DNA of 64,000 bases, from the NCBI RefSeq assembly GCF_008831285.2, contig NC_045138.2:20553934-20617933 (forward strand), read 5' to 3'. A program made the translations under genes and the position numbers. The DNA comes from Nymphaea colorata (taxonomy: Eukaryota > Streptophyta > Magnoliopsida > Nymphaeales > Nymphaeaceae). The notes below the pieces were generated by a model that saw nothing but the letters and a program-made list of their open reading frames with translations, had not been told where the DNA came from and did no database searches. This document shows, piece after piece, positions 1 through 64,000 of the stretch. Within the stretch, counting starts at the first letter, position 1. Each line of letters starts with the position of its first letter.

Positions 1-13
1 TGTTGATAAGTAA

Positions 14-466
14 TGGCCTACCAATGGCTTCTTCTCCAGGCAGAGGCCATTATCCGGCTGCCTTTTCAGATGTGACACGAAGCTTGTTTTGCTTTGCTCT
101 AACTCAATTGCGTCCCAGTTGTATTATAAGTGGATAGGTTTCAATAATTGCACCTTCTCTCCCCACTCTACTAAAAAATGGATTATGACTTTGTTGTATA
201 TCTTCATATCTGTCAATGTCATGAAGCAACCAAAGAAGCGGATGACGGTAACAGCTAGTGTATCAATTTCGGGTTCCTGTCAATCTAAATGTTTCTTGCA
301 CCACTGGAAGTTGTGGGCCTTAGAGTGGTGGAACTCAACCTTACTCCATAAATTTCCTCCTCTCCTTTCTCTAGTGAAGTCAATTCCAAAAAACTTGCAG
401 CAGCAAGAAACATGTCTTCATGGGAGAAAACAGCTCAGAAATAGTTTGAGGCGACTTTACTGGTAA
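14..466 (+). other. Unrecognised open frame at the window edge, possibly the 3' end of a gene
   Basis: One plus-strand frame is open from base 14 to the TAA ending at 466, with its first ATG at 89. The base composition is more balanced than in the flanking DNA. A splice acceptor-like pyrimidine tract ending in CAG lies at about base 30-41, so this could be the last exon or 3' untranslated region of a gene that begins outside the window. The translation is rich in Trp, Leu and Ser and shows no domain I recognise. It may equally be chance. Confidence 0.15.
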
Positions 467-582
467 ACAAGTCAAGCAGCTGGTAGTTCCTCTCAAGAAA
501 AACTTGTCTGTGCATGTTTATAAGGGCTTGACTGGACTCATTCAGTTGTTTTATATAAAGAGAGAAACGGATGAGTCGGTGG

Positions 583-970
583 TAGGAATGTAGAACTAGC
601 GAACCGAGCTCGAGCTTTATGATGTGAGCTCGATTTGGACTTGGTAAACCGAGTACGAGCTCATACTCGACTTGTTTAAGCTTGTGTCACGTGATTCACA
701 TACATATATTTTTAAATGAAAATGAAAGCCATTTAAAAGAGTGTTAAAATTCCCTAAAAATTACCAACATGCCCACAAAGATGAACAAACGAGCCGAGTC
801 AAGTTTAAACAAGTCGAGTTTGAGCGAGTTTAAACAAGTCATGCTCGTGTAACTCGAATTCAACTCTTTTATAACTTGAGTTTTAACTTAGGTTTGAGCT
901 TGAGTTGTTTAATCTTACAGGAGCGAGTTCAAGTTGAGTCTGAGTTGGGTCGACTTGTTCTACATCCTTA
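583..970. mobile_element. hAT-like MITE with 8-bp target duplication
   Basis: The left end reads TAGGAATGTAGAACTAGC and the reverse complement of the right end reads TAAGGATGTAGAACAAGT, so the ends are imperfect inverted repeats. Flanking them are GTCGGTGG (575-582) and GTTGGTGG (971-978), an 8-bp duplication with one mismatch, which is the hAT length. The interior is built from repeats of GAGTTTGAGC/GAGCTCGAGC-like words and has no coding capacity. The superfamily call rests on duplication length alone. Confidence 0.7.
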
Positions 971-978
971 GTTGGTGG

Positions 979-1620
979 CAGAATTCTGGGTGCTAGAGTC
1001 ATCATGAATGGTCTTGACTATTGAATTTTGTCATTACTGGCTGTTGAGAAGGTTGTGAATTAATACTAGATGACTAAAATGTTTTCTCTTCTTTTTCTTC
1101 TCATAACACTCATAATGTCAAGCATCTCTAGCATGTGATTAGCAACAGTGAAAAGGCTCGAGAGTGCCAAAGTTTCCTGCACTCAGGGGAAAGTGCATCT
1201 CATTGCTGGAGCTGTTCAAACTAATTTCCAATGGCGTGCTATTATTCAGTAGCGCTTGACTCCCTTGTGCTATTGAACTGAGTTTTTTTAGCTCCAGAGC
1301 TCTCCCATTCTCTTGCAGGGTCTGTCAATTCTCCTTGTGAACTAAACCAATGACCAAGATTAAGTATTCATGATATGAGGAAATGAGGACCTTGACTATC
1401 CATAATCACCCAGCTTACTCATAACGGCCATTTGCTCCTCCGTTGTAATAAATGGTTAAGAGAAAAACACGAAAAAAAGTGTGAACTAGTATAAAATTAT
1501 AAAAATGACATCAATTTTTTCTTCTTGTTTTCTTACAAACATGTCACAGTAGATCAAAGGGCCCTCATGTGATGACTATGGATAACAAAGTTACTATGTA
1601 TATATTATCAAATGTGTTGT
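979..1620. other. Intergenic, nothing recognised
   Basis: Between the hAT-like and the CACTA-type MITE I see no long frame, RNA gene or clear repeat. Confidence 0.5.
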
Positions 1621-1623
1621 TTA

Positions 1624-1789
1624 CACTACAAAAAAAGATAGTTTCACCTGCATGTGAAAAACAAAACGTAGGTGAAACTTGACTTTTATCGACGTTTGGG
1701 GCTAAATGTTAGTAAAAGCATCATCGAGGCTTGTCTTTTTTCACTGACATTTCCTGGCCATCGGTAATGCTTAGTTTTTTTTTGTAGTG
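1624..1789. mobile_element. CACTA-type MITE
   Basis: The 166-bp element begins CACTACAAAAAAA and ends TTTTTTTTTGTAGTG, its inverted complement. It is bounded by TTA at 1621-1623 and TTA at 1790-1792, the 3-bp duplication typical of CACTA elements. Inside, short words such as ATCGACG, GTTAGTAAAA, CACTGACA and CATCGGTAA recur in both orientations, as in CACTA subterminal regions. The stretch at 61.2-61.6 kb uses the same vocabulary. No coding capacity. Confidence 0.8.
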
Positions 1790-1792
1790 TTA

Positions 1793-3104
1793 GTATGTTC
1801 TATGACATTGATAATATATATTTTTTATCTATAGATTGGACGACATACATGTTTTTAGAGTGCTAAAAAATATAAGATTCAAAATAATCATAAATTTTCA
1901 ATGTCAAATTTTATGGGCCACATATACAGCATTTTTAAATTGTCTAACAACACATAAGAAAGCTTGTCATTGCCTTAATTTAACATTTAAATTGAACACA
2001 CAGATTCATTGACTTGAGACACCGCAGGCACAGACGTACCAAGAGAATAGATTAATCAATCACACATGGGAATGATTTTTCCAAACCCATCACTCTCACT
2101 TTCCCTCTCCCTCTTTTTTGTTTTAGGCCGAATTGCTTTCTTCTAGGAGCTGCTTTGAAAGGTAGATGTGATATGAACATGGCATCTGGAATCATTCTTC
2201 GCTTATCATTTCCCCACGAAAATTGATGTTTGGAGGTACTTTACGCCAGCGATGATTAGTGGTGAACATCATTTTCACCACCCACTGGAGCAAGCGACCG
2301 ATTCAGCTTGTGTTTGTCCAATACGACACTCTTTCTACAGTCTCATAAAATAGAAATTCGACCATGAATGAATTTTACATGTTCCAAAAAAAAAAAAAAA
2401 ATTTCATTGTGTGGATAAGATTTATAGAGATTTTTCTGAGCAATAGTCCTTGTCGTAAAATTCAATTTACACAATATTGAAATGAAAGATATTATAAGTT
2501 TTCTTGCTCATGTAATCGAGCCATTAAAGTAATTCTCATCAATATATATATATATATATATATATATTCCCTTACTTGGTACCCTCGAAAACCTCTGTCT
2601 ATATTGGCATTCCGAATCACAGGAGGATAGGGCCTCCAACCCTTTTGTTAAAACATAAGCAAAAAAATTGTTATACATCATTCAAGAATTGCATCAAAAT
2701 ATATACAAAATTTACATAAAGGCTGGCATAGAAATGGTATCAAAACTTGGGTTGATCTAGAGAATGCAACACCTGTTGCTAAAAACATTGATATTTACAC
2801 GGTAACGTTGGAAAACACCTCTACTTTCAAAAGATATTTGAAGCCATCTAAGCCAAGTGTAAGATATTTACGTCATTTTTGTCCATGGAAGATTGCAAAA
2901 TCACATCAAGAAGGTAAGTTTCACTTTTGTCCCCAAGAAAGGATTTAACACCTGTCGCCATTCAATAATCAATGAATGGTGTCATCTTAGCTCACTTTCA
3001 AAGGGTACGTGACATGGATAACATGTCATGCATATGGACTTATGCACAATTATACAGTTGCTTTTGCGTTAACAAAGTCGTATGAGAATAGTCAGGGGGT
3101 TTAG
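1793..3104. other. Intergenic, one (TA)n run
   Basis: No gene is supported here. A (TA)n microsatellite occupies about 2541-2567 and an A-run lies at 2386-2401. Confidence 0.5.
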
Positions 3105-3272
3105 AATGGGCCCTAGCTCTACCACAACTTTTTTTTAAATTTATATATAAATTTTAGAAAATTTCACTTGTCGTATATAAAAATTAAAAAAAAAAAGAAA
3201 TATTTCAACTCCCCTCAAAATTTAGAAACTTTAATTCGACCCTCATGAAAAAATTCTGGCTCTACCCTTAAA
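3105..3272 (-). mobile_element. Short GGCGGAGCCA-family element, copy 1 (type A)
   Basis: This copy reads in reverse: it starts with a GGGCCCTAGCTCT-like end and finishes with TTCTGGCTCTACCCTTA. In the other orientation it gives the type A pattern: GGGNAGAGCCAGAA, TTTTTCATGAGG, AATTAAAGTTTCTAAATTTTG, then a T-rich stretch with CAAGTGAAATTTTC. Other copies lie at 7889, 10255, 15555, 19690, 31952 and 34553. It has no coding capacity. The class is unknown; it is MITE-like. Confidence 0.6.
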
Positions 3273-3955
3273 AATAATACTTAATCCTTAGATGGTGGAA
3301 GGTGTATGTCATCTGTGTTTGTGTTACGGATTAATGTGATAAAATCAGCCAGCATTTTGATTTTAATTTGGCCAACATTTTGATTTTTGTAATCCTATTA
3401 TGTTGGGTAAAATGCATCGACCAGAGGCAGAGCCAAGCTGCAGGTTTCTTTATTTTCAAATCAATACCTTTAAATACTTGCTATGTTATGTACACGAGTG
3501 GTCTTTAATATATGAAAATCGCGAAGAGTGCGCCCTCGAGACAAGTTTTTGTAAATCTAATTTTCAAACATGCTGACCTATGAAGGGCTTGTATTTTGCT
3601 ATAATGCAATAAATAAACTCAAGTGATACTAGGTTGAAGCCATGACTAACGACACTTGGGAGAAGGATCCTTTCTAAGCCTCATCATAACATTGTTGGAT
3701 GTCGACGAATATATAAGATTAAGCCCTATGCGAATATATAATTCTAATTGTTTTTGTTCAAAGCGATGCTGGTTTATAAGGGCTATAGTCTACGAGAAGG
3801 AATAAAATATTTGACATTTTCAGTCTTATGGTCAAACTTGCTACTATCAAACTGGTTTTAATTATCTATTAAATAGTCAAATATGGTATATTCATCAACT
3901 TGATGTTAATAATACTTTTTTTACAAGACATTCATGACTTATCTTATAAGATAAG
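3273..3955. other. Intergenic, nothing recognised
   Basis: No gene or clear repeat is visible in this stretch. Confidence 0.4.
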
Positions 3956-4464
3956 ACATAACCATGGATGTCACTAAAAAAATTGTCTAAGGTCTAAATT
4001 ATGCAGTCTCCTAAAGTCACTTGATGGCACGTGGATTTCTAGAATTTCCAAATCTGACTGATCACTTTATTAGAAAGTCCTCCATTTCCAGTGCATACAT
4101 TTTAATTTATATGGATGATATTATACTAAACAGCAGCTTGGTTCAAGAAGTGTAGGATCTTATCAAGGATATTGGTCAACATTTATCTATTCAACACTTG
4201 CAACATCTCTTGATCACAAGCTAAATCTGTGGTCAGCCTTAATGTCTCCAATACACCTCTCTCAAGATATGAACAAACCAGGTTGACATATGCTAATTTA
4301 TATCAAAGTCTTGTTACGGCGCTTCAGTTTGTAACTTTGTCCCGTCTAGGTATGGTTCATGCTTGAACCAACAAAGCGCTCATTGGATTCATGTCAAGCG
4401 GATTCTATGGTATCTCCAACTCCAAGCTGGGACGGAGTCCCAGTCAAAAGTTTTTTGTTACAAG

Positions 4465-4662
4465 CAAGGGCGGAGCCAGGATTTTCTTCAAGGACGGGCC
4501 GACAGTCTGACTTCTGGATTCGGGTAGAGCCAAACTGAATTATAATACAAAAAATACATTACGTAATTAAAAAATATTATTTTTTTCAATGTAAATTTTT
4601 TTTTTCATCGACTGGGGTGGAGCCATGGCCTAGGTGGGCCCCCCCTTCCCTCCGCCCCAGGG
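4465..4662 (+). mobile_element. Short GGCGGAGCCA-family element (type C), nested in the Copia remnant
   Basis: Starts AGGGCGGAGCCAGGATTTT and ends with GGAGCCATGGCC...CCCTCCGCCCC. A close relative with the same order of words (CGGAGCCAGGATTTTTTC, GTCGGGC, TTTTTTCAATGTAAA, CCATGGCC, CCTTCCGCCCC) lies at 13321-13518. It separates the RT and RNase H parts of the older Copia copy, so it inserted later. Confidence 0.55.
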
Positions 4663-4774
4663 TCAAACTATAGTTTTAAGTTTTTAAAAGGAACTAAAAT
4701 ATATTTTTTCAAATTTTTTTAAAATTTACATGTAAAATTTTAAATAATTAAAAATCTGGAGAGGGGCGATGGCT

Positions 4775-5006
4775 AAGGGTGGGCGTCGGGCCGAGCCACC
4801 GCTGGGCCGACCCGGTTCGGCCCGTTTAAGTTTAAAAAATATATATATTTTTTATTTTTTTTGTTTTAATAATATATATTTATTATTAATAAATATATAT
4901 TATATTTAAAAACATTATTTTATGATTAAAAAATGTTTTTTATTTTTTAAACCGGCCGGATCGGGCCCGCCTTTACCGGGCCGGCCCGGCCCGATGCCCA
5001 CCCCTA
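4775..5006. mobile_element. AAGGGTGGGC-type MITE, nested copy
   Basis: Left end AAGGGTGGGCGTCGGGCC; right end GGCCCGATGCCCACCCCTA, its near inverted complement. The 9-mers beside it, GCGATGGCT (4766-4774) and GCTATGGCC (5007-5015), agree at 7 of 9 positions, a worn target duplication. The core is AT-rich with GGCCCGGCC-rich shoulders. A second copy with a better preserved duplication is at 43632-43925. The 9-10-bp duplication points to a Mutator-like or similar origin, which is an inference. Confidence 0.65.
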
Positions 5007-5404
5007 GCTATGGCCCTTGCTGGCCCCTACCTCCAAGGCACTCTTTCACACAGTCTGAAGTCAGAAAATCTCAAATTTGATTGGAACTATACTCTAATGC
5101 TAATTGGGTATCATTCCTAGATGATCATCCATCCACTAATGCTAACTGAGAGGTCATCCACTGTCTGCACCAAATTATTGAAACTGATTATCATTTTATG
5201 CAAAGAAGGTGGCTAAGAAGAAGGTTTGGATTAAATTTATCTCTTTCCATGAACAAATTATCGATATTCTCACCTAGGTTTTTCCAGGAACACAATTACA
5301 ATTGGTTGAAGGAAGAGCTCAACCTGATTAATACCCAGTTTTACTTAAAATGAGCATGTTAGATGCAAGACATTTTGATACTAAGCAATAAGAAACCATT
5401 ATAA

Positions 5405-5480
5405 CCCTTCATATTTCAAACCGATGGTAAAAAAACAAAACCCTTCATATTTCAAACCGATGGTAAAAAAACAAAAAGGT
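5405..5480. repeat. Two-copy 36-bp tandem repeat
   Basis: The word CCCTTCATATTTCAAACCGA plus the following GATGGTAAAAAAACAAAA occurs twice head to tail without visible differences. Confidence 0.85.
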
Positions 5481-5575
5481 GTGAATCAGTACTAAATGAC
5501 AAAATGTCCCATCACCTTTTTTTTTTTGTTTTCTTATGTGAAAAAAATGAGACACTATCATCTAAGTGCTTAGAT

Positions 5576-5641
5576 TTTCTTTCTTTCTTTTTTTTCTCTC
5601 TTTCTTTTTCTCTCTCTTTTTATATACATATATACTCTTTC

Positions 5642-5706
<65 letters not shown>

Positions 5707-5820
5707 TCAGTTTAATATTTTGATCATATGAACACCTTCTGCTTATTGTTTTTCTTTTAAATATCTATCTGTTATATATATATATATATATAAAAGAGAG
5801 AGAGAGAGTGTGTGTGTGTT
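5576..5820. repeat. TC-rich, (TA)n, (GA)n and (GT)n microsatellite cluster
   Basis: A TC-rich tract (5576-5620) is followed by a (TA)n run (5647-5703). After a short unique spacer comes a compound (TA)n(GA)n(GT)n run (5772-5820). Confidence 0.95.
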
Positions 5821-5829
5821 TGAAAGGGT

Positions 5830-6160
5830 ACCACTTTGAATAAAAGGCACGAAGGCAAGAGCTGGTCAGAGCACGTGTACTCACATGGCGCGCACGTTAG
5901 CATTGAAATGCAAGTGCGTGGTACGAACGTGGAGGACAGACATATATAATAGAGCAAGAACGTCCGTCCCTCCTCCTTCCACCGACCTCACAACGCGCCA
6001 GGTGGTGGGGGTAGGTCTCGCGAATCTTTTCTCTTCTCTGCACCGCCTTTCTCTTTATAATCGATCGATTGGCTTCTTGGAAGGACACTGGCAACTCACT
6101 TTCCCTTCCCACTCTTCTTCCCACAGTCTTATCATTTTACCCAATGAACAATGAAATGAC
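5830..6160 (+). promoter_or_regulatory. GC-richer promoter-like stretch without an obvious gene
   Basis: This block stands out from the AT-rich flanks. It has a CACGTG core at about 5873, CpG-containing words, two TATA-like sites (near 5942 and 6053) and a CT-rich stretch. It resembles a plant core promoter and leader, but no coding exon I recognise follows. It may be the stranded upstream part of a gene fragment or a piece of an element. Low confidence. Confidence 0.2.
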
Positions 6161-6833
6161 ATACAACCGCGTAAATGATGTCGATTAGCGCGCATGATTA
6201 GTACGTCCGTTTGTAAGTTACAGATACGTGTTCGAGTTTTTTAAAATAATTCACCAACACATTCTTCAGTGAAAAGATAAGCGCTTTTAAGAAATTCACT
6301 AATCACATTCTTAAATTCAATTTTATCAACGTTTCAAATTCCTCACACATTTTCACTCTCTTGCTTTTGTCTTGGTGGTCATTATGGCTGGTGTGTGAAA
6401 AATTATGCCTCAGCAATGTAAATTGCATGTCAAGTTAGAACTTTGACCCAAAATAAATCAAATAAGGACTTGGTACAACCTTTGAGACAAAGTTTGGTAG
6501 GCAGTCAGTTTTTTTTTTTTTCCTAAAGTTCGGGACTTGAACTCCCTTATACTGCAAAAATGAGGATACTGCATTCGGAGGCCAAAAGCAAACCTTATAT
6601 CCTATAGAGACAAGTGGTTGGGTTGTGAGTTTCGGTTCTCCTCTGAGCAGCAGTAGGATGAAATACTTCTCATGCTTATCTGGAAGGACTTCCTTAACAT
6701 ATAGAAAGGTAATTGAAAATTTTCTAATCATGGATAACTAGAACATTGATACGACAAATATGAAACCTCTAAGTGCCAAGTTCTGAAACAAAGCAGAATT
6801 AATAGTCGGACTTTCGAGCGTATACAAAATTTC

Positions 6834-7000
6834 AGGGGTAGAGCCAAAAGTTTTTTGGTATGGGGCATTAGTAATGAAATTTAAAATTTTTGAGAACCAT
6901 CATTATGTAAATGAGAAAAATTACCTTGAGGTATGAATATGGTAATACACAATTTTTTATGTGTTTGTGTGGGCAATTGCCCACACTTGCTTATCAAGAA
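6834..7000 (+). mobile_element. GGCGGAGCCA-family element (type B)
   Basis: Starts AGGGGTAGAGCCAAAAG, then the order AATTTAAAATTTTTGAGA, ATGTAAATGAGAAAAATT, CTTGAGGT, and ends around TGTGTGGGCAATTGCCCACA, a perfect inverted word. Related copies are at 12340-12512 and 35196-35370. A further GTGGGCAAGTGCCCACACC end lies at 7291-7310, suggesting a second overlapping copy. No coding capacity. Confidence 0.55.
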
Positions 7001-7888
7001 ACAAATAAATCATGAAAATCTGACCTTTTTTTGGGGGTCGGATTTCATGATCTAAACAGTTTAAAACTGTTAAACATGATACTTATAAAGTGTAGTCTAT
7101 GCATTGGATCATTTTCATAATTAATTTTCTTGAACATATAGATAATTTGGACGTTCCGCATTCATCTGTACATGTGTAAAATTTGCAAGAATTAGCCAAC
7201 CGAATTAGACTTTTAAGCGGTACCTGTATGTAAATTCAAAAACCAGCTATGAAATTTCAATAGAAAAATAACAAATTTTTTTTTTGTGGACATGCGTGGG
7301 CAAGTGCCCACACCTCCCTTTGCCCCTAGACTATATTAATGTGCATGTGTGTGCGGGGACAGCGCTTATTATCAATTGGCATATGAAGAAAGCATACCAT
7401 GTTAATTATGTCATCAATGACATGTTGTGGGTGTCAAAGTCATAAAGCTTTGAACTTCAAAAGCCTTGAAGATTCCAACCTCCTAGCCAAGTGGATGGAG
7501 CTATTTTAACATGATTTCTTGCTGATAGTGTTGTACATTTCTTATATGAGGAAACATGATTCTAATAATTAGCTGTCTGTGGGTCTTGAAAGCACATGCT
7601 GCTCTATGCAACAATTTGGGTTTTTGCAACCAACTAGCTAGCCTGTACTGGGTGCATGTATAAGACAGGTCAGGAACATCAATCAGCCATTTTGCTGGAA
7701 ATTCCATGGCAAGGTGTTCAACTTGCTTGTCCTTCAAGATCTATGCCAGCTTAAGATTTCACATTATAATTCCAACCTAAGATTTGCTCTTTCGGATCTC
7801 CTGACTGCAGATTTTGTGGGTGACCTACAAGAGTTTCAATATCCAGGGTGTCATGCTTTGCATAAATTAGACAAGAGTATTGGCTCCA
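7001..7888. other. Intergenic, nothing recognised beyond a stray element end
   Basis: Apart from the GTGGGCAAGTGCCCAC word near 7291 I see no feature. Confidence 0.4.
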
Positions 7889-8070
7889 GGGCGGAGCCAA
7901 GGTGGGGCCCGGAAAGGTCTTGGCCGCATCTCAAAAAACAAATTATATGTAAATTTTAAAAAATTTCATTTGTTCTATGTAAAAATTTTGAAAAATGATA
8001 TTTCGGCCCATATCAAAATTTAGAAACTTTAATTCAGGCCCCCTCATTAAAATTTTCTGGCTCTGATGCC
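7889..8070 (-). mobile_element. GGCGGAGCCA-family element (type A), reverse copy
   Basis: Begins AGGGCGGAGCCAAGGTGGGG and ends AAATTTTCTGGCTCTGATGCC. The interior contains AAAATTTCATTTGTTCTATG and AAATTTAGAAACTTTAATTC, the reverse of the type A core. A partial GGGGCCAGAAGGTCCTTGG fragment follows at about 8225-8275. Confidence 0.6.
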
Positions 8071-8279
8071 TAAAAGAGGCTGAAGTCCCTCCCACTTTTC
8101 TCAGCTCTCGAGATCCAAGATTGTTTCGAGATCTGGGTGAAGAGCGGTACCCCATCAACCATTTTTTCAGTAGCTTTATAGGGGCCAAACTAACATTTTC
8201 AAAAAAATTACTTTGGGACTAATTTATTTTTCATGGGGCCAGAAGGTCCTTGGCCCCCGCCCCCCTTGCATGGCGTAAT

Positions 8280-9880
8280 GAGTTTTTTTAATATATAATT
8301 TTAGTGGCTGGGATTTGTTTATATATTTAACATTAAATTCCATTTAAGCAGCTTTCTAGAAATAGAAATTCTGTAGTGGTTGGGGTGGAAGTTGTCATCA
8401 ACCAACAAGTTTTTAATACGTGGGGTCGCGGACAGTGTGAACCATCAACTACTTTGGGATGAATTGTGTATTGTCTAGTCTTATAATTTAGGTCCCTATT
8501 GGACTCAGCAAGTTATCGCTTTGTCACAAGAATCTCAATATTATCGAATCCAAGAGGCTATCACGATCCCAACTCGTAACCCACCGCCCAGAAAAGAGGT
8601 TGAAGGGCTCCCCATTCCAGTGCCTTTAGGGTCTTGGCCTGCATCAGTGTCGAGAGTTGTTTCTTTGTTATTAAAGAAAAAAATCCAAGCTACCATCAAT
8701 TTAATTCACCGTCTCATAAGGTGTCAAGTCATTATAATGATATCAGAGCATAGTTCAACGCTCGGACTTGAGGTCCCACACGGTAAATACATGTGCCTTA
8801 AAGAAATATGTAGATTATAACACCTAACATTGAAACTCTAGGTCAAAAGGATTTAACTAAAAAGAATTTTCAACAGCGCCTAATCAATTACTCATGACAT
8901 AAACTTGTTTTTGAAACCATGCAAGTGTGCACGCAAGCACACACATGCATGTACTCTCTCTTAGACGTCAAATAATTTTGATTACTCCGAGCACTTGGAA
9001 GGGCATGCATTTCAACGAAAGAAGTAAGATATGAGATAATTGATCTCGTTTTCATTGGCATTCATGGAACACGCATCAACTTGTGCACTTTAAGAGTGAG
9101 GATGAGGAGTATCTCATTCTATCGTCAGGCTGAACGCCAAAGCCTCCACCCTCTTCCCCGCCCCTCTTTGCCAGGGTACTAGGCATGCTTTTGGTATCCT
9201 GGATTCTACATCCACTATGATTCAACATGCATATAAGTGTCTCCTCTTTTGTAGCACATGGAGTTGTCATTAGGAATGCTCGAAACAAAGACTGACCGTC
9301 GGCCGTCTGTTGCGCAACACTTTTGGAATCAAATTGCGTGGCAGTAAGCTGTAAAGCAAAAGAGGAAGACGATGTCAATAGAAACACTGATTTTCGTTAA
9401 AATAATGGAATAATACGAGAAATCCAAGGCCTTAAAATATAAAAGTAAAAATTGCAACAACAATTTTAAAAAGTTCAAGACGGCCTGGTTCTCATAATTA
9501 ATGTCATGTACTATGCATGCTATAGATACATGGGTCAGATCTAGTATGGGCATTTTCCCAATTATGGCTTTTGTGGAGTCCAATCCCAACCATACTATGA
9601 TCAGATGTCACCAATATCTGATGTATGAAATAATTTTGTGTATTTTGTTAAACATTTCCTGAACTTAGGGTGCTTACATAGAGCATTTTTTTAATGCCTC
9701 AAGTGAAAACACAATTGAGGCCATGTCGGCAAGAACCCATGTGCTGCGCATTTTGAATTCAGGGAATGCAGCAAAACTTGATCCAAATTGAATCAGGTTG
9801 GATGTTCAGAGTTTGTCCCATGACAAAAGTAGGAGCATCCAAGCTATAAAGCACCAAAAATGTACCCACTTGGCCCAGAG
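8280..9880. other. Intergenic, nothing recognised
   Basis: Several short frames exist but none shows a domain. A tRNA-Met primer-site look-alike at 8738-8749 is discussed among the rejected items. Confidence 0.4.
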
Positions 9881-9885
9881 CATAG

Positions 9886-10200
9886 AGATGCCAACCGGCC
9901 TAGATCCGCACTAGGATTTGTCTTTGAATAGATCAGCTGAATGTATCCATGGATAACCAGACCAGATACAAGCTGGATACAAGAATCCTGCATCTACATA
10001 CAGCTAACAGTGGCGGAGCCATATATTGGGACCTAGAGCTTAGAGACGCCAACCAGCCGAGATCCGCACTAGGGTTTCGATTTGTCTTTGTATAGATAAA
10101 CTAAATGTATACACCGAGAATCGGACCAGATTCAAGTAGGATACAAGCATTCAATGTGTACATACAGTTGGCAGTCACAGAGTCACATATTGGCTGGTGT
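9886..10200. repeat. Two-copy diverged tandem duplication of about 150 bp
   Basis: Two adjacent blocks share GCCAACC, GATCCGCACTAGG, TTTGTCTTTG, AATGTAT, GACCAGAT, CAAG, GGATACAAG and ACATACAG in the same order. The first runs about 9886-10030, the second about 10046-10200. Each is followed by a GGAGCCATATATTGG or GAGTCACATATTGG word, an end of the GGCGGAGCCA family, so the duplication may have carried an element end with it. Confidence 0.7.
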
Positions 10201-10254
10201 GGCAGTTGCGTGCACTAGTCCTACAATATTTTGTTTATCTTTATATATGTGCAA

Positions 10255-10434
10255 GGAGGGAGCCATAAATTTTTCATGAGGGGGACATAATTAAAGTTTC
10301 TAAATTTTGACTAGCGGTGAAAGATCAATTTTTAAAATTTTTATATAAAGCAAGTGAAATTTTCACGTATAATTAAAAAAAAAAATTGAGGTGGGACCAA
10401 GGCCCATGTGAGCCCTACCCTGGCTCCACCTCTA
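10255..10434 (+). mobile_element. GGCGGAGCCA-family element (type A)
   Basis: Starts GGAGGGAGCCATAAATTTTT, continues CATGAGG, AATTAAAGTTTCTAAATTTTG, CAAGTGAAATTTTC, GTGGGACCAAGGCCCATG and ends CCCTGGCTCCACC. The two ends are inverted relative to each other. Confidence 0.7.
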
Positions 10435-10437
10435 TAT

Positions 10438-10730
10438 ATATGCCTTCAAATATTTGCTTATTTGTATACACTGATGCCCCATTAAAGGATGAAATTTAAA
10501 GACATTTTGGTAAAAAGAATGTTATGTTCAAGTGTATGCCTTCAAATATTTGCTTATTTGTGTTCACTGGTGCCCATTAAAATAATGGGCGCGTTGGCTC
10601 GATTTCATTTCCCGGATATCAGACATAATTCATTCACTTTGTCATAGAAAGCATCCGTTTTTCTAATATTCTTGTCCCAAGAAGGCAAGCTTACAAGACA
10701 TTTTGATAAAAAGAATATTACGTTCTTGAA
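10438..10730. repeat. Dispersed short direct repeats
   Basis: ATGCCTTCAAATATTTGCTT (and the TATTTGT that follows) occurs at about 10440 and 10535. AGACATTTTGRTAAAAAGAA followed by TRTTAYGTTC occurs at about 10500 and 10693. The pattern suggests a partly erased tandem duplication. Confidence 0.7.
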
Positions 10731-10828
10731 ATATATGAACGCCATGATCTTGTTTCATAAAATATGGTGTGACCGCCATTCGTCGGCAGCCGACTGCCTC
10801 AATAAGATAAGTGCGGAGATCATAAACC

Positions 10829-11012
10829 AGAGCCGGGGGGGGGCACCTAGGCCATGGCTCCATCCTGGCCAATGAAAAAAAAAAATTTCATTAAAAAAAA
10901 TAAAATTTTTTAATTGAGTCATGTATTTTTTGGATTTGAATTTAATTTGGCCCTACTCAGATACTGAGGTTGGACTATCAGACTGCCATGAAAAAAATCT
11001 TGGCTTTGCCCC
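10829..11012 (-). mobile_element. GGCGGAGCCA-family element, diverged reverse copy
   Basis: Contains CCTAGGCCATGGCTCCATCC at the left and ATGAAAAAAATCTTGGCTTTGCCCCT at the right (shown as separate words in the sequence), with A-rich and TTTAATTTGGCCC stretches between. It is a diverged member of the same family. Confidence 0.45.
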
Positions 11013-12103
11013 TGACCAGAACTGATTATATGCACATGTTGGTGCACAATTTTTTGCGCACCCAACGACCAAAAATGCTTCTCGTTAATAGAAAAAGAGA
11101 ACTTTTTATATGAGCAAAAAGAGAAAACCAAAAAAAGTAAAAAATTTAAAAGGACATTTCTTTTTAAATAATTTTTAAACCACCCTTATTTTCTTTGGCG
11201 TATATGTTTGGCATAAATCCAGCGGTGCACGCAACTCAGTCTCATAATCAACTTTTTTTTTCATGTAAAGCTTGCGAAAGTTGCAGACACTAGGAACAAT
11301 TTGTACATGCATTCCATTAAATGTGGTCAGTAGGCACCAAACCTTGTCCGGCCCCTCCACGATAGACTCAAGTCTTTGCTTTAGGTGTTTGCATTGACAA
11401 TGATAAATTGAACATGGGAACTGTTCATGATGTTACCGGTGCCAAATCAGTTAAGAGGTTAATTATAATGTTTTAAATGTTTAAGCAAAACAAAAATAAT
11501 TAAAAAGTAAATTAACCTCAATTTGCAGCCGACATATAACTGGTTTTGATGCTGTTGCTTTCTTTTCTTTTCTTTTTTTTTTTTTAACTTTTTATTTTTG
11601 GCCTTTCTTTGACTGTTTTTTGTCCTATATTAGTCGAACTGACTAGACTGATTCTGTTCCGATGAGTCCGTCGAGTCACTAGTGTACGAGGGTGGCGAAA
11701 AAATAAATATCTACTAGAATACGTTGGAATGGGAGAAATCTTATCCATGCATGAGATAATGTTTGATAGACTCAAATCTTGATATGAAATCTGCCCTACC
11801 CAAGATTTACCTTCAAAACAAACAGGGGATTTGTAGCGTGGATCTCATATTCTTGCTATAAGGCTGTTCGGCAATGAGAATGGCAACATTGTATAAAGTT
11901 GCAGTGCATCAGGAATCTATATCAATATTTAGGGTAGATTCATGAAACAATGAAACAGTTTATTACGGTTTTTACATTTCATTCCACAACCAACTTACGA
12001 GGCAGAGGATCCCCTATCCTTTTATTAAATAAAAGAAAATAAATTACAAAAATAGTTGCTGCACAAAAACCACTATACATAAAACCATAGTAGTTAAAAA
12101 TGG
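11013..12103. other. Intergenic, nothing recognised
   Basis: No gene, RNA or repeat that I can support. Confidence 0.4.
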
Positions 12104-12222
12104 CGAAGCTACATATAGGCTGGTGTGGGTAGTTGCCTACACCCGTTTAATATTTACTTTGTTATACATGCAAGTGCAACTCAGTGGTCCTCCAAAAAAT
12201 TTTTTTGATTCCGCCACTGATA
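12104..12222 (+). mobile_element. GGCGGAGCCA-family element (type D)
   Basis: Starts GGCGAAGCTACATATAGGCTG and contains GTGTGGGTAGTTGCCTACACC; it ends AAAATTTTTTTGATTCCGCCACTG. Related starts (GGAGCCACAT plus an inverted GGCAGTTGCC word) lie at 10185, 15754, 17391, 19463 and 34315. Confidence 0.5.
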
Positions 12223-12304
12223 ATCAAAGAAGACACTTCAAGGTTGGGTCAATATCTAGAACCTTCAAACAATTTGTAAACACAATAAACACTAGTCTCA
12301 AGAT

Positions 12305-12358
12305 CAGAGCTAGAAAATTTTAGAGCTAGAAAATTTTAGAGCTAGAAAATTTTAGCTT
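12305..12358. repeat. 18-bp tandem repeat, three copies
   Basis: AGAGCTAGAAAATTTTAG is repeated three times head to tail. Confidence 0.95.
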
Positions 12359-12512
12359 AAGGGTACAAGTTACGTACTTTTACATTTTAGTGAACACCTG
12401 TATGTAAATAAGAAAAATCATCCAGAAGTTTCGATATGGAAATAAGCACTTTTTGTAGATCTGTATAGGCATTTGCCCACACTATGTCCACACCTGCCTC
12501 CACCCCTAATTA
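12340..12512 (+). mobile_element. GGCGGAGCCA-family element (type B)
   Basis: Follows the type B order: AAGGGTACAAG, ATGTAAATAAGAAAAATCAT, TATGGAAATAAG, TTTTTGTAGATCTGT, GGCATTTGCCCACACT and ends CTGCCTCCACCCCTA. The left end merges with the 18-bp repeat. Confidence 0.5.
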
Positions 12513-12558
12513 GTCCCCTTCCTTCTACCCCAAACCCACAACCATGGTAGCCATCTTT

Positions 12559-12607
12559 TGAGGTTGGAAGCCAGCAAAATCTGAGGTTGGCAGCCAGCAA
12601 AATCTGA
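12559..12607. repeat. 24-bp tandem repeat, two copies
   Basis: GAGGTTGGAAGCCAGCAAAA and GAGGTTGGCAGCCAGCAAAA, each followed by TCTG, lie head to tail. Confidence 0.9.
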
Positions 12608-12681
12608 CCCATATCGCTAAAGAGATTATCCAATCCAGCAATCCGGTGTCCAGTAGGGCCAAACATTAGTTAGCATGTGCT

Positions 12682-12869
12682 CTCCGCATAGTCTACTGTT
12701 CTTATTGCCAAACGACCCATACATTTATCTCCGCATAGTCTACTGTTCTTATTGCCAAACGACCCATACATTTATCTCCGCATAGTCTACTGTTCTTATT
12801 GCCAAACGACCCATACATTTATCTCTGCATAGTCTACTGTTCTTATTGCCAAACGACCCATACATTTAA
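12682..12869. repeat. 47-bp minisatellite, four near-identical copies
   Basis: The unit starts CTCCGCATAGTCTACTGTTC and ends CGACCCATACATTTAT. Four copies follow without a gap; the last has one C-to-T change in its first bases (CTCTGC). Such homogeneity means recent amplification or ongoing slippage. Confidence 0.97.
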
Positions 12870-13320
12870 TAAAAAAAAACTATGACTCCGAGCAAAACAC
12901 ATTTGATAGCTACCAACACTGGTTAACCTATGAGTTGCTTAGTAGCTATCTTTTCATATCAACAACTTGCTTCCTTTCTTCTTTGGTTCTAATGGCAACG
13001 TAACCAGAATAGAATAAGGCCGCAAAGTTCAACAAGATAAAGGGCAGTCCCCAGCCCAACTTATCATCATCTAAGGCGAACCTTTTGTCCCTTTCTAATT
13101 CGTGGCACATCTTTCATATTGTTATTATCAATATTTTTTCAAGAACACTCGGAGAGTTCGAGTCAAACATGAAAAATAATATATAATTTCCATTTTGAGA
13201 AAAATGCTTTCATTTGTTTAAAATAAAAAGAAAAAAGAAAAAAAAAACTTTCCCAATTGTGACGGATGCAAACGGTGGGTAAAAGAAAAAGGAAGACTAG
13301 CAACGACAGTCTCCACAAGC
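12870..13320. other. Intergenic, nothing recognised
   Basis: No feature seen. Confidence 0.4.
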
Positions 13321-13518
13321 AGGAGCGGAGCCAGGATTTTTTCTATGGTCGGGCTAAGATGATTTGTGGGTCGGGCCAGGGTCGGGCCAAGAGGAGCGAC
13401 CGGTCGGGCTAAGTTAAAAAAATTTGATTTTTTCAATGTAAAAAAGTTTTTTTTTCCTAGGCTCACCCAGACCATGGCCCGAACGGCCCCCCCCACCCCT
13501 CCTCCTTCCGCCCCTGTC
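13321..13518 (+). mobile_element. GGCGGAGCCA-family element (type C)
   Basis: Starts AGGAGCGGAGCCAGGATTTT, carries three GTCGGGC words, a TTTTTTCAATGTAAAAAA stretch and CCATGGCC, and ends CTTCCGCCCCTG. It parallels the copy at 4465-4662. Confidence 0.6.
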
Positions 13519-13555
13519 ACTCCAACAAATGGCGCTACCATTCCCTCCAGAGTTA

Positions 13556-13558
<3 letters not shown>

Positions 13559-13621
<63 letters not shown>
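13559..13621. repeat. (TA)n microsatellite
   Basis: About 63 bp of uninterrupted TA. Confidence 0.98.
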
Positions 13622-13625
<4 letters not shown>

Positions 13626-14149
13626 AGAAAGATGGATAGGAGAATGAGTAGGTCTAGTTGACATTTTTGACCGGATAAAGCAGTCGCATTCGTCACTCAT
13701 TTTTATGTAAAATCAGTTGTGTGGTTGTGAATTTTAGACAGTAGTTGCATAGATGGCTTTTGTTTTTAACACAAAAATATGAGATAGAATGAATCAGCCG
13801 ACTGGTCGTAGTCACTTCCAGAAAGTGGGAGCGCCGGATATCCAAGAAGACATAGATTTGGTGCAGATGAACCCTTTTTTCTGTGTGACGTTGTTAAGAT
13901 AGGGAATATGATGCCCTAAATATGATATCGACGTAATCTTAGAACCAATCTTCGTACCAGGCGGCAGAAGATCCCCCACCTTCTTGTTCATTTTCCCAAT
14001 TTCCCTCCATTGTATCTTATTCTTCCCCCACTCCCACTTATTCCCACTCACTGCATTTGCATTACTGACGCCTTTATGCATCTTTAACAATAATTATGGT
14101 GCTTTTAGTAAACTTTTTTTAAATCCAACAATTGGCAGCATTGAGTTCC

Positions 14150-14207
<58 letters not shown>

Positions 14208-14593
14208 AAATAGTTAGGTTAAGGATTAAAACTAGACCCATTGATTTTTTTGTTCAAAAAATATTTTAAATACAATATAAACATCTTAATATATTTATAA
14301 AGCTATAAAACATACTTTGATTATTGTTGTTTTAATGAAAAAATGACGATTTTTTTTTTTTATTATCATGTCATGGGAGCTGTTCATTTTTTCTTATTAT
14401 AAAACCAAGTGATCAAACCTAGTGTACGTTTTGCATCAACCCATTTTTAAGATCATATGAAGTATTGCAAAAACAACAAAAAACCTTTAAAAATCAAATT
14501 AAAAAGGTTTGATTTTTATCCCTAATCTAAGTGTCTGGAAGCTACCCTCTTTGAGCATCTTCATGGGGAATCATTCTCTCTTTTCTCTCTTTT

Positions 14594-14642
<49 letters not shown>

Positions 14643-15554
14643 TCCCGGGGAAGATGCTGAAGGAGGGAAGCTTCTAGGTCTGGCACCTCGTACGCACAGC
14701 AACAAGATTGGACCAACTGATGTGGATAAGGCAAAAACCGGGTCGAAGGTGGGCCCGATCTGATCCACGTTCACTCGTTCCCCCGTGTTTGACCATATCC
14801 GGAGGGCTTAGGCAGCTTAACCCCACAAACGAACATGCCTTGATGCTTATCATCATCATCGTCTCCCCCACCATCATCTTCCTCACGATCACCGTGTTTG
14901 CTGCCGACTTGAGATGCTTGACCCCACCGCACCTCCGTTTCCATTCCATGATTTTAACGTGATTTTTACACTTAAAAACGAGTAAAATATTCTCTAGACC
15001 AAACATTCGACCCATCTCACTTGTGAAAAATATGGAACTCAGATCTCACCAAAAAGATTCGAACATGTTGTCACTCTTCGTTTTCTACTAGACCTTCACT
15101 GTTATAAATCATGGCTTCCAAGTCTCCCCAGAAAGAACAATATAAAAAACGTGTGCCCATCAACTTCACAGTTTTTTCAAGTTTTTTTTTATATTTTTTG
15201 TTGCTGTTTTTTCCTTAATTTTCCTGACTAAATCGTGGTTCTATAGTACATTAGGAGATATTTAGAAGAAACTAACCTCACCATTTATGTTTGCTTTGGA
15301 GCTTAGGTGGAGAATAGCAAATCCTTTAATTAGAATGTCGTACATCCACTATTTACAGTGAAGAGTAACAGTAACCATGGAAATCCAACTGATGAGCGAA
15401 TATTTACTCTACGGTGGGAACAAATATGGAAAAAATGAAGAGCAACTATGGGCAAGGTTTAAATGATCCAGGACCAGCCTCGCAGCTCTAAGGTTTTCCT
15501 AGATACAATGATTGTGCTGTTTGAGTGCTATAGCTAGTGCATACACGTATTAGA
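13622..15554. other. Intergenic with two (TC)n(TA)n microsatellites
   Basis: Compound (TC)n(TA)n runs occupy about 14149-14204 and 14597-14642. A GC-richer block at 14640-14960 has overlapping short frames on both strands but no domain I know. Nothing else is supported. Confidence 0.6.
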
Positions 15555-15746
15555 TGTTGTGGAGCCAGAAATTTTTCATGAGGGGCCGAATTAAAGTTTC
15601 TAAATTTTGATTAGGATTGAAATATCATTTTCTAAAATTTTTATATATAACAAGTGAAATTTTCTAAAATTTACATGTATTTTTCTTTTTAAATTTTTTG
15701 ATGTGGGACTAGGGCTCATGCGGGTCCTACCTTGGCTCTGCTCCTA
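15555..15746 (+). mobile_element. GGCGGAGCCA-family element (type A)
   Basis: Starts TGTGGAGCCAGAAATTTTTC, then ATGAGGGGCCGAATTAAAGT, TCTAAATTTTGATTAGG, ACAAGTGAAATTTTC, GGGACTAGGGCTCATG, and ends CCTTGGCTCTGCTCC. A type D start (GGTGGAGCCACATAGGCAG) follows at 15755. Confidence 0.7.
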
Positions 15747-15850
15747 CAATCACTGGTGGAGCCACATAGGCAGTTGCCACACAGCTTTACCAACTTTGTA
15801 GAATTTATTTATTTTTCTATTCACACAATCAATTTCTTTTCTTTCTTCTT

Positions 15851-15878
15851 CATTAGAATATATATATATATTCTAATG
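15851..15878. repeat. 28-bp perfect palindrome
   Basis: CATTAGAATATATA is followed directly by its reverse complement. The DNA just after it (GAAAGGGTTAAAAGTAGG and CCTTGGATCAGATCTG) recurs about 80 bp later, ending near 16000, so the palindrome sits at the edge of a two-copy duplication. Confidence 0.95.
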
Positions 15879-16000
15879 AAAAAGAAAGGGTTAAAAGTAG
15901 GCTCCTTGGATCAGATCTGAAGTATATATACATATATTCGCTAATGAGAAGGAAAGTGTTAAAAGTAGGCCCCTTGGATCAGATCTGTAAGTAGGGCCCT

Positions 16001-17384
16001 TAAATTTGTGAGTTGCATGGAGTAGATGGGTAGGCATGTAATAGACCAAAATTGGGTCAATCATCCTTATTTACAATTAATTGCATTTTGACTATGTTTG
16101 GACATGGTCTTGCATATGGGTCCGGAAATACAAAAATGTAAGCTAAAAATCATATGCTAAGGTCATACTTTATAATCGGTTCTCCAATATCAAATCCGTC
16201 TAATTACCACTTAGGCAAGATCAAAACAGAACTGAAGTTTTATCTCAAATGATATTTGATATTTTAACAAACAATGACAAACACTAATCTCGAATTGAAA
16301 GGTGTAGCATAGGTCTACCCAAACCTCTAAGCAAAACAGAACCTTGAAGGGCATAAGGAGATAGTTCGGGCGGTTGCCTGTAAATAAACTCAAAAAATTA
16401 GATAACATTCATTGAAATTGGATCCATGGCCAACATCTGAGAGGAGTGATCGGTGTTCTTAGGCTCGGGCCCAATTCGATTCGATCCATGTCCTATTCAA
16501 GAGTGTCATGTGTCCACTTTCAACTATTCTAAAAATATATTACAAAATTTTATTTTTAATTATTTTGCACATTTTTTCATTATTTTACAGAATGACTTTT
16601 TTTTTTAAATATTTTTGCCCAATTCACAACCAGTCTTGATGAACAATGGTTCAAAAGTGTGACGATAGGCCCTCCGATTGAGTCCACAAATTCAAAACTA
16701 TTATGAATTACTTAAGGTGAGCAGAATGTTAACAACACACTGCTTGCAAAAGTCGTGTTCGCAAAGTCGTGGGTGAGCTGGGACTTGAGTAGGTTACGGA
16801 CTTACAGTATACTCATCAACTAGAGTATTGTGATTTCACTGTTTATGGTCCAGGACAGTAGTACCCATCTGAATCACAAAGGCGACACCATTATAAGGTG
16901 TATTGACATCGAAACGGATAAAAAAAAATTTATATCCAAATAAACCAAATGCTGGTGGAATCATCTATCTAGAAGAAGGACCAGCCTACCCCAGTCCAGT
17001 TCCGCCCGTTTAACGCTTCCCCAGTAACTCACTGTGGCCCAAAACCGTGTGGTACTAGTAAGTGGAAAGGAACATAGGCACATGAAACACCACCTTTGGA
17101 TGGACGGATCCCCATGGACCTTCTAGATCTGGACAACTCTCTAGTTCATCATTCCGGTGGCTTTTGGACCATCCTGTTCTCGGTTGAGTGTTCACGTGGG
17201 GCCATCCCTGATCCCTACGTCCGGACGTAATAGGGATGGTCTGATTGACGGTGGTGCCGACCTTTCCGGCTGACATGGTAAAAAGCAGTCTACCTAAAGG
17301 GGTCGGGCCGCCAATTGTGTTATGGCACTCACTTAAAAATACTCATATTTGGTAGGAAAGATAAATATAAAGTAAACTCATTTT
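16001..17384. other. Intergenic, nothing recognised
   Basis: The only open frames are short and have no family resemblance. Confidence 0.4.
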
Positions 17385-17440
17385 AAGAGACTTGTGTGGG
17401 CAACTGCCCACACCAATCACCACGTAGCTCCGCCATTGAT
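17385..17440 (-). mobile_element. End of a GGCGGAGCCA-family element (type D)
   Basis: GTGTGGGCAACTGCCCACACC followed by CACGTAGCTCCGCCATTG (each read as separate words) is the reverse of the type D start. Confidence 0.45.
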
Positions 17441-17559
17441 GCAAAATTTTGGTCAGGATGTACTAATTATTTAAGTTTAAAACTTTTAAGGTGCAGCTAT
17501 ACATAAATCTCAAGTGATAAGTCCTCTCCCTCTGACTTCTCTTTCAAGCCACACCTCTT

Positions 17560-17625
17560 TATCTCGCCGGTCCGTTTCGATACCCAGCCTTTAGCCGGCC
17601 GGTCTAGTTCGATGCCCAGCCTTTA
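17560..17625. repeat. Two-copy 32-bp tandem repeat
   Basis: GCCGGTCCGTTTCGATACCC and GCCGGTCTAGTTCGATGCCC, each followed by AGCCTTTA, lie in tandem. Confidence 0.8.
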
Positions 17626-17794
17626 ACTGTGTGAGGACCTCAATAAAGGTTCCATGCATCATGTGTTCCTTCCTGTTTTTTTTTTTTTTTTTTTTTTTTC
17701 TAGATATAGTTTTTGGCTGTTCAACTGAGACAGCTGGTCATGAGCGATCCACCAATTAATGGCGTGAGGCCAAAGGTAGGTCGGTAAGCTGAAA

Positions 17795-17842
17795 AAGGAT
17801 CCAGATCCAGATCATTCAGATCCAGATCCAGATCCGTCTAAT
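17795..17842. repeat. GATCCA short repeat array
   Basis: The hexamer GATCCA recurs about seven times with one interruption (ATTCAGATCCA). Reverse-orientation GGATCCAAATCTGGATTC words lie further on at about 17910-17970. Confidence 0.8.
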
Positions 17843-18188
17843 CCCAGTTGAAAAAAACTCAAAAGAAACGGCAGCCGTTACGATCGAAGAAAACTGCGTG
17901 GCTCTCTGGCTGGATCCAAATCTGGATTCACAAATCACATTACGATCCGGACCTTTACCCGGATCCAAATAGGACAGAAAGAAACGTGGCCGAAATCCGT
18001 GGCCCCAAATGTCGAGGGTTTTTGACGCGCACACCGCCTCTGTCACCAGAAGCATCGGTTCTTATCACATGCATAAAACGTGCTTCCCCGAAGCACCAAC
18101 GTCTGGCCGAAAGTAAAGCCAAGCACTCCCCCCACTCCCATTTTCTCCAATTAATTAATTAAAAAAATAATTAAATTATTTTACCTGC

Positions 18189-18191
<3 letters not shown>

Positions 18192-18240
<49 letters not shown>

Positions 18241-18271
18241 TTTATTTTATATATATATATATATATATATA
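18192..18271. repeat. Paired (TA)n microsatellites
   Basis: Two TA runs (about 18192-18237 and 18249-18271) are separated by TGCCTTTATTTT. Confidence 0.97.
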
Positions 18272-18729
18272 AAAGCCCCCACTTTCATGTCGGCATATAA
18301 TGCATTTTTATCTTACATTCCAAAAAAGTACACGAGAGTTATTTTAACTTTTGGATAAGAAAAAGGGGGCGGTCTATTCGGGACAAGAATATTTTTAACG
18401 AGAGCGGCAGAGATACCTCTTCTTCGGTATTTGCGTCTCCTCAGGGGCTCTAAAATGATTTGAGTTGAAAAAAGAATATATAAACTCTTTTCTTCTTTTT
18501 TTTCCTGAAGCCTCCTTTTCAACACCCATCTTTCGAACGCACTTTCTGTTGTTTTCTTGAGAAGCTCGCACTGCTTGAGAAATTAATTGTTCGTGTCTCA
18601 TAAAATAAAATAAAATAGGAAAACGCCATATTGGAGGAGTTAAAGTTGGCGGCTAAATGTAAGGAGTCAAAAATTGCGGGTTTATGGAATTAGGTAATAG
18701 GTTAGGCGGTTTTGGGTAAATAAACACAG

Positions 18730-18905
18730 GGTGGTTGGCGAGCGAGTCCGCGCGCACAGGTTGGGCTGCCGAGAATATAAAGGGGCGTCGGACCACGCTT
18801 CCTTGCTCTCCAAGCTACCTTCTTCCTTCCCTATTAAATGATGCTAGTGGACGTACCGTTGGAGACCCCGCACACCAAATTCGGTTGGCTTCTCGATGGG
18901 TTTTT
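18730..18905 (+). promoter_or_regulatory. Promoter-like GC-rich stretch, no gene recognised
   Basis: CpG-rich sequence leads to GAATATAAAGGGGCG (TATA-like, about 18772) and then a CT-rich leader and an ATG at 18838, whose frame runs into a T-run after about 29 codons. It may be the cut-off 5' end of a gene. I cannot name it. Confidence 0.2.
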
Positions 18906-19462
18906 TTTTTTTTTATTTTTTTATAAAAAAAATAAAATAATTTTTTAATAAATTTAATAAAATAAATTAATTAATTAGTTGAGTAAAAAAGATTTATAGC
19001 CGAACACAACACCTGTTGCATTAATACTTCAACTTGTATATATATCATTTTCGAGTGACGACTCTAAGATCAAGTTGATGGGTTTTGTTTTCGAAGATAG
19101 AATCGACATAAAAAGCCAACAAAATTTAAAAAACTTTGTGGTTGGGATAAGGCTTGATTAATATATTAAACGTTAATAAACTAGGTCTTTTATAATTTAT
19201 TCAGGTTGACACGTGCATATTTTTGAGAAACACTGCATACGTGTGCCATGCAACGCAAAGATGATTCAAGCGAAGCAAGATCCAACGGATTTAGGGTTAG
19301 AAAAACTGTATGCTTAGACCATTGCCTTTTGACTTTCTTACATAGAATTGCATATTTGGTCATGATGTGAGTTTTCTTTTAGCTAAACCTTATTTAATTA
19401 ATATGTAATATGTCGAGCAATTGTCACCCACTAATCAAGGAATAGTTGGTGAGCTCAGAAGC

Positions 19463-19836
19463 CGAGCCACATATGGGTTGGTGTGAGTACAGTTCTTTAA
19501 TGTTTTTTTTATTTTAAATATATTTGTTTTATTTTAAATATATTTGTTTTATAATTATCTTTTTAAATATAAAAATTACTTTGCCACTAAATGTGCCCTG
19601 TGTATTTTAAGGTCTATCAAAGGTCTAACAAGACCAATCTAATATGATTTGCACCTAAGTTTAAAACCATATGCCAGTGCAAATCTGAATTCAAATTAAA
19701 GTTTCTAAATTTTAACAAAAATTTTAACAAGGACAAAAGTATTATTTTTTAAAATTTTTATAGCCAGTTTATATGTAAATTTTTTTATGTTTTTTTTTTT
19801 TATGTCTGCGGGCTTCTCTTGTCTCTACCCCTAAAT
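19463..19836 (+). mobile_element. GGCGGAGCCA-family elements (type D start and type A core)
   Basis: A type D-like start (GAGCCACATATGGGTTGGTG) at 19463 precedes AT-rich DNA with a 22-bp repeat (TTTATTTTAAATATATTTG, twice). From 19690 the type A core appears (AATTAAAGTTTCTAAATTTT) and ends in TCTTGTCTCTACCCCTA. The two may be separate insertions. Confidence 0.45.
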
Positions 19837-19921
19837 ACGATCATCAGATTGCCATAAAAGTTAATTTAAGCGACAAACAACAAACAAAGTCTTTCGACTT
19901 GGGTGCAGTTTTTTTTAGTTC

Positions 19922-19972
19922 AAAAAAATTTTAAAATAAAAAAAATTTTAAAATAAAAAAAATTTTAAAAGC
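19922..19972. repeat. 17-bp A/T-rich repeat, three copies
   Basis: AAAATTTTAAAATAAAA is repeated three times. Confidence 0.9.
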
Positions 19973-20029
19973 TTGAGAAATTTAAAAAAATATAAAATGA
20001 TTTAGGTGAAGGATGATTTAGTAGCTAGA

Positions 20030-20490
20030 AGCCACCGATGTTGGACGAGGCAGCGAGTCCAAAACCGTCAATGGAAAGGCGTCTTGCGGTCGCCCTTTTG
20101 ACTCGTTTTTGCCTGTTCGAGGCGTCCACGAGCCACGAGTCGAAGGGCGTCGCTTCGCGGCTGCTTCGCGGAAGGGGTGACGTCAGGGGGATGACGCAGG
20201 CCCCGTGGGCTGACGTGGTCGTCCGGCAACCGCACCGGTGCAATCGCAGCCGGTGAAAATGCCGGCCCGGCCCGGGAGGCCGCTAGCGTCCAAGCGGTGT
20301 GACGTAAGGGATGAGCGAAACTCCGGTGGCCGGGCGGGGTGGGGACCGGCGGCCTGCGCTGAGCGACACGTGGTGGTCAAATGGAGCGTGGTCAGCGGCG
20401 GAGCCTGGTAACGTGGTGGGCGCCGGCCGCACTCGTGGTCCCGGCACGTGTGCGAGGGCGTCGTCTGGTGCCCGTGGGCGCTCTATAAAT
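20030..20490 (+). promoter_or_regulatory. Promoter of the NAC gene with G-box and TGACG motifs
   Basis: A GC- and CpG-rich block lies directly upstream of the NAC gene. It contains the palindrome TGACGTCA (20178-20185), TGACG (20192), TGACGTGG (20211-20218) and TGACGTAA (20300-20307), the cores bound by TGA/bZIP factors. Two CACGTG boxes lie at 20367-20372 (in ACACGTGG, an ABRE form) and 20445-20450. A TATA box, TATAAAT, is at 20484-20490, about 180 bp before the start codon. This suits the stress and ABA response known for ATAF/SNAC genes; the response of this gene is an inference. Confidence 0.75.
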
Positions 20491-20666
20491 GGCAGCGCCT
20501 CCGCCTCGTCATCAACGTTTTGAGAACAGCAGCGAAGTGTTGGAAGGAGGAAGAGGAAGAGGAATTACTATTTGGTATTCAGTTTTCTCTTCTTGGGAAG
20601 GTTTTCTGGTTTCGATTTCTCTGCTTTTAGAGGGAGAAAGAGGAGGGGAAAGAGAGAGAAGGGGAA

Positions 20667-20836
20667 ATGACGGCAGATCTTCATCTTCCACCTGGCTTCA
20701 GGTTCCATCCGACAGACGAGGAGCTGGTTTATCACTACCTCTGCAGAAAATGTGCATCGCAGCCAATTTCAGTGCCAATAATAGCAGAAGTTGATCTCTA
20801 CAAGTTTGATCCATGGCAGCTGCCAGGTGTGTCTCT

Positions 20837-20874
<38 letters not shown>

Positions 20875-22930
20875 AAAATCCGGTATTCAAATTCTTTGTT
20901 TTTTTTTTTTGAAAGACTTGGGGGTTGTAAGTTTAATGATTTTTCTAACATGGAAGGGAAGTGTTTTAAAAATTCTGTTTTTTTATTATGTTAAGGATTT
21001 TGGTACTCGGATTTGGTTATCTTTGATTGGTTTCTTAGGAAAAAAAAAAGTTGGTTTTTCATTTTATTAAGTTTGGGAATTTTAGCCACTTTTGGGGAGT
21101 ATTGATTCGTTTGAGTTTTAGCATAATTTTAATCTGTTCTTCAGCTAGAACTCTGTTGAGGGAAAGGAGAGTTAAAAAGAGGAAGAACTTTGTCGACTAC
21201 CACTTCTGTTTTTGTAAACTTTTTAAGTTGAAATTTCTGAAACTTTTCCGGAGAACTGATCTCCCTTTATCTGATTTTTACTTTGATTCAGTCTTCTTCT
21301 CAATTAAAAATTGTTTTCTATGAACCCTTCTCAAGGAAACAAATAAAAAGAAAGGAGAGAGAGCTAATACATATAAGAACAGAGTAAAAACCAGAGAACC
21401 ATGTTTGGTAGTTCTTGATTGTTGGCATGCAGTACACAGGCGTCTGATCTTTGTTCATTAATTGGTGTGATTTCAGCGATGGCTCTGTATGGAGAGAAGG
21501 AATGGTTCTTCTTCTCCCCAAGGGACAGGAAGTACCCCAACGGATCGAGGCCCAACAGGGCCGCAGGCACCGGCTACTGGAAGGCGACCGGCGCCGACAA
21601 GCCGGTCGGAAGCCCGAAGCCGGTCGGAATCAAGAAGGCCCTGGTCTTCTACGCCGGCAAAGCACCCAAGGGGGAGAAGACGGACTGGATCATGCACGAG
21701 TACCGCCTCGCAGACGTCGATCGCTCTGCCCGCAAGAAGAACAGCTTAAGGGTAAGATCCCACGAACCTTTTTTTTTTCTCCTTTCTTCCCCGCGTCTCC
21801 AAACTGAAGAAAAGGTTAAGGTCATGAACTTTGTCGATCTCGAACCGTATGAAGTCTCACCAAGTTCGTGATCCCCGAGCCTGGTGTCTTTTTTAAAATT
21901 CCTTTTTCCTAATCTAAAGGCGACAGAGTTCGCGAACTTTGTCGTTTTCTTTTCTTTTTCCGGTATGAACTTTGGTGGGCAGAACTTGATTTTTTTTTCA
22001 GTCAAGAAACGCCAAAGTAGCTTCCCACCATGGCCCTTTAAATTTTTTTTCCGCTTTTTATTTTTAGTAAATTATTAATTTTTCAAATTCTGGAGCTTAT
22101 CTGTACATCATGTGTCGAATTCATGGCCTTAGAATTCCTTTTCTTTTTTTAGTCGTAAATCACAATCTGTGTGACCACTATGCAATTGTGTCGTCGTCCT
22201 GTTACTTTCTGAAACTTTCGTTCGAGTTCATGAACTTGTTCGCCTATCAGATACAGCCAAACACGCCCCTGATTTGACATGTTAAACGTCTGAGGGGAAG
22301 GCCCTTGCCTAGTGGCCCTTTCTTGTCGACAAGTGACTTTCGTGTCTTGTCTCGGTCATATCGTAGTTACAATCATATTCCTAATCACATTCGCAATCAT
22401 GTTCATGATCATTATAACGATTTTGGCACAGCCAAACAGGATCTCTGACAAAAAGAGTTTCCATTGTGCAGCTGGATGATTGGGTCCTGTGTAGAATCTA
22501 CAACAAGAAGGGCTTCTCCCACATGCCAGTGAAGCCCAAGCCCAGCAACAGCAGCAATAGTTGGGAGTACAACAGCAGCATGGTGGAGGAAGAGAAGCCG
22601 GAGGTGACCCACCTGAACCGAACCCAGCTCATGGCTCGGCCCCCCGCCGACTTCGTCCAGATGGACAGCTCGGACTCGGTCCCCCGGCTGCACGCCACCG
22701 ACTCGAGCTGCTCCGAGCACGTCTTGTCGCCGGAGATCACGTGTGACCGCGAGGTCCAGAGCGAGTTCAAGTGGAAGGAATGGGAGAGGGGATTCGATTC
22801 CGGGGTCACCTTTGAGAGCTTGATGAGCTCCTCCTTCCCTCAGCTGGAGGACCCCCAGTATCCCCCTCAGCCACTGCTGAGAGAGCCTTCCTTCAGTGAT
22901 GTCCTCATGTTCTTGCAGAAGCCCTTCTAG
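20667..22930 (+). CDS. NAC transcription factor, ATAF/SNAC type
   Basis: NAC proteins bind DNA as dimers through an N-terminal NAC domain and regulate transcription in the nucleus; ATAF/SNAC members act in stress, ABA and senescence responses. Three exons join in frame: 20667-20826, 21477-21751 and 22472-22930, all with GT...AG borders, giving 297 residues against about 290 for ATAF1. Subdomain [15 protein letters not shown], is at residues 7-20. Exon 2 carries [20 protein letters not shown] and the [18 protein letters not shown] box. Exon 3 opens with [14 protein letters not shown]. The C-terminal half keeps the clade-specific [22 protein letters not shown] and the final FLQKPF. No broken residue is visible. 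A (CT)n run lies just after the first donor site. The start is the first ATG after the TATA box region that opens the domain. Confidence 0.96.
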
Positions 22931-23290
22931 ATGTTTGCCTCATGGATGTCACATTCTTTCGCATGCTTGTGAGCGGCAACATGTGGATCTATCAGCTGTT
23001 GAAACGTGGCGGCAGCGGTGGCGGCATATGCGAGTATGAGTGCAGCCACGGCATATCAAAGTATGGGCGGCGCCGCCATGTCTAGGGCATATGCATGCAC
23101 AACCCAACCTTGTATTAGATGTGTATACATAGTACATAGATGCATACATACAAGTTCTATTTGGGCTGATTTGTGCCCAATAGGCAAGCTCTTTAATGTA
23201 TGTAATATTCAATATATGGGAAAGAGAAGGGTAGGATTTCAGATTAAAATGGTAGTCCATTTGCTTCATTAGGTAGTGCCAATCGAGTTT
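22931..23290 (+). other. Probable 3' untranslated region of the NAC gene
   Basis: The sequence after the TAG at 22928-22930 has mixed composition, GGCGGC-rich then TACATA-rich, without a domain. I could not fix a polyadenylation site. Confidence 0.4.
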
Positions 23291-23479
23291 GTAACAACAT
23301 CACAAGGATCATATTGATTTCATTGGATTGAAAAGTTCATAAGGCTTCTTCCTTGTTGGTGAAAGGACCATGTGGGTTAGAAAATGTTAACCAAACATGT
23401 GTTAATCTCCTTCCAAGCATTGCAGAAGAGAACTATAAAAGTGAAATAAATATCTTTCATCCCAGGCTTGTGGATTGAC

Positions 23480-23640
23480 CAGACTTGAACAAGCAATTGG
23501 CCGCCTATCAGTCGCCGGTTAACTAGCAATTGGCCGCCTATCAGTCGCCGGTTAACTAGCAACTAGCCACCTATTAGCTGTCGGTTAAATAGCAACTAGC
23601 CGCCTATCAACCAGCAACTAGCCACCTATCAACCGCAGGA
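23480..23640. repeat. 33-bp minisatellite downstream of the NAC gene
   Basis: The unit AGCAATTGGCCGCCTATCAG plus TCGCCGGTTAACT is present twice nearly unchanged, then in two or three diverged or shortened versions (CTAGCCACCTATTAG, CTAGCCGCCTATCAA, CTAGCCACCTATCAA). Confidence 0.9.
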
Positions 23641-25070
23641 TGGATTAAATGCACAAATCTCCTTGGGGCTCATATTTGTCAAGTAAACCAAAGTTAGGAA
23701 ACCCATGAGAATATCTAGAACCACTCATTTATGCATGTTCTCATTTGCATGGCCTCAGTTCTGGGCATCAAAGTTTTGGTAAAAGCTTCAACCGGTACAA
23801 CGTCTGCCGTGGAATTAATTACTGTTGGAATGAACTCCAAACTGCAATTGTTGGAGCTAATAAGGGAACTAATGATATGCAGGCAAACATGAAACTTGTA
23901 GCTAACTCTTGCCATGGCGGAAGGAGAAACAAACTTTATGGAGGCGCATTCATTCACAGTTTTTTATATCTAAAGGGGCATTACGTATATAGCAGAACAA
24001 ATATTTGAAAATGTTAATATAAAAATAAAGAAATATTGAAGGGCTGGTGCGGCTCTGCTCCTGCTTGCCTGCTAGAAAGAACAATAAAAAAAAGTGCTCT
24101 CCCTTTTTATGAAAGAGTCAATGATAAAAACCTTTTGACATGTAAAAACAATCTATTCTGAATGAGCAGGGACACTCAATCCTCACCCAACCCCTCCTTC
24201 ACTTTAAGAGTCGTTTGGCAACAACGATACAGTTACTGTCCAATGAATTTTCTCCAAAAAATTGAACAGATTTAACGAACAACATATTATTGGGTGTCAT
24301 GAATCTGCCTCATTTTTTAAGATAAATTTATGAGACCGTAACAATATTTGCTTTCTGAGTGACGAATACCGTTAAGATAAATTCATGAGACCCTAACAAA
24401 TCTGCCTCATTTTTATAATCAACTAAGATACATTATTTGCTTTGGGTGTGATGAATACCGTTCCGTTGCATTTCAACTTGTGCATTGGCGATGCCCCATT
24501 ATTCGAAAAGGAAACTGGGGCCGCCTGCTAACCCCCCACGTCGTTCGTCCTTTGTACCAACCCTTTCGGTCTAATCATTCAAGAAAAAAAAAAAACTAGC
24601 TGTAGGAAATTTGTGGGTAGCTATCTAATCAACTTTGATCATTCACAAAGTGCCATATAGAAAGTTATCTATTTTGAAAGGTGAATGAAAACTATATTTT
24701 TGGCGGTGGAAATTGGCTTTATGAATGACATAACTTTATATGAACTGTTCATCAAGTTTATTGGACAATTCATAGTGTACATGATTTTCATATGCACTTA
24801 TAATTTAGTCCATATATTCCATTAACCCATATATGTACAAGCTTTTGAAATACATGTCCTAATTAAGCATAACTGAGAACAACGTAGACTCACATCCAAC
24901 AGCTGCCACATGTGTTCTCTTAAAAATGGGAATCATCAAGATAATTTGATTAATGTGTCCTAAAAAATTTATTTAAGAAATAATATCAAAGGCTTTTAAT
25001 GTTTTATGTTGGGGCACACCAAAAGTTGGGAAGCTCATGTGTATGCGCTCGCCCGTTCACACACACACAC

Positions 25071-25101
<31 letters not shown>

Positions 25102-26898
25102 CTCTGAAGACACCAACCCTAAGTAATATGGTCCAAGATGGTGTCAGGAGCCCCAGAATCAAACATGGCTCTACCGTTGAAGAAGGTGCCACGTTGATCA
25201 TAGTTTGATGCTTGTGGTGCAAAACTGTAGATGAGATGTGGCCCTTTTCTCGGCCACTAAAACTCTGGCGCATCCCGGAAAAGGGGCGTGCGCCCAAAGT
25301 ATCTATTCCAATGTCTCAACTTGAGAAAGGCAGTACTGGCATCCCTTACTCCTTCTCCCAAAGGCATTTCCCTCAAGGACATGGCAGTCGAAAGCGCACA
25401 AATTTGAGAGAATATTTAGGTTAGTATATTTGGTTATGTTTTTCATGAGTAGTTTTCATACCACCAGAGCCAAAGCTTTCATTTAATGGCGGACCTACCC
25501 TTTACAGATTTTTGTATCCTAAAGAGCACTCACATAACAGACCAATATTAATTGAAAATAAAAAAGATTTTGAGTGCTGGTGTGGACAACCGAGGTTACA
25601 GAAAACACATTTTTTTTGAAAAAACACAAAATAACAGCGGTGTCCACCCTCCCTGTTCAAGCTGTCATGATGTAGTAAATTAAATGGCCGTTCAAAACTA
25701 ATGAAAAAAACATGTTCAAAACAAAAAAACATGTTTTTAACACGTTTTTTCGTGTTTTTTTTACTTTTTTATTTTTAGTTTTTTTAATGCCAAATAGTTT
25801 TTTTTTATTTAATGCAAATCTACTTATCTTTTGGTGTTTTTATTATTAGATTTTCACCGATTTTATTTGGTCTCATTTTTATTTTTTAAAATTTTACCGT
25901 ATTTTTTTTTATTTTTTTAAGTTCGATATATTATATCCGAAAAAAACCTTGCCGTTTAAAACTCTGAGACGTTTCTTGTGACAACTGGGGTTGCTTAGGA
26001 TGCTGGCCCCACTACACTTCAACTTAAACATTTGTAACATCTCATTTGCAACACAAAGAGTTGACATCTTAAAGATTTAAAATGAAAACTGATCACCTAC
26101 CAACCCTGGCTTCATTCATTGCACTAACCCTCTTGAAGACTATATGGTTATGTTGATTAAGGAATCTCAACCATCATACCATGTTAAAGAAAAAGATTGG
26201 CCACAAAGTTCAATAAAAATAAGACAACCCATCAAGTTTTCATGAACCCTAAGCCAACGGGTACAAGAATTAGTGGGAAAAAAAAATCAAAACAATAGAG
26301 GACAAAATTTTATCTTTCATTTTGTTACAAATTCATATATGACGTCCGTCGAGTCTTAGATTCTGGAAGCACACAAACAAATATAAAAAAAGGAAAGTGC
26401 ATGGAGATGCATCGGAATTTGATCTTATGGTTGTTTCATCCATCTATCCGGAACAAAAAGTACACAACCAATTATGTGGATCTGACGGATTTGAGCGCTG
26501 CCAAACATAACCACTAAATTGCATTCATGGAATCATTTGATCATGTCAATCATTATGGAATCAACTCAAAAGCTAAGTTGTCAAATAAAAGAGCAACGAT
26601 CATTAAGTTTTCGATCTCAAAGTTACTTTAAAAACGATGCCTATCTGTTAGTATAAACAATTGACAGTAATGGTGAGTAATCAGATATCTGGAAAAAGTT
26701 CCGAAGTACAAATATAGCGTTAGATATTGTACGAGGGCCTTCCATTTTTCGCTCTACTGCATCTGATTCCGTCCCCACTGCACACAATTTTTACCTATTC
26801 ATTTTTTCTGTTGCACAGGATCAGATTCTAAGAACTTGATCCAACCTGTTCATCTGCTCATGGCCTTACCCATTCCCATCCTTATCCGTGATTAAGCT
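23641..26898. other. Intergenic; possible MITE remnant at 24200-24490
   Basis: Around 24200-24490 GTTTGGCAACAACG, two TAAGATAAATTYATGAGACC words and two GTGATGAATACCGTT-like words suggest a diverged MITE with internal duplication. A (CA)(TA)n microsatellite lies at 25060-25101. The GC-richer block 25120-25440 has short frames on both strands that I do not recognise. The stretch 25720-25960 is T-rich. Nothing else is supported. Confidence 0.4.
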
Positions 26899-26901
26899 TA
26901 A

Positions 26902-27123
26902 GGTGCCGTTTGATGACAGGGTAAAATTTAGAACACTAAATTTACTATGGAAAAAAGTCCATGGTAAAAGGTCGGACCCTTCGAGGTCCGACTTTTTTGC
27001 AGGGTAAAATTACTCTGATCCATCTAATTTGACATGGTAATTTTTCTTGTGTTTGATTTGAAAGTGAAAAACTATACAAAGATGGCAAGTTTCCCCGATG
27101 CATAGTAAACATCAAATGGGGCC
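26902..27123. mobile_element. Tourist/PIF-type MITE with TAA duplication
   Basis: A 222-bp element begins GGTGCCGTTTGATGACAGGG; the reverse complement of its end is GGCCCCATTTGATGTTTACT, matching at 11 of the first 14 positions. TAA flanks it at 26899-26901 and 27124-27126, the classic 3-bp PIF/Harbinger duplication. The terminal core GTTTGATG is the same as in the large transposon at 44823-51512. Inside is a hairpin, GTCGGACC-CTTCGA-GGTCCGAC, at about 26971. Confidence 0.85.
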
Positions 27124-27410
27124 TAAGAGGGGTTTGATAATAGGAATACTAATATAGTATTTTATGAACTACTGTTTCACGAATCTGCTCTAATTTTTAA
27201 TATAGATTTACGTAACACTGTGTTAGTATTTCCCGCAATGGTGAATTATCATCATTGACGCCTTCACATTTTTCTACTTGTTTACCTATGGCTGCCTCCT
27301 AAAGCTTAACATTTACGATATTAGTGAGCCTTAGTCAGAAATTTCTGCCTTACCCTGTTCTAGACCCCAACACTTATTAATTGCACACCAACCTAAAGCT
27401 TGACATATCA

Positions 27411-27412
<2 letters not shown>

Positions 27413-27486
<74 letters not shown>
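27413..27486. repeat. (TA)n microsatellite
   Basis: About 74 bp of TA repeats. Confidence 0.98.
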
Positions 27487-27488
<2 letters not shown>

Positions 27489-28339
27489 CTAGACGAAATG
27501 AGAAAGAGGTATATTAACAGCTCTATCATTAAATGGAGTGGAACAAGAAGGATGAATGCTGAGATTGCAACGCCGAGTAATGCTGTATGGAGGTCAAAGT
27601 TAGAAAGGACCACCAGATGCATCAAGTAGGACCAACGGGAAGTTGGTGTGTCAAAGGGGTTTAGATTTATCCCATTGCCGACTCCAATGTAAATCCACTG
27701 AACCGGATTTGCGAAAAAAAGAAATTAAAGAGGATCTAGTTTCTATATAAATGGATTCAAAGAAAAATATCTATGCAGTGACAAAATCAAATTCAAAGCC
27801 CGAGTTCTAAACATGACCGGTTGTTCTGACTACATGTAAAAGGTTTGGTTTTGGAAAATAAGATCAAAGTCCAAATTTCTGACTTTGGATCAGATTAGGT
27901 CAGATTAATGAGATCCAGCTAGCAGACGACTGAAATAGTCGAAGCCTTTTACTTTTGCAGCCACTCTCAGCGCAAGTAATTTGACTCTCTTCTCTCACTA
28001 GATCTTCCTCTTTTACAAAGTAAAAAAAGGAGGTTTCTAAAAGGACAAAAGAGAAGTTATGACAATATTAAAAGTCTGGAAGAGGGTAGGAAGTTTCTCA
28101 TGGCACCATTCACTAAAGTGCAGAGAAAATAAAGACATAGATTCAATTCAATAGATTGTCTTTAGATGGCATCTTCAACAAAGGATGTTTTGTAAAATTC
28201 AAGTTTTGTGATAATCTAGTTTTTAAACCACTTTTAAAGCTTTTTTGTAAAAATAATAAAAAATTCTGGAAAGGCTTATTCAAGCCATTTTGAAAGCATA
28301 GTTGTGTCCAAATTGGGTTTTCACAAATCCAGTTTTATG
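27487..28339. other. Intergenic, nothing recognised
   Basis: No feature seen. Confidence 0.4.
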
Positions 28340-28612
28340 AAGCATGGGCACCAGGCCGGGTACCTGTAAGGTATCTGGTATTCGACCGAACTCAGGCTCA
28401 GGCTTAGAAATTGAATTTCAGGCCGGCTCGATAAGTTGTCGAGCCGGCCAAGGTGGGCCCAACTCAACCCGATAATTTATATTTAATAACATTTTATTAT
28501 TTATATATTTAATTATATATATTTTATTATAATTTCATTATATTTGTATATTATTTTATATTAAAAATATATTTTTTAATGTTAATCGACTGGAAGGCTT
28601 GCCCTAAATGTA
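28340..28612. mobile_element. Possible diverged GGCCGGGC-rich MITE
   Basis: A GGCACCAGGCCGGGTACC-like left end, GGCCGGCTCGATAAG / GTCGAGCCGGCC inverted words, and a following AT-only core of about 130 bp match the build of the AAGGGTGGGC elements at 4775 and 43632. The right end is eroded. Confidence 0.4.
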
Positions 28613-28655
28613 ATTTCAAACAAGCTACCATACCTTTTCACCACGCTTTTAAAGT

Positions 28656-29308
28656 GTGATGACCAACAGGTCATATGAAGCCAATCTTTGGTTTAATTCC
28701 AGTAAGAACACACACCAAAGGAGGCATACACTGTTAGAAAGAGAATCCGATTTTATATTGCGAGCAAGCAACAAAGTCTCTCGATCCGAGTACATGGTTT
28801 GTTGCATGACCTTCTTCACCATGTATCAATGCGCCGTTAGATTCAATCCCTGCAACATAAAATCCCCCTTACAGGACTAGTGGCTCTCATGGATTCTAAA
28901 ACTCTGTCTGCATTTTATGGCAGCCAAAACCCCGCCGGCTGCCTCCACCGAACCTCCTGGTACCACTTGCTAAAGCTTCGAGCACACCATTTTCTGCCAG
29001 GATTTCAAGTCCATGGTATGGAATCTTTTCGACGGGGGCAGACTGTGATTGTTCGTCATACCAACAGCCACGGTAGACCACAGGAATGCCAAAATCTGAG
29101 GGCCAAACATGGAGCTGTGAAGATTGTGAGGCTGAGAAGAGTCCTTGAGTACTCACAATTATTATGTGTCCCCTGTGAATATTTTCATGGTGTGGCTGAG
29201 ATGACGCTTATCAGATCGTTCCAGATCTTTCATGGCATGGCCGGAAGTTGTACATCCTCCTTGGCCACTTGGTGGTTGTTGTCTAGCAATCGTGTCGATG
29301 GCCGTTGA
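28656..29308 (+). other. Two adjoining open frames, unrecognised
   Basis: Frames run 28656-28880 (74 residues) and 28880-29308 (142 residues) on the plus strand, and one of 86 residues runs 29156-28896 on the minus strand. Composition is more gene-like (nearer 50% GC) than the flanks. The predicted proteins contain no motif I know. It may be a decayed host gene fragment or an exon. Confidence 0.2.
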
Positions 29309-30500
29309 GTATTCAATGGCGTCATCTGTATGTTTTTTTTATTGCCTTTGCAGTGAGTTGTCCGTTTTAATGCGTAGAGTGGGAAATTATTCTTAAAGGA
29401 AATCTGGGCAGTTTTAAAAAATTGAAAAATCAAGAGCATGAGGTGGAAAGTCATGAAACCGTAGGCGTTTTTAGTTAGTATTTGGTTTTCTGTCAAAAGA
29501 TATTCTAGATCGTTAAAGGTTTTGAAGCAAAACTCATAGGGTGGGTATAGGAAGTAGGTATAGGAAGGGCAGTGACCTCTTTTAAGGGTGGTGAAATAAA
29601 CCACTTATCCTTAAAAAAAAAAGTTAACTTATATTATCAAATATTCTTTTGCAATATCTGGAAATATCATGACATTTTCTCAATACTATTGGCTGTTCTT
29701 GAAATGCCCGTAAGAGTTTCATTTTTCTCAAAAGATTTGAAGATAATATCAGTAACTCTGTCATTAGAAAGCTATTCATCGTACCATTTGATTTACTGAC
29801 GCAGGAGTGGAGCATCAAAGTCTATTTCTCATAGTTTGGATTTTGTTTGTTATTCTCTTTTATTTAGATCCACATTCATTGATCCACTTTTATTTTATAG
29901 ACTCATGTGTAATCAGTTTTGAGTTATGAAATCCCGAAATCTCCCTAGTTTAGTTTGGGTGAGCAGGAGGAAATCTGTATCGGTGCCATTCTTTTGCAGC
30001 ACATAAATTAATATGCTATGAAAGTTTGAAACGAGAACTAGCCGGCTACTAACCTCCACTTAACGGTGAGTTACATGAAAAATCCTCTCAAATATAGTGA
30101 GTCTATACACAAAAACTCCCTAAGGGTCAAGTTGCAAGCGGATTGGATATGGCTTGAGGGTCTTGTTATGACATCAGATTCGGGCCCAGTCCTCTATTAA
30201 TATATATAACTTATTCTGATCGGATATTGGTTGCAACGTGTATGCAGTTGAGAGAAAAAGAGTAGTGAAATATTTATATATTATTCGGATCCCAGATATT
30301 GCAACCTTCTAGTAACTTGCTGGGGACCAGATGCCATCGATAAATCCTAATCTTGTCGGACAGAGACTCCGGCTAGGGGATTGATCAGTGAATGTGTGGA
30401 TGCCAATTTTATTAGATTGTGTGTAATGCTTGTGTTCCGAGTATGACCTCAAATAGTTAGATTCAATGATAAGGTCAATTCATTCTAATTTGGTATACGT

Positions 30501-30534
<34 letters not shown>

Positions 30535-30684
30535 ACACTAAATGACAGCTCAAACTAGCCAGCTATCTAACCAGGGTCATCCAGTTCAGTTTATCTTCAG
30601 ATAGATAGTTAAGAGAAAAATAAAGAGAAAAAAGTATGCATTAATACTAAATGATACCCATCAATTTTTTTTATCCTAACTATC
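29309..30684. other. Intergenic, small (CA)n(TA)n run
   Basis: A (CA)n(TA)n microsatellite occupies about 30500-30533. No gene is supported. Confidence 0.4.
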
Positions 30685-30738
30685 CATCATGATAGATCAG
30701 ATAACTATCCATCATGATAGATCAGATAGTTTAGTAAC
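30684..30738. repeat. Two-copy 28-bp tandem repeat
   Basis: AACTATCCATCATGATAGAT followed by CAGAT occurs twice head to tail; the unit contains the palindrome ATCATGAT. Confidence 0.9.
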
Positions 30739-30933
30739 TCTAAAAAACCAAAAAGCCAACCTCTAAGGCTGAATAGTTTTATTTATGCAACATTAGCAAC
30801 CGTGTAAGTAGAGCATTTCATGATGGCAGTTGATTGGTCATAATTCTTAATCAATGGAATGCACCATTTGAAATGGTTTTTAGCATTATAAAATATTGAA
30901 AAAAAAGAAATTAGACTATAGTGGTAGCTGGCT

Positions 30934-30936
<3 letters not shown>

Positions 30937-31002
<66 letters not shown>
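30937..31002. repeat. (TA)n microsatellite
   Basis: About 66 bp of TA repeats. Confidence 0.98.
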
Positions 31003-31004
<2 letters not shown>

Positions 31005-31301
31005 ATTGCCCATTAGCTTATTGGATATACAGAATGGGTACAAATTGAATACCTCATGCCTTTCCTTTATGAAGATATGGCAATCACAATTTGCTTCAAC
31101 ATGGAAGAATATGCTTACCATTGAAATGGAGACTTTAAGCTGAAATATTGAGATATAAGTGTGCTATATATCTACACTATTTTGAGGGGAGGGAGAAGAG
31201 CCAGGAGAGCATCACTAAGATGGGAAAAAGAGGATATACATATCAAAAGCTACGATGGTCGTGACGGGATAAGTGAAAGGGAAAAAGAAAGTAGGGAATA
31301 A

Positions 31302-31466
31302 AGTTCCGTCTGTTTTGGTGGAGCTTTACTCCCCGTATTAAAGTTCTACAACCACCCAAAAAGTCCCCACACAAAATTTTCAAGTTTGTTAGAGATGAAA
31401 CTTTTTAACAAATTTGAACTTTAGTTTAACTTTCATAATACAGTTCTACCAATTCAAACGGGCCTT
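31302..31466. mobile_element. Possible Tourist-like MITE
   Basis: The left end AGTTCCGTCTGTTTTGG and the reverse complement of the right end, AAGGCCCGTTTGAATTGG, resemble each other. TAA stands on both sides (31299-31301 and 31467-31469). The 165-bp interior is non-coding and partly self-complementary (AAAGTTC, GAACTTT). Confidence 0.5.
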
Positions 31467-31892
31467 TAAGGAGGAGACAAATGTTATTCTGCAGCTGGTA
31501 GACCGCGTCCCAATGCCGACAACCCAAAGAAAAACATAATATTTTTTTTTGTTGCTTGCAGATTAAGTATGTATTACTTATGATGTCCTTCAAAGAGAAC
31601 CCCATCATATATATATATAGTTGGTATAACCAGACCACTTGAATAAGAGACAATGTAGCCTTATAGATATGAGCTTGAGAATGATTTGGTAAGAAACATA
31701 TATTAAGTTAGTTGTTTTCCTTACTTAAATAATGACTTTTATTAATAAAAAATAACTGGTTCTTATAAAATCAAAATTTTGGCAGTAGAAAGATTGATTT
31801 TGATTTTAAACAAAAGTTACTTAAACATTTATAAACACATTAAAGGTTCACATTTTGTTTAAAACATTTTTTAACAAGAGTTCAAGAGGTCA

Positions 31893-31912
31893 GATATATA
31901 TATATATATATA
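31893..31912. repeat. Short (TA)n run
   Basis: About 20 bp of TA repeats. Confidence 0.95.
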
Positions 31913-31951
31913 AAATAGAGAGAATCGTGCGAATGACAACATTGCCTTTAT

Positions 31952-32080
31952 GGGGGCAAAGCCAATGGGCCTGGCAGGGGCCATGAACCCCCTATGTTCT
32001 TGAAATGCAGTTTGACATTTCTAAAATTTTTAATTTGGCCCCTGTAATAATTTTCAAAACTATATAGTGGTCACCCCTTA
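31952..32080 (-). mobile_element. Partial GGCGGAGCCA-family element
   Basis: TGGGGGCAAAGCCAATGGG and the downstream CATTTCTAAAATTTTTAATT, TTTGGCCCC match the family loosely, but the far end is missing. Confidence 0.35.
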
Positions 32081-32999
32081 AAAAAGAAAAATCAATGGCA
32101 TGGACTGTTGTGCACTTTGCTTGATTTTTGAATTTGAAGTTCGCTTAGTTTGTCGCCGCTGACGATAACCACAGTGAAGGTGGAAGAGGGCTGGATTTTT
32201 TTCCCAACCATGGATCAATATCACTTCACAAGTGGTTGCAGGAATCGAGAGGAGACAAAATAGAATGAAAAGGAGTAAGAAGATGGCTGGTCTTAAGTAA
32301 TAGTTCTGAAGCGTATTGGGCAATGAAATCTGGCAGTAGAGCAACGATCTGTTACCTCTTGGTTTACACATGAGCCCGTGAGTGAAGTGCTTGCAAATGG
32401 ATTATTAGATCCAGTTTGAGTGCTTTGTCATTTTCTATTTGAGTTCCCACCTCTAAAAATATATTCAACTAATTATCCTGTAGTTTACAACCTCCTCTAC
32501 AGATAACCTTCTAGTAACTTCTAGAGGACCAAATGTCATGAGGGAGAGAGTTTGACGTTCCCAAGTGGTTACTGGATCCGGTTTGGTGGCCCTGCGCACA
32601 TAAAGTCGAGTGCCCTTTAACTAAAAATTTCTAGCTTGCTCCATCCGGATGGGGATAGTTTCATTTTTCCTCCAATTATGTTGTCCCTTTGTGACTTTAT
32701 TTCACTACTGCTGCTGCAGGTGACATGGATTATATCAAATCAAATGTTGGGACAGGAGAATCAGATTTATATCGCTTGAAGCTCATCTTGTAAAATGAAT
32801 GCGACTTTGGGTTTCATGAGATCACATATTGTATGATTGACTTCTTGAAGGTGGCGTAGACGTTCGATTAACCTTTGTTGTTGTCAACCGTTGGCAGAGG
32901 GGAGGCTCAACCTGCTGAACCTTTTGTTGGATGAGCAAGAACAGTATTTCATTTTATTGTCCAACAATAGAATCGAAACCCCCACCCTTCCCCTCATCC
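32081..32999. other. Intergenic, nothing recognised
   Basis: A minus-strand frame of 97 residues (32371-32078) has a hydrophobic stretch but no recognisable family. Confidence 0.35.
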
Positions 33000-33190
33000 C
33001 TTGGGTGCCTATATATATCTAAAAAAATATATTGAAAATGTAAAATTCCTAGGTTTTGGAGATATCTTGCTCTTGTTTTGTGTTGATGATCATACTCTAT
33101 TGTTCAACAACGCAAACCTCATATACATAAGAAATTTGCGGGGAATTTTAGAAGAGTTTGAGGAAATTTGTATGGAAAGTTAGTAAATAC
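33000..33190 (+). pseudogene. LINE reverse transcriptase fragment
   Basis: The frame from about 33001 to 33183 reads through FCVDDHTLLFNNAN, the counterpart of the LINE RT box F/Y-A-DD-T-L-L-F-C-KA, then an RNLRGILEEFEE piece matching the RNLRRIL..FE segment that follows it in plant L1-type elements. Only about 60 residues are left and the frame ends in a stop, so it is a dead scrap. Confidence 0.6.
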
Positions 33191-34314
33191 TGTAATGAGT
33201 TCCGATGGATTTGCTGTAATCTCAATCTACTGCATCCCAGCTATCATTATAGGTAACTGCTGTGTCTAGAGAAGACAAGAGATTAATAGCTTGCAGCTGC
33301 CGTGATGGAGGGGGAAGGATTCTAGAGGCTGATCCAAAATTCTATCATGCTGATGGATTCTTTTGCACAGAATCTGATTTTGAATGCTCAAATGAAAGAG
33401 ATGCAATCTGAAAATAAGCAGGTTGTTACAGTTTCTACTAATAAAGCCTGACTAAGGCGGATGAATAGGGAAGATGCAGATGGAGAGGAGCTTAAATCAC
33501 GTGATTCCTGCCATCTATAAAACTAAATGCAGCGAGAAGCTACTGATTTCCAAGGCTTCACCTCCATGTTGATTCTGTGTTGGTTTCAGTTCCAATTCAG
33601 AATTAATTATTCGACTTACAGATGGAGCAGTAAACCTGTTGATTGGACTGTATAATGAAAGTAATTGCAGATTACTCTGCAGCTTCTGAACTAATTAGGT
33701 GGTTCATTTAAACAGATTGTAGGACTGTACATTTTTCTCTGTCAGTATAATCCCTTGTATAGTAGTTGACTTGGTGTTGTTCATATATAATAATGGAAAA
33801 GGTCTACCCAACAATCTTCTCCTCAAAATAACTATGATAAAGCAGTTGTAGGTGCGGCTTAACTGCTGGACATGATATGTGTTCATTCAGATAAAATCAA
33901 AGAACCTTCATTTGTTTGTGCAGCTTCCCAAGTAGACTGGCATTTGGCAATCCATTGTTTCGTATCACTCAATCGCTGACAGCATGGTTCCTCTGTCTCT
34001 GCACTTTGACGATGCATGTTCGGGTGATTCGGAGGAGGAAGTGGCCACACTTTATCAAATTTAAGTAGTAGATTGTTTCCTCCTAATGGAAGTAACTATA
34101 CAAGCAGTATCAGATCTTGAACTTGTTGGTTCTTATTAGGAGAAGCTCTAATGCAGCTGAATTCCTTTTGGTTTATGCTTGGGCTTTGGTACGTAACAAA
34201 AAAATCCAATTACTATCTGATTCTGCATTCCAGGTGTTGATGAATGATTTAACAATGGGGTTTCTTCTTTACCATCAGATAAGGTGGCCAGTGGACCGGG
34301 TAAGAACTGACGTA
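33191..34314. other. Intergenic, nothing recognised
   Basis: No supported feature; frames near 33300 and 34120 are short and unrecognised. Confidence 0.35.
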
Positions 34315-34500
34315 GGGGCGGAGGCAAGATGTGGGTAATTGCCTACTCAAACTCACTAAAAATTTTTACTTTTATATTGACACTTCAGCGTAATTTTGAT
34401 CATTTATATATTGGTGTTTTTTAAAGATTTGAAACATTATAACTAATAGCCCTTAACTAAAATTTTTTGGCAATGGCCCTTCAAAACTGTCCCTGGCCTT
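34315..34500 (+). mobile_element. GGCGGAGCCA-family element (type D/B mix)
   Basis: Starts AGGGGCGGAGGCAAGATGTG with GGGTAATTGCCTACTC, continues through TTGACACTTCAGCG and TTTTAAAGATTTG, and ends near TTTTTTGGCAATGGCCC. Confidence 0.5.
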
Positions 34501-34552
34501 TGAAAACTCCACACTTCACACTATTCAGCCAGGCATGGGCCCACGGGCAGAG

Positions 34553-34695
34553 TCAAAGTAGGGCTCGTCAAAAAAAATTTAAAAAGAAATTTATATTTAA
34601 ATTTTAAAAAATTTCACTTGTTTTATATAAAAATTTTGTCAAAATTTAGAAACTTTAATTCAGCCTCATGAAAAGTTTCTGGCTGCCCCTATATA
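34553..34695 (-). mobile_element. GGCGGAGCCA-family element (type A), reverse copy
   Basis: GGCAGAGTCAAAGTAGGG at the left, AAAATTTCACTTGTTTTATA and AAATTTAGAAACTTTAATTC inside, GAAAAGTTTCTGGCTGCCCC at the right. Confidence 0.6.
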
Positions 34696-35195
34696 CGCCC
34701 GCATGCTGCAAGCTTGAGCTAAGAGAACTTAGATCAAGCCCGGTTTGAAACAGAGTTCCTGGGTGGTCTGAGCCAGCCTGACCCAGTTTGCCTTTCCGCT
34801 GTAAATCCGGTGGAAGATGAGCTCCCCTACCTTTGTTAAAATGAATGAAAGAAGACCCACTTCGCCTTTCACCTCATATTTCATATATATGATGAGGTAC
34901 TATTATATAAAACCTTATCTTTGTTCAAATAAGTCTTCTCTTTCATTTTTTTCTTCACAGGTGTCAACTATGACTGAGCTGGTAAGTGTATTGCTACATA
35001 TACTCTTACTATTTTGAACCAACTAAAATGTTCCTTAGCTAGGGAAATTGATTCATAAAGAATATCTTCCAGTTGTAGGAGCTTAGGAATTTGAAGGTGA
35101 ATTTCTTAGCATGACCTGGTCGGGGACTGGCAGCTACTCTAGCTAGAAAGAGAAAAAGATCATTGAACAGAAGATCTTAAATGTTCTAGCAAGAG
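34696..35195. other. Intergenic, nothing recognised
   Basis: No supported feature. Confidence 0.35.
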
Positions 35196-35370
35196 CAGAG
35201 GAAGAAATTTCTAGTTAAGGGGTACGAATAATAAATTTTAAATTTTTAAGAGACATCAACATGTAAATGAAAAAAATTGTCTTGAGGTGTCAACATAAAA
35301 ATAAGTATTTTTTTTTTGTAGGTCTGTGTAGAAAACGGCCCACACGTTGCCCAGGCCTACCTCTGCCCGG
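35196..35370 (+). mobile_element. GGCGGAGCCA-family element (type B)
   Basis: Starts AGCAGAGGAAGAAATTTC, then AATTTTAAATTTTTAAGAGA, ATGTAAATGAAAAAAATTGT, CTTGAGGTGTC, and ends GGCCCACACGTTGCCC...CTACCTCTGCCC. This is the last copy of the family that I can see; none is visible from here to 64 kb. Confidence 0.6.
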
Positions 35371-35477
35371 AAGTTCCAACCAACTACCATTTTGGAATCT
35401 GACTTTTTAAATGATAATCAAATACGGTCTTCATGATGAACATGGTGATTAAACCCCAAGGGATTCCACGGAATTGA

Positions 35478-35592
35478 TCACACTATTGTCTGGTAACAGA
35501 GTTGGTTACTGGTTTGATTCCTATAGGTACTAACCCACTATTGTCTGGTAACGAACCGTTGGTTACGGGTTCGATTCCTGTAGACACTAGCC
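35478..35592. repeat. Two-copy repeat with a tRNA T-arm-like motif
   Basis: Two copies of about 57 bp begin CACTATTGTCTGGTAAC and contain GGTTACKGGTTYGATTCCT. In the second copy ACGGG-TTCGATT-CCTGT can fold as a T arm, but D and anticodon arms are missing, so neither is a tRNA gene. Confidence 0.8.
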
Positions 35593-35771
35593 AAAGCAGA
35601 CATAAACTCTGCGAGTGGGCTAGCATCATAATTTTTTTGTTTAAAGTTGTAAAAACACGGAGGTTGGTCGTCAACCTGGAGCTTTAGCTTATAGAAGGCA
35701 GACCCATTAAATAATGGGGCTCTTCCAGCTTTTGGAATCACTCCAGTTCGACAAGGAATAGTCAGGCACCA

Positions 35772-35776
<5 letters not shown>

Positions 35777-35823
<47 letters not shown>
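35777..35823. repeat. (TA)n microsatellite
   Basis: About 47 bp of TA; a (CT)n run follows at 35942-35968. Confidence 0.97.
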
Positions 35824-35828
<5 letters not shown>

Positions 35829-35969
35829 GCTAAGTCTTCATTTGGGATGAACAGGAAAAAGGTCAATGGTTCATTTTCTGTTGCTTGCATGAAAAGGAAA
35901 GTGGCTTCAGTGGTTCTTTTTCTGATGAGTTACATACATGGCTCTCTCTCTCCCTCTCTCTCTCTCTCA

Positions 35970-36803
35970 CAAAGCTTACCTCAAAGAGTGTGATTGTTAG
36001 ACAAGGTCACAGGAGATCAATGATATATAAAGGCAAATCTAAACTTGGCATATTAATATTATATGATATTCTGATCATGGAGGTATCCTTGGTCGCACAT
36101 ACACAGTTCTATTACTTGTTTTAAGTTCATCACCACCCAATTGATTTTGTAATGTTAAGATGTTAAAAGAGTTTTTTAGATAAAAAATTATAAAACATAC
36201 ACTACCGAACTATAGGATTATATTGAGATAATGTTGTACATAGTGTTCCAAAATATTTTTTCCTAATATTTTGAAATTAACATTGTGATTTCTTTACAGT
36301 TCAAAATGACAAGAGGATCAAGATATTTTCAGATATTGGAGGTATTTTGTGATTATGGTGCTAAAAAGGAATTAAATTACAAGATCAGGGTCTAATTCAC
36401 CACATTTTGATGCCGTCACACACTTAATTTCTTATATATGACTAATGTTGTGATCATTTCCTCAAGCTCTAAATCTCAGAAAAGCAAGTTTGCATGTTAC
36501 TTGATCTTCTACTTTGGTGAGGTATCAGGATGTTCCCCCATTTAAAACCTAAAATAGAAAAGTAACCTGACAAATCCCTCAATAAATATTATTACAAACC
36601 AAACTTAAATTAACAACGTAATTCTACAACTTATAAAATTGAAAGATATAAGAAACATAGTGTCAGATATAACCACAATGTAAAACATATGCATGAACTG
36701 CACCGCAAAAATTGAATTACATGACAAAAAAATAAAAGCAAATAAATTGGAAAAAAATAAGGAAAAGAAAGATATGCAACTTTTGATCAATAGCAATACT
36801 GGG
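35970..36803. other. Intergenic, nothing recognised
   Basis: No supported feature. Confidence 0.35.
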
Positions 36804-38648
36804 ACCAACTGTCACACCCCAACCTTTTTACCCCCAAATAATTTTTTTTTTCTAAACATAAAGCATTAAGGTGCGACGACACAACAATTCAAAAAAGAAA
36901 GAGCTATGCCATTAAAAACAACGGGGCAAACTTTCATTTATATAACAATTTCAGTTCATACAAAATTACATCAATGTATATGATAAAAATGGCCCAAACT
37001 GTATGATTGATGTCTAACAAAAACAAGACATCAATATAACTCTGTTTGCATTCTAAAATTTTCATTGGTTTTGGAGTGCTTCAAAGAAATGAGGTTTTGT
37101 TTTGAAAGAGGAAATAAAGGGACTCGCCCGTCGGTACGAGGATAGAGCGTTTCTGGCGCCTTTATCGGGGGTAATCAATCCAAGGGTTATGTTTATCATT
37201 GATGCATTTCGTTTTAACTTAAACATCTTTTTGATTCTATATGCGGTGTAGAAAATATTGAAAGTTTGATGTTTCAAACTTTTGAAAAGGTTCTTGAAAA
37301 GTTCTTGAAAATGTGAAATGTTTTGAGGAAAAAGTGGAACTAGTAAATATCATTTGAAAAGCTTGTGAAATCATTTTGAAATCACTTTAATGTTCTCTTA
37401 AGACTTTAAGTAGGTTTGAGATTTTGCTCTAATTCGTTTACCACCTAGCTAGAGCTCCATCCCATCTTGCTTAAGTTTTTTTGGAGGTGTGCTTGTGATC
37501 ATAAGTGAAATAAAGTGGATGAGAATGCATGGATGCATTTATCCTATATGATTGAAAGAATGTAAAACATTCATACCACAACATTCATTTAAAGTCATTC
37601 CTACCACAACATACATCTAAGATTTTGTTGTTATAATTATTGTATATAAGAAGAAAAAGTTTTTGAAAAGGGACATGGATTGTAGACCATCAAGCATGAT
37701 TCCAATATTGGGTTATTACTTGGTTTGTGGTATTAATGAAGTTGGTAAATAGAAAGTTCGTGAGAAAAGAATATTAAAAGAATACAAGAGATAAAACATT
37801 CTTATGAAAAGAAAGAGAGAGAGATAGAGAAAGACATGCATATAGCCATCACGTATACACATATATGAAAGCTTAAGAGAAAAAGATGTATTAATTTGAA
37901 GAGAAAGAATAGAGGTTTTAGAGGAAAAGAAAAATATACATACGTATATATGGGTATGAATAAGAAATTTTGTAGGTGAAGATATTTGTCTTGAAAAGAG
38001 AAATAAAATATTTGAAAAAGAGGAAATATAGCACATATGCATACACATTCAAGCATATATGAAAATTTGTAAAATGGAAAGTGAAAGCATAGAGAGAGAA
38101 AGATGGGGGGTATCATCACGTGTGCATGGATGTATATAATATGTATATACATATGTGCCTTCACAAGATTAGAAATCAAGGAATAACTTAACACTACCAA
38201 CTTCAAGTTAATGTGGGCCGGAGGGGAGCTTGGACTCATGCAAGAGTCCAAGCTAAGTCCCTAAGGCTATGTTAAAAGATTGCTTTTGAAAATGTTTTGG
38301 AAAATATGATTTGTATAAGCATAGAATGTTGTTATTTAATTTGTTGTAAGAGATATATTTCTTTCACCGTTGGGTATGGAAGAAAACAAGCAATATAACG
38401 AGACACTCATTAGGGTTCCTAATGGGGTAATTAGGAAGGAAACTTATACGCAATGACATGAGAATGCATTTGTTAACATGTACATATTTGTGAAGGCTTT
38501 TCCGTGTTGGACAAGTCCCAACCTCAAAAATTAATAATAAGATAAAAATGAAGAACTCCAAGCCACACTCTCATTCTCATCATACATTCACATATAGACG
38601 GAAAACCAAACAACTATGTATGAGTGATACATGGATAATATTCAAGGA

Positions 38649-38693
<45 letters not shown>

Positions 38694-38734
38694 GAAGAGA
38701 AAGATTCAACTAGAAAGGAGGGCATAATATAACT

Positions 38735-39745
38735 ATGAAATAAATGATCATCTCATCTTTCCATGCTCCCAGTGCACTTGAGCATAGCCTCTTGTCTCTA
38801 AAAAGAGATTGAGTGCTATCTCCTTTGGCCATGGGGAGATAAAGATGAGAAGAAAATAAAGAAATGAAAGCAATGCTGCATTCAATAAAAGGGAAAACAT
38901 GATTCAATCGTGAAATGAAAGATTATCTCATCTTTCCATGCTCCCGGCGCACTTGAGCATAGCCTCTTGTCTCTAAAAAGAGGTTGAGTGCTATTTCCTT
39001 TGGCATGAAGATGAGAAGGGAAGATGAAAACAATAACAAGACTATGTTCAAGAAAAAGAAATAGCATAATAATAACATATTAATGAAAAATAACAACAAC
39101 AAAAATACTTGAAAGAGCATGATTTAATCATAAAACAAAATATCTTTTCATCTTCTTATGCTCTCGGTGCACTTGAGCATAGCCTCTTGTCTCTAAAAAG
39201 AGGTTGAGTGCTATCTCTTTTGGCCATGGAGAGATGAAGATGAGAAGAGAAAATGAAAACAATCAACAAAACTATGTTCAAGAAAAAGGAATAGCATAAT
39301 AATAAGAACATATTAATGAAAAATAACAACAACAAGAATATTTGAAAAAGTATGATTTAATCATAAAATAAAATACCATATCATCTTTTCATGCTCCCGG
39401 TGTACTTGAACATAGCCTCTTGTCTCTAAAAAGATGTTAAGTGCTATCTCCTTTGGCCATGATGAGATGAAGATGAGAAGAGAAAATGAAAACAATCAAC
39501 AAGACTATGTTCAAGAAAAATGAATAGCATAATAATGAGAATATATTAATGAAAAATAACAACAACAAGAATACTTGAAAGAACATGATTTAATTATAAA
39601 ATAAAATATCATCTCATCTTCTTATGTTCTCGGTACACTTGAGCATAGTCTCTTGTCTATAAAAAGAAGTTGAGTGTTATCTCCTTTGGCCATGGAGAGA
39701 TCAAAATGAGAGAAAAATAAAGAAATGAGATGATGATGATTACAT
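38735..39745. repeat. Five-copy tandem repeat, about 175-232 bp period, inside the solo LTR
   Basis: CACTTGAGCATAGCCTCTTG followed by TCTCTAAAAAGAGGTTGAGTG recurs at about 38776, 38950, 39170, 39401 and 39632. The later units add a segment with ACTATGTTCAAGAAAAA and AATAACAACAACAA. Spacing grows from about 174 to about 232 bp. Confidence 0.9.
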
Positions 39746-40150
39746 ACCTCTAATAAGAAATGACCTAAGGAACATAAACACCTTCACTTGAAGATCACCT
39801 TGAAGCTCCAAGATGATGCCTCCAAGAGGATTGTAATAGCACTACAAAACAAATCTTATAATATATCAAAACATTTGCATGCATACATACATTCACTCAC
39901 AAAACAATCATTCAATCACATCGCAATCCTAGGATCTCACAGTCATACCTCTAATAAGAAATGACCTAAGGAAGATAAACACCTTCACTTGAAGATCACA
40001 TTGAAGCTCCAAGATGATGCCTCCAAGAAGATTGTAATAGCACTACAAAACAAATCTTATAATATATCAAATCATTTGCATGCATACATACATTCACTCA
40101 CAAAACAATCATTCAATCACATCGCAATCCTAGGATCCCACGGTCATAGG
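39743..40150. repeat. Two-copy tandem repeat of 201 bp inside the solo LTR
   Basis: CATACCTCTAATAAGAAATG at 39743 and again at 39944 opens two almost identical units that end with CGCAATCCTAGGATC. A third, aborted start (CATACCTGTCGGG) follows near 40203. Confidence 0.92.
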
Positions 40151-41802
40151 AACACACATTCACACGTTTCATTCCAGGCAGGAATTTACCAGAAATACCG
40201 TCATACCTGTCGGGCGTCCACAAAACACTGAAAACGCCTCAAGCTTCACGTCTGATCGCTCAAAGTCTACGGGATATACACGGTGTACCTGCAAACATAC
40301 ACAAGTGGTAAATGACTAAATTCTCTATTGGTTTAGCTCCACAATCAAAACAAATAAAAAAAAAAATCATTGAGGCATGGAATTGCCTCAAGATGGTGTT
40401 GACAGGTAGTGTCGACCTACAAAGCCCTCACAAATGTCTCTTCCCAACTCTTTGAGGTTGTGACCAAACATCTAAACTCAAAGCTTCGAACAATCTATCA
40501 CTAACACACATCTCATTAGCTTTTTTTAGTTGAATCGTCTTCCCAATAATACACCTAACTTGAATGATCTTTTCCAGCTAACATCTAAAAACGCCCGCCG
40601 ACAATAGTATGTACCACAAGTTGCAATAACGGTCCTATATCTTCTCAACCACATCCAACCTTTACCATGTTTCCAAATAGCTTCAAAAATCAACACTTCA
40701 TGCTAAAGAGATAGATATACACGTGGATTCTTGTTCTTCTAAAAAATAATCATAAACTTCTCCCAAAATGACAACATCACTAAAATGCAATCCAAACCAT
40801 CAAATCATGAGTCTAGCGTGTTCAAATAATAATTAATCATGCTCTAATAGATAATAGTCAACAATCTAAGCTCGATTAGGCCTTGCTCACCCCAAGTTAA
40901 AAGTCCAAACTGCTATGATGCTTTCAGCAGCCACCCTACAAATTCAAGTGATCCCCCAAACAACCAAAATTAACTGTCATCATCACCCCCCAAGTCTTCA
41001 ACTCGTTGGCATGGGAGGATATGATGTGTCCCCAACTGCAATCCAAACCAACGGCCACCAAAATAATCAAAAACAGCAATAAGGAGGTTAAAAGATGACC
41101 TTCCGCGGTGAAGAGCTGGTTCGGTTGAAGATGGGAGACACTCAGAGTGAGGACAAACTGGCGGAAAAGAGAGAGTGTGCAGAGGGAGAGTGCACGACTG
41201 AGGGGCTGCTGATGGAGGGGAGACTGACAGGGAGAGGGAGAGGGCAGAGGGGAGGGAAATCGAGTGGGGGAAATGGGAGAGATGGTGAGGAGGAGACAGA
41301 TGAGACGAGGAGGGAGCTCGAGCAGAGAGGGAGAGAGAGAGAAAACGTGTGGGCAGAGGGTGCTGACGGAGAGGGGAGAGGCTGCGTAGGAGGGAGGAGG
41401 AGAAGAAGGAAGAGGAAGGAGGAGGCGGAGAGAAATCGGAAGCCTCACCTGAGCACCACCGCCGCTGTTCTCGTCACCGCCTTGCACCAACCTTCGTCTT
41501 CTTCTTCTTATTCGCGTTGGCACGAGAGGCAACAAAGGGGGACTAAGAGGAAGACGAGGGAGAAGGGCCCTCGCGTCAGGTTCCTTCACGCCAAAGGGTT
41601 CGGGTCTGGGTCTGGACCCGCTCCAACTCGACCTGCAATAAAACGAGCGTTACACCAACAGCAAAAGTCACATTTTCCATAGACATAACCAACTCAAATT
41701 TTGAAATGGAACATATAATTCATTATTCATTTATATCTCTTGACTGATGAAATGGTTGACATAAAGTGACATTTGACATTTGATAAGGATATGCCATCCA
41801 AG

Positions 41803-41849
41803 CGCATCTCTCTCTCCCTCTCCCTCTCCCTCTCTCTCTTTTCTATGTT

Positions 41850-41881
<32 letters not shown>

Positions 41882-41882
41882 C
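41803..41882. repeat. (CT)n...(GA)n inverted microsatellite
   Basis: A CTCTCTCCCTCTCC-type tract faces a (GA)n tract across about ten bases, so the strand can fold into a long hairpin. Confidence 0.9.
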
Positions 41883-42399
41883 CACCCTAGTTGTTGCCTT
41901 GTAATTTTCTGCTGTTTGTTTTTCATGAAATAGAAAACCTTTTTACTCCTGATGGAAATTTACAGTCTTTCTTGCCTTTCCAATGGAACTCAAAATTCTT
42001 CATCTTCGCTAACTATACTTTAGCTTGTACTTGTACGTCATGTGAGCTCATTTTGCAATACAGAAGGTCGATGCTTTGGGAATTCAAAATGGAAATTGAC
42101 TACCTACTAACTCGTGTCCCAACTGTTGTGCCAACCTTTTTAAAGATAATTTAGTATTCATCATAAATCCAACCATATAGATGGATGCAAAGTATATGTT
42201 AAATTTTATATGATCAAAAAATCATAAAAGAAATAGATGTATAAAATAAATTTATAATGTTTTAAAGTTAACTCTTTCACTTTTCTTGACACATAAAATT
42301 CTTTATAAACATCTGAATTTTGTAACTTTTTAGATTTATATCTTCATATAATTTATATCTATCTATATGGTTAGATTTACAAGAAAAAACTTATCGCAC

Positions 42400-42862
42400 G
42401 CACACGCACCCGCACATACTGGATAAGAGGATACATGTTTGTGTGTGTGTGACCTGCTTATACATTTTATTTTCACATATTTAAGCCAAAGTGTCTTCTG
42501 TGTGTGTGTGTGTGTGACCTGTTTACACAATTATACATTTATATAAAGAGAAAAAACCCAAAGTGCGTTCCACTTAAAACAAACTCAGGCATACTTAATT
42601 TGCGTGTGTGTGCGTGCATGCACACGAGTGTGACCGGTCTACACGATTATCTAAAGCGACACAAGCCAAAGTATCTTCATTCAACTTAAAAGGACACATG
42701 CATACTTTGTGCGTGTGCGTGCACGCAACCTACTTATACATTTATATGAAGAGAGACAAAGCCAAAATGACTACTTAAAACACACACACACGTATTTTAT
42801 GTGTGTATGACATGCTTTTACATTTATATAAAGAGAGACAAGCCGATAAAGTGCGTCTTCAT
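42400..42862. repeat. Tandem array of about 110-bp units with embedded (GT)n
   Basis: Each unit has a GTGTGTG or CACACAC run, then GACCTGCTTATACA-like words, TTTATATAAAGAGA, and AAGCCAAAGTGTCTTC-like words. I count four to five units (near 42430, 42500, 42605, 42710 and 42790) with strong drift. Confidence 0.75.
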
Positions 42863-42869
42863 TTTTAGT

Positions 42870-43620
42870 TCTTGTGCACTCATATATTTGCCTTTGGAAT
42901 ATAACTTCTGTGAAGATGCCGAAAGTAGATGCTACCGCTAACAAAGAACCGACCAAACGCATGGAAAGGAAGTAAAGGTCTGAACACCTTTCTCACTTCT
43001 GTCTACTCTTTAACTCCCAAGTAACTTTGTCCCTCTCTTTGCTTCTCCATGCAGGTTTTGCTTATCATATTTCATTCCTCTACTTTTTAAGTGCTACTTT
43101 ATTCTCCACCCCTTTTCTGCTTTGGAGGATCTATAAAGTTGCTAAAAGAAGATGTTAGTCATCTTACATAATGAAATCGGAAATGATTGAGAAAGCAACT
43201 TCGTTTTTTAGAATTCTTGTGAAAGGTGTTTTGATTATGAGATCCATATGTTATATATCTTTTTTCTTTTTCATTAATCCCCTTATCTTAATGTGTTACA
43301 TATTCATTTTTCTGATCATATATCAGCACTGAATGTTTTTCGCTTCCGTTTTTAGCTCACTTCTTTGGAGGAGATTCTATAACTCCACCTGAAAACTCAG
43401 TTAATAAACTCAGTGGAGCTGAATTGGTTCTATTAACATAGTCTTAATGAGAAATCAAGGATCTTTAAAACTTCAATAAACAAGGGAATATTTAAACAAG
43501 TTCTATAGAAATGAAGTGAAAATGAATGACTTGTAATATATAGGGTTCATTCAAACCTCCTCATATGTGCTTCTTGCTTAAATTATATCATGATTTTCAC
43601 TAGAATTGGCAAATTAGAGG
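42870..43620. other. Intergenic, nothing recognised
   Basis: No supported feature. Confidence 0.35.
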
Positions 43621-43631
43621 CACTTCAAATT

Positions 43632-43925
43632 AAGGGTGGATGTTGGGCCGGGGTCGGGCTGGCCCGGCCTGATTGGGCCCGAGCCTAGGCCGGGAAAAAC
43701 CTGGCCCGGGCCCAATAGGCCAGCCCAAGTCAGCCCGTTTAGATTAAAAAATATATATTTTTTTTGTTTTAATAATATATATTTATTATTAATAAATATA
43801 TTTTATATTTAAAAAATTATTTTATAATTAAAAAATTATTTTTAAATTTTAAATGGGCCTGCCCCGAGCCGAGACCCGAGCTATCGGACCGGGCCCAGGC
43901 CCGACCCGGCCCAATGCCCACCCTT
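43632..43925. mobile_element. AAGGGTGGGC-type MITE with 10-bp duplication
   Basis: Left end AAGGGTGGATGTTGGGCC; reverse complement of the right end AAGGGTGGGCATTGGGCC. ACTTCAAATT (43622-43631) and ACTTCAGATT (43926-43935) flank it, a 10-bp duplication with one mismatch. The interior has GGCCCGG-rich shoulders around an AT-only core. It is the sister of the copy at 4775-5006. Confidence 0.8.
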
Positions 43926-44069
43926 ACTTCAGATTTAGACATCATAAACTTGGAGACTATCAGATTGGCATCTGTTCTCCCTAACGTCAAATCCACTTTG
44001 ACCAAATTTGCTTCTTTGTTTTTCTTTTTTTTTTCATGGGTTTTTTTCTTTGGATACTTAATTATCCAC

Positions 44070-44233
44070 ATTTTTATCCATCATAAAAAACATATTAGAG
44101 TTTTTAACGGGGGCAATTTCTTTAGAGAAAGATCACCACTGCTCCTCAACTTTCTTTCTTCTACGATTTTTCCATTCCCTTTATTTATCATCCTTTTTTT
44201 TACTCCATTTTCCTTAATTTCCATGGCATTGAA

Positions 44234-44331
<98 letters not shown>

Positions 44332-44822
44332 GTTTAATGAAACCCTTTTTGCTACGTCGTTCAATCCTATATTTGAGTAGAGGCAAAAGAAGAGCTCCCA
44401 TGCACTATGAAAGCGAAGAAAGTAGGGAAATTTCTATTTTTCGTCTTACCTTTTACTTTTATAATTTCAAAAAATGAAGCACTGTTTATTATTCCCTAAA
44501 AGAGACAGTTTCCGTAAAGCTGTTAAAAAAGGGCCAACGTTGACTTTTTTTTTGTTAAAAAAAATACAAACACGTAGGTTCGCTTTTCAAGTTTACAAAA
44601 ATTCACTTCATGCCCTTATATGTTTCTCGCCTTTTTAGACAATATTGTGTACACTGCTGTTCGTGCAGATGGAGAAATTCATGTTAACCATTTCAAATTC
44701 AGATTTGATCAGTGACGTGTTTACTTAATTAGTTAGTTCCAAAAGGAACCGAGGTGCGTTTCTATCTTTATTTTTTCAAGAAAGACAAAACAAATCAACC
44801 TGGAATTCACTCTTCCCGACTC
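44070..44822. repeat. Left copy of a 0.75-kb direct duplication flanking the Harbinger element
   Basis: From ATTTTTATCCATCAT to CTTCCCGACTC this 753-bp segment is repeated at 51514-52231. Apart from the length of the (TA)n/(CA)n array (44233-44330 here) the only difference I find is one base (CGTCGTTC here, CGTCTTC there). Its right edge is immediately followed by the transposon end GGGCCCG. Confidence 0.97.
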
Positions 44823-44828
44823 GGGCCC

Positions 44829-45047
44829 GTTTGATGGGCGGGTGAAATTTAACACGGTAAGTTTACCAAGGTAAATTTTTCTAGAAAAATTTAGTGGATG
44901 AAATTTTACCCTCTTCCAAAACGAGACCCTGTTTGATTGTCGGGTGAAATTTAACGTGGTAAATTTAACCCAGTTTGATGAACATGAAGAATTTAACGTG
45001 GTAAATTTAACCCTGTTTGATGCACATGGAAAATTTAACATGGAAAA
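44829..45047. repeat. Subterminal repeats of the Harbinger element, left end
   Basis: GTTTGATNNNCRNGTGAAAT-like starts followed by TTTAACRYGGTAAATTTAAC recur at about 44829, 44931, 44972 and 45016. The first copy includes the terminal repeat itself. Such arrays are usually transposase-binding sites; that role is an inference. Confidence 0.85.
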
Positions 45048-45364
45048 TGTTGTTTTTTTTTTTTCCTTCCCAATTCCACTTTGGAAGGAGCAGAACCCAT
45101 ATATTTCTTCATCAATCATCCCAAAACAAATCACCATACAACCAGTTCATTAAAAGACACGGCCATTCACACGATATATATAACAAAAAGCAAAAAAAAA
45201 TATCTAGCAACACATTACAACAGAAAACACCTTCTTAACTTAATTTATAACTGCAAAAGTTATATATTTGTTCCCAAAAACATTAAACAGAAATTGTCCA
45301 CAAAAGTAACATGAGTACGAATCCACAAAAGGGTGTACTTTCTACTAAGAAGAAAAAACAAAGT

Positions 45365-45691
45365 TCAATGAGTACATATCCAACAAAGAAAACATGTAAT
45401 CACAAAACAAGTAATCCAACATTTCTGGCTGCACTTTCGTTCTTCAAACTTCGTGTCTTCTATATCTTGCTTTGCGATGACATCTTCAATGAGTGGAGAC
45501 CTGCTTGCTTGCACACCATACTTGTTCTGGAGATACTCATGCATGTGATTTTCTGCTACTTGTAATGAATTAAACGATCTGAAAACGGCACCCTTGTACC
45601 GATAGACTAATGGTTGGCACCGCTCCCAGCTGTCATATATGCCTCGCTCACGTCCTTCGAAAACCACATAGTACTTTTGGTGGGGCATCAT
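45365..45691 (-). CDS. Small protein with RNase H1 N-terminal (viroplasmin-type) domain, inside the Harbinger element
   Basis: From the first useful ATG (45691) the frame codes 108 residues. Residues 5-50 carry YYVVFEGRERGIYDSW, ERC, YKGAVFRSFNSL and AENHMHEYL, which follow the RNase H1 N-terminal pattern Y-V-V-GR-PGIY-SW--C---V-G--GA-F-SF-S---A. This small fold binds RNA/DNA hybrids or double-stranded RNA. No RNase H catalytic domain follows. The C-terminal half is charged, then Cys-rich with a hydrophobic end. It lies 57 bp downstream of the transposase stop, same strand; an acceptor-like CAG (45702-45704) precedes it, so it may be an exon of a longer transcript. The role is unknown. The domain call is an inference from motif order. 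Confidence 0.6.
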   Translation of the reverse strand: MMPHQKYYVVFEGRERGIYDSWERCQPLVYRYKGAVFRSFNSLQVAENHMHEYLQNKYGVQASRSPLIEDVIAKQDIEDTKFEERKCSQKCWITCFVITCFLCWICTH

Positions 45692-45747
45692 TTTCGTTGT
45701 CCTGTTGAAAAGAAAACAAATGTCAGACAATCAAACTGAAGAAGTAG

Positions 45748-47111
45748 TCAACATTTATAAACAAACTTACTAGTCAATTGATAATCTGTAAACATTTGAG
45801 ATGATATAGCTGCTCTCAAAGCATTGTTGCTTCCTCGCTGATGTGTTTGGCTTGCAATTTCAGGTTCGCTTAAGACGAAGTTATCAATCGAAGGTGCATC
45901 TTCATCATCAAATTGCTCGGCATTTGGATTGTGTTCAATTATGAAGTTGTGTAGTACACATGTAGCAAGAACAATTTGAGCTTGTTTTTGGAAAGGATAC
46001 TGAACTTGCATTTTCAATATTGGAAAACGACCTTTCAACATGCCGAAAGTTCTTTCTACTGTATTTCGAAGTGATGAATGCCTATGGTTGAATAATTCTT
46101 CTTCTGTTCTAGGTGAACGTGCTCCCCGAGTGTTAAACTCAGACATATGATAACGATGTCCTCGATAAGGTGTAAGCAAACCAACAATGTTTGGATACCC
46201 CCCATCAGCCAGATAAAATTTGCCTACAATTGAACACAATTTATTTATACATTGATACATGCTTCTTAATAAAAGACTGAACTGGTTGGTGGAACTACGT
46301 ACCTTCTGGGACAACAAATGGGTCTGTTTCATGATCTAGTGCATTGTACAATACTCTTGAGTCTGTTGCACTTCCTTCCCATCCAGCCAAAACGTAGTGG
46401 AATCTAGTATCTAGGCCGACTACAGCCATGACGTTTTGAGAAATGAAACCTTTTCTATTGCGAAACCTTGCTTGATCTGAAAAAGGAACCCAAGCCGGTA
46501 TATGTGTGCCATCGATTGCTCCTAAACAATTCTATATGACAAGGCAACTAGTTAGTCATGTTGTAGTTTGTCATGTTGTATGTGTCATGTTGAGTTCAAG
46601 ATGATGAAATTACCTCAAAATATGGAAAGAATCGTTTAGAATGTCGAATATGTGCTGGCATCATCTCATCATTGGGCCGGCGAACGTAATCCTTACCCAG
46701 TATACATATCGCTCGTAGCACTAGGCTGACATATTTACTTATTGTTTGTCCGGAATGTTGAAACGTATTTTGAACAGCACGATTCCGTTTATTATGTCCA
46801 ATTGTCAAAAGCAATATAGCTACTTGTTCTTCTACAGTAATGTCACGAGCATCCTCCAACAAATTTCTATTCCTTAGAATGTTGCACAATCTCATATATG
46901 TATGTCCTTCCATACGGAGTAAGTCCAAACAATTTCTAGGATGACCACGAAGCATTAGTTGGACAAAAGATGTACCAGCATCTCGAAATGGATGAACAAT
47001 CCTCCTAGACGATGGTCGGTCTTTCAACCAAAAGAAGATGAAGACAAAAACCATTCGAATGATGAAAAGCACTCGTTCATCGTCGTCATCGAACATGTCA
47101 AAATCAATCAT
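45748..47111 (-). CDS. PIF/Harbinger DDE transposase
   Basis: This enzyme cuts the element out and inserts it elsewhere, in the nucleus, together with the Myb-like partner. Three exons on the minus strand join in frame: 47111-46614, 46531-46303 and 46223-45748, with GTAATT...TAG and GTACGT...TAG borders, giving 400 residues, the family size. An acidic N-terminus leads to a helix-turn-helix region (residues about 60-140: VEEQVAILLLTIGHN...FQHSGQTISKYV). The catalytic triad is visible: D173 in GAIDGTHIP, D249 in YLADGGYP and E299 in NTVERTFGMLK. VLHNFIIEHNP near residue 340 is the usual C-terminal helix. I see no stop or frameshift, so the enzyme may be functional. A strong donor GTAAGT at 45770 suggests an alternative 3' end. 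Confidence 0.93.
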
Positions 47112-47290
47112 TTCGACTAAACTGCATATACATGTAAGGTACTTGAATAACAAAATCAATCATTTCAACTAAACTGCATATACATGTAAGGTACTTGAAT
47201 AACAAAATCAATCATTTCGACTAAACTGCATATACATGTAAGGTACTTGAATAACAAAATCAATCATTTCGACTAACCTGCAAATACATT
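47098..47290 (-). repeat. 52-bp tandem repeat over the transposase start
   Basis: CAAAATCAATCATTTCGACT plus AAACTGCATATACATG and TAAGGTACTTGAATAA is repeated about 3.6 times; the last copy differs (ACCTGCAAATACATTG). Read on the minus strand each unit contains the ATG that opens the transposase frame. Confidence 0.95.
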
Positions 47291-47405
47291 GCAGCAATTT
47301 CTCACTACATGGATGTTCATGGAATAAAAAGAAAAACACACAACAAATTGAACTTGTGCTAAATGAAACATACAAATAATTAAACTAACAGACATGGAAA
47401 CTTAC

Positions 47406-48362
47406 CTACAAATCACCAAGTCTACGCGACAACCATGTCAGCCGGTCTTCAGGTGGAACGTTGAGAAAGATCATGGAATTGGTTCCCTCTCCTAATAGGT
47501 CCAGACTCATCAGTCTCGTATGACTATCTAGTAGCCCTGTGTCCACCATCTCTTGTAAAATTTCACAACATTTGACATATTGAAACCCTCTAGAAGTATG
47601 TGTGAGGGAATCCACATTTTTAGCTATACCGTTCAACAAATTGTAATACATGTCATCGTTGGTTGACTTGTTCCGTTTTGACCTACGTGTACTTGTATTG
47701 GTTGTCGGATTCTCAGTTGTAGGAGTTGTAGGTAGTGGCGACTGTGTAAATGACTGTTCACTATCAGGCTGCATGTACGAAGGTGATGTCTGAGATGCAG
47801 GTGTACATGGGAGTGGTTCAGTCTCAGCTTCAAGCACGTTGTTTAATGTGACTGCGTTTTGCCCAGTTGCATGAGATTCGCCATATACCTCGGCGAACTC
47901 ATCATAGTATCTCCAGACTTTTGGACCTCTGTACTTTTTCCTATTTGGATATTTCTGAAAAAATTCATGTGTTCAAATATTGCAGAAGTAAATACATGTG
48001 AGACAAAACCTAACAATATTAATTTTATAATTTACCTCAATGTAGTCGTTCCATACTTGGGGGTCGACCTCAATGCATTTGTTAATTGGGTCGTAGCCAA
48101 ACCCACTTGTGTTCAACATTTCCTTCATCACTGTCAAGTTGGGTTTGGAATACTTCAATTTGTTTTTTATTTTGTCTTTCGTGAATTCTAGACCGAATCT
48201 ATCCATCATTGCTTTTTCAATAGCTGTGTATGCTTTGGGCTTCAAACCTCCACCGGATTTCATGCCAGGGATGCGTGACTGCTCCACAAGAAGCTGGACT
48301 AAGTAATCCATTTGTGGTTCAGTCCACGTAAGATTTTCTCTTGAAGGACCGCTGTCTTCCAT
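47406..48362 (-). CDS. Myb/SANT-like DNA-binding protein of the Harbinger element (ORF1)
   Basis: In PIF/Harbinger elements this protein binds DNA and helps carry the transposase into the nucleus. Exons 48362-48036 and 47954-47406 join at GAG|AAA with a GTAAAT...CAG intron, giving 291 residues. The Myb/SANT-like domain covers residues about 10-140: LTWTEPQMDYLVQLLVEQ near the start, IKNKLKYSKPNLTVMKEML in the middle, and after the join RGPKVWRYYDEFAEVYG. A Ser/Thr/Pro-rich linker (about residues 150-190) contains the basic STRRSKRNKS, a possible nuclear signal. The C-terminal ends GTNSMIFLNVPPEDRLTWL, a motif common in this family. The frame is unbroken. It lies about 295 bp upstream of the transposase, same strand. 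Confidence 0.9.
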
Positions 48363-50740
48363 GTTAACGTTTTGTATAATAATTCTTCACAGTAACAGTA
48401 ATATAAATCTAGCATGAAGAACATACGAGAAACAACGACAAAGGAGCATCAGAAACCATAAAAGCATAAGTAGACCTTTCATACACAGAAAAGAAAGGAC
48501 AAAAGACGTCAGCAATAAACTGCACTCTAAATCCAATGAAAGTGTTTTTGTGAGAACGATGAGCTAATGCTATATGTTATGTTCCATCCATAGAAAAGAT
48601 CATTACATGTTTTTCTTTCGTCAAAAACATATAAGAGAACAATAACTGAGAATAGAACAATAAGAGATGGTGACACAGTTTAAATATAAATGTGACCATA
48701 GTAAATCTAAAATCTGAACAAAACAAAGCTGTGAAAATAGAAAACACATCTAAATTCCAATAAAATATATAACACATCTAAATGTCAATAAAAAAATATA
48801 TAACACATCTAAATGTCAAATAAAATATATAAGGAACAACGATTAGATGCCACCAACTATAAGTTAAGCTAAAGCACTTTCATGTCTCCAAGGAGGGGGG
48901 GGGGGGCATGCAGGTGAAGGTGAAGCTAGACGAGGCTGAAAAGCATGTTCATATCTGTATTCTCAAATTCTAATTGCTAGTGAATCCATGTGAATGAAAA
49001 ATGTCCTTCCTTTAAGTAGATTTCAGTCAAATTTCCTCAAAATGATTCAAATATCATGGCTGTTTCTACTATTGTTGGGCCCATAAATGTCTCTTATACT
49101 TGTTCTTTTGGTTAACCTTCCTTTCGAGAAATGAAGTTTCTATCATCCAGTAATTACCATTCATGTTCTTATTTACTCACCCTGTTACAGGGACAGGAAT
49201 TGGACCCAGTGACTGCATTAACTGTGTAATGCTATTTGATAGCAGGTGCTTTCTTATTTTTGTTAATACGCACACACACACATGCATACGGAATTGTGTA
49301 TCAAATGGATTTAGTTCCAATTGGACCCAGTGACTGCATTAACTGAGTAATGCTATTTGATAGCAGGTGCTTCCAATGACAAAGTATATTGATACGATTT
49401 TCATTTTCAAAAACAAGGAGCCAACATAAAATATTTATGTTTTTTAGTTTATAAGTCATATTAAAGAAGTTTTTGTTCTCCCTTTTTTGGCTTATAAAAT
49501 GTCAACTGAACAAGAAGGACCTTCCGTTAATTATTAAACTTCTAGACGTGGACAAGTTTCAACTATAAGAGCTTTTGTGTAAACTCATATTTCACCAAAC
49601 TGTCTAAAATAGACAAGTCTTCAGCTTATTTAATAAATTTAACTTCTGTCTTCAAGAAATGAAGATTGGGAAAAAGTGTATAAAGCAGGAATTGCTCCAA
49701 AGTCTCTAAGGTGAATTGACCAACAAAATGTACCCATTTTAGAACAGTATGTTGTTAACTGTCTGCTCATTGGGTAGACTAAAAAAACAATCTTTTCGTA
49801 ACTTTACATCATAACTTTACAGGTAAAATAGATCTACTCTTAATTTCAAGAAATATTCAAACCCCATTCGACTCAAAAGGCTAGGCAGAGTGCCTGGTGA
49901 CTTGGTGTGGATTGGCTTACAGGTTACTGTGAACAGGACGCTGAGGTCCCACGTTTTTCACATCAAGCTGTTTGAGTGAGAGCACTTGCTCACAGCCAAA
50001 TCTTGTGGGTCCTGCAGCCACATGGAACTTGCACCAATTTGTCAAGGCCAATTATATGGCTGGAACCAGGACCATGAGCTTCCTCTCCCAGACCAGTCCA
50101 ACAGAACCTACAACTTCATAGCAGGTGTGGATACATTCACAACCACTTAACTATGAAAAGAAAAGCATTTGGTTTTGGTAGCCCACAACTTCACCAAATC
50201 ATTGATGACTAAACAAAGGCGTCAACAGCATAAGAAATTGAACACAGAGAGAGAGAGCAACTTCACCAAATAATTGAATGCCTAAACAAATGCATCAGCA
50301 ACAAAAGAAATATGATATTGGATGTAGCAAAGACGAGAGAAAGAGGGAGCAGAGCAGAAGAAGAACAGTTTATGCTCCTTTTGTCTTTGCATGGAACTGG
50401 GAACCACAAGAGAGTCATCCTATTTGACTTTGTAAAACAGGTAAAGGACACACCAAACTCACGGGCGGCCATTTTTGAAAGAAATATTTGAGCATCTTCC
50501 CTTTCTGCGTCTCTTGACAGTCCCAGATAGACAACCCATTATAAGTTATAAGGCACTGTGGTACTCTTAATGTTGGTCTTTCACAAAAGAACTTGAGAAG
50601 GCAGGACAGGAACTCCAGGAACAGAGATCGATTACTCATTTGTCAGATAGGTTCCTGTACAGGCAACTTGCGTCGCTGAAATCTAAGCCCCGTTTCTATC
50701 TAAGCACCCAAAGGCCGTAATAAGGGATAACATAATGAAA
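48363..50740. other. Non-coding interior of the Harbinger element
   Basis: No recognisable gene. Contents include a G-run (48895-48906), direct repeats of about 53 bp (ATTGGACCCAGTGACTGCAT plus the following TAACTGNGTAATGC and GATAGCAGGTGCTT at 49199 and 49319) and a (CA)n run between them. Confidence 0.5.
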
Positions 50741-50744
50741 CTCA

Positions 50745-51380
50745 GAGAAAAGAACGGCGATACTGATAACGAGATAAGGTTAAGGCAACCATTTCTATGC
50801 CTCCAGGGGCTAAGAGAAAAGAACGGCGATACTGTAGGCGATCATCTGCTTTATCAAGATAAAATTCATGCGAAAGAAACAGCACAGAGAAAGGGGGGAA
50901 ATGTGGGCAGCTAGCGACGGGGAGAGAGAGAGAGAGAGAGTGACAGAGAGATATACCGGCAGAAAAATGTCCGACGCCGGCCGCTTGAGGGTGTTGCGAC
51001 GGTCGACTGTGAAACCCTGACAGTGAGAAGGAACGAGGGAGGAAAAAAATTGGGGCATTAGTCTACGCGAAAAAAATGGGGGCATTTGAGGGTGCTACCC
51101 AGCACAGAGAAAGGGGGGAAATCTGGTGAAGAAAGGTAAGAAATGTGGGCAGCTAGCGACAGAGAGAGAGAAAGAGAGAGAGAGAGCGACAGAGAGATAT
51201 ACCGGCAGAAAAACCTCCGACGCCGGCCGCTTGAGGGTCTTGCGACGATCGACGGTGAGACCTGGCAGTGAGAAGGCACGAGGGAGGAGGAGTTGCGGAG
51301 GGAGGTCGAGCGTTGCGGAGGGACTTCGAGCGCTGCGGAGGGAGGTCGAGCGTTGCGGAGGGACTTCGAGCGCGGCAGCA
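50745..51380. repeat. GC-rich duplicated block near the right end of the Harbinger element
   Basis: A block starting CAGCACAGAGAAAGGGGGGA and containing GTGGGCAGCTAGCGAC, a (GA)n run, GATATACCGGCAGAAAAA, CGACGCCGGCCGCTTGAGGG and GAGAAGG occurs at about 50879-51043 and 51100-51290. AGAAAAGAACGGCGATACTG occurs twice just before (50749 and 50815). Then GCGGAGGGAGGTCGAGCGTT / GCGGAGGGACTTCGAGCG units of 18 bp alternate four to five times at 51294-51375. This CpG-rich part could hold the promoter for the minus-strand genes. Confidence 0.85.
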
Positions 51381-51400
51381 GAAAAGCATTGATGGGTATA

Positions 51401-51432
51401 TTTCGAGCGGGTGAAATTTCACCCGCTCGAAA
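51401..51432. repeat. 32-bp perfect palindrome near the right end of the Harbinger element
   Basis: TTTCGAGCGGGTGAAA is followed directly by its reverse complement. A second inverted word, GGTGAAATTTCACC, lies at 51443-51456. Both contain the GGGTGAAATT core that also follows the terminal repeat on the left. Confidence 0.95.
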
Positions 51433-51513
51433 GTCCGAGCTCGGTGAAATTTCACCCGCCCGTACAAATTTTTCCTCCCCCGCCCACTTTCACCTGCCCA
51501 TCAAACGGGGGCA

Positions 51514-51677
51514 ATTTTTATCCATCATAAAAAACATATTAGAGTTTTTAACGGGGGCAATTTCTTTAGAGAAAGATCACCACTGCTCCTCAACTTTCTT
51601 TCTTCTACGATTTTTCCATTCCCTTTATTTATCATCCTTTTTTTTACTCCATTTTCCTTAATTTCCATGGCATTGAA

Positions 51678-51741
<64 letters not shown>

Positions 51742-52231
51742 GTTTAATGAAACCCTTTTTGCTACGTCTTCAATCCTATATTTGAGTAGAGGCAAAAGAA
51801 GAGCTCCCATGCACTATGAAAGCGAAGAAAGTAGGGAAATTTCTATTTTTCGTCTTACCTTTTACTTTTATAATTTCAAAAAATGAAGCACTGTTTATTA
51901 TTCCCTAAAAGAGACAGTTTCCGTAAAGCTGTTAAAAAAGGGCCAACGTTGACTTTTTTTTTGTTAAAAAAAATACAAACACGTAGGTTCGCTTTTCAAG
52001 TTTACAAAAATTCACTTCATGCCCTTATATGTTTCTCGCCTTTTTAGACAATATTGTGTACACTGCTGTTCGTGCAGATGGAGAAATTCATGTTAACCAT
52101 TTCAAATTCAGATTTGATCAGTGACGTGTTTACTTAATTAGTTAGTTCCAAAAGGAACCGAGGTGCGTTTCTATCTTTATTTTTTCAAGAAAGACAAAAC
52201 AAATCAACCTGGAATTCACTCTTCCCGACTC
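51514..52231. repeat. Right copy of the direct duplication flanking the Harbinger element
   Basis: This 718-bp segment repeats 44070-44822, with a shorter (TA)n array (51687-51740). It continues into unique sequence leading to the aspartic protease gene, so this is probably the original position of the segment. Confidence 0.97.
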
Positions 52232-52520
52232 TTCTATGGAAGAATAAAGTGTGGAAAGTTTTCCATACCTGTAAACGCGCTCCAACCAATGGAAAAGGCT
52301 TCAGACACCAATCTTGCTTGCTGGATGCTGGTTAACAAGAAAAACGGAGAATATCCCAATTCGAAGCAATGTCTTAGTACTTTATCGAACTTTTGCTTCC
52401 TAACTTCCATAAAGCTTTGGTGGGTCCTCTTCTGTTTTCTTTTCTCAATGTCAGCCAAAAGTCTTTCTTTCTGCTTTCATGGCGACAGAGTCAAGTCCTC
52501 TCTCTCTCCTCCCACAGATG

Positions 52521-52528
52521 TATATAAG
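52521..52528 (+). promoter_or_regulatory. TATA box of the aspartic protease gene
   Basis: TATATAAG lies 92 bp before the start codon, with a CT-rich stretch just upstream (52498-52512). The intact host promoter is thus only about 290 bp from the edge of the duplicated segment. Confidence 0.65.
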
Positions 52529-52619
52529 GTGTTTGACGTGTTGGTTTTCTTGTGCTTCTTTTCCCGTATTGCGAACTGAGTAAAGAGGGGAGAGGGAGAC
52601 ACGAGACGAGGGGAGAAAA

Positions 52620-55383
52620 ATGAGGCGCTCTCATCTGCTGCCAATTGTGAGGTGCGTGGCAGCAGTAACGCTCCTCTCTTGCTGCTGCTGCTGCCTGGCT
52701 GCGGAAGGCGGCAGTGAGGTGGATGGTAGCTCACTTCTCCTCCAAAGCCACCTCCGAAAGTCCACTGTCATCTTCCCCATGAACGGCAGCGTCTATCCTG
52801 ATGGGTGGGTATTAAGATACTCTCTCTCTCTCATTCACGCACGCACACAGACACAGGCTTATGGATGATGACGAATCATAGTCTAAATGGGTAAAATCGA
52901 AAAACAAATCAAATTACAGTTATTCGACATGTTTTATTGATTTTATGTGGCTTGTCTGGTTGAATCCTCAAAATTACCTCAACAAATGGTGGAAAATCGC
53001 ATCCCATCAAGGGAGACTCTGCCGGATTCACGGTGACCAAGTCAATTTGAATCTCTTGGATTAGGGCCAACACGACTCTGGTTTCTTGCAGTTTTCAGTT
53101 TTGAAATCCCATCTGTGAATAAACAGTACCATGAGAAGATGGGGAGGCTTATTTCTGCGCTTGCCCGCAAGTTTTGATGTTACCTAAGAATTTCACGGCG
53201 AAGCCTGCCATCCGAGCGTCTAAGATCACCACCTTTCTTCATTTGCCATGCTAAAATGAATCTCTAATATTCCCCAACTCTGGCCCCTGTTCAACTGAAA
53301 TGAACCGAATCAGAGTGAAGATCGTGTTTAAGAAATGACCCGAATATCATCATGATCGTCTCAATGAATAGCTGGTGTTCTGCAGGCTTTTCTATGTAAC
53401 TATGTGGATTGGCAAGCCTCCCAAACCATACTTCCTTGATGTGGACACAGGGAGTGACCTTACTTGGCTCCAATGTGATGCCCCCTGCATTAGTTGCTCT
53501 CAGGTAATAAAAAATGGCAACTGTTGAGCAAAGCTATGATGATTTCTGTTATAATCTGCTTTTCGTTCTTTTGGTTTGTCTGTATTTACCGATGGCATCC
53601 ATCTTGTAAACGCTTGTAGGGAGCGCACCCTCTCTACAAACCAAAGAAGACCAACTTGGTTCCTTGTGGGGATCCGCAATGCATTTCTTTGGGTTCACTA
53701 AGGGAGTATGAATGTGAAAAGCCAGACCAGCAATGCGACTATTTGATTGAATATGCAGATCGCAGTTCGTCACTCGGTGTCATTGTGAAGGAAACCTTCT
53801 ACCTTCGTTCTGCAAGTGGTACCCTGCTTCGTCCTTCTCTTTCATTCGGGTAAGTCGCCATGCTTTGAAAGGATGGATGGATGCATATTGCTGGATGTTC
53901 ATGATAAAACTGCTTCTCATAATTCATATCCGGTTCGCTATTGTTTGCAGTTGTGGATATGATCAACGAGGCTCCTTAGCGAATCTTCAATCTGCTGCTG
54001 ATGGCATACTCGGCCTTGGCAGTGGGAAACCGAGCATTGTTTCTCAGTTGAAGGATCATGGAATTGCCACAAATGTGATTGGCCATTGTATCAGTCCACA
54101 GGGAAAAGTAGGGTACCTTTTCTTTGGCGATGATCTTGTACCTTCTACTAAAAGTGCTACATGGATTGCAATGCACAGCCATCCATCAGGGTAATTAGCT
54201 CTCCACATATTCTCTTCCTAGAGAGTCTATGGTTTCAAATCCTTTTATCTCTTCTCTTCGTTTACATTGTTGCTCTTACTTGAACCTTAAGTATTTTAAA
54301 GAAAGTAGCTGTTGTCGTACCATATTTTGTTGGTTTAATGCATTCAGTATATGTTGCCTCACATGTCAATTTGCCTAAAATTTTGTTTACATATGAAGAG
54401 AAAAAATATGGTGCTTCTAGCCTATTGAAATCCCTTTTCTAAGGCGCTGGTGTGCCAACCATGCAATCAGACACCTAGGTTCCTGGTCTTGTACCTTAGT
54501 TATAAGCATGGATGTTTCCCTTTGCTAATGAATTACAGAATGCAGTGAAAGTAGAACTTTTTTTGTGGCTAAACCTTGGGCTTCATATGTTCAGGAAATA
54601 CTCCCCTGGACCTGCAGACCTGGTTTTAGGCAAGCAGCGGATTAAAGATCTTATGGTCATCTTTGATAGTGGCAGCTCATACACTTACTTCACTTCCCGT
54701 GTATATGAGGTGCTGCTCTCAGAGGTCAGTTCAAATGAAACAGGTGGAAGGAAAGCCTTTCTAGTTATACTATTCCATCTCCTTGACAAAGCACCTCATT
54801 TCTGTGTTCTCAGATAAGCAAAGATCTTTCAGGAAAGCCCATCAAGAAAACGAGAGAGGATATAGCACTGCCCTTGTGCTGGCAAGGTCCAAAGGCATTC
54901 ACTTCTTTTTCTGAAGTCAACAATTACTTCAAGCAAATGGTTCTGGAATTCAAGAACAGCAAGAAAGCTAAGCTTACAATGTCGCCAGAAAATTATTTGA
55001 TCATCACTGTATGTGTCTCCATCACATGAGTTCCTATCCTGATCCTTTTACTGCTTTTTTAAGTTTTAGAAAGGGAAAAACAAAAAAGTGACACTGAATT
55101 TTCTTCAGGCACAGGGAAATGTATGCTTGGGCATCCTGAATGGAACTGAGGTAGACCTTGGCGACCTGAATCTTATTGGAGGTAATAATGGTTGAAATGA
55201 ACTGCACTTGACATTGTCACAAGTGATGAATCTAAACTGCGAGAATTGATCTTCTTTTGGCCTCTGTTCTCAGACATCTCGATGCAATCACATGTGATCG
55301 TGTATGACAACGAGAATCATCAGATTGGCTGGGCGCCTGCAAACTGCAACAGGCTTCCAATGTTCGAAGCACATTCTTTGTGA
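52620..55383 (+). CDS. Nucellin/Asp1-like aspartic protease (family A1)
   Basis: Plant A1 proteases of this type are secreted or endomembrane enzymes that cut peptide bonds with two Asp residues. Eight exons join in frame: 52620-52804, 53386-53503, 53620-53849, 53951-54190, 54595-54724, 54814-55008, 55109-55181 and 55274-55383, all GT...AG, giving 426 residues. Residues 1-28 form a signal peptide (basic start, then VAAVTLLSCCCCCLA). The first active site is FLDVDTGSDLTWLQCD (exon 2), the second VIFDSGSSYTYF (exon 5). Exon 3 has the Cys-rich insert (VPCGDPQC, CEKPDQQCDYLIEYAD). Exons 7-8 show GNVCLGILNGTEV, DISMQSHVIVYDNE and IGWAPANC. No break is seen. An alternative last exon (55462-55570) is possible. 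Confidence 0.95.
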
Positions 55384-55461
55384 ACTTAGTTTCTTATTTT
55401 TGCAAGGTTAGTAATTAGCTAACTATGAACAGATATCTCTGACCTCTTTTCTTCTGCACAG

Positions 55462-55570
55462 TTTTGATGGTGCCACTCAGTTTTCATCCCAGTGTCATGG
55501 CGCAGATGTCCCAGCGAACGAGTTCAAGCAGTGTCCTGCTGCTTACCTGAAACCAGCTGAGTCTGGCTGA
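55462..55570 (+). other. Possible alternative last exon of the aspartic protease gene
   Basis: After the stop in exon 8 a pyrimidine tract ends in TTCTGCACAG (55461). An open stretch of 36 codons follows with evenly spaced Cys (FSSQCHG, FKQCPAAYL) and ends in TGA at 55568-55570. If exon 8 is cut at GT 55362-55363 the join CCAAT|TTTTGAT keeps frame and replaces the last six residues. The donor is weak. It may instead be spliced 3' untranslated sequence using GTTAGT near 55409. Confidence 0.4.
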
Positions 55571-55851
55571 CTACCTTCCAATAGAAAAAGGCTGACTAGT
55601 GTAGTATACCATTTTTTGGTTTGCACAAAAATTAGTCACAGTCATGGGAAAAGGGATTATACACAATGTACGACGCAAAATGAAAGTATGACAATGAAAG
55701 CCATGCTCTTTACTACATCTTTTTTGCTGTTTCTAGGGGGTGACCCCATGGTTTTACTATCAAATCAACAGGCCTGGCATATGTAAGATCGGACCCACCT
55801 AGTCCTTCGTATGAGGATAAACAGTCGTCAAATTCGATACAGATGGAAATG

Positions 55852-55858
<7 letters not shown>

Positions 55859-55918
<60 letters not shown>
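55859..55918. repeat. (TA)n microsatellite
   Basis: About 60 bp of TA repeats, 290 bp after the protease gene. Confidence 0.98.
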
Positions 55919-55923
<5 letters not shown>

Positions 55924-55951
55924 CCTCTAATTCGTTTTGCCCCAACAAGTT

Positions 55952-56251
55952 GATATTGCTTAACCAAATTCTCACGGTTTACCGTTTACCCATAATATTT
56001 ACATATTCAATATTTACCCCTTAGGGGACAGACAAAATTCCCTTTTTGCCCTCATGCTTAATAGGTACAGTCTTGCATTTAGATACAATTTCCATATGCA
56101 AATCCATATTGCTTAACCAAATTTTCAGGGTTTACCCATAATATTTACATATTCAAGATTTGCCCCTTAGGGGACAGACAAAATTCCCTTTTTGCCCTCA
56201 TGCATAATAGGTACAGTCTTGCATTTAGATACATTTTCCATATGCAAATCC
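55952..56251. repeat. Two-copy tandem duplication of about 150 bp
   Basis: ATATTGCTTAACCAAATT at 55953 and 56106 opens two units that share CATAATATTTACATATTCAA, CCCCTTAGGGGACAGACAAA, GTACAGTCTTGCATTTAGAT and CCATATGCAAATCC. The first unit has a 7-bp extra piece. Confidence 0.93.
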
Positions 56252-57949
56252 CTATTCCCATGCTAATCAGACCTTTCGGAGAGGGGAAGAGAAAAATATT
56301 TCCAGATAGAACCTAGAGACAGTAAAGGGAAAACATGAGCCAAAAATTAGTGTTACATATATAGAGAGCCAATATAAGGCAACTGTGAGATGAAATTGCT
56401 GTTTTATTTCGTTTACAACACGAAGAAGTTTATAATGGTTTTCTTTAATTAAAAGTTGTACATAAAAAGGAGTTTACAGAATCTTATTGATCTTTGACTC
56501 GTGAGCTTCTACAGAGCGCTTCTATTCATCTGGCTCTCGCCTATTTCTAATGAATTTTGATCATCGGAGGGATGCTGCACAGAGCAAGGAGCTGAACCAA
56601 TATGAACAGAAACATACCAAACAACCTTTACATGCCATCATTCTTGCCGCACCATGCAAGCACGAATGTCTGAAGTTCAAATAGGCATATCTGCTGGACT
56701 GTGGCCAGAACTGTCTGCTCGACTTAGTTTTAGCTGAGGTCCAGTCTTTTTTCTCCTAAAAAATCAAAAAACGATCAAAAACTTGAACATCATTATGAGC
56801 AGCAGTAGAATATCTTGGGTATTTTCCTTTTTACACTAAGTGGGCATTTGGTAACAGGAATACTGCTTTCTTTGAAACAAGATGTGTGTTAGCATAACAG
56901 ATTACATTCACAAGACAACAGATTACATTCGCAAGACAGAGAAGACCCATTTTTTACATACGAAGCTTTCTTTTTAGATTCAATTCATTTATCCTTACAT
57001 TTGAAACTCTCATTTTAGGGCCAATTCATTTTGTTTTAGTTTTCAATACCAAACAAACCCACTTTCCTGATTTTGGTGTCTTTCTTTTTATGATTCAATG
57101 CTTATGGAATTCAAATTTTGTTTCTAACTAATAAAAATTAAGGTTTTTCTTCAATAAAACACAATTTCATCTCATAGAGCACAAAGTTACTTAGGCAAAG
57201 ATTTTGTTGCAACATGAATGCATATAAGTGTAGTTTATGACTCAATGTTACATAATTGATGCTCCATCAATAGACTACATGTTTCCTGTGCACGAATTGT
57301 TGGAAAATTAGTGTTTGTGATGCTATGCGCAGATCCAAATTTTACTACAAATAAGAGAGAATATTTCACTATGTGAAAAGGAAGAAAATATTTGAATTTA
57401 TGTTATGAAGCTCATAATTTATTAGCTTAGTACTCTTAAATGCAAATTTTGCTAAGCTAAGACATGGTAATAAATGAAGTCACTACAATTTTATGTCTAT
57501 ATAGGGGTAGTTTGGCGACAGTGACATTCACAAAGTGTTTCTCCTACCAAACAACCCCATAAGGAATAAGAATGCCTCGATGCACATAAGAAACACATTA
57601 TGTTGATTAAAATGTTATAGTTGCATTTGCCATTTGAACGAATCACTTTATTTAAGAACTTAAGTTAGGAATAACCAACGGACATGTTTAAATTCATCAT
57701 GATAATTAGGTAACAATTAGTTTAATTTAATGAATATTAAATCTCATACTTGAAAGAGCAAATAAGATAGGAGCAAAAGGCAAGATGGAAGCCAAACATG
57801 ACGATGGATAAGATCTGATGACGGCAATTTCTATCTAGGAAACCTCCTGTGGCCAGATCATGGGTTGATAAGTGTAGATCGGAAAACTAGGAATGGGAAG
57901 ATCTTGCATATTTGATGTTTGTTCAGGTGGAGGGGAATGACCGAGAATC
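56252..57949. other. Intergenic; a short foldback at 57504-57558
   Basis: GGGGTAGTTTGGCGACA and, 20 bp later, CTCCTACCAAACAACCCC form imperfect inverted ends of a 55-bp foldback with ATA on both sides, perhaps a worn MITE. GTGGGCATTTGGTAACAGGA at 56842 resembles another MITE end. No gene is supported. Confidence 0.35.
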
Positions 57950-60900
57950 TTGATTTTCGCATCCATGGTGGAACAGCTTAATAAACCCTTTCAATTCATG
58001 GAAATCACCTACTTTATAGGTGATTCTACAAGAAAAAGTATGGATTTCAATTATATCGTGAAAAGTTATCAATGCTCTAGAAGGATGTGGATAATCTATG
58101 CTTTTCATTTCTTAGGCAAAGATCATTGTTTGTTAAGATCATTGTTTGTTAAAGTCCACAATGAAGATAGTTAGCAAATCCTTCTCTAAGAAGGGGCATG
58201 GAGGCTTCGAGAAAGAACATTAGTTGCAAACCATTGGAAGCCAAGGCGTTCCTTTAAGGTGGAGGACTCTCTTCAGGTGCCTCTATGGATTAGGTTGCCT
58301 AATCTTCTATTGTTGTTGTGGCACAGGGAAGTGTTTAAAACTTTAAATCAATAGCAAAAGCCATTTAAGTTGAATTGATTGAAGAAGATGAACTGACAAG
58401 AGTAATGTCGAGAATTGTGTCTGCTTGATTGAAAATTGAGGTTCCTCTTTTCTTTGTTCCCAAACAGGCAATTGATGTGTTCCGCGATGATGGTGTTAGA
58501 GTTTTACAGGAAGTTTAGTATGAGGGTTACTAGTATCAAGTTACGCATTCAGAGTTAACACCCATCTTACAGAAGATTATAAAGTGCGCAAGGAACATTC
58601 CGCAACTAGAGGTTTGGGACTCGAGCTAAAGAAGTTTGCTTAGAGGTCAAAGTGTCTTGCAAACAATGGAGGGGAAGACAAGGTTGGGGTGACCTTCGTA
58701 GGGAGCAGAAGCATATCCAAACATAGAGGGGTGAACACATATGAGAGTCAGATGTCGGTTGACTTTGAGGCAATGAATCCTAGTAAGGAGGATTTTCTAA
58801 TGGCACATGAAGAGGCTTTCTATAAGTAAGAGGTCATCAAGGAAGAATGCTGATCCAGGTATGTCCTGTCTCTATTCTTAGGTTGTTTGATTCTTTGTGA
58901 AATTGTGTAAATAAGAAGAATGAGATGGAGAAGAAAAATAAGATGAGTGCACCCAGCTCTCGGCATGACCTATTAGGGAAAAGGACAAATAAGAAAGAGT
59001 TGGTAGAGATTTAGCTTTCTGAGGCCCCTTTAAAACTGGTTAGAAGAGGAAAGGTAGACATGGAAGGGAGAAGCCAGTTAGAGCTTTAGCTCCTTATGAT
59101 TGACCTAAGAACAGTAAAGACAAGATGCCTCTAGAGGATACCACCAACACTGAAAGCATCTTGCCTAATGTTGATGATGATGAAGAGGCTTGCGGTAGGG
59201 GTGTGGATCCAAGGAGGCCAACTGTGAAATAGAAATGAAAGAAGTAGATTTCTTAGTCCCAAAGCCATTGTAAAATGTTGCCTCATGAAGATCATTTCAT
59301 GGAATGCAAGAGGTTTAGCTCTTCTACCTCAAAGAGTTGAACATCTATATAGAGACAAAACGGCCGGAGCTATTCTTTATATATACTCAATGATCAGTCC
59401 CAATAATATTGAAAGATAGAGGATGAGACATCTCAATTTTGCAATTGCATGATGTATGTTTGTTGCCAGAGCACAAGTACACATAATCTTGGGTTGGAAC
59501 CTAGAGAGGTTATCGGTGAAAGAGGTGGATATAAACGAAGAATGGATAATTGCTATGAGAGGTGCCCAACAAGTGATTTGTATTACATGTGTAAATTTGA
59601 GTCATAACATGTTGGTTAGGAGGGCAACCTTTAGAAATTTATCAATTAAGTTGTAGAGGATTGTGCATCCCAAAATTGTGATTGGTGATTTTAATGCTCT
59701 AAGAGGCTCTAGAGATAAACTAGGCAGACATCTTAATGCATTAGCTTGTCTAGACTCAGTCCCAATCAGTAATGATGTTAATGTGGTATCTAAATCTTAG
59801 ATGTCTCCCATGGATAGTGTCTGATCATTGTGTTTTAGTTCATAGTATTTGTAATCCTACTGTTTTTAGATTTGATAGACATCTTTTTTTACATTTCAGC
59901 TGTTGGGATTTTAAAGAATGTTGTGGAGTTAAAAAAGTTGAAAAGAACGAGTAAAATGTAGGAATGCAAAACTCAGTGAGCATGTCTCTTAGTATTATGG
60001 TAGAGCTAGAGATGATGCAAAGTATTTATGGTTTCAAATCTCTCCAACTAACAGAGTATGAGTTGCTTCTTAGGAATGAGCTATAACTTCACATTAAAAG
60101 AGGAGGAGTTGTATTGGCAGCAAAGATCTAGAACTAACTAGTTGCATAATGGGGACAAAAATACAACATATTTTCATGTCATGTAAAAAATAGTCAAAAT
60201 AAAAGGTAGGTAATGGTTATGGAAGTGGTTGGTTATAGAGTTGGGAGGGGAAAGGATCTCCATGAGGCTTGCATATTGTACTTTGAAAAATTTTATAGAA
60301 GCAATGGTTTTGAAGGCTTGATGATAGAAGCTTATGGGTCAACTCATTTGTTAGTAAAGAAAATAATGAGAAATTGCACTCTCTTATTCTTGACTCGAAA
60401 ATTTGTTAAAAAAAGGTTCTGTTTCGTAGGCACAACAATAAAGCCACAGGCCACGATGTCTTCGGGGCTGATTTTTATAGGTAACATTGGAAATTTGGTG
60501 GCTTTGTTGTATCCAAGGCAGTGCATGATTTTTTCAAAATTGAAAAAAAATCATGAAAAGTGTGAACAAGATACACTTAGTCCTTATAAAGAAAAATAAT
60601 AGAAGCTCTTAATATAAAGGAGTTTAGGCAAATTGCTTTGTGAAATTTTCATTGCAAAATAATCTCAAAATGAAGGTGGGTCATATGAATTAATTTTGGC
60701 AGAAATCATGGGATTTGATTAGAGAGTTGTCCTCCCTAATAGAATGATCAAGCATCACATTATAATACTTCATGAAATCATTAATAATGTGGACAAGTCA
60801 TCAAAACAATCAGTGCTCATGAAATTAGATATTTCAAAAGTATATGATAATGTCGAATAGAATTTTTTTTGAGGCAGTATTGGTGTACCTTAATTTTAGC

Positions 60901-61232
60901 TATTTCTAGACATCTAGATTAATGACTTGTGTTACATTTTTTAATATGCCTTGGTGCTTAATGAAAGAGAAGGTAAGGAATTTTATTGTGGAAAACGACT
61001 CCGATAAGGAGATCCTTTGTCACCATTTCTATTCTTAGTTGTGGTTGAAACCCTTTCCCATAGGCTTAGAATGTTTCATTATGGGAGAGTAGAAACTCTA
61101 ATAGGGCTAAATTTTAGACTAGATTCTCCTATAGCCTTCTATGGAGATGACATGATATTGATCAGCAAGGCTAGTTTAGAATCTATCTCCAGTATAAAGG
61201 ACATCTTGGTTGAATTTGCTGGTAGCGCATGA
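57950..61232 (+). pseudogene. Decayed L1-type LINE
   Basis: Plus-strand pieces appear in LINE order. At about 58139-58350 an ORF1 piece (FVKVHNEDS, then NHWKPRRSFKVEDSLQVPLW and IRLP) matches the DUF4283 domain. At 59285 MKIISWNARGLA is the start of the endonuclease. At about 60440-60540 there is the piece equivalent to GPDG..ADFY. At about 60820-60855 LMKLDISKVYDNVE is RT motif A. At about 61008-61055 GDPLSPFLFLVVVE and at 61139 FYGDDMILISKA are the next RT motifs. Stops and frameshifts separate them all. Sequence after 61232 is unrelated, so the 3' end is lost. The 5' limit is uncertain. Confidence 0.75.
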
Positions 61233-61235
61233 CTA

Positions 61236-61640
61236 TTTTACCGATGGTCAGAAAATATCAGTAAATGTAAACGTCAGTCAATAAAACTTTTACTGATGCC
61301 TTCCCCGAACATCGAGGAATAAAATGTCAGTGAATACTATCACCAACATTTCTGTTACACACATCGATGTAGATTGTATTCACTGATGCATGTTGAATGT
61401 AATTGAATATACTATTATGTGACATCTATGATAGTATTAGCGACGATGGCATAAACATCGGTGATAATGCCCTTTGACGATTGTTGAACATCGTTAAGGA
61501 TTTTTACTGATGTTCGTCTGAATGTTAGTCATAGTTTTATCAACGTTTTTCATAAATGTTGATAAACATTTGACCAATGTTCAGAGAAACATTGATGATA
61601 TTCTTTACGATGCACTACCATGTGTTGGTAAAGATTTGAA
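61236..61640. mobile_element. CACTA-like subterminal repeat stretch
   Basis: Short words ACCGATGG, TTACTGATG, GTCAGT, CATCGRTG, TCACTGATGC, CATCGGTGAT and CATCGTTAAGG recur in both orientations, about a dozen times in 400 bp. The same vocabulary fills the CACTA-type MITE at 1624-1789. GCACTACC at 61611-61618 may be a worn terminus. No coding part is seen. Confidence 0.45.
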
Positions 61641-62000
61641 TTTTTTGTTTTGTTGAAAAATCAATAAACAAAAAGTCTAGTTGATGTCACTTCAATGTAT
61701 CTAATGCTCAATGTAATCAGACTGCAACATTATTGGGATAGAATCTTGCGACTCTCCCTTCTATTTAACTAGATTTACCACTTATTATTGGTAACTCAAA
61801 GTAAATATGTGTGAGAATCTGAAACATAATCTTAGGAAGTTTCAGTAGCAAAGTGGACTTGCACAGGGATGTATGGAAAGTGTGAGATGGGAAGAGGGTG
61901 GTTTAGTTACATGAACCTGTAAGATCATTTGGTGGGCCGACATATGTCTATGAGGAATTTCAGACATTATAGATGTCTTAAAATAAATATCCGCTTAAGT
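61641..62000. other. Possible beginning of the 5' LTR, otherwise nothing recognised
   Basis: The start of the LTR described next may lie in here (a TGTGTGAGAATC at about 61808 is one candidate), but no second LTR is in the window to prove it. Confidence 0.2.
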
Positions 62001-62394
62001 GATTGCATTTTGGGATATTATGTCATTTTAGATGATATGGGGTAATTTTGAAATGTATAGATACCAGTACGCAATTATGGACTCTTTGATGGGCGGAATT
62101 CGTAATTGTCCTCATTATAAAATGGTAGTGGTCCCTAGGGTCGTGCAATGGTTGCCTGAAACGTTGGTTTCTAGGGTTTTCCTCTTTCCCATCTGAGAGA
62201 GACCTCAAGCGCGCCGCACGTACCCTGGAAGACTCTACTTCGATCTTCCCGTGCACCAGTTCAGATGGATTCAGGTATACTTTCGCTTCAGTTTAAGGTT
62301 TTGTTTATTTCAATGATTTAGCATGAGCATGATCCTGTTTTAGGGTATATACGTTTGGTTTTGTATATGCATGAAGGGGAGAAATCCCTACAAT

Positions 62395-62406
62395 TGGTAT
62401 TAGAGC
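62395..62406 (+). promoter_or_regulatory. tRNA-Met primer-binding site
   Basis: TGGTATTAGAGC follows the presumed LTR end CTACA with two bases between. In plant Copia and Gypsy elements the initiator tRNA-Met primes minus-strand synthesis at TGGTATCAGAGC. Confidence 0.7.
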
Positions 62407-62434
62407 CTATGCTCATTGTTGAATCGTTGATCTT

Positions 62435-63295
62435 TTGGATGATTTTTTTTCGGGCTTCCGCTACAGTCGCCTGAGACACAGGGAAGTATGGCGAAGGGAC
62501 GGCCAAGCAACCGTCGCCGGAAGGCAAACAGCCGTTTGCCGGCCGTCCTGGCGCGACCCGCCGCCGGCCCGTCGGTGGTTCCCCTGCGTCTGTCGCAGCC
62601 ACTCAAGAGGAAGAAAAGGGAAAAGGGGCAGATTTGAAATCAAGGGGAAACCGGCCAGAATCGGCCTGTTTCCGGCGGGCGTCGGCCCGCCATCGTGGCG
62701 GCCGACGTCCGGCGACGCTGGCGGCACCCGCCGGCGGCCACCCACGGTGTTGGGTGGCCTGCCGGTGGAGCTTCACCGCCCGCCTGCCGTTCGGCAGGCG
62801 AGCGGTGGAGGCAACGCCCGCGATCGCTCACGCGGGCAGGCGGACCGGGTCGGGTCTTGCAGACTCGATCCGGATCCATCAGATTTAAAAAAAAAATATT
62901 CATTTTGCCGCCCGCCCGCGCCTCTGTATCCATGCGGTTTAAGTTTTTTTGAGAAACGGTTCATCCTTGTCAAACCGGTTCTGAAAAGAGTCAAACGGGT
63001 TCATTCGGTTACAGAACGATTCAACTCGATTCAGAACCGGTTCAGACCTTTTAGGGACCGGTTCGGACCTTTTGGGGGCCGATTCGGATCATTTTGGGTC
63101 CGGCTCATTAAGTTTAAATCCGATTCAGACAGTTTCGAACCTTTTGGAGACCGGTTCATTCAGTTTTGGAGCCGATTCGGTCCATTTTCGGACCGGTTCA
63201 GTTATTTTTCAGTCGATTCAGTTGATTTTCAAACTGATTCAGGGCTTTTCAGACCGGTTTATTCAGTTTTAGAACCGATTTTAGCCATTTATTAA
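62435..63295 (+). CDS. Open frame with heptapeptide repeats in the retrotransposon leader
   Basis: This frame of 286 residues opens just after the primer site. Its first half, from the GC-rich leader, is rich in Arg, Pro and Gly. From residue about 165 it turns into repeats of seven residues of the type DRFGPFG / GRFGSFW, because the 21-bp DNA repeat is exactly seven codons. Other frames and the opposite strand are also open over parts of the GC-rich section, so this may be a by-product of composition and repeat length rather than a protein. No known domain. Confidence 0.25.
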   Translation: MDDFFSGFRYSRLRHREVWRRDGQATVAGRQTAVCRPSWRDPPPARRWFPCVCRSHSRGRKGKRGRFEIKGKPARIGLFPAGVGPPSWRPTSGDAGGTRRRPPTVLGGLPVELHRPPAVRQASGGGNARDRSRGQADRVGSCRLDPDPSDLKKKYSFCRPPAPLYPCGLSFFEKRFILVKPVLKRVKRVHSVTERFNSIQNRFRPFRDRFGPFGGRFGSFWVRLIKFKSDSDSFEPFGDRFIQFWSRFGPFSDRFSYFSVDSVDFQTDSGLFRPVYSVLEPILAIY

Positions 63296-63375
63296 CCGAT
63301 TCAGTGGGTTTTTTTGAACCGATACGGTCTATTTTTTGACCGGTTCGTCCAATTTTTAGACCGGTTCAGCCCTAT
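62955..63375. repeat. 21-bp minisatellite of about 20 diverged units
   Basis: Units of the form CCGGTTCAGTCCATTTTNGGA follow one another, most exactly 21 bp long, alternating CCGGTTC and CCGATTC starts. Units at 63056, 63078, 63099 and 63161-63240 show the period best; a few are 19, 20, 23 or 31 bp. Confidence 0.92.
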
Positions 63376-64000
63376 TTAGGGGCACGTGGGTGTTCTAGTT
63401 GTGGTTTAAGAACGATAAGGGCCACTTTAAGGCCGATTTAGTGGTTCTTGACCCACTTAAGTACAATTATGGTATCGGTTTATAAAATTTTGGACTCTTT
63501 TGGGCCCATATCATTGAACCATTTGGTTTTGAATTCAATATAAGACAATTTTGTATGTGTCACATCATTGAATCATTTGGTTTTGGATTTAATGTAGAGC
63601 AAATTTGTATGTAAATTTTAATTCATGTATCATGTTTTGCATGTTTTAAATTTGTGGGTGTACTTTAAATGAATGTTTGGATTATGAATTTGATCTTTGG
63701 CCATGTCTGTTGTTTAAAATGAGTAAGTTTGTATTTTATGTCGCCAAAATGACCTCTGTTGTACGAATTTGCCTGTTTTGAACATTAGATGATAGTATAC
63801 TTGATCCATGCGGGCAATGATCAACCCAAAGGAGGATTGTTGTTTGGTCAGGTTTAAGTATACAGGGCAATGAATATGTGATAATTTTTCATGTTTTCAT
63901 GTAAATAGCGAGTCAATCCAAAGATAGGCTCGTTGTTTGACAGGGTTAATTATCTATATTCATTGTTGACCAAAAATACCACTTGCAGTTAGTATTTCAA

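Follow-up and report, generated by a model that had tools for sequence, protein, structure and literature searches.

The window analyzed here, a 64,000-nucleotide stretch of the Nymphaea colorata genome, contains a nearly whole transposon of about 6.7 kb that lies between two copies, A and B, of one segment (Table 1). The duplicated segment is the upstream DNA of a predicted aspartic-protease-like gene, in which three ORFs have TAXi_N matches (53372-54194). As the first-pass annotation had proposed, the transposon is a Harbinger element. It encodes a DDE transposase of the DDE_Tnp_4/Plant_tran type (PF13359, E 4.7e-17; PF04827, E 5.9e-10) and a Myb/SANT-like second ORF (PF12776, E 7.5e-16), and it has terminal inverted repeats of the GG(G/C)CC type, whole on the left and lacking the last 3 bases on the right. 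These proteins and the GGGCCC termini are shared with the Pong/mPing group of PIF/Harbinger, as are the 3-bp TTA/TAA duplications of most family copies; this copy departs from the group in its missing 3-bp duplication, its trimmed right end, and its 753-bp flanking duplication. We also considered the flanking repeats as LTRs and rejected this reading because they form a single pair, with no third copy found, begin with ATTTTT and finish with GACTC, and enclose Harbinger proteins.

Table 1. Features of the locus (positions within the window)
Feature	Position	Strand	Details
Copy A of duplicated segment	44070..44822	+	753 bp
AACGGGGGCAATTT, inferred template of right-junction filler	44106..44119	+	Second copy in copy B, 51550-51563
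TA array, copy A	44240..44330		91 bp; counterpart in copy B 51688-51740, 53 bp
PIF/Harbinger element	44823..51509		Left end GGGCCCGTTTGATGGGC complete; right end ...ATCAAACGGG, family-terminal CCC missing
RNase H1 N-terminal (Cauli_VI) domain ORF, within element	45365..45730	-	PF01693, E 4.9e-17
Harbinger transposase; two overlapping ORFs, each with a DDE_Tnp_4 piece	45748..46531	-	PF13359, E 4.7e-17 and 1.7e-6
Myb/SANT-like ORF (second Harbinger protein)	47973..48386	-	PF12776, E 7.5e-16
Site of missing subterminal sequence	51443..51444		~95 bp, partly palindromic, present in C6 and C2 relatives
Filler GGCA (4 bases), at junction of element and copy B	51510..51513
Copy B of duplicated segment	51514..52231	+	718 bp
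Aspartic-protease-like gene, predicted, 3' of copy B	52620..55383	+	Start (ATG) and end assigned by eye

The duplication is present in the assembly, and the coordinates first assigned to the two copies were borne out. The copies had been described as the same except for microsatellite length and one base. The AC/TA array indeed differs in length (97 bp in copy A versus 63 bp in copy B), and the one base proved to be an indel: G at 44359 in copy A, missing from copy B, is the sole difference between the non-array remainders of 656 and 655 bases. A count of substitutions outside the array, the check that the first-pass annotation had recommended, gave 0 over 655 aligned bases. From this near identity, it is reasonable to regard the duplication as recent. 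A search of the assembly with the 753-mer, which skips simple repeats, returned copies A and B plus two minus-strand matches that were the 753-mer's own TA arrays, with no further place for the segment. No paralogous empty site was found in the assembly with either the 753-mer or the 389 bp 3' of copy B as the query. At the outer edges of the duplication, CCAC|ATTTTT and GACTC|TTCTAT, inspection by eye revealed no TWA and no excision footprint of the kind that a former element would leave.

The edges of the copies had been said to meet the element ends within one or two bases on both sides, which describes neither junction exactly. On the left, the element begins with GGGCCC and adjoins copy A at 44822|44823, directly after CTC, with no filler or notable microhomology. 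As candidate templates for this junction, copy A offered only a 5-mer, the element a 7-mer, and the ~2 kb upstream a 9-mer, all of which we took as chance matches. Since filler and notable microhomology are absent, joining by transposase may apply at this junction. The last element base on the right is 51509; the final 3 bases of the family terminus (CCC) are absent, and GGCA follows. The triplets at the flanks are CTC on the left and, after the filler, ATT on the right. Neither element end has a TWA beside it, and the 3-bp TTA/TAA duplication is missing, in agreement with the earlier description.

The 14-mer that spans the right junction, AACGGGGGCAATTT, recurs 36 bases into the duplicated segment, and the filler is bordered by microhomologies of 6 nt and 4 nt. 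A 14-base match to copy A was reached in 0 of 5,000 resampled controls; in real-sequence controls, it was reached in 3 of 4,000 with random filler and 4 of 4,000 with the true filler. Because of these few real-sequence controls of equal length, the case that the filler was templated from nearby sequence is strong, not certain. Nearby-templated filler with microhomology on both sides is the signature of theta-type end joining.

Exact matches to a 30-base pattern identified 48 other left ends of the family, a set that omits any copy whose terminus has changed. The left triplet is TWA in 37 of the 48 and TTG, ATA, TAG (four times), TCA, TGA (twice), GAA, or CTA in the other 11. All 48 have T first or A last; CTC has neither. 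Among the matches listed, 13 left/right pairs could be formed, including the window's own. Ten of the 12 other pairs among the matches listed have identical 3-bp target duplications (TTA or TAA in nine, TTG in one), and in none of the 12 does a long duplication touch both element ends within 1.5 kb of flank. The closest relative among the matches listed has the non-TWA duplication, TTG/TTG, which, together with the 11 non-TWA left ends, indicates that the family does not choose its targets strictly. Flank matches at C6:9255213 (139 bp, 82%, starting near the right end and more than 600 bp from the left end) and C11:1344841 (22 bp) were not scored as long duplications reaching both ends. One of the 12 pairs, C3:21178303, has a degraded right end; C1:37847533 has a mutated left terminus flanked by CAA/TAA, with TAA seen by eye 3 bases further out, and was not scored as a match. 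Thirty right-end loci are among the matches listed, of which L020, L021, L023, L027, L028, and L033 were dropped because the end was not reached. The right end runs into CCC in 22 of the 23 others among the matches listed, a count that includes L032, which reads GGG-CCC-TAA. The family copies are partly non-independent, as L025/L026 and L062/L063 each share identical 300-bp flanks.

On balance, we favor the view that an excised Harbinger element was captured when a break upstream of the aspartic-protease-like gene, either staggered or between sister chromatids, was repaired. Double-strand-break repair was one of two origins suggested in the first-pass annotation, and it is favored by the trimmed right end, the templated filler with its microhomologies, and a left triplet unlike those of the 48 other left ends. 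The element would have been cut out elsewhere and taken up as a filler piece. Each broken end would have carried the same 753 bp, either because two offset nicks were filled in or because different breakpoints on two sister or homologous chromatids placed the 753 bp on both sides. At the left, the exact terminus would have been joined bluntly. At the right, CCC would have been lost, AACGGG would have annealed to its 6-base counterpart within the duplicated segment, and GGCAATTT would have been copied from it; a slip back of 46 bases via ATTT would then have led to joining with the start of copy B, in the fashion of polymerase theta.

The short, nearby-copied filler and its 6- and 4-nt microhomologies resemble polymerase theta end joining and DNA capture at breaks. 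The locus differs in that only one junction has these marks and the DNA taken up would be an almost entire 6.7-kb transposon, and the enzyme is one that we infer. Also in favor of capture, DNA-transposon insertions in rice were generally precise, whereas most excisions were accompanied by deletions or filler, and Harbinger excision is supposed by the authors of that study to cause large rearrangements often (PMC4423477). Offset nicks in mammalian cells yield small tandem duplications, likewise direct duplications from a break with long complementary ends; the overhangs described there are about 50 bp and involve no transposon (PMC8355091). By comparison, a 753-bp stagger is long, which counts against capture. 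So does the untidy Harbinger end, which is not the usual product, since precise excision through staggered cuts within the target duplications is described as the rule for Tourist/PIF/Pong/Harbinger elements (PMC4561436).

The same right junction could have arisen by interrupted gap repair, which we consider unlikely but the most serious competitor. An ordinary insertion after CTC at the segment end, an unusual target, would have been followed by excision and a sister-templated refill. Synthesis would have halted at the right end, jumped, first through AACGGG and then through ATTT, to the segment on an element-free chromatid, and recopied the 753 bp. One break, made by transposase, would suffice; the templated filler would be accounted for, as might the loss of roughly 95 bp near the right end. 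Microhomology-guided template switches in gap filling are described for other DNA transposons (PMC8277862), and the family's non-strict targets, including the TTG/TTG closest relative listed and the 11 of 48 exact left ends without TWA, would permit such an insertion, but CTC lacks the T first or A last found in all 48. Synthesis along a 6.7-kb template would also be unlikely to halt with no more than 3 bases left to copy unless the template itself was cut there.

The other origin first suggested, an aberrant insertion by alternative transposition with re-replication as in maize Ac/Ds, we regard as improbable. In this scenario, transposase would attach the two ends of the element at sites separated by 753 bp, either within one duplex or on two sister chromatids, and fill-in or re-replication would duplicate the interval. 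Both duplication edges do lie at, or a few bases from, the element ends, and the Ac/fAc events described are likewise direct duplications with the element at the joint (PMC3744419, PMC4270019). One untidy junction would also fit re-replication, since in the composite insertions a re-replication that aborts is resolved through end joining, and allele P1-rr-T22 shows a 4-bp microhomology (PMC4270019). The maize duplications, 8157 bp to 5.3 Mb in the cases described, differ in that two neighboring elements supply the ends and the breakpoints have 8-bp target duplications (PMC3744419, PMC4270019). Here the breakpoints have no target duplication, and no other terminus of the family was found in the window at up to 3 mismatches, which makes this origin less likely. 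Moreover, none of the 48 other copies has a left triplet like this one, and the lost CCC and templated filler are not products of strand transfer.

We give still less weight to an assembly error that placed one flank of a heterozygous insertion twice. The two pairs of family copies with identical 300-bp flanks indicate that duplicated loci, real or artificial, occur in this assembly, which is probably the 409-Mb PacBio RSII/Canu assembly of N. colorata (PMC7015852), but a haplotype misjoin would be expected in shared sequence rather than at a trimmed end with a templated 4-base filler, and copies A and B are distinguished by array length and a single base. An older tandem duplication that the element entered later is very improbable, as it needs insertion exactly at the joint, no target duplication, loss of CCC, and filler.

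Our search of the open-licence literature found no Harbinger case with a large flanking duplication formed by repair or end joining. If capture is real, the locus is a record of cellular break repair placing a transposon in a chromosome, and the repair path can be read from the templated 4-base filler. The element would have landed in a promoter almost intact, with a full promoter copy kept beside the gene, and such an insertion may escape selection because the upstream DNA adjoining the protease-like gene remains unbroken in one copy. It is possible, though doubtful, that host break repair rather than transposase can reinsert excised Harbinger elements, duplicating hundreds of target bases and offering a tolerated, selection-friendly route of spread. 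The locus also serves as a warning that an absent 3-bp duplication together with long flanking repeats does not necessarily imply a new class of transposon.

Copies A and B, located by a repeat search and then aligned to each other, differ in the length of an AC/TA array (97 bp in one, 63 bp in the other) and in a single extra G at position 44359 of copy A. Outside the array, no substitutions separate the 656 bases left in copy A from the 655 left in copy B, which confirms the first-pass annotation that the copies are the same except for microsatellite length and one base. At a rate of 7e-9 per site and generation, zero substitutions in 655 bases gives a rough upper bound of ~0.33 million generations for the age of the duplication. 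In the 407.8-Mb, 783-contig assembly, the 753-base segment was found only at these two loci, the sole further hits being opposite-strand matches to its own TA arrays; the 389 bases that follow copy B were found in one place.

Features at the duplicated locus (window positions)
Feature	Position	Strand	Basis
Copy A	44070-44822		Repeat search and alignment
PIF/Harbinger element, single	44823-51509	ORFs on minus	Domain matches
ORF with RNase H1 N-terminal/Cauli_VI domain, after transposase	45365-45730	-	PF01693, E 4.9e-17
Copy B	51514-52231		Repeat search and alignment
Aspartic-protease-like gene	ATG at 52620		Three ORFs match TAXi_N; gene limits read by eye

The intervening element carries DDE_Tnp_4, split over two overlapping minus-strand ORFs, and a Myb/SANT-like ORF on the same strand; the DNA of its RNase H1 N-terminal ORF is common to many family copies. 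A literature search on this ORF led only to work on Helitrons in fungi. Its first 238 bases on the left are identical in the copies on contigs C6 and C2 (L065 and L066). The C6 copy lacks two internal stretches of the window copy and differs from it at 11 of 4790 aligned columns in the four main shared blocks, which at the same rate corresponds to roughly 0.16 million generations. A stretch of ~700 bp (49367-50066) is absent from this relative and has a 99% match in a copy at C1:37848451; part of it (~49850-50066) resembles, by eye, a retrotransposon gene remnant. Conversely, ~95 bp of partly palindromic subterminal sequence near the right end (window 51443) is present in L065 and L066 and absent from the window copy; this loss could have occurred together with the duplication or separately.

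Canonical termini were defined from other family copies rather than from the window copy. Among the best 30 left loci, 28 of 29 others start with GGGCC or a one-base variant (L055 has a mutated terminus); from the best 30 right loci, 22 of 23 other ends reach CCC (or ACCC/CCCC) after ...ATCAAACGG(G) or a one-base variant, the exception being the degraded L022. The left terminus of the window copy is whole, immediately 3' of GACTC, whereas its right side ends ...ATCAAACGGG, followed by GGCA and then by ATTTTTATCC, the start of copy B. The left edge is therefore exact, and the right has lost three bases and gained four, so that the earlier description of edges meeting within one or two bases holds only on the left.

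The filler at the right junction appears to be templated. AACGGGGGCAATTT (51504-51517), which covers it, recurs in both copies (A, 44106-44119; B, 51550-51563), placing the template 36 bases inside the duplicated segment. AACGGG is common to the element end and the template, and ATTT to the start of copy B and the template end, 46 bases back. Matches of at least 14 bases occurred in none of 5000 first-order-chain resamplings of copy A (13 bases in one). Because 3/4000 (random filler) and 4/4000 (true filler) random start points in the window also reached at least 14 bases, the case for templating is strong, yet chance is still a possible cause. No comparable match was seen at the left junction.

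Forty-nine copies, the window copy included, match a 30-base left-end pattern exactly; 37 of them carry TWA next to this end, and the window copy carries CTC. The remaining 11 (TTG, ATA, four TAG, TCA, two TGA, GAA, CTA) each have T first or A last. Absence of TWA alone is therefore not rare in this family; CTC is the outlier. L065 (C6:8099104-8103981), the closest relative among the matches listed, has a TTG/TTG target duplication, and target choice is thus not strictly TWA. Among the 30 best loci for each end, 12 other copies could be paired left to right. Identical 3-bp duplications flank 10 of these (nine TTA or TAA, one TTG); of the other two, one has a mutated end and one a degraded end. 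Comparison of 1.5 kb of flank showed no long direct duplication touching both element ends in any of the 12; at C6:9255213, the flanks share a 139-bp match at 82%, >600 bp from the left end. Two pairs of loci, C1:7595442/C1:7610656 and C13:14038895/C13:14674698, have identical 300-bp flanks and are therefore themselves duplicated, in the genome or the assembly.

After a normal Harbinger insertion, both termini are intact and a 3-bp target duplication is present. In contrast, the window copy shows no target duplication and has one trimmed terminus joined via templated filler; its right junction is therefore a product of end joining, with 6- and 4-base steps that resemble those of polymerase theta. 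The exact left and near-complete right termini suggest that an element cut free by transposase would have been the piece joined at a break, whose geometry (either nicks offset from each other and filled in, or breaks in two chromatids) could account for the 753-bp duplication. The main rival, interrupted gap repair following ordinary insertion at CTC, would require only a single break, but needs a target triplet unlike those at all 48 other exact ends. Assembly error is possible, although templated filler is not an expected artifact. Between the two origins first proposed, the trimmed end and templated filler favor double-strand-break repair; Ac/Ds-type alternative transposition is disfavored because the end is trimmed, no target duplication is seen, and the 64-kb window contains no second element terminus, even though end joining also closes composite insertions in maize.

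The assembly does contain the duplication-flanked structure, which has no counterpart among the family copies examined, although its components come from known types of break repair and from an established transposon family. Two tandem arrays lie side by side at 38898-40148, one with 3.6 copies of a 233-bp unit and the other with 2.0 copies of a 201-bp unit. Copy B ends ~390 bases before the ATG of the aspartic-protease-like gene, so the element lies ~1.1 kb upstream of that gene, which is adjoined by an unbroken copy of its upstream DNA.
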